NCBI GenBank assembly: GCA_947172415.1
Contig: OX359192.1
Coordinates: 4,652,501-4,716,500 of the forward strand
DNA length: 64,000 nt
Direction of reading: 5' to 3'
DNA from: Chondrosia reniformis
Taxonomy: Eukaryota; Porifera; Demospongiae; Chondrillida; Chondrillidae
In this document: positions 1 to 64,000 of the stretch, piece by piece
Numbering within the stretch: the first letter of the stretch is position 1
How the letters are laid out: the number at the start of each line of letters is the position of its first letter
Position numbers and translations under genes: made by a program
Notes under the pieces: model-generated
What the model was told of the DNA's origin: nothing
Seen by the model: only the letters and a program-made list of their open reading frames with translations
Databases searched by the model: none

Positions 1-463
1 ATGTTGTAGTTGTAGTAATAGTTGTATGTTCTAGTTGTATATACAAGATGTATGTACTAGTTGTATGTAGTAGTTGTGTGTAGTAGTTGGATATACTAAG
101 TGCATGTATTAGTTGTATGTACCAGTTACCAGTTGTGTGTACTAGTTGTATGTACTAGTTGTGTGTACTAGTTGTATGTACTATTTTTACGTGCTATTTG
201 TATGTACTAGTAGTAGTTATATTTACAAGTTGTATGTACCAATTACTAGTTGTATGGTCTAGTTCTATATACTAGTTTTATGTACTAACTGTAGGTACTA
301 GTTGTAATGACTAGTTGTATGTACTAGTTCTATGAACTAGGTAAATGTACTCGTTAATAGTTGTATGTACTAGTTGTATGTATTTCTTGTAGGCACTAGT
401 TTTATGTACTAGTTGTATGTACCAGTTGTATGTACTAGTTGTATATACTAGTTGTAGGATGTT
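1..463 (+). repeat. 13-bp satellite array, plus orientation
   Basis: Degenerate tandem copies of TAGTTGTATGTAC with many point changes and small indels. From about 340 onward it matches the complement of 31912-32050. No gene is visible. The array continues off the left edge. Confidence 0.9.
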
Positions 464-578
464 GTTGTAAAATAATACGTCAAGACAACATCATATGGTT
501 AAAATAACAGCTAATAATATTTGACAAACCAAAAATTAAAACAACTAGCTAGTGGTTATAACAACCAAACCAGTCACA
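464..578. repeat. J2 junction module, left copy
   Basis: About 115 bp of non-satellite AT-rich sequence where the array switches from plus to minus. It contains ctagctagtggttataac and a stretch around aataatacgtcaagac. An inverted copy lies at 31774-31911, at the mirror position in the right arm. That copy carries about 20 extra bases near its satellite-distal end. No coding potential is seen. Confidence 0.8.
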
Positions 579-2483
579 ACTAGTACATATTACTAGTACC
601 TAAAACTGGTACATACAACTAGCACATACAACAAGTACTACAATTAGTTCATACAGCTAGTCCATACAACTAGTGCATACTACCAGCTCATACAACTAGA
701 ACATACAACTAGGGCATACAACTAGTATATCAAATTACTACTTCAACTACTACATACAACTAGGGCATAAAACTAGTACATACAACTAGTATAACAACTA
801 GTAAATAGACCTAGAGCATACAACTAGTAGATACCTCTACAACATAAAACTAGTACATGCAACTAGTACATGCAACTAATGCTACCACTAGATGATACAA
901 CTAGTACAAACAGCTAGTATTATAACTTGTATATTAACCGATTTTATATGGCTAGTACAAACTATTAGTACATATAACTAGTACTTACAACTAGTACATA
1001 CAACTACTACATATAATTGTTATATACAACTAGTTCATATAACTTGTATTTACACATAGAACTAGTACATATAATTAGTACATTCAACTGGTACACATAA
1101 CTAGTACATACAACTAGTACATACTACTTTTACCTAAAACGAATACCTTCAACTAGTAAATATACTACTACTAGTACATACAACTAGTACATACAACTAG
1201 TATATAGAACTTGTACATGCAACTTGTACATACAACTGGTCCTATAGCTAGAACATAGAACTGGTGCATACAACAAAGAAAATACAAAGAGTACATACAA
1301 CTAGTACATGCAACTAGTACATAAAACTAGAAAGTTTAACTAGTACATATAACTAGTACTTACAACTAGAACATGCAACTAGTACATTCAACTAGTTACT
1401 AGTACATCCAACTAGTACATGCAACTACTTCTTACTACTAACTATACACAATTAGTTCATGCCACTGGTACATGCAACTAGTAAATATAATTAGTCCTAT
1501 AACATACAACTTGTACATAAAACTAGTTAATAAAAGTAGTACCCACAACTAGTACATTCAACTAGTAACTAGTACATACAACTATATAGTTCCTATAACT
1601 AGGACCTAAAACTAGTTTATAAATATAACTAGTACTAGTACATACAACTACTTCATACAACTATACATACTACTGATTCATACAACTAGTACATACAACT
1701 AGGATATACAACTAGTACATAATATTAGTATATACAACTGGTACAAACAACTAATACATGGAAATAGTACATACAGCTAGTACTACAGCTAGTTCATAGA
1801 ACTAATACATACAACTAGTACATACAACTAGTAAATATTAAAAGTACTAGTACATACAACTAATTCATACACCTAGTTCATACTACTAGTTCATACACCT
1901 AGTACATAGAACGGGTACATACAACCAGTATATAAAATTACTACCTCAACTACTACATACATCTAGTACATATAACTAGTACATGCAATTAGTAATGAGT
2001 ACGTCCAAGGAATGCATAAAACTAGAAACGAGTGCCTACAACAAGTACACACAATTAGTACATACAACTTGTACATACAACTAGTACATATAACTAGTGC
2101 ATATATCTGGTACATACAACTAGTATAAACAACTAGGACATACAACTAGTACTACAGCTGCAACATAGAACTGGTGCATACAACTAGTAAATACAAAGAG
2201 AACATACAAGTAGTAAATACAACCAGTACAAATAACTAAAAAGTTCAACTAGAACCTACAACTAGTAAATACAACTAATAATAGAAGATACAACTAGTAC
2301 ACACTTCTAACACTTTACAACTAGTAAATATAACTAATAGTAGTACATCCTACTAGTACATACACCTAGTACATACTACTAGTTCATACAACTAGTACAT
2401 ACAACTAGTATATAAAATTACTACTTCAACTTCTACATACAACTAGTATATAAAATTACTACTTCAACTTCTACATACAACAA
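579..2483 (-). repeat. 13-bp satellite array, minus orientation
   Basis: Tandem TACATACAACTAG variants. The stretch at 2300-2483 mirrors 30290-30460. A sub-block containing tataaaattactacttcaac is tandemly duplicated here (about 2410-2482) but single in the mirror arm. Short open frames in this stretch are translated satellite, not genes. Confidence 0.9.
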
Positions 2484-2530
2484 TTTGTTTATATAGTTTC
2501 ATAACGCGATTTATGTATAGGTTCATGTTA

Positions 2531-2532
<2 letters not shown>

Positions 2533-2569
<37 letters not shown>
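2533..2569. repeat. (TA)n microsatellite
   Basis: About 18 uninterrupted TA dinucleotides in the 3' region of retrotransposon copy A. The mirror copy B has only a short TA run at about 30185-30198, so the tract expanded or contracted after the arms duplicated. Confidence 0.9.
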
Positions 2570-2571
<2 letters not shown>

Positions 2572-3049
2572 AAACATATATATAATACGATTTCATACGC
2601 AACTATTAAAATACATTTTATACATCGATATATGTATAATACGAGTTCATAGGCAACTATTGTATCACTTAATTTATACGTCAATACATCGTTTTTGCTA
2701 ATGCCGGCGTTCAGGAAGCTTTAGTTAACGAAGCTTTTCTGTCGCTATTTATATTTTTCATAATACTTAAGCGTCCTCAATCGTTAGGATTAAGAATAAT
2801 ATATTAAAGCCCAAAGATGCGGCCAAGTAGTTCGAGTAAATTCGGGGGGGCAGAGAGTTCAACTATTTGTTTTTTTAATAATTAATCAATAAATAATATA
2901 CAATGCAATACAATACAATTGTAGCACAAACATGTGGAGCATATAATATAAGCCTAAATAAGACTAAGCATCATGATTATTGTTGTCATTTGTTTTGGTT
3001 TGGGGCCTACTCAATTGCCCCGGCAATCAGAGCTGGAGAGTCACGGCTT

Positions 3050-5385
3050 TAGGTTGCAGCTGGTCTCCTAAGGGATGACCTTGCTTCTCTGATGCACATG
3101 ATTGAGGAGTGAAGGAGTGAGAAGGACAATTTGCATCGGATTACATTCATCATCAATGAAAAGGGATGTCAGACTTCTCTGCCAAGAGTGCTGCCAGTCT
3201 CTTTACTGTGACCAAAGTGGAGGGTCCCATTCCTCCACTTGTGGACATTACGAATGGAGTGAATGTCCTGTGTTCTACTTCAATCACTCTCCTTTCGTAC
3301 TTTCTCCTCTTTTCCATTTCATGCTTGCGATAGCAGGTAGCAGTTGAAGAAGAGCAATTCGAGGGAGCGTGGGCATTGAACACCTTCACATCAAAGAATG
3401 CAGCTGATCTACTCTTGTCCCAGAACTCACAAGCACAAACGTCCAATCTTGCATTGTCCTCAGTGTTGGTGGAACGGGGTTGGAACCTCTCACCACTGAG
3501 GGGTTGAAGTATTGGCTCCACTGCAACACATGGGCAAACTTCAGTGAGCAGGTCTGCCAGTAGGTCTCTGATCTTGTTGTGTCTGATGATAGGGAATGCA
3601 CCCTTTGGGCAACTAAATGTATGATTAATGCTGAAAGGGACACCGCAGACTCAGTGAGAACAAAGACGGCTAAGGGGGAATCCATTCCACAGACATAGGG
3701 CATCACGGAATATTTGCTTATGCAGGTTGAAACCAAACTCAGTGATTGGAAGGGCTGTAAGACATGATGAAGCACCACTTTCACAGCTCTGTTCAACAGC
3801 AGCCTGCAGATTGTGTGGAAGGCTAGCCCTGATTTCATGGGCATGCTTTGTAGTCTTCTGGTGGTTGGAAGGGTGCACCTCTACTTTGAGTTCCCTTTGG
3901 GAAGGTGGACCTGCTGTACATCTTCACTTCCAGGGTTGTGGATACTACTGATGAGTGGGGCTGACACCTTTCTAGAAGCTTCGTGCTGGGACTTGCTGGC
4001 CTTAGAAGTATCTGTGACTCCAATTTCTCCTAATTTGGCTGGAAGTGACAGCAATTCCCTCTCCTTGTCGCTAAAAGCTTGTCTGCCTATTAGTGACGGT
4101 AGAAATTTGTGCCTAAGTACTGCTTCAAGTTGGTTCCATGAGTCATTGTCACCACTAGACACTCTCATGAGATAAGTCTACTTACTAGCCAAACCGTATG
4201 TCAGTACAGTGTGGGCAGCCTGGGGATGGCACAGTGCTATCTCAGAGAGAGCCTCAACGTTTGTGATCCACTCATGCACACTATTGGCGGTGTAGTCTCT
4301 CTGAAACTCCTTTTCTCCAATAGATCCTACCAAGAACTCCTTGCCACAGGTGATGACTTGTAGGTTGGCACCAGCAAATGCTCTCTTGGCTTCCCCTAGG
4401 AGATGTGTCTTCACCAGGATATGAGATTTGGATGCATTTGGAAAGTATCCAAAAGCTGGGCCATGATCATTGATTTTGTCCCACCAAGCACGCAGGGGTG
4501 ATAACTTGCCAGCACCTGCGGCATCATCTGCGTACCAGACTTGGAGTACATCCCCTTTTAACTCATCGATCAGGGGGATGGTGGTTATGGCATAAAGGGC
4601 CATTGCCAAGGGGTCACCCTGAGTCACCCCTTCTCTGGACGTGATGGAATGCCCATCAAAGAGGTTTGAGGAGGTGCGATAGGTATTAATGATCATTGGA
4701 GCAAGGAGGGGGAATATCTTCTGGATGTTTTGAAGAGCAACCTGGCGATTTAACGAATTAAATGCATTTGATGCATCAACAAAAAGTACGGCTTCACATT
4801 CATCCTTCTCGAAGATGTCCGTGAGTGTGTGAATGGCTGCCTCACAGCCAGCAATTTGGGACACACAGAGTTGTTGGTCGCCGATGACTGGGAGTATATC
4901 CATTTTAGTGCACTGAACAACAGCTCTTCCAATTAGTCTTCTGTGGCACTCACCAACTCCAATGAGGTGGACACCTGGACATTTGTCCAGGGCAATCAGT
5001 CAGGATGCTACAAGGGCTTCCAATCCAGCAGGATCGACGTTTTCTGTGCATAGTCTCTTACATAAGCCTTATAGCAGCTTTGACGTTGCCTACCGAGACT
5101 AGCTTTTCAAAAGCTCTTGCTATCTTCACATTGTCCCTTCCTACATGCTGCTGCCTGGTAGGACGTCCTTGGATTGTACGACCTTCCTGTAACAGCTCAT
5201 CAATAGCCACTGACTGCCACTTCAATATCCTTTCTGTCAGAGATTTAGAGTGGTCCTTGCATCTTGATTTTGCACTCGGCTTTTGCAGAAGAAGAATAGG
5301 CAAGATCATGACTGCTTCAGTGCAATACGCTCCAAGGGATTGTCTTGTTGGAAGGCAAACAGAAGGCGTGCTAATTCCTGAACAT
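3050..5385 (-). pseudogene. Reverse transcriptase / restriction-like endonuclease pseudogene, copy A
   Basis: Reading down the minus strand, an N-terminal segment (5309-5058, ending in KAAIRLM) is followed after a frameshift by reverse transcriptase. It shows motif A with FVDASNAFN, motif B with TQGDPLAM (about 4610-4630) and the catalytic YADD (4517-4534). A further frameshift near 4175 leads into SLIGRQAFSDKE and then a C-terminal domain around 3380-3470. There LDV and FFDVKVF are spaced like the D...DxK signature of PD-(D/E)XK nucleases, which in R2-type LINEs nick the target DNA. The final cysteine/leucine-rich tail continues past another frameshift near 3155. I recognise the overall protein as a family widespread in invertebrate genomes, but cannot give its clade name with certainty. 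Several frameshifts make it non-functional. Confidence 0.75.
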
Positions 5386-5412
5386 TACATACAACAATTA
5401 AACATATCTAGT

Positions 5413-7558
5413 ACACACAACCAGGACATACAACTAGTGCATATGACTAGAACATATAACTAATGCATAAAACTATAACATACAACTGGTACATACAAAT
5501 AGTAACTAGTACATTCAAATTATACATACAACTAGTACGTGCAACTAATACATTCAACTAGTATCATACAATTGGTGTGTACAAATAGTACCTACACCTA
5601 GGAAATATAACTACTTGTAGTACATTCAACTAGAACTTACAACTACTACATACAACTAGTTCATACACATAGTATATTCAACTAGAAAATATAAATAGTA
5701 CAAGTACATACCACTGGTTCCTACAACTAGTACTAGCTACTTGTACATACAACTAGTAAATAGAACTAGTACTAGTACACACATTACTAGTACATACAAC
5801 CAGTGCATAAAACTAGTACCTACAACTAGTAAATACAACTAGTACATACAACTAGTACATATTACTAGTTCATGTAACTACTACATACAACTAGAACACA
5901 CATTTAGTACATTCAACTAGCTACTAGGACATCCAACTAGTACATGCAACGAGTACTTACAACTATTATACGCAAATAGTAAATATAACTAGTACTAGTA
6001 CATTCAGATAGTTCATACAACTAGTACATACAAGTAGTACCTACAACTAGTAAATACAACTAGTACATACAACTAATACCTACAACTTATACATACAACT
6101 AGAACATACAACTAGTACATACAACTAGTACATTCAACTAGTGCTACAGCTAATGCAGAGAACTGGTGCAGACAACTAGTAAATACAAAGAGTACATACA
6201 ACTTTTACATACAACTAGTACATAAAACTAGTTCATATAACTAGAACAAAGAACTTGAACCCACAACTAGTGCATACACACTAGTAACTAGTTCACTCAA
6301 CTAGTATCTACAACTAGTACATACAACTAATACATAAATTTAACAAGGACTAGTACATACAATTATATTCATTCAACTATACGTACAAATAGTACATACA
6401 ACTAGTACATACAACTTGTACATACAAAGAGCACTACAGCTAGTACTTAGAACTGGTCCATAACACTTGTAAATGCCAAGAGTCAGTAACAAGTACATAC
6501 AACTAGTACATAAAACTAGTTCATATAACTAGTACATACAACTAGAACATAAATCTAGTTCATAATACTCTAAACAACCAGTACAAATACAACTAGTACA
6601 TACCACTGGTACCTAAAACTAGTACATAGAACGAGTACATACAACTAAAATATACAACAAGGTCATACAACTAGCACATTCAATTAGTACCTACAACTAG
6701 TAAATATAACTAGTAAACACAATTTGTTCATACAGCCAGTACATACAACTAGTTCATACAACTAGTAAATAGAACTGGTACCAGTACACATACAACCAGT
6801 ACATACAGCTTGTGCCCAAAACTAGTACCTACAACAAATATATAAATATAACAAGAACTAGTAAATACAAAGAGTGGATAAAATTAGTACATACCACTAG
6901 TATATACATACAACTAGTAACGAGTACACACAACAAGAATACACAACTAGTTCATCCAACTAGTACATACAACTAGGTCAAACAACTAGTACATAAAATT
7001 AGAATATAAAATTAGTACATATAAATAGTACATATGACTAGTACATTCAACTAGAAACTACAACCTGTACTAACCACTTGTACCTACAACTAGTAAATAT
7101 AACTAGTACTAGTACATACAACTAGTTCAAACAAGTAATACATACAACTAGTATATACAACTAGTAACGAGTACATAAAATGAGTACATAGAACTAGTTA
7201 CGACTTTATACAACGAGTACATACAACTCGTTCATACAACTAGTACATGCAACTTGTACATACAACTAGAACATAAAACTACTAATATATACAAGTACTA
7301 CATACAACAAGTACCTACACGTAGTATATATAAATAGTCCTAGAACATAAATAAAACTAGTTGATACAACTAGTACATACAACTAGAACATGCAACTAGT
7401 ACATACAACTGGTACAATGAGCTAGTACATACAATGCTACAGCTACAACATAGAACTGGTGCCTACAACTTGTAAAGAGAAAGAGTACATACAACTAGGC
7501 CATACAACCACTACAAATAACTAGTATGTACTACTAGAACCTACAACTAGTAAATACT
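5413..7558 (-). repeat. 13-bp satellite array, minus orientation
   Basis: Tandem TACATACAACTAG variants. The first 250 bp (5413-5660) match the complement of 27110-27356 at about 97%. It contains recurring longer words, such as the variant with acctacacctagg near 5590 and the ctacagctaatgcagag word near 6150. No gene is seen. Confidence 0.9.
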
Positions 7559-8297
7559 AGAGAACAATAAAAAATTTCTACAAAAATAGTGAAGATGTAG
7601 GGATGGCACAAAAAGCACAGAAACAAGAAAGGGATGTTATATGGTGAAGTATTAGCTATGCATGAATCATACAACACCCTTGTGTGTAGGATTCATGCAT
7701 AGCTAATACTTCACCATATAACATCCCTTTCTTGTTTCTGTGTTTTTTGTGCCATCCCTACATCTTCACTATTTTTGTAGAAAGTTTTTGTTCTCTAGTT
7801 TCTGTACTTTTTATGGCGCATAAGCTAGGAATTCGTTGTATTTTAAACCACTTTGGTTTTGCAATCTTCGACTGATATGACGTCATTAAAATGGCGAATT
7901 TATTGAGGCCTTGACTCTGGGGCCATGAAAGCCATCATGCTCAATAATAAAGTAATCGCTCTCGCTTCTACAAAAGAATACAGAGCGTAAAATTTAGAGT
8001 TTTTCGCTTTAGAAGTAGTCCGAAGTTTGTTTCCTTTTTTAGTTATAGCGAGCGAAGAAGATGAAGAAGAAGAAGATGAAGAAGAAGACAAAAATTGGAA
8101 TTTTTAAAGTTTATTATTTCGCCAGTGGGACATATTCGCTTGCCTTTAAGGTCTATTTAGAGTATGTATATGGAATATTTAGCTATACATAGCCTTGTTT
8201 TGTCGATTTTCGGCCTATTTCGGGATTTTGCTCCTATACCGATGTATGAAAAAAAACGTGTCACCATTACATAGGGAGTACTACTGTACTCCCTGAT
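7559..8297 (+). mobile_element. Non-autonomous hairpin element, copy 1
   Basis: A roughly 739-bp non-coding element with no counterpart at the mirror site. Its left part is a long perfect-looking hairpin: arms of about 107 bp (7559-7667 and 7690-7798) around a roughly 21-nt loop. About 490 bp of unique sequence follows, containing a GAAGAA-rich tract (8053-8090). A second small hairpin closes the right end (8273-8280 pairs with 8287-8294). A second copy, in opposite orientation, is at 62664-63415. Read on the minus strand the element starts near TATCAG and ends in CTAG, flanked by TA on both sides. That could be a 2-bp TA duplication or a Helitron-like TC...CTAG end pair. I see no open frame worth reporting. 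Confidence 0.75.
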
Positions 8298-11200
8298 ATA
8301 TAACTAATACTAGTCCAAACAACGAGTACATACAACTATAACATACTAATAGGACTTTACAACTGGTAAATATAACTAGTACTAGAACATACAACTAGTA
8401 CATCCACTTAGTACATACTACTAGTTTATACAACTAGTACAAAAAACTAGTACATACAACTAGTTAATAGTACTTACAACTTGTACAAACAACTATTGAC
8501 TGCAACTAAAACAATCAACTATATAGTATCATACAACTAGTGTGTACAAATAGTACCTACACCTAGGAAATATAACTACTACTAGTACATACAACTAGAA
8601 CATAAAATTACTATATACACTAGTACATACAACTAGTACATTCAACAAGTACTTGCAACTAGTACATACAACTAGTACATACAACTAGTACCTACAACTA
8701 GTACCTACAACTAGTACATACAATTTGTACATATAACTAGTTCATGTCAATAGTGCATTCATCTAGTATACACAACTAGTACATACAACTAGTACATACA
8801 ACTCGTATGTACAACTAGTACCTCCAACTAGTAAATATAACTAATTCTAGTACATACAATTACTACATACAACTAGTAAATATAAGTAGTACTAGTACAT
8901 ACAACTAGTACATACAAGTAGTGCCTACAACTAGTACATATAACTAGTACATACAACTAATACCTACAATTTATACATACAATTAGTACATACAACTAGT
9001 ACATGCAACTGGTCCTACAGCTAATACAGAGAACTGTGGCATACAACTAGTAAATGCAAAGAGTACATACAACTAGCACATACAACTAGTACATAAACAC
9101 CTAGTTCATATAACTAGTACATACAATAAGAACACACAACTCGTTCATACAACTAGCAACTAGTACATACAACTAGTATCTCCAACTAGTACATACTACA
9201 AATATATAAATATAACAAGTACCAGTACATACAATTAGTTCAGACAACTATACATACAAATAGTACATACAAATAGTACATACAACTAGTACATACAACT
9301 AGTAAATACAAGTAGTGCCTACAACTATTACGTACAACTAGTACATACAATTGGTACTACAGCTAGTCCTTAGAATTGTTCCATACAACTAGTAAATGCA
9401 AAGAGTCAATTACGAGTACTTACAACGAGTACATACAACGAGTAAATACAACTAGTAATGAGTACATACAACGATTACATACAGCTAGTTCACACAACTA
9501 GTACATGCAACTAGTACATACAGATAGTACTATAGCTAGAGCATACAAGGGGTGCATACAACCAGTATATACAAAGAGTCAGTAACGAGTACATACAACG
9601 AGAAGCTACAACTAGTAATGCGTATATACGACGAGTACATACAACTAGTTCTTACAACTAGAACCCACAACTAGTAAAAATAACTAATACTACTGCATGC
9701 AACAAGTCCATACAACTAGTACATACTACTAGCACTTTACAACTACGAAAGATAACTCACACTACTACATACACCTAGTACATTCAACTAGTACTAGTAC
9801 AAAAATAACTTGTACATAAAACCAGGGCCTAAAACTAGTACCTTCTAATAGTACATACAACTAGTACATACAACTAGTACATACAACTAATAAATAGAAC
9901 TAGTACTAGTACACAAATAACTAGTACATAAAACCAGTGCATAAAACTAATACCTAATACTAGTACATACAACTAATACATAAAACTAGTACCTACAACT
10001 AGTACATGCAACTGGGACATAAAACTAGTTCATGGAACTAGTGCATTCCACTAGTATTGCAGTTAATACATACATCAAGGGCATACAAGTAGTAAATACA
10101 AAGAGTACATAAAACTAGTACATATAACTAGTTCATGTAACTAGTACATTCAACTAGTATACACAAATAGAACATGCAACTACTACATACAACTAGTAAA
10201 TATAAGTAGTACTAGTTCATACAACTAGTACATACAAGTAGTGCCTACAACTAGTACATACTACTAGTACATACAACTAATACCTACAACTTATACATAC
10301 AACTAGTATATGCAACTAGTACATAAAACTAGTTCTACAGCTACTACATAGAACTGGTGAATACAACTAGTAAATAAAAAGGGTACATACAACTAGTCCA
10401 TTTAACCATTACAAATAACGAGTATGTACAACTAGAACCTACAAATAGTAAATATAACTAATACTACTACATACAACTAGTACATACAACTAGTACATAC
10501 TACTAGCATTTTACAACTGGTAAATATAACTAGTACTAGTACATACAACTAGTATATACACTTAGTACGTACTACTAGTTCATACAACTAGTACATACAA
10601 CTAGTACATACAACTAGTAGAAAAAATTACTACTTATACTACTACATACAACTAGGACATATAACTAGTCCCTACACGTATTATATACAAATAGTCCTAG
10701 TACATAAAGTAGTTGAAACAACTATTACATACAAATAGTACAAGTAATTAGTAATGAGTACCTACAAAGAATACATAAAACTAGAAACGAGTGCATACAA
10801 CGAGTACATACAAGTAGTACATACAACTAGTACATGCAACTGGTACTTACAACTAGAAAATTCAACTAGTATTTACAACTAGTACTACATACTACATAGA
10901 ACTGGTGAATACAACTAGTAAATACAAAGGGTACATACAGCTAGTCCATCCAACTAGTATATACAACTGGTACATACAAATAGTACATACACCCAGTGCA
11001 TAAAACTAGTACCTACAACTAGTACATATAGCTAGTTCCTGTAATTAGTACATACAACTAGAACACACATCTGGTACGTTCAACTAGTTACTAGTACATC
11101 CAACTAGTACATGCCACGAGTACTTACACATAGTATACACAACAATTACTAGTACATCCAACTAGAACAGACAACTCGTATGTACAACTAGGACCTACAA

Positions 11201-13143
11201 CTAGTAAATATAACTAGTACTAGTGTATACAGCTAGTACATGCAACTAGTAAATATAAGGAGTACTAGCACATGAAACTAGTGGATACAAGTAGTACCAA
11301 CAACTAGTACGTACACCTAGTACGTACAATTAATACCTATAACTTATACATACAACTAGTACATACAACTAGTACATACCCTAGTACATACTACTAGTTC
11401 ATACAACTAGTACATAGAACTAGTGGATATGACTATAACATATAACCAATACATTCAACTAGTATCATACAATTGGTGTGTACAAATAGTACCTACACCT
11501 AGGAAATAAAGCTACTACTAGTACATTCAACTAGATCATACAACTACTACATAAAACTAGTTCATACAAATAGTACACACAACCAGTGCATAAAACTAGT
11601 ACCTACAACTAGTACAAACACTAGTACATTCAACTAGTACCTTCAACTAGTACATTCAACTAGTAATACAGCTACTACATAGAACTGGTGAATACAACTG
11701 GTAAATACAAAGAGTACACACAACTAGTCCATACAACCACTACAAATAACCAGTATGTACTACTAGAACCAACAGATAGTAAATATAACTAATACCACTA
11801 CATACAACTAGTACTTACAATTATTGCATACTACTAGCACTTTACAACTGGTAAATATAACTAGTATTGGTATATACAACTAGTACATACACTTTGTATA
11901 TACTAATAGTTCATACAACTAGTACATAGAACTAGAACATACAACTAGTATATAAAATTACTATTTTAACTACTACATACAACTAGTACACACCACCAGG
12001 ACACACAACTAGTACATATGACTATAACATAAAACTAATCCATACAACTAGAACGTACAACTAGCACATACAAATAGTAACTAGTACATAAAACTTGTAC
12101 ATGCACGTACAACTAATACAATCAACTAGTATCATACAACTAGTGTGTACAAATAGTACCTACACCTAGGAAATATAACAAGTACTAGTACATACAATTC
12201 ATACAACTATACATACAAATAGCACATACAAATAGCACATACAAATAGCAAATTCAACTAGTACCTAAAACTAGTACATACAACTAGTACGTACCACTAG
12301 TACATGCAATTAGTACATACAACTAGTTCTACAGCTAGTACTTAGAACTGGTCCACACAATTAGTAAATGCAAAGAGTCATTAACGAGTACATACAACGT
12401 GTACATATACTAGTAACGAGAATATACAACGAGTACATACAACCAGTGCATAAAACTAGTCCTACAACTAGTACATACAACTAGTACATTCAACTGGTAC
12501 ATACAACTAGTACATGGAACTAGTACATTTAACTAAAACTGCAGTTAATACATAGATCTGGTGCATAAAACTAGTAAATACAAAGAGTTCATAAAACTAG
12601 TTCATACAACTAGTACATTTGCAACGAGTACTTACAACTAATATACACAACTAGTACATACAACTAGTACATATAGCTAGTAAATATAAGTAGTACTAAT
12701 ACATTCAACTAGTACATATTTGTAGTACCTACAACTAGTACATACAAGTAGGTCACGCAACTAGTACATTCACCTAGTACTACAGCTAAAACAGAGAACT
12801 TGTGCATACAAGTAGTAAATACAAAGAGTACATACAACTAGTACATAAAACTAGTTCATATAAATAGGACATACAACTAGAACACACAACTAGTGCATAC
12901 AACTAGTAACTAGTACATTCAACTAGTATCTACAACTAGCACATACAACTAATATATAAATATAACAAGTATCAGTACACACAATTAGTTCATGCAACTA
13001 TACATACAAATAATATATACAACCAGTTCATACAATTAGTACATACAACTAGTAGGTAGAACAAGTACATGCAACTAGTATATATAACTAGTACTACAGC
13101 TTGTACTTAGAACTGGTCCATACAACTAGTAAATGCCAAGAGT
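8298..13143 (-). repeat. 13-bp satellite array, minus orientation, with higher-order words
   Basis: A 4.8-kb uninterrupted array. Recurrent longer words include the tatcataca...acctacacctagg module (about 8530, 11460, 12135), the ctacagctaatac...agaactgg module (about 9015, 10345, 12780) and the gagtca / gagtacatac words. They recur at irregular spacing of 0.3-3 kb, so the array is a mosaic higher-order repeat, not a simple minisatellite. No gene is seen. Confidence 0.9.
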
Positions 13144-13428
13144 CATCCAATCTTTTGCAGATTTCATTGTGCACCTCTTAGTTGAACTATTGCAGCCATT
13201 CAATTTCAAACAAACTGTTTCAATTTGACTTTATTACGTATAAAATCAAATTCCCTACCTCATATTCTTTGGAGAGTAATGTTACGTAGCTCCTCTAGCC
13301 AATTGTTCGCATATATTCAGTTTTTCCGTAAGTGTCAGCACCATTTGCTTCCTTTCACTAGCAGCGATTATGCAATACTAAAAACCGTTCGGATAACTGA
13401 CGGTTTGGTTAATCGACATTCTATTGTA
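13144..13428 (-). mobile_element. pogo/Tigger-like transposon relic, left mirror copy
   Basis: About 285 bp of non-satellite sequence homologous to 18186-18478 (inverted) and to the more complete element at 25271-25699. Read on the minus strand it encodes a broken N-terminal helix-turn-helix segment: LTLTEKLNICEQLARGAT, a frameshift, then SKEYEVG. That is the pattern of the CENP-B/pogo DNA-binding domain. Terminal repeats are damaged. The open frame on the opposite strand is a shadow. Confidence 0.7.
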
Positions 13429-14841
13429 CATACAACTAGTACATAGTTCATACTACTACTCGGTACAACTAGTACATACAACTATTAAATACAACTAGTA
13501 CATACCACTGGTATCTAAAACTAGTACATAGAACAAGTACATACAACTAGTACCTCCAACTAGTAAATATGACTAGTAAATGAAATTTGTTCATAACAGC
13601 TAGTACACACAATTAATTCATACAACTAGTCCATACAACTGGTACATACAACCTGGACATGAAACTATTACATACAACTGTTACTATACCAAGTACATAG
13701 AACTGGTGGATACAACTAGTAAATATAAAGAGTACATATAATTAGTACATCCAACTAGTACATACAACTAGTAACTAGTACGTACAACAAGTACATTCAA
13801 CTAGTTAAGAGTACATACAACGAATATATACAACTAGGTCATACAACTAGTACATACAATTAGAATATACAACTAGTACATATAATTAGGACATATGACT
13901 AGTACATTCAACTAGAAACTACAACTAGAACTAACCACTAGTACCAACAAATGGTAAATATAACTAATACTAGTACATACAACTAGTTCAAACAAGTAGT
14001 ATATACAACTAGTATATACGACTAGTAACGAGTACATAAAACGAATACATACAACTAGTTACGAGTTTATACAACGAGCACATACAACTCGTTCATACAA
14101 CTAGTACATACAACTAGTACATACAAGTAGTACATACAACTAGTAAATATTACTAGCACTAGTAGTACATACAACTAGTACATACAATTAGTATACGCAA
14201 CTAATTCATTCAACTAGTACCACAGCTAATACATAGAACTGGTGTCCACAACTAGTAAATACAAAGTGTACACAGAACTAGTACATAAACCTAGAACATG
14301 CAACTAGTACCTACAACTAGTAAATGTGTCTAGTACATGCAATTAGTCCATACAATGAGTACATACAACTAATAACGAGTACAAACCACGAGTATATGCA
14401 ACTAGTTCATACAGCTAGTTCATACAATTAGCACATTCAACTAGTACATACAACTAGTTCACACAACTAGTACATACAACAAGTACATTCAACTGCTACA
14501 TACAACTACTACATACAACTAGTACATACAATTTGTTCATACTACTAGTCCATACAACTAGTTCATACAACTAGTACATACATCTAGTACCTACAAGTAG
14601 TAAATATAACTGGTACATGCAATTAGTACATACAACGACAACATACCACTAGTAACGAGTACATACAATGAGTATATATAACTAGTTCACACCACTAGTA
14701 CATACAACAAGTACATTCAACTGCTACATACAACTAGTACTTGCAACTAGTACCTACAACTAGTTCTACAGTTAGTACATAGAACTAATACATACAACTA
14801 GTACACACAACTAGTACTACAACTAGTACATACAACTAGTT
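13429..14841 (-). repeat. 13-bp satellite array, minus orientation
   Basis: Innermost part of the left palindrome arm. It matches the complement of 14901-15908 plus 18014-18185. No gene is seen. Confidence 0.9.
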
Positions 14842-14900
14842 CATACAAGATGTATGTACTATATCAATATACTAAATACTTATAATTCTAATCTAATGTA
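14842..14900 (-). repeat. J1 junction module, copy 1 (inverted; palindrome centre)
   Basis: About 60 bp of conserved non-satellite sequence exactly where the array turns from minus to plus. Its complement carries tagtatattgatatagtac followed by atacatcttgtatg. The same module stands at the other minus-to-plus turns (46353-46405, 57934-57995, 62651-63460 split), there in the opposite orientation. It is asymmetric, so it is a sequence module and not just a random meeting point of two arrays. Confidence 0.8.
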
Positions 14901-15909
14901 CTAGTTTTATGTACTAGTTGGTTGCACTAGTTGTAGTACTAGTTGTTTGTACTAGTTATATGTATTAGTTGTGTGAACTAGATGTATGTACTAGTTGTAT
15001 ATACTAGGTGTATGTACTAGTTTTATGTAGTAGTTGTATGTACTAGTTGTATAAACTATTTGTATGTACTCATTACTAGTTGTAAGAACTCGTTGTATAT
15101 ACTTGTTACTAGTTGTATGTAGTAGTTGTTTGAATTAGTTGTATGTAGTTGTACTAGTTTTATTTATTAGTTGGAGGTGCTAGTTGTATGTACCCGTTGA
15201 ATGTGCTAATTGTATGAACTAGCTGTATGAACTAGTTGCATGTACTCGTTGTATGCACTCGTTATTAGTTGTATGTACTCGTTGTATATACTTATTGCAT
15301 GGACCAGACATATTTACTAGTTGTAGGTACAAGTTGCATGTTCTAGTTTTATATACTACACATGTGAGTACATTTTGTATTTACTAGTTGTGGGAGCCAG
15401 TTCTATGTATTAGCTGTGGTACTAGTTGAATGAACCAGTAGCGTATACTAATTGTATGTACTAGTTGTATGTACTACTTGTATGTACTATTTGTATGTAC
15501 TAGTATTAGTTATATTTACTTGTTGTAGGTACTAGTGGTTAGTTCTAGTTGTAGTTTCTAGTTGAATGTACTAGTCATATGTCCTAATTATATGTACTAG
15601 TTGTATATTCTAATTGTATATACTAGTTGTATGACCTAGTTGTATATACTCGTTGTATGTACTCTTAACTAGTTGAATGTACTTGTTGTACGTACTAGTT
15701 ACTAGTTGTATGTACTAGTTGGATGTACTAATTTTATGTACTCTTTATATTTACTAGTTGTATCCACCAGTTCTATGTACTTGGTATAGTAACAGTTGTA
15801 TGTACTAGTTTCATGTCCAGGTCGTATGTACCAGTTGTATGGACTAGTTGTACGGACTAGTTGTATGTACTAGCTGGTATGAACAAATTGCATTTACTAG
15901 TCATATATA
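14901..15909 (+). repeat. 13-bp satellite array, plus orientation
   Basis: Innermost part of the right arm, mirror of about 13560-14841. It ends in the target-duplicated octamer CATATATA (15902-15909) next to the CR1-like insertion. Confidence 0.9.
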
Positions 15910-18005
15910 GTTGCAATGAGGGCTCCTAACTACTATTGTACAAAGGCCAAGAGGAAGAAAAAAACAGAAGATTGGGAGAAGTAAAGGCTATTGAGAAACC
16001 AAGTTATGACGATGATCAGGGAGTCAAAGTTGCAGCATTTCGAGAAAGTTAGTGAAGGAGCCACAGGGGGCCCCAGAAAAGCTTGGCATGAGCTGGGCAA
16101 TCTGGTTGGTATAGGGAAGAGAGGGGTGGTAGGAGCCATACATACAGATGCAGGTACTGTAGTGGACAAGCAACGTATTGCCGACGAGTTCTGCAAGTTC
16201 TTCTCTACTGTGATTGGAGTGGCCAACAATGAAGATGATGATGGCATCTCCTTAGCTAATGAAACAAGCCCTGTGTCTAATGGCGAGTTTAGATTCCACA
16301 GAATAGAGGAGGAAGATGTGCTCAACTTGTTGAAGCGGGTGGATACCAACAAGGCAAGTGGTGTTGATCGGATCGGTGCTGGGGTTCTGCAGATGGCTGC
16401 CGAGGGAATAAGTCACAGCCTCACTACCTTGCTTAACGCCAGCCTGGATACTGGTCAGGTCCCTTCAAAATGGAAATTAGCTGTCATCATTCCTGTCACC
16501 AAATCAGGCACCTCCGAAAGTCTTGAAAACTTTCGTCCTATATCACTGTTGCCAGTTGTGGCTAAGGTATTTGAGAGGCTTGTGCACCAGCAACTGTTTA
16601 GCCACCTGCAGAAGTATAACATCCTACACCCCACACAGTCGGGCTTCAGACCCCGGTATACCACTCAAGATGTTCTGGTGGGTTTGGTAGACAGCTGGCG
16701 CCAGGCCCTGGATGCTGAACTACTTGTTGGTGCAATTATGATGGATTTGAGTAAGGCATTTGATTGTGTGGACCATTCCATCTTGGTCAGGAAACTCAGA
16801 GTGTATGGAGTGAATGGGGGGGAGTTAAGGTGGTTCCAGGACTACCTACATGGAAGAAAGCAGAGGGTCAGAATTAGCAGTGCTTACTCAACATGGAGTG
16901 ACATCCGCAGGGGGATCCCACAAGGGTCAATCCTAGGCCCTCTGCTCTTTAACTTGTATGTCCAGGACCTACCGGAGGCAGTTCGTGAGTGTAAGTCAAT
17001 GCAGTACGCTGATGACACTACGCTCTCTCTTGTTAGGAAGAACGCAAAGGATCTGGAGCATGGTCTGACTGAGGGTGCCGAGAAAGTAGCTGAATGGGTG
17101 CGAAAGAATAAGCTGACTCTTAATGTGAAGAAGACTCAGCTACTGTTGCTAGGAAGAAAACGGAGAGAAGCCAATTTGAACCAGGTGGAGGTGAGGATGG
17201 GGGAACAGGTGCTGCCCAGAAGTAGCAGTGCGAGATGCCTGGGGATGTGGATTGTTGATAAACTTACATGGAAGGACCACATCTCCAGGGTGCATCAGAA
17301 GTGTTTCGGGGCCCTTACCAAGCTAAGGAGGAACAGGGAGGTTCTGCCCACTGCCTTAAAAAAAGTTTTTTCAGGCTCTTGTATTGCCACATGTAGACTA
17401 TTGTGCAGTTGCTTGGCACGAATGTACAAAGGAACTGCACGCAAAGGTGGAAAGGATCCTCAACTATGGCATGAGACTGATCTTATCCCAGCCACCCAGG
17501 ACACCCAACAGGAAATGAGACGTACCTTGCATTGGATGCCCCTTGAAAGGCGGAGAGTAATGTTCCGCCTCATCCTCATGCACAGATGCATGAATCAATT
17601 AGCTCCGGCCTACCTCACCGAGTCCGTACACAGGAATTGCTCCTTAGGCTATATTAGGACAAGGGGCTCCAACAATCCCCACTTCTTCCCAGTTTGATCT
17701 GAGTGGGGGAGGAGATCCTTTATATTTAGAGCATCTGTGGATTGGTCCAGTCTTCCTCCGGAGATCGGGAACATCAAGGCTGCATCATCATCCAAGAGCG
17801 GGTTGAAATCTTATCTGATGAACTAGTTTCCATTGAAATTCACAATTTTCATTCAATTCTTATCAATTTTTTATTGGACTTATACATTGCTCATCAGTCA
17901 TGCATTTCTGTTATTGTATTCTTGTTTCAGGACTCCCAGGTAGACCAGCCACATGAGCTGATGGGACCATCCTGTTTAAATTAAAATAACCTAACCAAAC
18001 TTAAC
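15910..18005 (+). mobile_element. CR1/L2-like LINE insertion, 5'-truncated, with 8-bp target duplication
   Basis: A roughly 2.1-kb LINE fragment inserted in the right arm near the palindrome centre. The flanking octamer CATATATA occurs at 15902-15909 and again at 18006-18013, a convincing target-site duplication. The mirror position in the left arm (about 13560) is an empty site. The element keeps reverse transcriptase and the C-terminal LINE tail. Its 3' end is AT-rich with repeated taacctaacc/aacttaacc-like words just before the duplication. The insertion is younger than the formation of the palindrome. Confidence 0.85.
15991..17825 (+). pseudogene. LINE reverse transcriptase (CR1/L2-like), near-intact reading frame with frameshifts
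   Basis: A 568-residue open frame (15991-17697) begins inside the protein, since the 5' part is missing, so the first ATG is not a true start. The order is a linker with GPRKAWHELGNL (residues about 25-40), RT fingers ENFRPISLLP, motif A MMDLSKAFD (about 248-256), motif B GIPQGSILGPLLF, and catalytic YADD at about 339-342, then thumb. Between 17361 and about 17515 the frame is shifted: another frame there gives the expected LPHVDYCAVAW and LNYGMRLIL words before the original frame resumes at LHWMPLERRR. A further shift after 17690 moves the terminal WSSLPPEI...LKSYLMN tail to another frame, ending near 17825. Motif style suits the CR1/L2 group. The endonuclease is absent. Confidence 0.85.
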
Positions 18006-18013
18006 CATATATA

Positions 18014-18185
18014 CTAGTTGTAGATACTAGTTCTATGTACTAGTTGTATAACCTTGTAGTATGTTTTAGTTGTATGTACTCGTTCTATGTACTAGTTTTA
18101 GGTACCAGTGGTATGTACTAGTTGTATTTAATAGTTGTATGTACTAGTTGTACCGAGTAGTAGTATGAACTATGTACTGGTGTAT
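18014..18185 (+). repeat. 13-bp satellite, plus orientation
   Basis: Short satellite stretch between the LINE and the pogo relic. It is nearly identical to the complement of 13430-13560. Confidence 0.9.
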
Positions 18186-18478
18186 GCACAAAAGAACGTT
18201 GATTAACCAAACTGTCAGTTATCCGAACGGTTTTTAGTATTGCATAATCGCTGCTAGTGAAAGGAAGCAAATGGTGCTGACACTTACGGAAAAACTGAAT
18301 ATATGCGAACAATTGGCTAGAGGAGCTACGTAACATTACTCTCCAAAGAATATGAGGTAGGAAATTTGATTTTATACGTAATAAAGTCAAATTGAAACAG
18401 TTTGTTTGAAATTGAATGGCTGCAATAGTTCAACTAAGAGGTGCACAATGAAATCTGCAAAAGATTGGATGACTCTTG
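18186..18478 (+). mobile_element. pogo/Tigger-like transposon relic, right mirror copy
   Basis: Inverted partner of 13144-13428. It starts near gaacgttgattaaccaaac and reads on the + strand through a broken CENP-B/pogo-type helix-turn-helix (LTLTEKLN, then SKEYEVG after a frameshift). Its 5' terminal repeat is corrupted compared with 25271. The open frame on the opposite strand is antisense noise. Confidence 0.7.
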
Positions 18479-21400
18479 GCATTTACTAGTTGTATGGACC
18501 AGTTCTAAGTACAAGCTGTAGTACTAGTTATATATACTAGTTGCATGTACTTGTTCTACCTACTAGTTGTATGTACTAATTGTATGAACTGGTTGTATAT
18601 ATTATTTGTATGTATAGTTGCATGAACTAATTGTGTGTACTGATACTTGTTATATTTATATATTAGTTGTATGTGCTAGTTGTAGATACTAGTTGTATGT
18701 ACTAGTTACTAGTTGTATGCACTAGTTGTGTTCTAGTTGTATGTCCTATTTATATGAACTAGTTTTATGTACTAGTTGTATGTACTCTTTGTATTTACTA
18801 CTTGTATGCTCAAGTTCTCTGTTTTAGCTGTAGTACTAGGTGAATGTACTAGTTGCATGACCTACTTGTATGTACTAGTTGTAGGTACTACAAATATGTA
18901 CTAGTTGAATGTATTAGTACTACTTATATTTACTAGCTATATGTACTAGTTGTATGTACTAGTTGTGTATATTGGTTGTAAGTACTCGTTGCAAATGTGC
19001 TAGTTGTATGAACTAGTTTTATGAACTCTTTGTATTTACTAGTTTTATGCACAGATCTATGTATTAACTGCAGTTTTAGTTAAATGTACTAGTTCCATGT
19101 ACTAGTTGTATGTACCAGTTGAATGTACTAGTTGTATGTACTAGTTGTAGGACTAGTTTTATGCACTGGTTGTATGTACTCGTTGTATATTCTCGTTACT
19201 AGTATATGTACACGTTGTATGTACTCGTTAATGACTCTTTGCATTTACTAATTGTGTGGACCAGTTCTAAGTACTAGCTGTAGAACTAGTTGTATGTACT
19301 AATTGCATGTACTAGTTGTACGTACTAGTTGTATGTACTAGTTTTAGGTACTAGTTGAATTTGCTATTTGTATGTGCTATTTGTATGTATAGTTGTATGA
19401 ATTGTATGTACTAGTACTTGTTATATTTCCTAGGTGTAGGTACTATTTGTACACACTAGTTGTATGATACTAGTTGATTGTATTAGTTGTACGTGCATGT
19501 ACAAGTTTTATGTACTAGTTACTATTTGTATGTGCTAGTTGTACGTTCTAGTTGTATGGATTAGTTTTATGTTATAGTCATATGTACTAGTTGTGTGTCC
19601 TGGTGGTGTGTACTAGTTGTATGTAGTAGTTAAAATAGTAATTTTATATACTAGTTGTATGTTCTAGTTCTATGTACTAGTTGTATGAACTATTAGTATA
19701 TACAAAGTGTATGTACTAGTTGTATATACCAATACTAGTTATATTTACCAGTTGTAAAGTGCTAGTAGTATGCAATAATTGTAAGTACTAGTTGTATGTA
19801 GTGGTATTAGTTATATTTACTATCTGTTGGTTCTAGTAGTACATACTGGTTATTTGTAGTGGTTGTATGGACTAGTTGTGTGTACTCTTTGTATTTACCA
19901 GTTGTATTCACCAGTTCTATGTAGTAGCTGTATTACTAGTTGAATGTACTAGTTGAAGGTACTAGTTGAATGTACTAGTGTTTGTACTAGTTGTAGGTAC
20001 TAGTTTTATGCACTGGTTGTGTGTACTATTTGTATGAACTAGTTTTATGTAGTAGTTGTATGATCTAGTTGAATGTACTAGTAGTAGCTTTATTTCCTAG
20101 GTGTAGGTACTATTTGTACACACCAGTTGTATGATACTAGTTGAATGTATTGGTTATATGTTATAGTCATATCCACTAGTTCTATGTACTAGTTGTATGA
20201 ACTAGTAGTATGTACTAGGGTATGTACTAGTTGTATGTACTAGTTGTATGTACTAGTTGTATGTATAAGTTATAGGTATTAATTGTACGTACTAGGTGTA
20301 CGTACTAGTTGTTGGTACTACTTGTATCCACTAGTTTCATGTGCTAGTACTCCTTATATTTACTAGTTGCATGTACTAGCTGTATACACTAGTACTAGTT
20401 ATATTTACTAGTTGTAGGTCCTAGTTGTACATACGAGTTGTCTGTTCTAGTTGGATGTACTAGTAATTGTTGTGTATACTATGTGTAAGTACTCGTGGCA
20501 TGTACTAGTTGGATGTACTAGTAACTAGTTGAATGTACCAGATGTGTGTTCTAGTTGTATGTACTAATTACAGGAACTAGCTATATGTACTAGTTGTAGG
20601 TACTAGTTTTATGCACTGGGTGTATGTACTATTTGTATGTACCAGTTGTATGTACTAGTTGGATGGACTAGCTGTGTGTACCCTTTGTATTTACTAGTTG
20701 TATTCACCAGTTCTATGTAGTATGTAGTACTAGTTGTAAATACTAGTTGAATTTTCTAGTTGTAAGTACCAGTTGCATGTACTAGTTGTATGTACTAGTT
20801 GTATGAACTCGTTGTATGCACTCGTTTCTAGTTTTATGTATTCTTTGTAGGTACTCATTACTAATTACTTGTACTATTTGTATGTAATAGTTGTTTCAAC
20901 TACTTTATGTACTAGGACTATTTGTATATAATACGTGTAGGGACTAGTTATATGTACTAGTTGTATGTAGTAGTATAAGTAGTAATTTTTTCTACTAGTT
21001 GTATGTACTAGTTGTATGTACTAGTTGTATGAACTAGTAGTACGTACTAAGTGTATATACTAGTTGTATGTACTAGTACTAGTTATATTTACCAGTTGTA
21101 AAATGCTAGTACTATGTACTAGTTGTATGTACTAGTTGTATGTAGTAGTATTAGTTATATTTACTATTTGTAGGTTCTAGTTGTACATACTAGTTATTTG
21201 TAGTGGTTAAATGGACTAGTTGTATGTACACTTTTTATTTACTAGTTGTATTCACCAGTTCTATGTAGTAGCTGTAGAACTAGTTGTATGTACTAGTTGC
21301 ATGCACTAGTTGTATGTATAGGTTGTATGTACTAGTTGTATGTTCTAGTTGTATATACTAGTTGTATGTACTCATTGTATGCATTCATTACTAGTTGCAT

Positions 21401-22767
21401 GAACTAGTTGTATGTAGTAGTTGTTTGAACTACTTTATGTACAAGGACTATTTATATTTACTACATGTAAGGACTGGTTGTATGTACTATATAGTTGTAT
21501 TTATTAGTAGTTAGTACTAGTTCTATGTAGAAATTGTATTTACTAGTTTTAGGTAGTAGTTGTATGTTCTAGTTGTATGAACTAGTTGTATGTACTCACT
21601 GTATGTACTTGTTACTAGTTTTATGTACTCGTTTTATGTACTCGTTACTGACTCTTTGCATTTACTAGTTTTATGGAACAGTTCTAAGTACTAGCTGTAG
21701 TACTAATTGTATCTACTAGTTGTACGTAAATGTTGTATGTCCTAGTTGTACGTAATAGTTGTATGTACTATTTGTATGTATAGTTGTCTGAACTAATTGT
21801 ATGTACTAGTACTTGTTCTTTTTATATATTAGTAGTTTGTACTAGTTGTAGATACTAGTTGCATGTACTAGTTGCTATTTGTATGAACGAGTTGTGTGTT
21901 CTAGTTGTATTTACTAGTTATATGAATTAGTTTTATGTACTAGTTGTATGCCACAGTTCTCTGTATTAGCTGTAGAACTAGTTGCATGTTACTAGTTGTA
22001 TGTACTAGTTGTATGTATAAGTTGTAGGTATTAGTTGTCTGAACAAGTTGTATGTACTAGTAGTATGTACTAGTATTACTTAGATTTACTAGTTGTATGT
22101 AGTAGTTGTACATACGAGTTGCATGTACTAGTTGCATGTACTAGTTGTGTATACTAGTTGAATTTACTAGTTACATGAACTAGTTATATGTACTAGTTTT
22201 ATGTACTCTTTGTATTTACTAGTTGTATGCACTTGATCTATGTATTAACTGCAGTACTAGTTGAATGTACTAGTTCCATGTACTAGTTTTATGTACCAAT
22301 TGTATGTACTAGTAGTAGGAACTACTTTTATGCACTGGTTTTATGTACCAGTTATTTGTGTACTAGTACTAGTTCTATTTACTAGTTGTATGTACCAGTT
22401 GCAAGTACTAGCTGAATGTACTGGTTGTAAGTAGTAGTTCCCTGTTCTAGTTGTATGTACTAGTAGGAGTTATATTTCCTAGGTGTTACTATTTGTACAC
22501 ACTAGTTGTATGATACTATATAGTGGATTGTTTTAGTTGCACGCACAACTTGTATGTACAAGTTGAAAGTTCTATTTACTAGTATTATGTACTAGTTTTG
22601 TGTACTAGTTGTATGAACTAGTAGAATGTACTAAGTGTATGTACTAGTTGTATGTACTAGTACTAGTTATATTTACCATTTGTAAAGTGCTATATAGTAG
22701 TATGTATTAGTTGTATGTACTCGTTGTTTGGACTAGTATTAGTTATATTTATTAGTTGTAGGTTGTA
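18479..22767 (+). repeat. 13-bp satellite array, plus orientation, with higher-order words
   Basis: A 4.3-kb array. The word ctctttgtatttactagttg followed by a caccagttctatgta-type stretch recurs near 18790, 19025, 19235, 19885, 20675, 21230, 21650 and 22205. The gtgtaggtactatttgtac word recurs near 19440, 20100 and 22485. The right end (22756-22767) is the target duplicated by the Penelope element. No gene is seen. Confidence 0.9.
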
Positions 22768-23945
22768 ATAGAATAAACATCTTCATGGAGGAATTCGAAA
22801 TAGAAGCTCTTCGTGCTGCTGTGATAAGGCCTAAGTTGTGGTTGAGGTATGTGGATGACACATTTGTCATCTGGAATCATGGTGACGAGCAGCTGGAGGA
22901 CTTCTTGAGTTTCCTCAATGGAAGACATCGCAACATCAAATTTACCATGGAGAAGGAGACCAATGGTTCCTTACCCTTCCTGGATGTGCAAGTAAAGAAG
23001 TGCATGGGAAGTTTGGACACATTTGTGTAAAGGAAACCAACACACACAGACAGGTACCTTCACTTTACCTCTCATCACCACCCTAGGGTAAAAACTGGTA
23101 TCGCACTGTGTCTCAAAGACAGAGCCGAAAAGATCTGTGGACCAAACTCCAGTAGCTTGGAAAAAGAAAAGGAGCACCTGGAAGGAGTACTTCAAGCTAA
23201 TGGATACCCTAAATGGGAGGCTCACAGACGGCTCAACAGGAGAAGGCAGACTAAGGGGAGTGAGGATGAGTGTAAACACAAACTCTTTATGCCATATATA
23301 AAGGGACTCAGTGAGATGATCGATAAAAGCTGTAGAAATATGGGTATCCAGACCATTTTCTCCAAGCAGAGATCACTGAGAACCGTTTTATCCAAACCAA
23401 AACAGCCACAACCACCTATGTATATCAAGGGTGTAGTTTACCTAATTCCTTGCTCTGAGTGTTCTGCAGTCTACATTGGTGAAACTGGAAGGACCCTGAA
23501 AGTGAGATTGGCAGAACACAAGCGAACAGTCAGGATGGGGGATGTGAACAACGGTATAGCTGTTCACTCCCTCAAGACTGGCCACTAAATTGCTTGGGAC
23601 AAGGCCAAGATTACAGACAGGGAAACCCACTGGCAAAGGAGAAGGGTCAAAGAAGCCATCAGGATCCAGAGGAGTCAGGTGAGAATGAATTTAGATCAAG
23701 GCATTGTGTTACATCCAGCCTGGAGACGATTTAATATTCATACTTCCTGTTTTTCTCATTCTGCTGAGGGTCACATGACAGGAAGTGGGAATGGCGGGAA
23801 AATCCTCTATAAATAGAGGCAATTCTTCCACTCAACCATCAGTCACTGAGGAAGACCCCCAGGGTCGAAACGTTTGACCAAGAATTGAAAAAACCAACTA
23901 CGTTTTTTAAACGCTCAAAAGTCGAAGGATGTACCATCCCAAAGA
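22768..23945 (+). mobile_element. Penelope-like element, 5'-truncated, with 12-bp target duplication
   Basis: A roughly 1.2-kb Penelope-like retroelement fragment. The flanking dodecamer TTGTAGGTTGTA occurs at 22756-22767 and 23946-23957, consistent with a target-site duplication. The element keeps the end of the reverse transcriptase, the linker, a GIY-YIG endonuclease and a 3' end with the gggtcgaaacgtttg motif near 23865. The terminal segment aaacgctcaaaagtcg...ccaaagatt is shared with the ends at 57660-57705 and, in miniature, at 41301-41357. The site mirrors the hairpin-element insertion at 7559 within a few tens of bases. Confidence 0.85.
22785..23790 (+). pseudogene. Penelope reverse transcriptase C-terminus and GIY-YIG endonuclease, broken
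   Basis: The reading starts inside reverse transcriptase (IEALRAA) and shows motif C as RYVDDTFVIW (about 22845-22875), then the SLPFLDVQV motif. An in-frame TAA at 23028 and later frame changes interrupt it. The linker (23157-23400) leads to GVVYLIPC, VYIGETGRTLKVRLAEHK and the final helix, the GIY-YIG core with its catalytic arginine and downstream NNGIAVHSLKTGH. A TAA directly follows GH at 23586-23588, though the homologous C-terminus continues in frame to about 23790. This is the usual order (RT then GIY-YIG) of endonuclease-bearing Penelope elements such as Neptune. It is not functional. Confidence 0.85.
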
Positions 23946-23957
23946 TTGTAGGTTGTA

Positions 23958-25270
23958 GTTGTAAATACTAGTTATTTGTAGTGGTTGTATGGACTGGTTG
24001 TATGTACTCTTTCTATTTACTAGTTGTATGCACCAGTTCTATGTGGTAGCTGTAGCACTAGTTGTATGGATTAGTTGTATGTACTAGTTGTATGTACTAG
24101 TTTTATTTACAAGGTGTATGTACTAGTTGAATGTACTCGTTGTATGCACTCATGACTAGTTTTATGTACTCCTTGGATGTACTCATTACTAGTTGCGTGT
24201 ATTAATTGTATGTAGTAGTTGTTTGAACAACTTTATGTACTAGGACTATTTATATATACTACGTGTAGATACTAGTTGTATGTAATAGTTGTATTTATTA
24301 GTTGTATGTACTAGTTGTATGTAGTAATTGTATTAGTAGTTTTATGTTCTAGTTGTATGTACAAGTAGTAGTTATATTTTTTAGGTGTAGGTACTATTTG
24401 TACACACTAGTTGTGTGATACTAGTTGATCGTATTAGTTGCACGTACTAGTTGTATGTACAAGTTGTATGTACTAGTCACTATTTGTATGTACTAGTTGT
24501 ATGTTCTAGTTTTATGCATTAGTTATATGTCATAGTCATATGTTCCAGTTGTATGGCCTGCTTGTGTGTACTAGTTGTATGTAGTATTTGAAGTAGTAAT
24601 TTTATATACTAGTTGTATGTACTAGTTGTATGTGCAAGTTGTATGTACTAGTTGTTTGAATTACTTGTTTGAACTAGTTGTATGTACTTATACTAGTTAT
24701 ATTTACAAGTTGTAGGTACTAGTGGTTAGTACTGGTTGTAGTTTTTAGTTGAATGTACTAGTTATATGTACTAATTATATGTACTAATTTTATCTTTTAA
24801 TTGTATGTACTAGTTGTTTGACCAAGTTGTATGTACTAGTTGGATGACCTAGTTGTGTATACTCATTGTATGTACTCGTTACTAGTTGTATGTATTAGTG
24901 GTATGTACTAATTTTATGTACTCTTTGTATTTACTAGTTGTATCCACTAGTTAAATGTACTAGGTACAGTAACAGTTGTATGTTCTAGTTTCATGTCCTG
25001 GTCGTATGTACCAGTTGTATGGACTAGTTGTATGAACTAGTTGTATGTTCTAGCTGTTATGAAAAAATTGCATTTACTAGTTATATTTACTATTTGTAGG
25101 TACTAGTTAAATGTACTTGTTGTATGACCCTGTTGTATGTTTTAGTTGTATGTACTCGTTCTATGCACTAGTTTCAGGTACCAGTGAGATGTACTAGTTG
25201 TATTTACTAGTTTATGTACTAGTTGTCCGGAGTAGTAGTGTGAACTAGGTTTATGTAGTGGTTGTATGTT
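23958..25270 (+). repeat. 13-bp satellite array, plus orientation
   Basis: Satellite between the Penelope element and the pogo MITE. It has the same higher-order words as neighbouring arrays (for example gtaggtactatttgtac near 24390). No gene is seen. Confidence 0.9.
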
Positions 25271-25699
25271 CAGTGGAACGTCGATTATCCGAACATCGAT
25301 TAACCGAACTGTCAATTATCAGAACGGTTTTTAGTATTGCATAATAACAAAACGGCTACTAATGAAAGGAAGCAAATGGTGCTGACACTTTCGTAAAAAC
25401 TGAATATTTGCAAACGAATGGCTGGAGGAGCTACGGTAACATTACCCTCCAAAGAATATGAGGTAGGAAAGTTACGTAATAAAGTCAAATTGAAACAGTT
25501 TGCTTTGAAATTAGACGGCTGCAATAGTTCAACTAAGCGGTGCAATATGAAATCTGCAATAGATACAACTCAAGGTGATGCCTTTTTTATGGTTTACCCA
25601 TATGTCTCTGTATCTATTCTTATATTGTTTGATTATATGAACAATTTGATTTTATGGCAACATCAACCCCTATTATTTCATAAAATCCAAGTTCCACTG
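25271..25699 (+). mobile_element. pogo-like MITE with terminal inverted repeats
   Basis: A 429-bp element. The left end CAGTGGAACGTCGATT (25271 on) and the right end, which reads CAGTGGAACTTGGATT on the minus strand (25684-25699), form imperfect terminal inverted repeats of the pogo/Tigger type. Inside is a stub of the transposase: MAGGATVTLPSKEYEVGK and later STKRCNMKSAID from 25418, matching the helix-turn-helix and following basic part of pogo transposases. A deletion joins this to the 3' end. A stop upstream of 25418 breaks the first helix. It is the best-preserved of three related copies (others 13144 and 18186) and has no mirror partner. Confidence 0.8.
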
Positions 25700-27356
25700 T
25701 TCTAGTTATATGCACTAGTTTTATGTACTAGTTGTATGAACTCGTTACTGACTCTTGGCATTTACTAGTTGTATGGACCAGTTCTAAGTACAAGCTGTAG
25801 TACTAGTTTAATGTCCTAGTTGCATGTACTAGTTGTACTTACTAGTTGTATATACTAATTCCATGTACTAGTTGTATGTACTAATTCCATGTACAAGCTG
25901 TATGTACTAGTTGTGTGTGTACTAGTACCAGTTCTATTTACCAGTTGCATGTACAAATTGTATGTACTAGTTGTATGAACGAGTTGTATGTACTCGTTTT
26001 ATAAACTGGAAACTAGTTTCATGTACTCGTTTTATGTACTCATTACAAGTTGTATGTACAAGTTGTATATTCTAATTGTATGTACTAGTTGTATGACCTA
26101 GTTGTATGTACTCATTGTATGTACTCTTTACTAGTTGAATGTACTCCTTGTATGTACTCATTACTAGTTGTATGTAATAGTCGTATGTACTAATTTTCTG
26201 TTCTCTTTGTATTTACTAGTTGTATCCACCAGTTCTATGTACTAGCTATAGTAATGGTTGTATGTACTAGTTTCATGTACTGGTCGTTTGTACCAGTTGT
26301 ATGGACTAGTTGTATTTACTAGCTGTATGAACAAATTGCATTTATTATATTTACTAGTTGTATGACCTTGTTGTATGTTTTAGTTGTATTTACTAGTTTT
26401 ATGTACTAGTTGTTTAGAGTAGTAGTACCAGTTATATGAACTAGTTTTATGTACTAGTTGTATGTACTTGTTACTGACATTTACAAGTGTTATGGACCAG
26501 TTATAAGTTCTAGCTGTAGTGCTCTTTGTATGTACAAGTTGTATGTACTAGTTGTATGTAAAAGTTGTAGGTACTCTTTGTATTTACTAGTTGTATGCAC
26601 CAGTTCTCTGCATTAGCTGTAGCACTAGTTGAATGTACTAGTTGCATGTACTAGTTGTATGTACTAGTTGTATGTATAAGTTGTAGGTATTAGTTGTATG
26701 TACTAGTTGTAGCTACTACTAGTGTGTACTAGTTGTGTGAACTAGCTGTATGTACTAGTACTTGTTATATTTACTAGTTGTGTATACTAGTTGTAAGTAC
26801 TCGTTGCATGTACTAGTTGGATGTACTAGTAGCTAGTTGAATGTACTAAATGTGTGTTCTAGTTGTATGTAGTAGTTACATGAACTAGTAATATGTACTA
26901 GTTGTATGTACTAGTTGTATGTACTAGTTGTATTTACTAGTTTTAGGTACTAGTTTTATGCACTGGTTGTATGTACTAGTTGTGTGTGTACTAGTACTAG
27001 TTCTATTTACTAGTTGTATGTACTAGTAGCAAATACTAATTGTATGAATCACTTGTATGTACTAGTACTTGTTATATTTACTAGTTGTATATACTATATG
27101 TATGAACTAGTTGAATGTAGTAGTTGTAAGTTCTAGTTGAATGTACTACAAGTAGTTATATTTCCTAGGTGTAGGTACTATTTGTACACACCAATTGTAT
27201 GATACTAGTTGAATGTATTAGTTGCAGTACTAGTTGTATGTATAATTTGAATGTACTAGTTACTATTTGTATGTACAAGTTGTATGTTATAGTTTTATGC
27301 ATTAGTTATATGTTCTAGTCATATGCACTAGTTGTATGTCCTGGTTGTGTGTACTA
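25700..27356 (+). repeat. 13-bp satellite array, plus orientation
   Basis: The last 250 bp are the near-identical mirror of 5413-5660. No gene is seen. Confidence 0.9.
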
Positions 27357-30290
27357 GATATGTTTAATTGTTGTATGTAATGTTCAGGAATTAGCACGCC
27401 TTCTGTTTGCCTTCCAACAAGACAATCCCTTGGAGCGTATTGCACTGAAGCAGTCATGATCTTGCCTATTCTTCTTCTGCAAAAGCCGAGTGCAAAATCA
27501 AGATGCAAGGACCACTCTAAATCTCTGACAGAAAGGATATTGAAGTGGCAGTCAGGGGCTATCGATGAGCTGTTACAGGAAGGTCGTACAATCCAAGGAC
27601 GTCCTACCAGGCAGCAGCATGTAGGAAGGGACAATGTGAAGATAGGAAGAGCTTTTGAAAAGCTAGTCTCGGTAGGCAACGTCAAAGCTGCTATAAGGCT
27701 TATGTAAGAGACTATGCACAGAAAGCGTCGATCCTGCTGGATTGGAAGCCCTTGTAACATCCTGACTGATTGCCCTGGACAAATGTCCAGGTGTCCACCT
27801 CATTGGAGTTGGTGAGTGCCACAGAAGACTAATTGGAAGAGCTGTTGTTCAGTGCACTAAAATGGATATACTCCAAGTCATCGGTGACTAATACCTCTGG
27901 GTGTCCCACATTGCTGGCTGTGAGGCAGCCATTCACACACTCACGGACATCTTCGAGAAGGATGAATGTGAAGCCGTACCTTTTGTTGATGCATCAAATG
28001 CATTTAATTCGTTAAATCGCCAGGTTGCTCTTCAAAACATCCAGAAGATATTCCCCCTCCTTGCTCCAATGATCATTAATACCTATCGTATCTCCTCAAA
28101 CCTCTTTATTGATGGGGATTCCATCATGTCCAGAGAAGGGGTGACTCAGGGTGACCCCTTGGCAATGGCCCTTTATGCCATAACCACCATCCCCTGATCG
28201 ATGAGTTAAAAGGGGATGTACTCCAAGTCTGGTACGCAGATGATGCCGCAGGTGTTGGCAAGTTATCACCCCTGCATGCTTGGTGGGACAAAATCAATGA
28301 TCATGGCCCAGATTTTGGATACTTTCCAAATGCATCCAAATCTCATATCCTGGTGAAGACACGTCTCCTAGGGAAAGCCAAGAGAGCATTTGCTGGTACC
28401 AACCTACAAGTAATCACCCGTTGCAAGGAGTACTTGGGAAGTTCTATTGCAGAAAAGGAGTTTCAGAGAGACTACACCGCCAATAGTGTGCATGAGTGGA
28501 TCACAAACGTTGAGGCTCTCTCTGAGATACCACTTTGCCATCCCCAGGCTGCCCACACTGTACTGACATACAGTTTGGCTAGTAAGTGGACTTATCTCAT
28601 GAGGAGTGTCTAGTGGTGACAATGACTCATGGAACCAACTTGAAGCAGTATTGAGGCACAAATTTCTACCGTCACTAATAGGCAGACAAGCTTTTAGCGA
28701 CAAGGAGAGGGAATTGCTGTCACTTCCAGCCAAATTAGGAGAAATTGGAGTCACGGATCCTTTTAAGGCCAGCAAGTCCCAGCACGAAGCTTCTAGAAAG
28801 GTGTCAACCCCTCTGATCAGTAGTATCCACAACCCTGGAAGTGAAGATGTACAGCAGGTCCACCTTCCCAAAGGGAACTCAAAGCAGAGGCGCACCCTTC
28901 CAACCACCAGAAGACTACAAAGCATGCCCGTGAAATCAGGGCTAGCCTTCCACAGAATCACCAGGCTGCTGAACAGAGCTGTGAAAGTGGTGCTTCATCA
29001 TGTCTTACAGCCCTTCCAATCACTGAGTTTGGTTTCAACCTGCATAAGCAAATATTCCGTGATGCCCTATGTCTGCGGAATGGATGGCCCTTTAGCCGTC
29101 TTCGTTCTCACTGTGTCCACAGTGTCCCTTTCAGCATTAATCATGCATTTAGTTGCCCGAAGGGTGCATTCCCTATCATCAGACACAACAAGATCAGAGA
29201 CCTACTGGCAGACCTGCTCACTGAAGTTTGCCCATGTGTTGCAGTGGAGCCAATACTTCAACCCCTCAGTGGTGAGAGGTTCCAACCCCGTTCCACCAAC
29301 ACTGAGGACAATGTAAGATTTGACGTTTTTGCTTGTGAGTTCTGGGACAAGAGTAGATCAGCTGCATTCTTTGATGTGAAGGTGTTCAATGCCCACGCTC
29401 CCTCGAATTGCTCTTCTTCAACTGCTACCTGCTATCACAAGCATGAAATGGAAAAGAGGAGAAAGTACGAAAGGAGAGTGATTGAAGTAGAACACAGGAC
29501 ATTCACTCCATTCGTAATGTCCACAAGTGGAGGAATGGGACCCTCCACTTTGGTCACAGTAAAGAGACTGGCAGCACTCTTGGCAGAGAAGTCCGACATC
29601 CCTTTTCAGTGATGATGAATGTAATCCGATGCAAATTGTTCTTCTCACTCCTTCACTCCTCAATCATGTGCATCAGAGAAGCAAGGTCATCCCTTAGGGG
29701 ACCAGCTGCAACCCAAAGCTGTGACTCTCCAGCTCTGATTGCCGGGGCAATTGAGTAGGCCCCAAACCAAAAACAAATGACAACAATAATCATTATCCTT
29801 AGTCTTATTTAGGCTTATATTATATGCTCCACATGTTTGTGCTAATATTGTATTGTATATTATTTATTGATTAATTATTAAAAAAGGAGTTCGAGTTTAA
29901 AAACTTGTGGAGCTCCCGCCCCCCAGAATTTACTCAAACTACTTGGCCACATTGTTGGGCTTTAATATATTATTCTTAATCCTAACGATTGAGGACGCTT
30001 AAGTATCCTGAAAAATTTAAATAGCAACAGAAAAGCTTCGTTAACTAAAGCTTCCTGAACGCCGGCATTAGTAAAAAGGATGTATTGACGTATAAATTAA
30101 GTGATACAATAGTTGCCTATGAACTCGTATTATACATATATCGACGTATAAAATGTGTTTTAATAGTTGCGTATGAAATCGTATTATATATATATATACA
30201 TATCCGCAACATGAAGTCATACATGAATCGCGTTATGAAAACAATATGGGGGTTGCCTGAGGCAGCCCCTTCAAATTGTTGTATGTAGAA
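27357..30290 (+). mobile_element. 5'-truncated non-LTR retrotransposon with restriction-like endonuclease, copy B
   Basis: Mirror partner of 2484-5412 with the same 5' truncation (just before ttcaggaattagcacg) and the same satellite flanks. Coding sequence spans about 27380-29700. The 3' region (29700-30290) holds a small inverted repeat aagctt...aagctt (about 30030-30050), two diverged roughly 66-bp repeats and, near 30248-30273, a GC-rich imperfect palindrome (gggttgcc/ggcagccc) that copy A lacks. Confidence 0.85.
27380..29700 (+). pseudogene. Reverse transcriptase / restriction-like endonuclease pseudogene, copy B
   Basis: The product begins inside the protein (ELARLLFAFQQDNP), then shifts frame near 27450 to ILPILLLQKPSAKS. 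Reverse transcriptase follows with motif A FVDASNAFN (about 27980), motif B TQGDPLAM (about 28145-28170) and YADD (28232-28243). Frameshifts or stops lie near 28195, 28610 and 29315. The C-terminal nuclease-like region reads from about 29244, with RFDV and FFDVKVF (29367-29385), then CYHKHEMEKRRKYERR. Compared with copy A only scattered substitutions and a few indels differ, so the arms diverged recently relative to the decay of the element. Role when intact: target-primed reverse transcription. Confidence 0.75.
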
Positions 30291-31305
30291 GTTGAAGTAG
30301 TAATTTTATATACTAGTTGTATGTACTAGTTGTATGAACTAGTAGCATGTACTAGGTGTATGTACTAATAGTATGTACTACTATTAGTTATATTTACTAG
30401 TTGTAAAGTGCTAGTAGTATGTACTAGTTGTATGTACTAGTATTAGTTGTATTTACTAGTTGTAGGTTCTAGTTGTACTTTCTAGTTATTTGTAGTGGTT
30501 GTATGGACTAGTTGTATGTACTAGTTGCATGTGTACTAGTGCTAGTTCTATTTACTAGTTGGTTTTAGTAGTTGCAAGTACTAGTTGTATGAACTAGTTG
30601 TATGTACTAGTACTTGTTATATTTACTAGTTGCATGTACTAGTTGTGTGTATTAGTTCTATGCACTAGCTGTAGTACTAGCTGTATGTACTATTTCCATG
30701 TACTAGTTGTTTGTACCAGTTCTATATACTAATAGCATGTACTAGTTGTATATCCTAGTTGTATGTACTAGTTGTATGAAGTAGTTGTATGTACTAGTAC
30801 TAGCTATATTTATAAACTAGTTTTAGGTCCTAGTTGTATGAACTAGTTGTATGTACTAGTTACTAGTTGATTGTACTAGTTGTGGGTACTACTTTTATTA
30901 ACTAGTTGTATGAACTAGTTGTATGTACTATTAGTAGTATATTTACTAGTTGAAGGTACTTGTTGTAGGTAGAAGTAGTATGTACTAGTTACCATTTGCA
31001 TGTACTAGTTGTATGTTCTTTTTGTATGCATTAGTTATATGTTATAGTCATATGTACTGGTTGTATGTACTAGTTAAGTGTACCAGTGGAATGTACTAAT
31101 TATATGTACTAATTCTATGTGTAAATACAAGTTATATGAACTAGTTGTATATAACAATTATATGTAGTAGTTGTATGTACTAGTTGTAAGTACTAGTTAT
31201 ATGTACTAGTAGTTTGTACTACCCATATAATCTAGGTTAATATACAAGTTATAATACTAGCTGTTTGTACCAGTTGTATCAACTAGTGGTAGCACTAGTT
31301 GCATG
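30291..31305 (+). repeat. 13-bp satellite array, plus orientation
   Basis: Mirror of the left array outside copy A (about 1000-2483). It ends in GCATG (31301-31305), duplicated beyond the next insertion. Confidence 0.9.
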
Positions 31306-31544
31306 AAAAATCTAAGATACCATTTTCCTACATGCTATATGCCTATTCTGTAAAAAGAGCCTATAGGGGAACTAAACCTAAAGAGAGCTTTAGATGAAGA
31401 TACAGTAGTCTTTTCTTCCTTCTTTTCCCTTCTTTCATCTTCTTCTCCACTGGGTCAGACGGCCGTTTCTGGGAATTCTACCCTTCATCAGTGATCCTGG
31501 GAGTCTTTGTCTTTTTCTTTATCTTGATCTTCTGTGAATCCTTA
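31306..31544 (-). mobile_element. Solo 3' tail of the permuted Penelope element (Naiad-like)
   Basis: A 239-bp non-coding fragment nearly identical to 59646-59884, the 3' end of the Penelope element at 59646-62580. It is flanked by GCATG at 31301-31305 and 31545-31549, a possible 5-bp target duplication. It begins at the same base (aaaaatctaagatacc) as the full element, so it is a severely 5'-truncated insertion in minus orientation. It includes a hammerhead-like core (see 31452-31497). Confidence 0.8.
31452..31497 (-). ncRNA. Hammerhead-like core in the solo Penelope tail
   Basis: On the minus strand: GGATCA, CTGATGA, a GGG...CCC helix, GAA, ACGGCCGT, C, TGACCC. Outer strands GGATCA/TGACCC pair at five of six positions, and ACGGCCGT can close a 2-bp helix with a GGCC loop ahead of a GTC cleavage triplet. 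The position normally held by the first stem II base pair is A opposite A, so activity is doubtful. It could be a degenerate ribozyme or chance. Confidence 0.35.
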
Positions 31545-31773
31545 GCATGTACTAGTTGTATGTTGTAGAGGTATCTACTAGTTGTATACTCTAGTTCTAT
31601 GTATTAGTTGTAAAACTAGTTGTATGTACTAGTTGTATGCCCTAGTTGTATGTACTAGTTGTATGAACTAGTAGTATGCACTAGTTGTATGTACTAATTG
31701 TATGTACTAGTTGTAGTACTTCTTGTATGTGATAGTTGTATGTACCAGATTTAAGTACTAGTTATATGTACTA
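31545..31773 (+). repeat. 13-bp satellite, plus orientation
   Basis: Short array between the solo Penelope tail and J2. Confidence 0.9.
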
Positions 31774-31911
31774 GTTGTGACTGGTTTGGTTGCTATAACC
31801 ACTAGCTAGTTGTTTTAATTTTTGGTATGTCAAATATTATTAGCTGTTACTTTAACCATATGATATTGTTTTGACGTATTATTTTTCATTTTTCACTGTA
31901 CGACAACTTCC
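31774..31911. repeat. J2 junction module, right copy (inverted)
   Basis: Reverse complement of 464-578 with about 20 extra bases (ttcatttttcactgtacg) near 31885. It marks the plus-to-minus turn of the array in the right arm. Confidence 0.8.
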
Positions 31912-34705
31912 TAAAACTAGTGTATACAACTAGGACATACAACTGGTACATACAACTAGTACATAAAACTAGTGCCTACAAGTAATGCATACAACTAGTA
32001 CATACAACTATTAACGCGGACATTCACCTAGTTCATAGAACTAGTATATTCAACTAGTACATACAACTAGAACATACAACTAGTACATGCAATTACTACA
32101 TACAAATAGTACTTACGACAAATATATACAACTAGTACATACAACTTGTCCCTACACATAGTATATATGAATAGTCCTAGTACATTAACTAATTCAAACA
32201 ACTACTACTTACAACTAGTACATGCAACTTGTAATGAGTACCTACAAGGAGTACATAAACCTAGTAACGATTACATACAACAACTATATACAACTAGTCC
32301 ATACACCTAGTACATACAACTGGTACATACAACTAGTACATTCAACTAGTACATACAACTATTTGTACAGCTACTACAAAGAACTGGTGCATACAACTAG
32401 TAAATACAAAGAGTACATACAACTAGTCCATACAACCACTTCAAATAACTAGAAAGTACAACTAGGCCTTCCAACTAGGAAATATAACTAATACTAGTAC
32501 ATACAACGAGTACATACAACTGGTTCATACAACTAGTACCTACAACTGGTCCATACAATCATACAATTACCACATACAACTAGTACATACAACTAGTACA
32601 TGCAGCTAGTAATGAGTACATACAAGGAGTACATTAAACTAGTAATCAATGCATACAACGAGTACATACGGCTAGTACATACAACTAGTACATACAACTA
32701 GTACATACAACTAGTACATACAACTGGTGCATACAACTAGTACATTCAACTATTACATACAACTAGTACTAAATCTACTACATAGAACTGGTGAATACAA
32801 CTAGTACAAACACCTAGTTCACACAACTAGCACATACAACTAGTACATCCAACTAGTACATGCAACTAGTATGTAGAGCTACTGCTACAACTAGTACATA
32901 GAACTGGTGCATTCAACTAGTAAATACAAATAGTACATACAACTAGAACATACGAATAGTTACGACTGCCTACAACAAATACACACAATCGGTAATGTGT
33001 ACATACAAGGAGTACATAGAACTAGTTCATACAACTAGTACTTACAACTAGTTCGTACAACTAGTACATACAAGTAGTACATGCAACAAGTACATATAAC
33101 TAGCACTTAGAACTACAACACACAACTAGTACATACAACTAGTAGCTATAACTGGTACATACAACAAGTTCAAACAACTAGTACATACAACTAGTAACGA
33201 ATTCATACAACGAGTACATAAAACTAGTAAGGAGTAAGTACAATGAGTACCTACAACTAGTACAGTTAACTAGTACATACAACTAGCTATATAGTACCTA
33301 GAACTAGTACATACAACTGGAACATACAAGTAGTAAATATAACAAGTACTAGTGCATACAACTAGAACATACAACTAGTATATACATCTAGTACATAACT
33401 AGTACATATAACTAGTACATATACCTAGTACATGTAACCATTATATAAAACTAGTTCACACATATAGAACTAGAACATACAACTAGTACCGACAAATAGT
33501 AGATAACACTAGCACATACAACTAATATATTTACCTAGTACTAGTACAAACAACTAGTTCCTACAACTAGTAAATATAACAACTACTAGTCTAAACAACT
33601 AGTACATATAACTAGTACATACAACTAGTATGTACAACTAAAGAGTACCTAGAACTAGCACATACAATTAATATTTACAATTAGAATATACAACTAGTAC
33701 AAACCACTAGTACCTACGACTAGTAAATATAACTAGTACTAGTAAATACAACTAGTTCAAACAAGTACTACATACTACTAGTACATTCAACTAGAACATA
33801 CAATTAGTACCTACAATTAGTACAGACAAATAGTACAAACAAGTATTAACGAGTACATACACCTGGAACGTGGAACCAGTATATACAACTAGTACAAACA
33901 ACTAGCACATACAACTGGTACATACAACTAGTACATTCAACTAGTTCATCCAACCAGAACATAAAACTAGTACATACAACTAGTAATGAGTACATACACC
34001 TAGTACATAGAACTAGTGTATACAACTAGTACATACATCTAGTACATACAACTAGTGCCTAGAACTAGTAAATATAACTAGTACTACTATAAAAACTAGT
34101 GGAGACAATAAGTTAATACAACTAGCACATACAACTAGTACATACAACTAGTACATACATCTAGTACATCCAACTATTACATACAATTAGTAAAAAATTA
34201 GTACATAGAATTTATGCATAGAACTAGTACATACAACTAGAACAAAGAACTAGTACATACAACTAGAACAGAAAACGAGTACATAACTAGTACATATAAC
34301 TAATACATATACCTAATACATGTAACCATTATATAAAACTAGTACACACATATAGAACTAGAACATACAACTTGTACTGACAAATAGTAGATAACACTAG
34401 CACATACAACTAGAAAATATACCTAGTACTAGTACAAACAAGTAGTACCTACAACTAGTAAATATAAGTAGTACTAGTACAATCAACTAGTACATAAAAC
34501 TAGTACATACAACTAGTTCATACTACTTTTCTATACAACTAGACAATACAACTACTAACTAGTGCATACAATTAGTACATACAACTAATATATACAACTA
34601 GTACCTGCAGCTAGTAAATATAAGAGGTATTAGTACATACGACTAGTACATACGACTAGTACCTATAACTAGTACATATAACTAGTTCATATAACTAGTA
34701 CATAC
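31912..34705 (-). repeat. 13-bp satellite array, minus orientation
   Basis: The first roughly 140 bp mirror 340-463. After that the match to the left arm is lost. Two nearly repeated blocks with acataactagtacatataac and a tatataaaactag...acacatatagaac word (about 33380-33530 and 34270-34420) show a local duplication of about 890 bp spacing. The 76-codon open frame at 32222 is translated satellite. Confidence 0.9.
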
Positions 34706-35833
34706 TTTAGAAACAAAAGCCTTAATGGAGAACCTTGTTACTTCTTGCCTTAGTGTACTAAGGCAAGGAGTATCCGGCTTGGACAACCCTCAGTCAGTTA
34801 TGTTTTCCTTTCTTTGGGTTTTTAGCCAGAAGCCTCGGCTTTGCCTCCTTCCGGCAGCAGCAGACAGGTGTACGTCGGGCCAAAGTTGACCGTCATAATA
34901 GGAGGGAGTACCTCCATACACAAATCCACCACTACTTTCCAGAGGTCGACAGGCAAGGACTGGGACAGGACTACTTATCGTCCAGGCCCCAATCCCTCAA
35001 CAGATAGATGTCGCCTCAATATCCTTACAGCCGGGCAGAGAACAGTTCTCTGCATCGCTCTCATCACTTCTATTGCACTTTTTGACAGCTTTGGAATTCC
35101 ACTTAGGTCTTCCAAGAGCGTGTCCACTGTCCCCAAAGCACCAATTATCATCGGGACTACCTTAATTCGGTAGCCCCCAATTTGTTTCCTCATATCAGCC
35201 GCCAGCTTCTGGTACTTTTGGAACTTCTCTTGCCATCTTCCATTAATATTACTGTCAGTAGGAACTGACATCTCAATAATGAAGATGGACTTACATAGCC
35301 GATCCTCAACCACTAAGTCTGGCCTTCTTTCTGTCATTTCATCATCTGTTGGGATACTAGGATCCCACAAGATTTTGACAGACCTATTCTCATAGACTGG
35401 TTTTGCTTCTAGTTTGTACCAGGGCTCTTCCTGCTTGAATCCATATTCTTTCAACAGTCTCCACAACACTATCAGTATTGCCCGGTCATGTCTCTCTTTG
35501 TAGAGAGAAAATCCCTTGGGCTCACACATGTTTAGTATGTGTTTGACCGTTTCCATAGCCTTGCCACATTCTCTGCACATTAGGAGGCTAGAATTCTTCA
35601 CAATCCTATTTTGGTACCACCTAGTGTGCAGCACATCATCTTGGGCTGCGAGAATCAGAGCCTCAGTTTGAGGTCTGAGTCTCCCCTCAGAAGAGCCACA
35701 CATAAGACTCCCTATTTGTGACTTGTCTGTGGTATGAGCCCTGGTGAGACTTTTCGGCTAGGTTACTTTTTAACCTTTCAGTCTGAGCCTCCCGGAGCTC
35801 ACGTGCCACCCTCCTCCATTCTCTTACACTAGG
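34706..35833 (-). mobile_element. 5'-truncated R4/NeSL-like retrotransposon (3' part only)
   Basis: Homologous to 54066-55163 of the near-complete element, in the opposite orientation. The 3' end lies at 34706, directly against minus satellite (ctttagaaac). The 5' truncation near 35833 abuts unrelated sequence. 5' truncation is usual for target-primed insertion. Because it sits exactly between satellite and the CACTA region, it may have removed or displaced that region's left end. Confidence 0.8.
34975..35703 (-). pseudogene. C-terminal zinc knuckle and restriction-like endonuclease of R4/NeSL-like element
   Basis: An uninterrupted 242-codon frame, a C-terminal protein fragment whose true start is missing. 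It opens with RLRPQTEALILAAQDD, then a C-x2-C-...-H-x4-C knuckle (CRECGK...HILNMC). The restriction-like endonuclease follows: RPDLV near residue 128, then FIIEMSVP, then the basic KYQKLAADMRKQ helix, matching the PD-(D/E)XK layout of R2/R4-type LINEs. Here the segment DSNINGRWQEKFQ is intact. The homologous stretch at 54640 in the longer copy is deleted, so this fragment preserves a better nuclease domain. Confidence 0.8.
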
Positions 35834-36333
35834 GTAGGTCATCTGGGTCCTCTTCAGGTCTCACTAATGTCAATTTCGGTCTTTCTCCGTTGTCTTCCAA
35901 TTCATGGTTCTCGGTAAAACCTTGTTGCTGAGCATCCTATGGTTTCTTCTTTTCAGAATTTGGGGGTGTAAGCAGATCAACCAGCACAAGCATGCTAGGG
36001 TTAGGATCATATTCAAAAACTCTTCTGGTTCTTTCAAGATTCAGCTTCCTTCTAACACGTTGTTTTCTCCTTTGTCTTATTTTCTTCTTCCAGAGGTCTT
36101 CTGATGTTTTTGGATAATGGTAATTTGCCATGCTGTAAAATTTTGTAAGTATGGAGTAATTAGTAATACCAGTACCAGTACACATGCATTCATAACACAT
36201 GGACACCAATGTATGCAGATAGGGTTGTTGTAGGACTAGTACTATAGGCTATACAACTCCAAACATGTAAGCTTGCCAGTCCAATGGTTTATTTTCAATT
36301 AGGCTATATATTATAAGTTTGTTTTTAGGTGAT
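35834..36333. other. Non-satellite spacer with a possible terminal exon
   Basis: Unique sequence between the truncated retrotransposon and the 49-bp repeats. On the minus strand an acceptor-like ttttacag precedes an open stretch (about 36130 down to 35937) encoding ANYHYPKTSEDLWKKK, then a very basic RQRRKQRVRRKL segment, and ending PPNSEKKKP-stop. It looks like a last exon, perhaps of a transposon accessory protein, but I could not find matching upstream exons. A stray satellite-like tgtaggactagtac occurs near 36229. Confidence 0.3.
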
Positions 36334-37212
36334 TAGATTGGTATAGCCCGAAGCAGGCTCCACATGTTCTAAGCTTGATTATTAGATTGGTACAGCCCGA
36401 AGCAGGCTCCCCATGTTCTAAGATTGATTATTAGATTGGTCCAGCCCGAAGCAGGCTCCCCATGTTCTAAGATTGATTTTTAGATTGGTACAGCCCGAAG
36501 CAGGCTCCCCATGTTCTAAGATTGATTTTTAGATTGGTACAGCCCGAAGCAGGCTCCCCATGTTCTAAGCTTTATTATTAGATTGGTTCAGCCCGAAGCA
36601 GGCTCCCCATGTTCTAAGATTGATTATTAGATTGGTCCAGCCCGAAGCAGGCTCCCCATGTCCAAAGTTATTTTTTGGTTAGTAGATTGGTACAGCCCGA
36701 AACAGGCTCCCCATGTTCTAAGTTTGATTATTAGATTGGTACAGCCCGAAGCAGGCTCCCCATGTTCTAAGTTTGATTATTAGATTGGTACAGCCCGAAG
36801 CAGGCTCCCCATGTTCTAAGTTTGATTATTAGATTGGTACAGCCCGAAGCAGGCTGCCCATGTTCTAAGATTGATTATTAGATTGGTACAGCCCGAAGCA
36901 GGCTCCCCATGTCCAAAGTTATTTTTTGGTTAGTAGATTGGTACAGCCCGAAACAGGCTCCCCATGTTCTAAGTTTGATTATTAGATTGGTACAGCCCGA
37001 AGCAGGCTCCCCATGTTCTAAGTTTGATTATTAGATTGGTACAGCCCGAAACCGGCTCCCCATGTTCTAAGATTGATTATTAGATTGGTACAGCCCGAAG
37101 CAGGCTCCCCAAGTTCTAAGCTTGATCATTAGATTGGTACAGCCTGAAGCAGGTTCCCCATGGCCATGTTCTAAGATTGATTATTAGATTGGTACAGCCC
37201 GAAGCAAGCTCT
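36334..37212. repeat. 49-bp tandem repeat, 18 units
   Basis: The unit is about 49 bp, built around agattggtacagcccgaag and caggctccccatgttctaag. I count 18 copies. Units 8-12 and 13-17 form a roughly 251-bp duplicated block: each begins with an atypical spacer (tccaaagttattttttggtt at 36661 and 36912) and a gaaacagg variant. The agcc...ggct core gives each unit a weak hairpin. It is unrelated to the 13-bp satellite and lies 3' of the transposase gene. Confidence 0.95.
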
Positions 37213-38196
37213 CAACATTCTTATAGTCATTGTTTTATTATTTAATGGCAAACAGGTACAATGTACATAATTGACAGGTCCAACCTGAAACATTATTATA
37301 ATTGCCAACTAATGTTTCATGTGCGCATTTATATATCTTTAAGAGTCAAACTGTTAACTTACTTCTTGTTATACAGGTAAACATCAAGTTAATACAGGAA
37401 CAGAACAACAGAACTATAACTTTAACCTTTCCTCTATATATAACTCATTAAAAATGATATCCCTCCAAAATGTCATGCCCTTGTCATGTGATTTACTATT
37501 TATGACATTTATCCTTGACAAAAATGTGTATTTTTAGAGCTTGAGATTACATATATACTATATACTTTTATGGAACATCTAAAATAGGAAACGAGTTCTG
37601 AGCATGCTCAAAGGCACATGGTATAGAGCTTCTTGCATAACTGTGTGCGCTTTCAAATAACATTATAATATTAATAAAATTATTATGGCTATTACGTATC
37701 ATGTACACCATATAATATATAGAGGCATTTAATTAGTATATACATCTAGATTTAAATTATATTATTACGTATAATAAAGCTGTGAAATCTGCAATAAAAT
37801 AATAAAATCCCATGGAAGGGCATACTAAACATATGTACACCTATATAAATTATTTTATGTATGCAAATTGCTGTACATTTTAAAAATCAATTGCAAAAAA
37901 CAGAAATATAATAGAACCACAGACAGCTATACATAGCTGATTCGAGCTTCTTGGCTCTCATCAGTGTGGTGCACTATATATAAAATGTGAGCTCAGCACA
38001 AGTCAGCCATTTTCCTATACAAGCAATTTCATTACATGCATAAGGAAATTAATAAATGGCAAATCATTATAAGACATTTGCATCACAGCTCAAAAAGTTC
38101 ATGATCATATATATATTGAATAAAATCAGAGAGGGATTTGACTAACAATAAGTACTCTGTCAGAACCACGTCTAGTTCCAAAATGAACATCTGCTT
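37213..38196. other. AT-rich non-coding region 3' of the transposase gene
   Basis: No satellite and no sizeable open frame. A possible extra last exon of the transposase lies on the minus strand after an acceptor-like ttggctag (about 38204), with an open run through about 38085. The hammerhead-like RNA is at 37916-37970. Confidence 0.6.
37916..37970 (-). ncRNA. Hammerhead ribozyme candidate (type I-like)
   Basis: Read on the minus strand, 5' to 3': stem I strand ACCACA (37965-37970), core CTGATGA (37958-37964), stem II GAGC/GCTC (37954-37957 and 37944-37947) closed by a 6-nt loop, core GAA (37941-37943), stem III CAGCTAT/ATAGCTG (37933-37939 and 37924-37930) with a 2-nt loop, cleavage triplet GTC, then stem I return strand TGTGGT (37916-37921). 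All three helices are perfect (6, 4 and 7 bp). The one departure is position 15.1, which is U (37940) where A is expected, facing U16.1. It lies about 225 bp past the transposase stop on the same strand, so it may sit in the 3' UTR. It may also be a retrozyme or Penelope relic. Confidence 0.7.
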
Positions 38197-41100
38197 CTAG
38201 CCAAATAACACGTGAGCAAATGTTCTGAATAGGAATAAAAACGGAATGGATTTCCAAAGAAGTAGTCCAAATCTCACAAGTGTACCTAGCCAATATCTGA
38301 ATTCATCTGGAATAAAAAAGTTTACATTGGCAAACCAAATAGAGTGTACATTTGTCAATCCACTTGCAACTGTAACCTGAGTGGAAACCTTAATGAAATA
38401 ATTTATCCTACAAAGGCTGGTAGCCTGTGTTGCAGTATCTTTATGTGCTAGCACACGACTGCAGGCATGAAACCTGCCTTCAAAGGAACCAATAGTAGAG
38501 CCATTTATCCTAACACAGTTACATTTTGAACATAGTATACCGATGTCAATTTGGCCTTCAAAAAGTCCACAGGAAATGAAAATTAAAGCTTCTTTGGTAA
38601 CTCTATCTAAAGATGACTCAAAAATAGGTGGTAAAGGAATCACTGAGCTACTTCCTATCTTATCACTGGAAATAGGTTTAAAGCAGACAGAAAGAGAGCC
38701 TTTCAAATTGGTGTAACCCAACAGAGGACCAAAGTCATCTTGGTATTCTTGGGGCAAACTTGAGGTAACAGTAAAATCAAGCATGCAAAATTTTCTCATA
38801 AGTTGGATCTCCACACTTCTGTTATTGGTTGGATATCCACCTAATAAACCATTCATCCTCTCAAAAGCAAATAACCAAAAACTATACACTGGGCCAAAGT
38901 CCCTTATACACTCCTGTAGATGAAGGTGTAAGTGCATATTGGGAGTCAAATACTTAGGGGAGTACAAAGCCTCAGTTTGTATACAAAAATCAGTTAACAA
39001 TTTATGGGCCTCAGCAATTTCATGTGGTTTAATTATTCTAGAGCAAAGTATACTGCATGCCTTTACAAACGTTTGCCAACATTTGTAATCATTAATTGGT
39101 AGAATATGCCTTAAGCAAGGCAGGGAAAACAATAAGACCCAATTTTTCCACTGATCGGCACTTAAGGAAGAAAACCCAGAGGACAGCTTAAATGGTATTC
39201 TTCCAACCTCAGATGGACCAATAAAATTATCTACCTTTTCCTGGATGGATTGGAAATCATTAGGCTTAAGTTTTCCAGTCTCTTTCCAAATTGTCATCAT
39301 ATGCTTTGCAGTTCCTAATAGTAAATTGTGCATGGGGTCGATTATAACCATTCTGGTAGGGTCAAAGTAAGGCAATTCTAAAAGCACTGAATACTTGATC
39401 CCATACTCTTGCTGTATCTTCCTTTGCGCCTGTTGAGAAGTAGCTAAATGCCATTTGTCTGCAAAAGACTGAACAAGTGACAGCTCCCTTTTTGGCCAGT
39501 TTTCAGTGTCAAACCCACCATAATTGGGCTTGTTAATGTCCGCTGCATATGTAAAAGCTTTTAAACATTTGAGGCATCCTCTATGGGCATTAAAATTCAC
39601 CAAACCTGACACTTTCCTAGCCGCAGGGGTATCACATGCAACACACAACAGAACTGCTCTAGCAAGTATTTTCCCACAGTCAGTACTTATTTCTACTCCA
39701 TTGTTCCAAAATGCCTTCAATTCAGCAACTAATGGTTCTAATATGAAGTTTAGGTTAGCAGGTTCTTTTGGACCGGGTATAAGACCAAGCAACAAAATGT
39801 TTTCTGGCTTAAATCTCTCAACCCTGGGTATATTTTGTATAGCCAAATAAATTGCACCCAAAGAATATGGGGTATGATCAAAGGGCTGAAAAAAATCTAA
39901 ATTTAACATAAATGCAAAAGTGTGCACACTACTTAATAAAGGCAAAGACTTATATTCCTGAAATTCCTTCCATATACTTCCATGGTAAACATCAGTGAGG
40001 TCAGGAGTTGGACCAACATTACGCCAATGTTGACACTTTTCCAGCATGCCTTTACGCATCAATATAGCTTCCAAACCTGTTTTAATACTTTTATAACAAT
40101 AAATCATCTTTGGAAAATAAAGAGTTTTACCTGCAGAAGTTCTATAGGATTTAAATAGAGGTTGATTGCAAGGCCTACGTTTGGATGGGTGTGGATGGTG
40201 TGGAAACTTGGCATAGCTACAGTATGCCTGCCTCTTTGAAGAATTTAGTCTTTCACCTAGAAGGTCTTCAGACTTATAAATAGAATTACACTTTTGGCAA
40301 TAAATGTACTTTTGAAAGGTGTCTTTTATATTAGTGGCTTTCTTAACCTGATAAACAGTTCTTGGCAATTTGCCTACAAATTCAGACATAGGTCCATTAG
40401 GAAATCGTTTAAGCATAGCCTCAAAAAATTTCACAATAAACAATAGAAAGATGGTTAGAGTAGCATTTGATAATTTACCTACAGACTGGATAGCTAACAG
40501 GAAGTGGGAATATAGAATAACCAACTTGTTGTGCCCATTGTCAGGACACGGAGATGTTTGCTCTTCATAACAATCATTGATAATGTCTTCAATCTCTTCG
40601 GGGTCAACTAGAAGATTAAGGGATTCACCTTCTTCTTCATTACCACTCATGTCACTATCAGAGTCAACAGCCTATGTTAAATATCAGAAAATGCCATTTC
40701 TCTAACTCATATAATTGACCTGCAGTCATGCACTTCAGTGCACTCACTTCTAAATGCTCATTTCCTCCAACTAAATTCTCCAAAGAAGCATCGATTGGTA
40801 TTCCTTGTTCTTGGACTTCCCTTGGTATGGAGTCCTGCCAACACATATAAAGGCACTATTGGACAACTAAATCCATGATGCATTCAATGCATACAGTACA
40901 GCAGTGCCTTCTACATACTGAAAGTATATGCATGTATACCATAATTGCTTGATCTTCATTGGGGGCTTCTTCAGATGCATGCTCTCCAACTGAATCTGAT
41001 TGACATTCTTCAACTTAATTAAGAGAAGGCATAAAGGGGTACTTTTAAGGTTAATTTTATCTTAATTGTTTAACAAAGTCTATATAAAATCAACATGCAT

Positions 41101-41562
41101 GCAGCCATACCAGTTAATATAGCTCTACAGGATTTATATACATTTTAAAGGGAATATAGGCTATATCAATAATGCATGACTGAATTAATAATTGCATGCA
41201 TATTATATAACACAAATACTTTGAGTTTCTTTCTTGACCATGGTATACAGCTTCTCATACATACAATATAGTAAAATTAGTTTCAACTATGCTCTCATAA
41301 TCTTTGGAATGGTACATCCTTTGACTTTTGAGCGTTTAAATGTACCATCCCAAAGATAAGTTTGACACAGCTATAAGGAATCCTTATTCTATTATGCACT
41401 CATAATATCTACATCCATTAATTACTGTTATGCATATATACCAATACTATTCTGCCAGCAATTCAGTTGCTTGTTGTAAAAAAGCTTCTTATGTCTCCAA
41501 TATGCAGTTTTGGATAAGTTGGTATTACAATGAGGGCATACGTATTTGCTTTCACTTTCCAT
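38197..41562 (-). CDS. CACTA (EnSpm)-like transposase, four-exon model, about 918 residues
   Basis: Exons (descending): 41562-41442, 41013-40940, 40834-40748, 40671-38197. All introns have GT/AG borders and the frame is continuous. Exon 1 encodes a zinc-finger start, YVCPHCNTNLSKTAYWRH. Exons 2-3 are acidic (EECQSDSVGEHASEE). Exon 4 carries the transposase: paired cysteines (CQKCNS; CLKCLK), then DPMHNLLLGTAKHM (about 39300-39345) and HLHLHLQECIRDFGPVYSFW followed by FERMNGLLGG (38850-38950). These are hallmarks of TNP2-type CACTA transposases and their DUF4218-like end. It cuts and moves the element's ends in the nucleus. A 3' alternative splice into 38203-38085 is possible. The long exon is free of stops, unlike all neighbours, which suggests recent activity. 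Confidence 0.8.
41301..41357 (-). repeat. Miniature Penelope-end insertion inside transposase intron 1
   Basis: About 57 bp. On the minus strand it reads aaacgctcaaaagtcaaagg and then atgtaccattccaaag, the same terminal segment as the Penelope element ending at 23945. Arms 41302-41317 and 41340-41355 are inverted repeats (15 of 16 match). It therefore looks like two Penelope termini joined head to head with everything between lost. Confidence 0.65.
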
Positions 41563-41869
41563 GACAAAATGAAGAGAAATGAGAGCTGATTGAGCTTGCA
41601 GGGCTTATATTCTTTTCTGCTGGTAAAACATGTGCATGCTGCTAAATATCATGAGATTAAAGTCACCTGATTTACAAAGCTAGATTTGATTGGTCCTTTA
41701 TATATGGACAAGGAAGAAAGTAAGCTGATTGGCTATTTAAATATGGTCATAAAACCTGCTTCCTGTATAGGAGGTCCAAAAATTCCAATGAATTTCATTA
41801 ATTTTGGAGGGATTTATTCTGGCTCGGGAAGTGTTTGCAATTGTGCATTAGATTTGAATCTTAAAAGAA
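41563..41869. promoter_or_regulatory. Divergent promoter region of the CACTA-like element
   Basis: A 307-bp interval between the two predicted divergent start codons (41562 minus, 41870 plus). It should contain both promoters. It has TATA-like runs (tttatatatgg near 41697, atttaaatatgg near 41733). The 63-codon open frame at 41686 crosses it and is probably not translated. Confidence 0.45.
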
Positions 41870-43440
41870 ATGACTAACTTTAACAGAGATCCAAGATTTG
41901 TCTTCACAGATCCTGCTAGAGGTTTGCTCTACTATAGGTGTAATCATGAGTTTCATGTATTGCAGATTAACTAATACATGCAAACATATACATACCTAAT
42001 TGCAGTTTTAGAGGAACTCACAGATTCAGAAGACGATGCAGGAAGCCTTAGCCAAGGACAGAGTAGCAACTATAACTTGGAAGAACCTGCTCCATACTTT
42101 GGAGGAATGACAACAACAGGTATATAAACTTCATTAAAACTATATACATTGTCCAGTCCACAATTAAAAATTGTTTGTTTAAACAGTTTTAAGACAACTG
42201 AATTCAACTGTCACAGCCATTAAGTCAAAACTTTGTAGCTTAGAGATGGCAAATGAGACTCTAACCAATCGGTTTGAAAGATTAGAGCAGGAACAACAAT
42301 TGCCAACACCCCCTTCTTCTTCTTCAAGTTCTCCTGTGACAAATCAGTCAAGTTCTATTTTACTGACATCTCCAAAGATCACTAGAAGAATCACAGGAAG
42401 AATTTCTGTTAGTGTCATGCATGAATTTAGTTTTTAAGGATATACATTCATTGTACATCAATTTTGGATCATATACAAATTAAAATTATTTTCTAAATGC
42501 ACATGTACATTGTAAATTCATCAACAGCAAGCTATACAGAGAGTGCATTCAAACTTGCCAGATGAGAAAAAATTTGATTTAAACAAAAGGTAAAATCTTA
42601 CATATCTGTACTATAGCTGCACTGCTTATAGTTCAAATTTTTATTGTATACCTCCTTTTAAGCCTACTGAGTCCAGAAAACCAACAAACAAGAAAAAACA
42701 TTTTAGATGAGGTTCATTTACATATGCCCGAAGAAAGAAATGAACTTTTAATGTGTAAGTAAATGCAACTTATCCCATGCAAACTGCACAGTATAGCTCT
42801 ATATGACTATTTAGTGGGAACTAAGCGCTTATTTAAAAATCTTAAAAGAAAGAGAAGATTTGCTATTCTAACTGATGAACAGAACACCTCAAGAAAGTTA
42901 ACATCAAGAAAAAGACAGAGAAGAATTAGGGTGAACTATTTATAGACAGCTTAACTCAGTCAGTCTGACCTTATGTTATCAAATGTTTCATAGAAATATG
43001 AGAACAGAGCATCACAAGCCAAATCCCATCAAGGAGAAATGTTTAGGGACATCACAGTTGACCATATGACAGAAGAGTCAGAAACTGAAGACCCTGTAAC
43101 AAGAAAAACAAAGATAGTATTACACAAACTTCCATGGCGATCAAATGGTAAAACATGACCATGCATGCATGTGTAAACTATATACACATAAATGTCATAT
43201 ACAATTCCACAGAAGCAACTGAACTATTGCATACTCTAGACAGAAAATATGAAGAGACCCTAACCAATAAACCTTACAGAACTTCTAAGCTTGATAGGAT
43301 TGATGGAGCACCATCAGCTAGAATGCCACCGAGGGGAACTGCTTCTTGGATCATTAGTAGCACCTGGCAAGGTATAAATTGATTTTATTTGATTAGTAAA
43401 ACTGTATGGAACCTTAAATTACTGTTCTGCAGAAACATGA
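41870..43440 (+). CDS. Second protein of the CACTA-like element, coiled-coil and basic, nine-exon model, about 331 residues
   Basis: Exons: 41870-41921, 42006-42119, 42187-42407, 42528-42589, 42663-42754, 42797-42930, 42994-43147, 43213-43371, 43433-43440. Phases agree at every junction and the total is a whole number of codons. The first donor (AGAG|GTTTGC) and the donor at 42930 (GTGAAC) are weak. The protein is acidic at first (LEELTDSEDDAG), then has a heptad-like segment (LRQLNSTVTAIKSKLCSLEM and NRFERLEQEQQ), a serine/proline run and a strongly basic region (KRLFKNLKRKRR, SRKRQRR). It ends in YRTSKLDRIDGAPSARMPPR. I do not recognise a named domain. By position and character it could be a TNPA-like DNA-binding partner of the transposase, divergently transcribed. 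If 42930 is not spliced, translation stops at 42945. Confidence 0.6.
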
Positions 43441-43996
43441 ATGGCACTAAGCTGTGATCCTACTGCACAAATGACTGCAAGCACAGGAGAGTGATCTAAC
43501 TTTAAACTTTAACAACATAAGTTTCACCTTTATATACGTTACAACTACATCCCAAATATATGTACACTTACTTGAATTTGTATTCACATTTTTGTTAATT
43601 CTCCAACTACTTTATCGATGTAGCCATTTTAATTTAACTTTGCGCAATACATATAAATGATTAAAGGATAAGGTCATGATCATGCAAAAAAGGTCATTCA
43701 TTTATTGAATTAGTACTAATGATATTCATAACTTTCACACCTCACCAGCCAAAACAGGCCTACTTAAAATGATATTCATAGAATCAATATTATTCATAAT
43801 CTAAAATAACAAACTATAAAAACTTTGCTTCTGACAATGTATACATTGCCAACTTCAGCAAACTCTAAGCAAATTCGTTCGTTTGCTCAAGTTTGCATTG
43901 TATGTAAACTTAAGGTTTGCTGAAGTGTAAACTAATGGCTTTGCTAGCAAAACAACTAAGTTTGCACAACTGTAAACTGCCCTTATTCTTGCAGTG
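43441..43996. mobile_element. Right end of the CACTA-like transposon
   Basis: A non-coding subterminal region ending at 43996. On the minus strand the end reads CACTGCAAGAATAAGGGC, a CACTG-type terminus usual for animal EnSpm/CACTA elements. The inner 150 bp are crowded with gcaaac/gtttgc words in both orientations, including an 11-bp inverted pair (43853-43863 and 43915-43925), like CACTA subterminal repeats that bind transposase. Minus satellite follows directly. I found no matching CACTG end on the left between 35834 and 38196. Confidence 0.65.
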
Positions 43997-46352
43997 AAAG
44001 TAGTTCAAACACCTACTACATACAACTAGTACAAGCAAATAGTAATGAGTACATTCAAGGAGTACATAAAACTATTAACGAGTGATTACAACGTGTACAT
44101 CCAACTAGTACATACAACTAATACATACAACTAGTACATACAACTGGTACATACAACTAGTACATTCAACTAGTACATACAACTAGTACTACAGCTACTA
44201 CATAGAATTGTCGAATTCAACTAGTAAATACAAAGAGTACATGCAACTAGTCCATATAACCAGTACAAATAACTAGTATGTACAACTAGAACCTACAACT
44301 AGTAAATATAACTAATAATACTACATACAACTAGTACATACACCTAGTACATACTACTAGTTCATACAACTACTACATAGAACTAGTACATACCACTAGT
44401 ATATAAAATTACTACTTCAACGACTACATTCAACTAGTACACAAAACCAGGACATTCAATTAGTGCATTTGACCACAATATATGACTAATGCTTACAACT
44501 TGAACATACAACTAGTACATACAAATAGTAACTAGTACATTCAACTAGAACATACAACTACTACATACAACTAGTACATGCAACTAATACACACAACTAG
44601 TTAATACAACTAGTTCTTGCAACTAGTATATACAACTAGTACCTACACGTAGTAAATATAAATAGCCCTAGTACATAAAGTAGTTCGTTCTAACAACTAC
44701 TACATAAAACTAGTACATACAACTAGTACCTACAGGTAGTTAATATAACGAGTCCCAGTACATAAAGTTGTTCAATCAACTACTACATACAGCTAGTACA
44801 AGCAAATAGTAATGAGTACATACAAGGAGTACATTCAACTAGTACATACAACTAGTAGTACAGCTACTACATAGAACTGGGGAATACAACTAGTATATAC
44901 AAAGAGTACATACAACTAGTCCATATAACCAGTACAAATAACTAGTATGTACAACTAGAACCTACAAATAGTAAATATAACTAATAATACTACATACAAC
45001 TAGTACATACAACTAGTACAAACTACTAGCATTGTACAAATAGTAAATATAACTTGTACTAGTACATACTACTAGCTCATACAACAAGTACATAGAACTA
45101 GTACATACAACTAGTATAAAATATTACTGCTTTAACTACTACGTACAAGTAGTACACACAACCAGGACATACAACTAGTACATACAAATAGTAACTTGTA
45201 TCATACAACTAGTGTGTACAAACAGTACCAACACCTAGGAAATAAAACTACTACTACACAACAACAACTACATACAACTAGTACATACATCTAGTACATA
45301 CAACTAGTCCATACAACTAGTACAAACAACTAGTACATATATCTGGTACATACAACTAGTCCAGACAATTAGTACACACAGCTAGTACATACAACTAGCA
45401 CATACAATCAGACCATACAACTATTAACTAGTACATACAACTAGTACACACAACTAATACATATAACTAGTATATACAACTAGTACATACAACTAGTAAT
45501 GTGTACATGAAGCTGGTACATCCAACTAGCACATACAAGTAGTACATACAACTAGTCTATACATCCAGCACATACAACTATTCAATACAACTAGTACTAC
45601 AAGTAGTACATAGAACTAATGCATAGAATTAGTTCATACAACTACTACATACAACTAGTACCAAAAATAGAACATACAACTAGTCCATACAACTAGTACA
45701 TACAACTAGTACATACAACTAGTACATACTGCTAGTACATGCAACTAGTACATACAACTAGTAAATATAAATATTATATACGATTCGTTTATACAACTGG
45801 TACCTACGACTAGTAAAATAACTAGTGCAAAAAACTAGTAGAAGAACTAGTACATAAAACTAGTACATACAAATAGTACATAAACCTATTACACACAACT
45901 AGCCATACAACCAGTACATACACAAGTAATTACAACTAGCACACACAACTAGTGCATACAACTTCTACATAAGTAGTATGTAGTATTAGTACATATACCT
46001 AGTACATAAAACTATTACATGAAACTATTAAATATAACTAGTACATACAACTAGTACATAAAACTATTACATACAACTACTACATATAACTAGTACCTAC
46101 AACTAGTACATTAAAGTAGAACTACAACTAGTACATACAGCTAGTACAAACAACTAGTACATATATCTACTATATACAACTAGTACACACAACTAGTACG
46201 TACAACTAGTTTAAACTAACTAGTACATGGAAATAGTACATACAACTAGTACATACCACTAGCACATTAAATTAGTACTACAACTAGTACGTAGAAATGG
46301 TACGTATAGAACTGGTACATACAAATAGTGTAATCAACTAGTACATAAAACT
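43997..46352 (-). repeat. 13-bp satellite array, minus orientation
   Basis: Resumes after the transposon block in the same orientation as before it (31912-34705), as expected if the block was inserted into one continuous array. A local duplication of the attcaaggagtacat and ctactacataga words occurs at about 44040-44340 and 44800-45010. No gene is seen. Confidence 0.9.
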
Positions 46353-46405
46353 TGTACATTAGACGTATATAGTATATTGACATAGTACACACATGCAGTA
46401 TGTAC
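46353..46405 (+). repeat. J1 junction module, copy 2
   Basis: Minus-to-plus turn of the satellite. It contains tacattagac, tatatagtatattgacatag and then acacatgcagtatg. It is homologous to 14842-14900 (inverted), 57934-57995 and 63417-63460. The left flank (acaaatagtgtaatcaac) also matches the left flank at 57903-57920. Confidence 0.8.
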
Positions 46406-46934
46406 TAGTTGTTTGTCCTAGTTGTAGTACTAGTTGTTTGTACTAGTTTTATGTAATAGTTGTATGTCCTAGTTGTAGTACTAGTTGTTTATATTAGTTG
46501 TATGTATTAGTTTTATGCACTAATTGTATGCACTAGTTCTATGTAGTAGTTGTAGTTCCAGTTTAATGTACTATTTGTATATACTAGTTGGATCTACTAA
46601 TACTAGTAATATTTACTAATTGTAAGTACTAGTTGTATGTACTAGTTGAATGTACTAGTTGTCTGTATTAGTTGTATATCCTAGTTCTATGTACTAATTG
46701 TTTGTACTAGTTGTATATACTAATTTTATATACTAGTTGTCTGTACTACTTGTATGTATATGTTACTAGTTGTATGTACTAGTTCTATGTACTAGTTGTA
46801 TGTTCTAATACAAGTTATATTTAATAGTTGTAGGTACTTGTTGCATGCACTGGTTTTTTGTATATACTAGTACTATATAGTAACATTTACTGATTGTAGG
46901 CACTAGTTGTATGTACTAGTTGTATGTACTATGT
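46406..46934 (+). repeat. 13-bp satellite, plus orientation
   Basis: Satellite between J1 and the 3'-truncated retrotransposon copy. It includes the gtcctagttgtagtactag word that also follows J1 elsewhere. Confidence 0.9.
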
Positions 46935-48106
46935 CGTGGGAATTGGAGGCTGTGGTTCCAAGCTGACAAGAGGATGGGTATTGTCCAGTTCAACCCCCCA
47001 ACGGAGCAGGGTGCTTAACCCTTCATGTGGCATCCTGTGGCTAAATCAGCCTCCCTGCCAGTATGGGCTAACCCCCGTCTGGCAGTTTCACTGGGTTACG
47101 TTACGTCATGACAATGAAAATTTTCAAGACAGGCTGTGGCCTAGGTGCACCAGTGGTGAAGAAAACCCTGGGTCAACCAGAATAGGTGATTCCACTGGTG
47201 CCTCACAGGTAGATGTACCTGAATGTAATAACCCTTCTTCGGTCCCCGTGACGGGCCAACCAGCCCTCTGGACCAAGGAAATGGTTAGGGCACTAATTGA
47301 TTGCTTTGAGCGATCTGAACCCAAAGGAGGTGGCTATCAAAAGCGTTTAGAGCGGGAATGGCTGAGCAAATACCCACATTTGCCTCAGACCGGTTGAACC
47401 CTTGCCTTCCAAGCCAAAAGGAGCTTGGTAGGAGACAGAGTACTGCAAGTAACGGGTAGCTGAGATTTAGATTTGGTTAATGATGCACCGCAAGGTGCCT
47501 CTAGAAGGAGAAGGATCCAAGGGGTGATCTGGAAGCTTCAGAGGGATAATATCCTCATGGAGCTCTACCGAGAAAGTAAGCCCATGGAAAAGGGGTATGC
47601 CGAGAGGTTGTACCAGGCTTGGAATGCTAAAATGCCAGACTATAAAACCACAAAGGTAGCGCTAACTACGAGAATTAGTAGAATCCGAAGAGGTCAAGGT
47701 CTCTCGAGACTAAACCTTGTGGAACCTGACTCTTGTGGTTTAGCCACCCTAACTGAGACTGTGGAGGAAGGTGTGGGAGCCCAGGGGCAAGGGGAGCTTC
47801 ACCAAGTTCAGGCTGTGACTGAACAAAATGGTGAGCTGCCTGTAGCCCCTGTTGAAACTCCTGCAAATGATCATCCTAGTCCCAGGACAAGTGGCAATGA
47901 TCAACTGATGCAACTTTTAGGCAAAGCAAAAGATGCCTGTCTCTGAAAGAAACCTGGAGATTTCTCTGATAGAAAACCCTGGGGGGCAGTGCAGTTCAAC
48001 CATGTTGATATGGCACTGCTTCAGGAGGCCAATGATTGGGTGGAGAAAGAGTGGCAGGAAGGCCCTAGGTCGGCCTAGCACCTGAACTGCCTAGTCTACT
48101 CTGTTG
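46935..48106 (+). mobile_element. 3'-truncated R4/NeSL-like retrotransposon (5' part only)
   Basis: Homologous to 50844-52015. Both copies begin at the same base (tgggaattggaggctgtgg), supporting a true 5' end there. This copy stops at about 48106 (ctctgttgctat) and runs into satellite. Loss of the 3' end is atypical for target-primed retrotransposition and more likely reflects later deletion or recombination within the array. Confidence 0.8.
47108..47946 (+). pseudogene. N-terminal ORF of R4/NeSL-like element with two related Myb-like segments
   Basis: Frame in two pieces, separated by a TGA at 47395-47397 and a TGA at 47461-47463. Piece 1 ends with LWTKEMVRALIDCFERSEPK followed by GGGYQKRLEREWLSKYPHLP. 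Piece 2 (from 47473) has VIWKLQRDNILMELYRESKP and then EKGYAERLYQAWNAKMP. The two segments align (W...L...Y/F.RS/ES-P...GY..RL...W...P), so they are tandem copies of one domain, resembling Myb/SANT-like DNA-binding modules found at the N-terminus of site-seeking LINEs. A proline/acidic tail follows to 47946. The copy is broken by stops. Confidence 0.65.
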
Positions 48107-50843
48107 CTATTAATTGAACGCACTAACTGTATGTACAAGTTGTAAGTACTAGTTACAATTTGTATTTACTAGTTGTATGTTCTAGTTGTATGCATTAGTT
48201 ATATATTATAGTCATATGTTCTAGTTGTATGTCCTAGTTGTGTGTACTAGTTGTATGTAGTAGTTGAAGTAGTAATTTTATATACTAGTTGTATGTACTA
48301 GTTCTATTTACTAGTTGTATAAACTAGTAGTATGTGCTAAGTGTATCAACTAGATGTATGTACTAGTTCTAGTTATATTTACTAGTTGTAAAATGCTAGT
48401 AGTATGTACTAGTTGTATGTACTAGTTGTATGTAGTAGTATTAGTTATATTTACTAGTTGTAGGTTCTAGTTGTACCTACTAGTTATTTGTAGTGGTTGT
48501 ATGGACTATTTGTATGTACTCTTTGTATTTACTAGTTGTATGCAGCAGTTCTATGTAGTAGCTGTAGTGCTAGTTGTATGTACTAGTTGAATGTACTAGT
48601 TGTATGTATTAGTTATATGTACTATTTGCATGTATAGTTGTATGAACTAATTGTATGTAATAGAACTTGTTATATTTATATATTAGTTGTATGTACTAGC
48701 TGTTGATACTGGTTGTATGTGCTAGTTTCTAGTTGAATGCACTAGTTGTGTGTTCTAGGTGTGTGTACTGGTTATATTAACTAGTTTTATGTACTAGTTG
48801 TATGTACTCTTTGCATTTACTAGTTGTATGCACCAGTTCTCTGTATTAGCTGTAGCACTAGTTGAATGTACTTGTTGCATGTAGTAGTTGTATGTACTAG
48901 TTGTATGCAAAAGTAGTAGGTATTAGTTGCATGTACTAGTTGCATGTATAAGTTGTAAGTACTACTTGTATGTACTAGTTGTATGTACTAGAACTACATA
49001 TATTTACTAGTTGAATGTACTATATATATAGTTGTGTGGACTAGTACTTATTATGTTTACTAGTTGTACATAAGAGTTGTATGTATTAGTTGTTTGGACT
49101 AGTTGTGTATACTAGTTGAATGTAGCAGTTAAATGAACTAGTTGTGTGTACTAGTTGTAGATTCTAGTTGTATGTACTATTTGTATGTACTAGTTGTAGG
49201 TAGTAGTTTTATACAAGGGTTGTGTGTACTAGTTGTGTGTTTACTTGTACCAGGTCTATTTGCTAGTTGTATGTAGTAGTTGCAAGTACTAGTAGTATGT
49301 ACTAGTTGTAGGTACTAGTTGTATGTAGTAGTTTCATGTACTAGTTGTATGTACTAGTTGTATGTACTAGTTGTATATTGTAGTTGTATGTTCTAGTTGT
49401 ATGTACTAGTAATAGTTATATTTCCAAGGTGTAGGTACTATTTGTACACACTAGTTGTATGATACTAGTTGTTTGTTTTAGTTGCACGTACTACTTGTAT
49501 GTACAAGTTGTAAGTACTAGTTACTATTTGTGTGTACTAGTTGCATATCCTGCTAGTGTGTACTAGTTGTATTTAGTAGCTGAAGTAGTAATTTTATATA
49601 CTAGTTTTATGTAGTAGTATTAGTTATATTTACTAGTTGTAGGTTCTAGTTGTATATACTAGTTATTTGTGTTGGTTGTATGGACGAATTGTATGTACTC
49701 TTTGAATTTACTAGTTGAATGCACCAGTTCTATGTAGCAGCTTTATTACTATTTGTATGTACTAGTTGAATGTACTTGTTGAATGTACTAGTTGTATGTT
49801 CTGGTTGTATACACTTGTTACTAGTTGTATGTACTCCTTGTATGTACTCATTACTAGTTGCATGAACTGGTTGTATGTAGTAGTTGTTTGAACTACTTTA
49901 TGTACTAGGACTATTTACATATACTACATGTAGGTAGTAGTTGTATGTGATTGTTGTGTGCATTGGTTGCATGTACTAGTTATATGCTGTAGTTGTATGT
50001 ACTAGTAGTAGTTATCTTGCCTAGGTGTAGGTACTATTTGTACACACTAGTTGTATGATACTAGTTGATTGTATTAGTTGCACGTTCTAGTTGTATGTAC
50101 TAGTTACTATTTGTATGTACTAGTTGTATGTTCTAGTTGTATGCATTAGTGATATGTTATAGTCATATGTTCTAGTTGTATGTCGTGGTTGTGTGTACTA
50201 GTTGTATGTAGTATTTGAAGTAGTAATTTTATATACTAGTTGTATATACTTGTTATATGTACTAGCTGTAAAAACTAGTAGTATGTAGTAGGTGTATGAA
50301 CTAGTTGTATGTACTAGTATTAGTTATATTTACTAGTTGTCAAATGCTAGTAGTATGTACTAGTTGTATGTACCAGTTGTATGTAATAGTATTAGTTATA
50401 TTTACTAGTTGTAGGTTCTAGTTGAACCTACTAGTTATTTGTAATGGTTGTATGTACTAGTTAAATGTACTCTTTGTATTTACAAGTTATATTTGCCAGT
50501 TCTACATAGTAGCTGTAGTACTAATTGTATGTATTACTACGTGTTGGTACTAGTTGTTTGTACTAGATGTATGAACTAGTTGTATGTATAGTTGTATGAA
50601 CTGGTTGTATGTACTAGTACTAGTTATTTTTATAAACTAGTTTTAGCTCCTAGTTGTAGGCACTAGTTGTATGTACTAGTTACCAGTTGTAGGTACTAGT
50701 TTTGTGTACTAGTTAATAGTTGTATGTACTAGTTGTGGGTACTACTTTTATGAACTAGTTGTATGAACAAGTTGTATGTACTAGGACTAGTTAAATGTAG
50801 CAGTTGCATGAACTAGTTGTGTATAGTAGTAGTAAGTAGTAGT
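48107..50843 (+). repeat. 13-bp satellite array, plus orientation, with higher-order words
   Basis: A 2.7-kb array. The same ordered series of long words (tactatttgtacacactag; gttatagtcatatg; gaagtagtaattttatat; gttgtaaaatgctagtag; tatttgtagtggttgtatgg; ctctttgtatttactag) repeats with about 0.8-2 kb spacing. The end, agtaagtagtagt (50831-50843), is the candidate target duplication of the next element. No gene is seen. Confidence 0.9.
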
Positions 50844-53800
50844 GGGAATTGGAGGCTGTGGTTCTGTGCTGACAAGAGGTTGGGTATTGTCCAGTTCAAC
50901 CCCCGAAGAAGCAGGGTGCTTAGCCCCTCATGTAGCATTCTGTGGCTAAATCAGCCTCCCTGTTAGCATGGGCTAACCCCCGTCTGGCAGTTTCACTGGG
51001 TTACGTTGCGCCATGAGAATGACAATTTTCAAGACAGGCTGTGGCCTAGGTGCACCAGTGGTGAAGAATACCCTGGATCAACCAGAATAGGTGATTCCAC
51101 TGGGGCGTCACAGGCAAATGTACCTGAATGTAATAGCCTTTCTTCGGTCCCCATGATGGGCCAACCAGCCCTCTGGACCAAGGGAATGGTTAGGGCACTA
51201 ATTGATTGCTATGAGTGATCTCAACCTAAAAGGGGTGGCTATCAGAAGCGTTTAGAGTGGAAATGGCCAAGCAAATACCCACATTTGCTCAGACCGGTCG
51301 AACCCTGGCCTTCCAAGCCAAAAGGAACTTGGTAGGAGACGGAGTACAGCAAGTAACGGGTAGCCGAGATTTAGATTTGGTTAATGATGCAACGCAAGGT
51401 GCCTCTAGAAGGAGAAGGATCCAAGGGGTGATCTGGAACCTTCAGAGGGATAATATCCTCATGGAGCTCTACCGAGAAAGTAAGCCCATGGAAAAGGGGT
51501 ATGCCGAGAGGTTGTACCAGGCTTGGAATGCTGCAAAGCCAGACCATAAAACCACAAAGGTAGTGCTAACTATAAGAGTTAGGAGAATCCGAAGAGGTCA
51601 AGGTCTCTCGAGACTAAACCTTGTGGAACCTGACTCTCGTGGTGTAGCCACCCTAACTGGGACTGTGGAGGAAGGTGTGGGGGCCCAAGGACAGGAGGAC
51701 CTTCACTAAGTTCAGGCTGTGACTGAACAAAATGGTGAGCTGTCTGCAGTCCCGTTGAAACTTATACAAATGATCATCCCAGTCCCAGGACAAGTGGCAA
51801 TGATCAGCTGATGCAACTTTTAGGCAAAGCAAAAATTGCCTGTCTCTAATAGAAACCTGGAGATTTCTCTGATAGAAATCCCTGTGGGGTGGTGCAGTTC
51901 AACCATGTTTATATGGCACTGCTTCAGGAGACCAATGATTGGGTGGAGAAAGGGTGGCAGGAAGTCTCTAGGTCGGCCTGGCACCTGAACTGCTTGGTCT
52001 ACTCTGTTGCTATGGCTGGGAGGTGAAAAACAACCTACGAATTGCAGCCATGCAACCAGGAAAGGAAATCAGACAATCAGAATGGAGGTAAGAGACAGGA
52101 AGGTCACATAAGTGACAGGAAGGCCAAGGGCCTTAGGTTTAGAAGATTGCTTGACTGGTTGAATGTGGAAATAGCGCGTCAACAGAATAATAATCCTATG
52201 ACCAAATGCCAGAAAGTACTCCGAAGAAAGCTTTGGAGGGAGTTCCATTCATTTAAACCTGAATGTGATGATCAGAGCTCGGGAACAGACACTGGGGAAA
52301 CTCAGGGTCTGGACCCTACAAGAGCAAAGATCGGCTGAACGAAGGAAATTCCAGGAACAAAACCACCTTTGGAATACCCAAAGGAAGTTCCAGATGAATG
52401 GCAATGATCCAATCTCCAACGAAGCTCCCTCAATTGAGGTAGTAAGAGACATTTGGACTAAGATTGTAGGTACTGTTGGTAAGGTCAACAAAGATGACCC
52501 AGGGGTGAAAGAATGGCTAAAGGAAACCAAAAATGGAGTGGGAAGAACCTCCTCTGAAGGTCTTGATAGCATTGATGAGACATAACTGAGGAAAGCCATA
52601 AAAAAGGCAAAAGCTGATCAGCCCTTGGGCCGGATGGCATCCACACATTTTGGTGGAAAGGACTCCCCTCTGCACAGTCTGCCTTGGCAGATGTACTAAG
52701 GAGGGTGGTGAGCCAAGATCTGTCAGTCCCAGACTGGCTTACAAGGGGTCGCACTTTACTCATCCCGGAAAAGGGTGACCCGAAACGTGCAGCCAACTAC
52801 CGATCTAATCCATGTCTCAACACAATGTACAAGGCTTGTCACAGCATACTTTGCATCAGAACTACTCACTTACACCTACACTAATGATCTTTTGCCTATG
52901 GCCTAAAGGGCCATGAGGAAAGGGAGGTGGGGCTGTGTGGACTGTCTACTGCTAGATCAAACAATCGGTCTATATACCAAAATTATGGGGAAGCCACTTA
53001 GTGTGGCATGGATCGATTATGAGAAGGCATTTGACAGAGTCCCTCACAAATGGGTGATGAAGGTGCTAAAAACCATCAAGTGCCCAGGTTGGATCCGGAG
53101 GTCTATAGAGCTCTTCTCCAAACACTGGACTACTGTGCTTGAGTTGAGGACCACGGGGAAGGTGGTTAGGAGCACCCCTGTTAAATATAACAGGGGACTC
53201 TTCCAAGGAGACTCCCTATCGCCACTCCTCTTTTGTCTGGCCATAGCTCCCATATCCCAAGTTCTTAACAGAACCAAGGGATATACCCTCTGGCATAATG
53301 GGGAAAGGAACACCATGTCACACTTGTTGTACATGGATGACCTTAAGATATATGCTGGAGGGCCTGATAAACTTAAGCCATGGAATGTGTGGAGAAAACC
53401 TCAAATGCCATTGGCATGAGGTTTGGAGTGAGAAAGTGTGGAACAGCTCACATGCAAAAGGAGAAAGTTCTGGCTGGCCCAGACAACCCTGAACGCAGTG
53501 AAGAATCCATAAGGAGCCTTGAAAAAGGTACCACTTATAAGTACCTAGGGCTAGAACAACTGTTTGAGGTAGATGAAAGCAAGGTCAAAGTTTGCTTGAT
53601 CAACGAATTGAGGAAGAGACTCCACAAAGTGTAGAGCTCTCACCTCAATGGTAAGAATGCTGCAGAAGCCTCTAACATGTTGTGTGCCTCTCTATTGAGA
53701 TACTCTTACCCAGTTTTGAGGTGGACACAAAGTGAGCTTCCAAAACTGGACCGAATGGTGAGAAAGATCATGAGAAAGTACCAGTGTCATCACTATAACT

Positions 53801-55163
53801 CTGCCATTGAGAGAGTGAACTTGCCTCGCTCTCAAGGTGGTAGAGGGCTCTGTAGTTTTCCTTTGGATCACGACAGGGCTGTTGTGAATCTGGCAAGATA
53901 CTTCCATACTGCCAATGATCCACTCACAGCTGTTGTGGTTAAACACCAAAAGTGGCTGGAGTGCTCAAAGCAGAGGAGGACTGTCTTGAAAGAAGCCAGA
54001 TTGATACTGGGAAGCCACAGAATAGAACTAGAACCGGAAATGTGGCTAAAGACCGATCCCTCATAAAATAGTGTAAGAGAATGGAGGAGAGTGGCACGTT
54101 AGCTCCCGGTGGCTCAGACTGAAAGGTAAAAAGTAACCTACCCGAAAAGTCACACCAAGGCTCATACCACAGACAAGTCACAAAAAGGGAGTCTTATGTG
54201 TGGCTTTCTGAAGGGAGACTGAGCCCTCAAACTGAAGCTCTGATTCTTGCAGCCCAAGATGATGTGCCCCCCACTAGGTGGTACCAAAATAGGATTCTGA
54301 GGAATTCTAGGCTCCTAATGTGCAGAGAATGTGGCAAGGCTATGGAAACGGTCAAACACATAATAAACATGTGTGAGCCCAAGGGATTTTTTCTCTACAA
54401 AGAGAGGCATGACTGGGCAATACTGATAGTGTTGTGGAGATTGTTGAAAGAATATGGATTCAAGTAGGAAGAGCCCTGGTACAAACTAGAAGCAAAAGCA
54501 GTCTATGAGAATAGGTCTGTCACAATCTTGTGGGATCCTAGTATCCCTACAGATGAAGAAATGACAGAAAGAAAGCCAGACTTAGTGGTTGAGGATCGAC
54601 TATGTAAGTCCATCTTCATTATTGAGATGTCAGTTCCTACTACACAATTCAAAAGTACCAGAAGCTGGCGACTGATATGAGGAAAAAATTTGGGGGTTAC
54701 CGAATTAAGGTAGTCCCGATGATAATTGCTGGTTTGGGGACAGTGGATACGCTCCTGGAAGACATAAGGGGAATTCCAAAGCTGTCAAAAGGTGCAGTAG
54801 AAGTGATTAGAGCCATGCAGAGAACTGTTCACTGTTCGGCTGTAAGGATATTGAGGGGACATTTATCTGTTGAGGGATTGGGGCCTGGACAATAAATAGT
54901 CCTGACCCAATCCTTGCTTGTCGACCTCTGGAAAGCAGTGATGGATTGGTGAATGGAGGCACTCCCTCCTATTATGACGGTCAACTTTGGCACTATACGC
55001 ACCTTTGTGCTGCTGCTGGAAGGAGGCAAAGCCGAGGTTTCTGTCTAAAAACCCAAAGAAGGGAAAACATAACTAACTGATGGTTGTAAAAGCCAGATAC
55101 TCCTTGCCTTAGTAAACTAAGGTAAGAAGTAACAACGTTCTCTGTTAAGGCTTTTGTTTCTAA
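50844..55163 (+). mobile_element. Near-complete R4/NeSL-like non-LTR retrotransposon (about 4.3 kb)
   Basis: Candidate target duplication agtaagtaRtagt at 50831-50843 and 55164-55176 (one mismatch). Order: about 170-bp 5' leader, N-terminal Myb-like region, third basic segment (about 52070-52260), reverse transcriptase, zinc knuckle, restriction-like endonuclease, and a 3' UTR ending ttttgtttctaaagt. The 3' UTR has a short inverted repeat around ccttagtaaactaagg (about 55107-55122). Two fragments of the same family flank the region (34706-35833 and 46935-48106). All three sit in or against the 13-bp satellite, compatible with satellite-targeted insertion. Confidence 0.85.
51006..54895 (+). 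pseudogene. R4/NeSL-like retrotransposon polyprotein, degenerate
   Basis: Myb-like segments as at 47108-47946 (51150-51600). Then FRRLLDWLNVEIARQQN (52138 on). RT: PDWLTRGRTLLIPEKGDP (about 52730-52785), motif A SVAWIDYEKAFDRVPH (about 53000-53050), motif B GLFQGDSLSPLLF (about 53195-53235) and catalytic YMDD (53330-53341). The thumb continues to about 54060. C-terminal knuckle CRECGK...HIINMC (54320-54373), then nuclease KPDLV (about 54572-54586) and IIEMSVP (about 54619-54640). A deletion at 54640 removes the following DSNIN-type segment. Stops or frameshifts occur near 51218, 51708, 52338, 52583, 52882, 53417, 53632, 54064 and 54466, so it is inactive. RT style and the C-terminal nuclease place it with the R2/R4/NeSL-type LINEs. 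Confidence 0.8.
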
Positions 55164-56578
55164 AGTAAGTAATAGTTGCATGTACTAGTTGGATGTACTC
55201 TTTGTATTTCCAAGTTGTATGCACCAGTTCTCTGTACTAGCTAAAAAACTAGTTGTATGTACTAGTTGCATGTACAATTTCTATGTATTAGTTGTATGTA
55301 CTAATTGCATATACAAGTTCTATGTATTAGTTGTATATATTAGTTGTATGTATTAGTTGTATGTACTAGTTGTATGTGTACTAGTACTACTTCTATTTAC
55401 TAGTTGTATGAACTAGTTGTATATACTAGTACTTTTTATACTTACTAGTTGTATGTACTAGTTGTATGTACTAGTAGTATGATTCTAGTTGTATGTACTA
55501 GTATTACTTATATTTAATGGGTATATTTACTATTTGTACACACTAGTTGTATGATACTAGTTGATCGTACTAGTTGCACGTACTAGTTTCATGTACAAGT
55601 TGTATATACTAGTTACTAATTGTATGTGCTAGTTGTATATTCCAGTTATTTGCATTGCTTATATGTTATAGTCATATGTCCTAGTTGTATGTCCTGGTTG
55701 TGTGTACTAGTTGAATGTAGTAGTTGTAAGTACTAGTATTAGTTATATTTACTAGTTGTAAAGTGCTAGTACCATGTACTAGTTGTGTGTACTAGTTGTA
55801 TGTACTGGTATTAGTTATATTTACTAGATGTAGGTTCTAGTTGTACATACCAGTTATTTGTACTGGTTGTATGAATTAGCTGGACGTACTCTTGTATTTA
55901 CTAGTTGTATGCACCAGTTCTACATAGTAGCTGTAGTACTAGTTGTATGTCCTAGTTCAATGTACTAGTTGTATACATTGGATGTATGTAATAGCTGTAT
56001 GTATTACTTGTATGAACTAGTTGTATTAACTATGTGTGTGTACTAGTTGTATGTACTCGTTGTATATACTCGTTACTAGTTGCATGTACTAGTTTTATGT
56101 AGTAGTTGTTTGAACTACTTGTATGTACCAGGACTATTTATATTTACTATGTGTAGGTACTAGTTGTATGTACTAGTTGTATGTACTAGTTGTATGTAGT
56201 AATTGTGTGTTCTTGTTGTAAGTACTATTTGTATGAACTAGTTGTATGTACTTGTTGTATGCACTCGTTACTAGTTGTATGTACTAGTTGTGTGTACTCT
56301 TTGTATTGACTAGTTGTACACACCAGTTCTGTGCACTAACCGCAGTATTAGTTGTACGTACCAGTTGTATGTATTAGTTGTATGAACTAGTTGTATGTAT
56401 AGTTGTATAAACTAGTTGTATGTACTAGTACTAGTTATATTTATACACTAGTTTTAGGTCCTAGTTGTAGGAACTAATTGTATGTACTAGTAACTAGTTG
56501 TATGTACTAATTGTGGGTACTACTTGTATGAACTAGTTGTATGAACAAGTTGTATGTACTAGGACTAGTTATATTTAC
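55164..56578 (+). repeat. 13-bp satellite array, plus orientation
   Basis: Contains the usual higher-order words (for example gtatgatactagttgatcg near 55550). The first 13 bases (55164-55176) are the downstream target duplication of the retrotransposon. No gene is seen. Confidence 0.9.
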
Positions 56579-56756
56579 TAGTTGTAGGAATGGAATAAGG
56601 ATTTCTTCTAACTGCGTCGAACTTATCTTTGTAAAGGTTCATCTTTCGACTTTTTGAGTGTCTAGAGACGCAGTTTTTCGATTCTTCTGTCTGCCAAACA
56701 TTTCGACCCTGGGGGTCTTCTTCAGTGACTGGTGTTGGTCTTCAAGGTGTCTTCAT

Positions 56757-57173
56757 TTATAGACATCTTTTCCCGCCATTTTCAATTACCTCATCAGTGA
56801 TGTCATCGGTTACATCATTTCCGGAGGAAGGAGAGGTGAAGGGAGTATTCATAAAAAAGGGTTTCCAACCACTTCTTAGTACAATTCCTTGATCTAAGTT
56901 CATTCTTACCTGACATTGTTGGATCTTCAGGGCTTCCTTAATTCTTCTTCTGTACCAGTTCTCTTCCCTCTCCACCACTCTGGCTTGGCTCCACTCAATT
57001 GGATGACCAGTTTTTAGGGAGTGAACAGCTAAACCATTGTTCACATCCCCCATCCTGACGGCACGTTTGTGCTCGGCCATCCTGACTTTTAGTGTTCTTC
57101 CAGTTTCTCCAGTGTACACTGCAGGGCAACTAGAACAGGGAATCTGGTGAACGACACCTCGACACCACGACAA
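56757..57173 (-). CDS. GIY-YIG endonuclease domain of Penelope-like element, left arm (partial)
   Basis: A 138-codon frame, a 5'-truncated protein. GVVHQIPC, VYTGETGRTLKVRMAEHK and NNGLAVHSLKTGH form the GIY-YIG core (the first tyrosine is replaced by H in VVHQ), and the homologous basic helix ENWYRRRIKEALKIQQCQ follows. The catalytic arginine (in LKVRM) and the GET motif are kept. The frame ends GGKRCL-stop. The domain nicks DNA to prime reverse transcription. Reverse transcriptase is missing, so it cannot act alone. Confidence 0.75.
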   Translation of the reverse strand: MSWCRGVVHQIPCSSCPAVYTGETGRTLKVRMAEHKRAVRMGDVNNGLAVHSLKTGHPIEWSQARVVEREENWYRRRIKEALKIQQCQVRMNLDQGIVLRSGWKPFFMNTPFTSPSSGNDVTDDITDEVIENGGKRCL

Positions 57174-57182
57174 AGGTGTTGT

Positions 57183-57573
57183 TTACCAGATTCCCTGTTC
57201 TAGTTGCCCTGCAGTGTACACTGGAGAAACTGGAAGAACACTAAAAGTCAGGATGACGGAGCACAAACGTGCCGTCAGGATGGATGTGAACAATGGTTTA
57301 GCTGTTCACTCCCTAAAAACTGGTCATCCAATTGAGTGGAGCCAAGCCAGAGTGGTGGAGAGGGAAGAGAACTGGTACAGAAGAAGAATTAAGGAAGCCC
57401 TGAAGATCCAACAATGTCAGGTAAGAATGAACTTAGATCAAGGAATTGTACTAAGAAGTGGTTGGAAACCCTTTTTTATGAATACTCCCTTCACCTCTCC
57501 TTCCTCCGGAAATGATGTAACCGATGACATCACTGATGAGGTAATTGAAAATGGTGGGAAAAGATGCCTATAA
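57183..57573 (+). CDS. GIY-YIG endonuclease domain of Penelope-like element, right arm (partial)
   Basis: Mirror of the left-arm frame. Homology begins at 57183, but the open frame starts at 57214 (VYTGETGRTLKVRM). A 3-bp deletion removes the glycine of RMGDVNN, giving RMDVNN, and E replaces A in MTEHK. Otherwise identical through GGKRCL-stop. The near identity of the arms suggests one event or ongoing gene conversion. Confidence 0.75.
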
Positions 57574-57717
57574 ATGAAGACACCTTAAAGACCAACACCA
57601 GTCACTGAAGAAGACCCCCAGGGTCGAAATGTTTGGCAGACAGAAGAATCGAAAAAACTGCGTCTCTAGACGCTCAAAAAGTCGAAAGATGAACCTTTAC
57701 AAAGATAGTTGCAGGAA

Positions 57718-57933
57718 GTAGTGACTAGAACATAAAACTTGTACAAACAACTAGTACATAGGACTGGTACATACAACTAGTCCATACAACTAGTAACTAG
57801 AGTTAGAACATATAACTAGCATATATAACTAGACCATACAAGTAGTAACTCATACATATATCTAGTACATATAACTAGTACATACACATAGAACTAGTAC
57901 ATACAAATAGTGCAACCAACTTGACCATAGAAC
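57718..57933 (-). repeat. 13-bp satellite, minus orientation
   Basis: Short minus array between the Penelope palindrome and J1. Its right end (acatacacatagaactag, acaaatagtgcaaccaac) matches the left flank of J1 at 46320 and 62600. Confidence 0.85.
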
Positions 57934-57995
57934 TAGTACATTAGACTAGAACTACGAGTATATAGTATATTGACATGGTATATACATCTTTTATG
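57934..57995 (+). repeat. J1 junction module, copy 3
   Basis: The most complete copy: acattagactagaactacga, tatatagtatattgacatgg and tatacatcttttatg in order. Marks the minus-to-plus turn. Confidence 0.85.
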
Positions 57996-58112
57996 TACTA
58001 GTTTTATGTACTAGTTGTAGCAAAAATTGTTTGTATTAGTTCAATGTAGTAGTTGTAGTTCCCGATTAATGTACTATTTATATATATTAGTTGTATCTAC
58101 TATTACTAGTTA
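57996..58112 (+). repeat. 13-bp satellite, plus orientation
   Basis: Short array from J1 to the LINE 3' tail. Confidence 0.85.
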
Positions 58113-59643
58113 TATCAATCAATCAATCAGTCAATATTATTAGAGTGCACTGTACTTGTTGGCACTAGGGCACGGATTGGCCCCATGCAGCACTTACAAC
58201 AAGACAAAATAAATAATATGAACATGCAAAATAGAGTTAACTGAACCTTGCATGCCACATACAGAAAATAATTGACAAGAGTTCATAGTTGCTACATGCA
58301 GCCGACAGTAGAGATGCAGAAGAATCCTGGAGACTGCACTTGTCACTATGCCATTACATCCAGGCTTCCAATGGTACGCGTTGGGATTTCCATGCTTCAC
58401 ACCTCATCAACCAATGTTCCACATCTTCCACTTCACCCTTGTCACATTCCTTGCATATTCTCTCCTGTCTGGTCACTCCCCTCCATCTTCACCTCTCGAT
58501 TTGAAATCCTGCTGCCGTGCCTCCTCTTAGTTTCATTATCGTCCTCTTGTCCGCCCTTCTCCCAACTCTCGCACACTCCGACCACTCTCCCAACTTCACA
58601 ATCATCTTCAGTATCTCCAACTTAGACCTTGTCTCCATCTCCTGGCCCCATACCTCCCGCGTTTTCCTCCAAGCAATGGCCTCCAGCATCTCTCTCACTT
58701 CCACATTTGACAACTCCCTGAGTACCTCCACATTCACATCCTTCCACCCAAACTGCCCCCAACACGTGCTCATCTTACAAATCCAAGTACCTCTGCCAAA
58801 CCTCATTGCTTCCGCTGCTATCCGCCTTAGCAACCGTCCATCATATGTTCTACTGGTCAGGACCTTACCCTAAAATAGCACACATCGCATCCTCCCCAGC
58901 CACTTGACCGGTAGGTCTCCCATCTCTGCTAGAAGTTAAACTTTTGGGTGAAAAGTTCCGACACCAAAGAACAACCTCAGGGCCCTCATCTGAACCTGTT
59001 CTATCTTCTCCAGATCCGGATTGCACGCCCAAATTTCTGAACCATACAGCATGGTCGACTCCACCAATGATGCCATAAGCTTCCTAAACACCCCCACTCC
59101 TATGTCACCTAACTCTGTCCTACACCGATGAAATTAAGTACCCTGGGCCTTCTTGCCCGCCAAAGCCCTCTCCTCCACCATGTTCTTCAACTCTAAATGT
59201 TGGTCAACCACACATCCCAAGTACTAATACTGCTCCACCATGGGAATCTGCTCATTGTCAATAACATACTGCACATCTGTCTTAGCCACTCTCTTCTGCC
59301 ACACATGCATGATTCCTAAAAAACAAGCCTGGTATGATCTCTCCAGCACACTCAATTGCACAAATGGCGCTCTTCAACTGATCTACCAAGCTATTTATGT
59401 ACAAAAAAATAACACTGGAGAGAGGACACAGCCCTGGCAGAGGCCCACATTGACATCCAAAACTTGACTTTGTCTGTCACCAACTTTGACCCAACATGAT
59501 GTACCAGCATAAAGCGATTGGAGAAAAGACCGGAATTCACTCCCATAGATTCTAGTCACTTCCACAGTTTCCCTCTATCTATTCTGTCATAAGCTTTGGA
59601 GAAGTCAATAAATGCTGCCATCAATCCCCTCGATTTCTTCATC
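58113..59643 (-). pseudogene. LINE reverse transcriptase fragment with (ATTG)-type 3' tail
   Basis: Minus-strand LINE remnant. It begins at 59643 inside the reverse transcriptase (GLMAAFIDFSKAYDRID, motif A), passes motif B-like GCVLSPV with a frameshift, and continues through thumb and C-terminal words (ALRLFFGVGTF, then the 114-codon frame 58833-58489 with MRFGRGTWICKM and LRELSNVEVREML). I could not find the YADD box, which seems deleted near 59340. The 3' end at 58113-58127 is a short (TTGA/ATTG)n repeat, a common LINE tail. The 5' truncation abuts the Penelope tail. Plus-strand open frames here are antisense noise. The exact clade is not clear to me. Confidence 0.7.
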
Positions 59644-59792
59644 ATGAAAAATCTAAGATACCATTTTCCTACATGCTATATGCCTATTCTGTAAAAAGAG
59701 CCTATAGGGGAACTAAACCTAAAGAGAGCTTTAGATGAAGATACAGGAGTCTTTTCTTCCTTCTTTTCCCTTCTTTCATCTTCTTCTCCACT

Positions 59793-59838
59793 GGGTCAGA
59801 CGGCCGTTTCTGGGAATTCCACCCTTCATCAGTGATCC
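59793..59838 (-). ncRNA. Hammerhead-like core in the 3' end of the permuted Penelope element
   Basis: Same arrangement as 31452-31497: CTGATGA (59826-59832), a GGG...CCC helix region (59811-59825), GAA (59808-59810), ACGGCCGT (59800-59807), C (59799), with outer strands GGATCA/TGACCC pairing at five of six positions. The A-A apposition where stem II should begin weakens it. Hammerhead motifs are known in Penelope-like elements, which favours a real or decayed ribozyme. Confidence 0.4.
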
Positions 59839-60092
59839 TGGGAGTCTTTGTCTTTTCTTTATCTTGATCTTCTGTGAATCCTTGGCTCTCTATGCTAAAT
59901 CTAGGGGCCTTATATACACTATTTTGGCGCCAAAAGTTAAATAAGGTTTTAACTAAGACAGATGATGAAATTTAATTTTATGAAAGGAATATAAGTTCAA
60001 TTAACTTTAATGAATTAATTATAAATCTATTAGTGAACTTGCTTGTACAGGTAAAACAGACTCAGCATAACTATAGACAAAAGCAGGACATA

Positions 60093-61190
60093 TTACGTAA
60101 GTCTACCCTTAGGTCTTCTAGTAGTAACATTTCTTTGGAGGTGGGGTAACACAATATGGGGTAACACAAGACAGTCCTTAAGCATACTAGCTACTTTTTG
60201 CTTATACTTGATTCTAACTAGAGGCTGCCGGGATAGGAAGGTTTTAAAGGTTGATTTTAGCTTAAAGTATTTGTAACCCTGCTTAATAAGCCTATTGCAT
60301 AACTGCAAACTTTTAGCCTGAAAGCTGGAGAAGTCACTACATATTCTGGAATACCTAATTAGTTGTGAAATAAAGACACCATAGTCTGGGGTATTAGGAA
60401 TATTACTATCTAAATGGGGGAAATTTATTATATCAAAGTTAAAGTCCTCTCGCTTATCATATACTTTAGTGATAAATTGATTGTTAGTACTGGTTATATC
60501 TAAGTCTAAAAAGGGGGAATTTTTAGGGCTGGTATTTGTCTTTTCAAGAGTAAGTTCTTTAGGGGTAAATATCACTAATTGACAGTTCAAAATCCTTGTT
60601 GTTAATACATAAAAGGTCATCAATATACCTATAAGTATTGGAAAATTTAATAGCTAGGGTGATGTTATCCTTAAGTAGTCCTTTCATAAACTCATACTCA
60701 TAGGCAAACAGAAAAAGATTAGCAACTACAGGGGCACAGTCAGTACCCATAGGGATTCCTACACATTGCTTAAATACAGAACCGTCTACACATACATAAA
60801 TGTTGTGATTAAAGAGCTCTACTAAATGAACAGCTGTGACTCCTTTATTGGAGACATTGTTAGACCAAAAGGCTTTATCCTGACAGACTTCTATATATTG
60901 GGACTTCCTACAGGTATAGGCACTATGAATAAGGTTAGTAATCTTATCTTTAAGTAGGTTATGGGGGATCGCTGTATATAATGTAGAAAAATCAAAACTA
61001 GCTAGCTGTGTTTTTCTAGCAGGTATAGACCTAAGACTATCTAAGACTTCTAGTGAGTTTTCTACTATCCAAAAGGCATTAACACCAGTATTCCTATATA
61101 TACCTAGGCAGTATTCTCTAAAATGTTTGAGAATTAGTCTGAGTGCCGAATTTAGAAATCTAGAAAGGGGTTTGGTATTACATTTGTGAG
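60093..61190 (-). CDS. Reverse transcriptase of the permuted Penelope element (frameshifted)
   Basis: One frame runs from about 61190 ([15 protein letters not shown]) through [12 protein letters not shown] (motif A, about 61000), [17 protein letters not shown] (motif B, 60710-60760) and YRYIDDLL (motif C, about 60615-60630). It ends at 60559. A frameshift near 60590 passes into the frame 60623-60093: [28 protein letters not shown] and [13 protein letters not shown], the conserved Penelope thumb region. All catalytic aspartates (motif A D, and the two in YIDD) are present. The reverse transcriptase copies element RNA primed at the GIY-YIG nick. Confidence 0.8.
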
Positions 61191-61194
61191 AAGC

Positions 61195-62479
61195 AGCCTA
61201 ATCTTATATTTTCCAAGACCTTCCTTACACATTTTTAAAGCAGTTACCCAATTAAAGTTATTAGGTTCTCTAAAGTTTGGTCCTTTCTTAAGAAGTGTTC
61301 TAAGTTTTGGGTTACTAACCATACGTAGGTCACCTGTTAAAACATGGCCTAGGGCTTGTAAATGAAGGGGGACTTGTGACACTCACATGGTTCTGGTTTT
61401 CTAAAGACATCTGACTTAGAGGCTTGTGAAAAGTTAAAGATTTGAGGTCCTATTGGTTGGGTATACTTATATACTACACATGGGGGCTCTTTGTTTTGTA
61501 TAAAGGGTGGGACAGTTTCTAACACTAACCTTTGGTTTAAGATACCTGAGAGGCCTATTTTTTCTACACCTTTATTATGAAACACGATTTTAAGAAACCC
61601 TTCTGGACTTGTCGTTTTCGTTGGGTGTTTGGGAAGGCTGGCTGAAGCGCGTACTTTAATAACGTCTTTAATCATTAGCATAAGTCTAAGTGAAAAAGGT
61701 GTTTCTGGGGTATCGATGAGACATTGTACCGAGTTTAACAAACGATGAAGGTGTCGAGCTTGTAATGCAAAAGTATCGCATTTAAGTTTGGCTAGAAAGC
61801 CCACGTTCTTGTAAAGTGGTAGTCGTTCTTTGAGCCATTCAGGGTCGAAGGTAGCATTATTACTACTGCATGTCGATTTTAGATTGGAGTGCCGATGCCG
61901 TCTTTTATGAGATAAGCGATTAAAAAGGTTCCATACAATGATTTCTTTTATAAGTTTCGAAGTATTGCCAACGCCTTTAATGTTAAGTCCATATGGGTAA
62001 ATAAAGCAGAGTTCCTTGTACCAGAACGCTTCTCTCAGTAGTCTGAGACTAGTAGAATTAGGTGTCTCAGGTATCTGTTCTATGGGCATAATCAAGGCAT
62101 CATTAAAACTATGGTTATCAGAATTAAAGTGATTGTAAAGATACAGTGGCTTAAAACCTTTGGTACTAGTCCTATGGTTGTTCATTCTACTCCTAAGCAT
62201 CTGAGAGGTTTCTCCTACATACTGTACATCACATTGTTTACAAGTAATAAGATACACAACATTCCTACTCTGGCATCCTAGGGGACCACAAGGGCTACGG
62301 ACTTGATAGGTCCTGCCAGTAACTGAACTCTTAAAAGTAGGGCCAGTAACTAAAGAGGGACATGTTTTACACCACTTATTGCTACACTTCTTAACTAGTG
62401 AGGGGCTAGCTTGCCCACCAGTAGGCACCCCTCTACCTACAGATGGGGGAGAGTTAGCTAACTTTTCATCACCAGGCAC
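61195..62479 (-). CDS. N-terminal half of permuted Penelope protein: zinc-binding linker and GIY-YIG endonuclease
   Basis: The 376-codon frame 62479-61349 overlaps a second open frame continuing to about 61195, so one shift near 61370 splits a longer protein. Residues 32-40 form C-x4-C-x2-C (CSNKWCKTC), with further cysteines at 64 and 69. The GIY-YIG core follows: VVYLITC at about 74-80, YVGET at 87-91, arginine in LRSRM at about 96-98, then NNHRTS. Downstream are [18 protein letters not shown] (glutamate and aromatic features) and a long basic linker with HKRRHRHSN. The zinc cluster ahead of the nuclease is typical of permuted Penelope proteins. The start at 62479 is the first methionine, but the true start may lie upstream. 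Confidence 0.8.
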
Positions 62480-62580
62480 CCTACCTTTACCTAATGACGG
62501 GAGCTTGTTAACCCGGGCGACCTCCCAGCCGGTATCCTATCTCTATACTTTGTACTTGTCATGATTGGAAATGGGTCAAG

Positions 62581-62663
62581 GACTAGACAAGCTACATACA
62601 CATAGAACTGGTACTTACAAATAGTGCTTACAACTAGTACATACAACTAGTACATTAGACTAT
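62581..62663 (-). repeat. 13-bp satellite, minus orientation, with left half of J1
   Basis: Includes acttacaaatagtgcttac (matching other J1 left flanks) and ends agtacattagact (62651-62663), the left half of J1 interrupted by the hairpin element. Confidence 0.8.
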
Positions 62664-63415
62664 ACCTATCAGAGGGTACGGTAGTACTCTCTATGTAGGG
62701 AAGGTAATGGTTGTTTCGTTTTCCCCATACATTGGTATAGTAGCGAAATAGGCTGAAAATCGCTGAAACGAGACTATGTAGAGTTAAATATAGAACAGCC
62801 ATGCTATAAATAGGCCTTGAAGGCAAGCGACCGTGTATTGTTGGCAAATGAACGGACTTTAAAATCTGCCATTTACGTTTTCTTCTTCTTCATCTTCTTC
62901 ATCTTCTTTGCCTGCTCTAACCAAAAACCGAAATAAGCCTTCGGACTACTTCTCAAGCGAAACACTCTAAATTTTTCGAGCTGTCTTCTTTTGTAGAAGC
63001 GAGGGCAATAACGCTATTATTGAGTATGACAGTTTTCATGGCCCCAGAGTCAAAACCTCAATAAATTCACCATTTTAAAGACGTCATATTCAGTTGAAGA
63101 TTGCGAAACCAAAGTGGTTAAAAATACAACGATTTCCTAGCTTATGCTCCATAAAAAGTACAGAAACTAGAGAACAATAAAAATTTTCTACTAAAATAGT
63201 GAAGATATAGGGATGGCACACAAAGAACAGAAACAAGAAAGGGATGTTACACAGTGAAGCATTAGCTATGCATGAATCCTACAAGCAAGGGTGTTGTATG
63301 ATTCATGCATATATAGCTAATGCTTCACTGTGTAACATCGCTTTCTTGTTTCTGTGCTTGGTGTGGCAACCCTACATCTTCACTATTTTTGTAGAAAATT
63401 TTTATTGTTCTCTAG
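62664..63415 (-). mobile_element. Non-autonomous hairpin element, copy 2, inserted within J1
   Basis: Homologue of 7559-8297 in opposite orientation. The small hairpin is at 62673-62694, the unique part with the CTTCTTCTTC tract at about 62879-62914, and the long hairpin at 63169-63415 (arms about 110 bp). It splits junction J1: the left half ends at 62663 and the right half resumes at 63417. The two copies differ by roughly 15-20% outside the hairpin. No open frame is convincing. Confidence 0.75.
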
Positions 63416-63463
63416 TAAGTATATAGTACATTGACATAGTACATACATCTTGTATGTACTATA
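63416..63463 (+). repeat. Right half of J1 junction module, copy 4
   Basis: Reads tatatagtacattgacatag then tacatacatcttgtatg, matching J1 at 46370, 57960 and the complement of 14850. Confidence 0.8.
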
Positions 63464-64000
63464 TAGTTGTATGTACTAGTTTTAGTACTAGTTGTTTGTG
63501 CTAGTTGTATGTACTAGTTTTATTTACTAGATGTATGTAATAGTTCTATTTACATGTTGAATGTACTAGTTGTATGTACTAATTGTTTGTCCTTTTTTGC
63601 ATGTGCTAGTTGGAGGTTCTAGATTTATGGCCTAGTTGTATTTAGTAGTTGTGTGTACGAGGTATATGTACTAGTGATATGTACTAGTCATGTACTAGTG
63701 ATATGTACTATTCATGTACTAGTTGTATGTACTAGTTGTATGTAGCAGTTGTATGTACTAGTTGCATGGACTAGTTGTATGAACTAGGTGTATGTACTAG
63801 TTGAATATACTAGGTTTATGTCCTAGGTTTATGTGGTAGTTGTATGAACTAGTTGTATGAACTAGTTGTATATACACGTTGTATGTACTCATTCCTAGTT
63901 GTATGAACCCTTCGTATATACTCATTACTAGTTGTATGTACTAGTTGTTTGAATTAGTTGTATGTACTAGTACTAGCTATATTTACTAGATGTAGGTACT
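63464..64000 (+). repeat. 13-bp satellite array, plus orientation
   Basis: Continues off the right edge. It has a local short-period duplication at about 63670-63720 (actagtgatatgtact / catgtactag words). No gene is seen. Confidence 0.9.

Follow-up and report, generated by a model that had tools for sequence, protein, structure and literature searches.

The DNA examined here, referred to as the window, is a stretch of 64,000 nt from the genome of the sponge Chondrosia reniformis, in which a short sequence resembling a hammerhead ribozyme follows the gene of a CACTA-like transposase. This arrangement raises the question of whether the sequence belongs to a genuine ribozyme family and, if so, what a self-cleaving RNA would do in a DNA transposon. 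The minus strand contains a complete hammerhead geometry of type I topology within 55 nt (37970-37916), and this geometry is real. Its parts are the following:

37916..37970, minus strand: hammerhead core with stems I, II and III (descriptor, Rfam HH9, covariance model and alignment)
37970-37965, minus strand: 5' arm of stem I, ACCACA (sequence reading)
37964-37958, minus strand: core CTGATGA (sequence reading)
37957-37954 with 37947-37944, minus strand: stem II, GAGC/GCTC (4 bp), loop CAAGAA
37943-37941, minus strand: core GAA (sequence reading)
37940, minus strand: U at 15.1, a departure from the family (alignment)
37939-37934 with 37929-37924, minus strand: stem III, CAGCTA/TAGCTG (6 bp), loop TGTA
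37923, minus strand: U16.1 (sequence reading)
37922, minus strand: C17, with the cut predicted 3' of it, between 37922 and 37921
37921-37916, minus strand: 3' arm of stem I, TGTGGT (sequence reading)
37907..37981, minus strand: complete conserved unit of the ribozyme, extending to outer stem I and the internal loop of stem I (GTGC / TC)

The CUGANGA, GAA and NUH elements and the three helices with an open stem I are those that define a type I hammerhead, and the A15.1-U16.1 pair is missing from the window copy owing to U15.1. A first-pass annotation had placed the parts of the motif correctly, had recognized the U in place of A at 15.1 and had given a cut 3' of 37922 and a distance of about 225 bp from the stop of the window's open reading frame, all of which agree with the minus-strand reading. 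Its helix lengths of 6, 4 and 7 bp were correct for stem I (6 bp) and stem II (4 bp), whereas the helix described as 7 bp is a stem III of 6 bp closed by a loop of 4 nt; one further T-A pair can be drawn on paper but would leave a loop of 2 nt.

The same annotation considered the arrangement very unlikely to occur by chance, which descriptor searches bore out. A relaxed descriptor that tolerates the change at 15.1 found a single site on both strands of the window, at 37970-37916, and zero sites in 7.68 Mb of first-order Markov sequence. A strict descriptor requiring A15.1 found zero sites in the window. In the genome, a core pattern of 34 nt, allowing 3 mismatches at most, occurred at 17 places and its reversed control at 0. 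With 0 descriptor sites in Markov sequence and 0 places for the reversed core pattern, a chance origin was rejected.

Scanning of the window against Rfam returned no family at its gathering score. The best Rfam match was Hammerhead_HH9 (RF02275) on the minus strand, with 23.0 bits against a cut-off of 52 (E=0.0046 in a 901-nt search at a relaxed threshold); the two share alignable UAC before stem I and a similar loop II (CAAGAA vs CAAAAA) and differ in that the window and its siblings score far from the cut-off. HH9 was detected in six of the seven sibling loci scanned (L002, L009, L010, L011, L017 and L019) at 18.7-28.3 bits, the latter in L002, and was not listed for L007, so that the cut-off was reached by none of the eight copies scanned from a family of 18. 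When the whole genome was searched with HH9, 58 candidates were scored and 53 weak places obtained (E up to 10), without any exceeding the cut-off; as 11 of 14 control genomes were also matched, these weak places were not used. The type III hammerhead model (RF00008) had no match in the genome and was silent in the control genomes too, which makes it uninformative. The curated models thus leave a hammerhead in the window neither accepted nor excluded. The first-pass annotation had named a sub-threshold covariance score together with poor conservation among genomic copies as the outcome that would count against the motif; a score below the Rfam threshold was indeed obtained, but since the core is conserved among the copies, the candidate is not refuted.

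This conservation, which includes the helices, was established in a family consisting of the window and 17 further loci (10-kb stretches) of the same genome. A 401-bp query from the window matched 19 places, 18 of which contain the motif, the 19th (L008) spanning only query positions 1-123. Besides the window, 3 places were 98% identical across the whole query, and 10 places (L010-L019) had only 59-101 bp around the ribozyme in common with it. A covariance model built from 13 sequences matched each of the 18 stretches once and once only, at 58-103 bits, the matches of the 13 building sequences being expected by construction; the window copy, one of these 13, matched at 37907..37981 with 95.4 bits. 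Most of the sequence change among the 18 aligned copies is found in loop III and the outer part of stem I; loop III is long in L036, and stem III has been rebuilt in L035. A15.1 is present in 17 of the 18 copies and U is private to the window copy, while G12 is replaced by A in five (L028, L030, L031, L032 and L034). Because the window copy carries U15.1, the hammerhead assignment is given to the family rather than to this copy, and it is the family, not the window copy, that forms the unit under selection.

The motif lies on the sense strand of the tnp2 (CACTA-like) transposase gene and in its 3' UTR, as the first-pass annotation had proposed. The surrounding element is composed as follows:

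43974..43996, minus strand: 5' terminal inverted repeat, CACTGCAAGAATAAGGGCAGTTT
38197..40671, minus strand: open frame of the tnp2 transposase, 824 aa (PF02992, E=1.8e-14)
37988..38092, minus strand: box C/D-like module on the upstream side of the ribozyme, TGAGC-T-GTGATGC ... CTGA-GCTCA
37728..37733, minus strand: ATTAAA, possible poly(A) signal of variant form, some 230 nt beyond CTGATGA
36221..37274, minus strand: tandem repeats of 49 bp, within the element's 3' half
35937..36248, minus strand: remnant of the element's second gene, a 293-aa open frame in sibling L021
35830..43996, minus strand: extent of the element in the window, the sequence common to other copies ending at 35830

Translated searches placed the C-terminus of the transposase 162-230 nt upstream of CTGATGA, on the same strand, at 13 of the 18 loci (the window, L020-L022 and L025-L033). 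Two loci are rearranged, with a transposase fragment about 1.5 kb upstream of the motif in L023 and inverted transposase fragments in L024, and no transposase was detectable by translated searches in the 10 kb of L034-L036. An intact frame of 847-848 aa is retained in five loci (L020, L021, L022, L026 and L029). All five copies with an intact frame pass the strict hammerhead descriptor, compared with 2 of the 13 others (P=0.0025, for copies that are not independent, since the three of type A hardly differ from one another and a single event may underlie all those with G12A). This difference supports selection on the hammerhead, short of proof. Numerous other tnp2 matches, at 35-61% identity, are present in the genome, among them fragments at C5:4503890 and C1:5637052; none of the 17 core-pattern sites lies beside these distant matches outside the 18 loci, although a diverged ribozyme would escape the pattern. 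In this genome, the ribozyme cassette is thus demonstrated for a single branch of the transposase family, to which it may be confined.

The element resembles the CACTA (EnSpm) transposons in its tnp2-type transposase (PF02992, with E=7.2e-15 in L021), its CACTG terminal inverted repeats and a second gene on the same strand. The open frame of this gene, 293 aa long in L021, is situated downstream of the ribozyme, and a Pfam search gave nothing convincing for it. CACTG inverted repeats were found at the 5' end in the window (43996) and in L020 and at the 3' end in L021, L022, L026 and L028-L032, and are read as the 5' and 3' ends of different copies, never both in one. In four of the eight loci with a 3' repeat (L028, L030, L031 and L032), this repeat abuts a minisatellite-like flank similar to a long 13-bp minisatellite (ACTAGTACATACA-like) that occupies about 31900-34705 and 44000-46360 of the window, which suggests insertion into the minisatellite or a shared duplication. 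Inverted duplications surround the B-type copies L028 and L030-L032, with arms of 284-1897 bp that are 97-99.9% identical. In the window, the minus strand at 34975-35757 contains a frame of 260 aa without a Pfam match at E 0.001, which on visual inspection looks like the C-terminal portion of a non-LTR reverse transcriptase.

The window element itself lacks the 3' part and its terminal repeat, and comparison of its transposase with the 848-aa siblings revealed a frame shift near residue 798. The RNA of the window copy probably cleaves poorly, because it carries U15.1 and its predicted fold breaks the core, and its transposase is also frameshifted. In a hammerhead survey, hits mispaired at 15.1/16.1 were rejected, and wild-type activity is cited as at least 10-fold above that of 15.1/16.1 mutants (PMC3088659), a difference that fits a weak or dead window copy. 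With ribozyme and transposase damaged and no 3' end, this copy looks like a decaying member of the family.

Folding predictions and covariation give a mixed picture. Among eight short spans folded, two of them from the window copy, the minimum free energy structure was the hammerhead in L002, L005 and L019, with the stem I internal loop and the outer stem formed, and was not the hammerhead in L010, L011 and L017. Owing to U15.1, GAU of CUGAUGA can pair with AUC in the window copy, whose minimum free energy structure therefore breaks the core. The z-scores of the short spans ranged from -0.77 to -2.11. In a 305-nt context, the full hammerhead was the minimum free energy structure in one of five copies (L025). 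Where it forms, the stem I internal loop might touch loop II. Covariation in a first alignment of 13 sequences was equal to that in shuffles. In an alignment of 18 rows, which was fitted to the covariance model, four pairs change on both sides, compared with a shuffled mean of 1.5, the observed number being reached by 5 of 500 shuffles; slid controls on this alignment had 0-1 such pairs.

The conservation of the ribozyme is best seen in the comparison of two transposase lineages, A and B. The transposases of L020 (A-type) and L029 (B-type) share 62.6% protein identity, and their identity at fourfold-degenerate positions is 0.339 (174 sites), against 0.334 expected from base composition; synonymous sites between A and B are saturated. 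Nevertheless, the ribozymes of L020 and L026 are identical at 61 of 65 columns, which were chosen by the analyst from the inner stem to the outer loop. When L021 (A) was compared with L029 (B) by BLAST, alignments were restricted to the coding region, the ribozyme (68 bp) and the 3' half; the flanking UTR gave none. The aligned 3' half begins about 250 nt past the ribozyme and reaches 95-97% identity in its longest blocks. Lineages with saturated transposases but a 95-97% identical 3' half containing the second gene exemplify modular exchange, and this 3' half must have been exchanged recently. Overall, these comparisons support strong selection on the hammerhead in the family, with the recent A/B exchange of the 3' half as a reason for caution.

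What these loci show directly is the sequence of the hammerhead, its strand and position, its conservation and its association with the transposase. Taking them together, the reading that we favour, and regard as fairly probable, is that the family is a CACTA-like (tnp2) DNA transposon with a resident type I hammerhead that brakes its transposase mRNA. The hammerhead would be a fixed part of the transposase 3' UTR. Once the transposase mRNA is made, the ribozyme would fold with its three stems and the stem I internal loop and cut 3' of C17. This cut would part the coding region from the poly(A) tail, and the loss of poly(A) would make the transposase mRNA less stable, amounting to a self-imposed brake on transposition. 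From the sequences we infer each of these steps, namely transcription through the site, cleavage, poly(A) loss and the braking effect. The ATTAAA that follows the window ribozyme could well be a chance occurrence, since such motifs are frequent in this AT-rich DNA, and no poly(A) signal was found within 700 nt in L030, L031 and L036.

A different service to the element has also to be weighed. Together with the box C/D-like module, the ribozyme might give the mRNA a poly(A)-independent, protein-capped 3' end, or might free a small C/D-like RNA, which we consider unlikely. The module is recurrent: a strict descriptor (C box, D box and closing stem) matched 7 of the 18 UTRs (L026, L028-L032 and L034) and a relaxed one 13 of 18, compared with 9 and 74 matches, respectively, in 20000 random 300-mers, but both descriptors were set after the sequences had been seen, and the window copy contains only the relaxed form. 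The module is retained where the UTR otherwise aligns poorly, and its closing stem, TGAGC/GCTCA, is lengthened to 7 bp in L034; this stem is nearly the palindrome GAGCTC, which makes pairing hard to prove. No Rfam snoRNA passed its cut-off, the best on this strand in 901 nt being snoU2-30 with E=1.2, and none was listed for the seven sibling loci. The module may be a DNA motif or, alternatively, the binding site of a kink-turn protein that keeps hold of the cut 3' end. A combined version, which we regard as possible but less likely than not, is that a two-part 3' UTR cassette of C/D-like module followed by hammerhead, kept across synonymous saturation, replaces or controls polyadenylation of the transposase mRNA.

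The conserved 67 bp might act as DNA, for example as a binding site of the transposase or a host factor, with the hammerhead likeness incidental. Most positions are indeed conserved as sequence, covariation is modest and the hammerhead is not the minimum free energy structure in most long-context folds; yet the core fits the hammerhead consensus in order and spacing, as listed in PMC3088659, and change is concentrated in loop III and outer stem I, including the altered stem III and loop III of L035 and L036, which renders a DNA site very improbable. Even more doubtful is an origin of the A/B ribozyme likeness in recent recombination or gene conversion instead of long selection. A and B do share the recently exchanged 3' half, but the ribozyme is located outside this block, between stretches that BLAST does not align, and it is kept in L033 and L027, for which BLAST found nothing in common with the window's portion of the 3' half. 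The least credible possibility is that a hammerhead of retrozyme, SINE-like or Penelope-like origin was captured by chance and has become inert, even though PMC7229834 and PMC6155905 describe such elements as the usual carriers of animal type I hammerheads. The first-pass annotation had offered a retrozyme or Penelope relic as the other likely origin, which is not supported, given the single motif in all 18 stretches and its similar post-transposase site in 13, and the ribozyme is kept in several diverged lineages. A retrozyme relic was rejected, as one match per stretch leaves no paired or tandem hammerheads delimiting an element, and so was a Penelope relic, the single hammerhead following the tnp2 transposase and not lying in terminal repeats.

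The preferred reading, a braking hammerhead resident in a DNA transposon, can be set beside known systems. A stem I internal loop is usual in animal retroelement type I hammerheads. Core, type I topology and a mobile-element host are shared with Schistosoma Sm-alpha and metazoan retrozymes, as described in PMC6155905, whereas those retroelements are non-autonomous and carry the ribozyme in repeated units, and here one copy stands in the transposase 3' UTR of a DNA transposon. According to the same review (PMC6155905), mammalian Clec2 genes have a hammerhead in their 3' UTR; the present case is similar in that a protein-coding gene carries the ribozyme at this site. The Clec2 ribozyme is an atypical, discontinuous type III ribozyme of a host gene, in contrast to the compact type I ribozyme of a transposon gene found here. 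The literature searched, for the most part papers outside subscription journals, did not describe a hammerhead from any sponge or from any DNA transposon of eukaryotes. To our knowledge, no CACTA element with a ribozyme has been described.

A second hammerhead family (CTGATGAGCCCTGGCATTGGGCGAAACAGG...) was also observed in this genome, for example at C1:4864128+, C2:3154537+ and C5:2242242-. Among the matches listed, out of 204 places, there are 12 members, all with a 4-bp stem II and a stem III of 4-7 bp; the pattern itself matched 204 places compared with 149 for its reversed control.

According to a review (PMC6155905), most data on genomic hammerheads point to retrotransposon propagation, with few domesticated cases. 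If the proposed role is true, the sponge family would place a hammerhead in the transposase 3' UTR of a DNA transposon without a role in retrotransposon propagation, and RNA self-cleavage would be a means by which a transposon adjusts the level of its mRNA. As its genome contains both intact copies and copies broken by natural mutation, C. reniformis would then provide a natural system for the study of ribozyme function in a 3' UTR.
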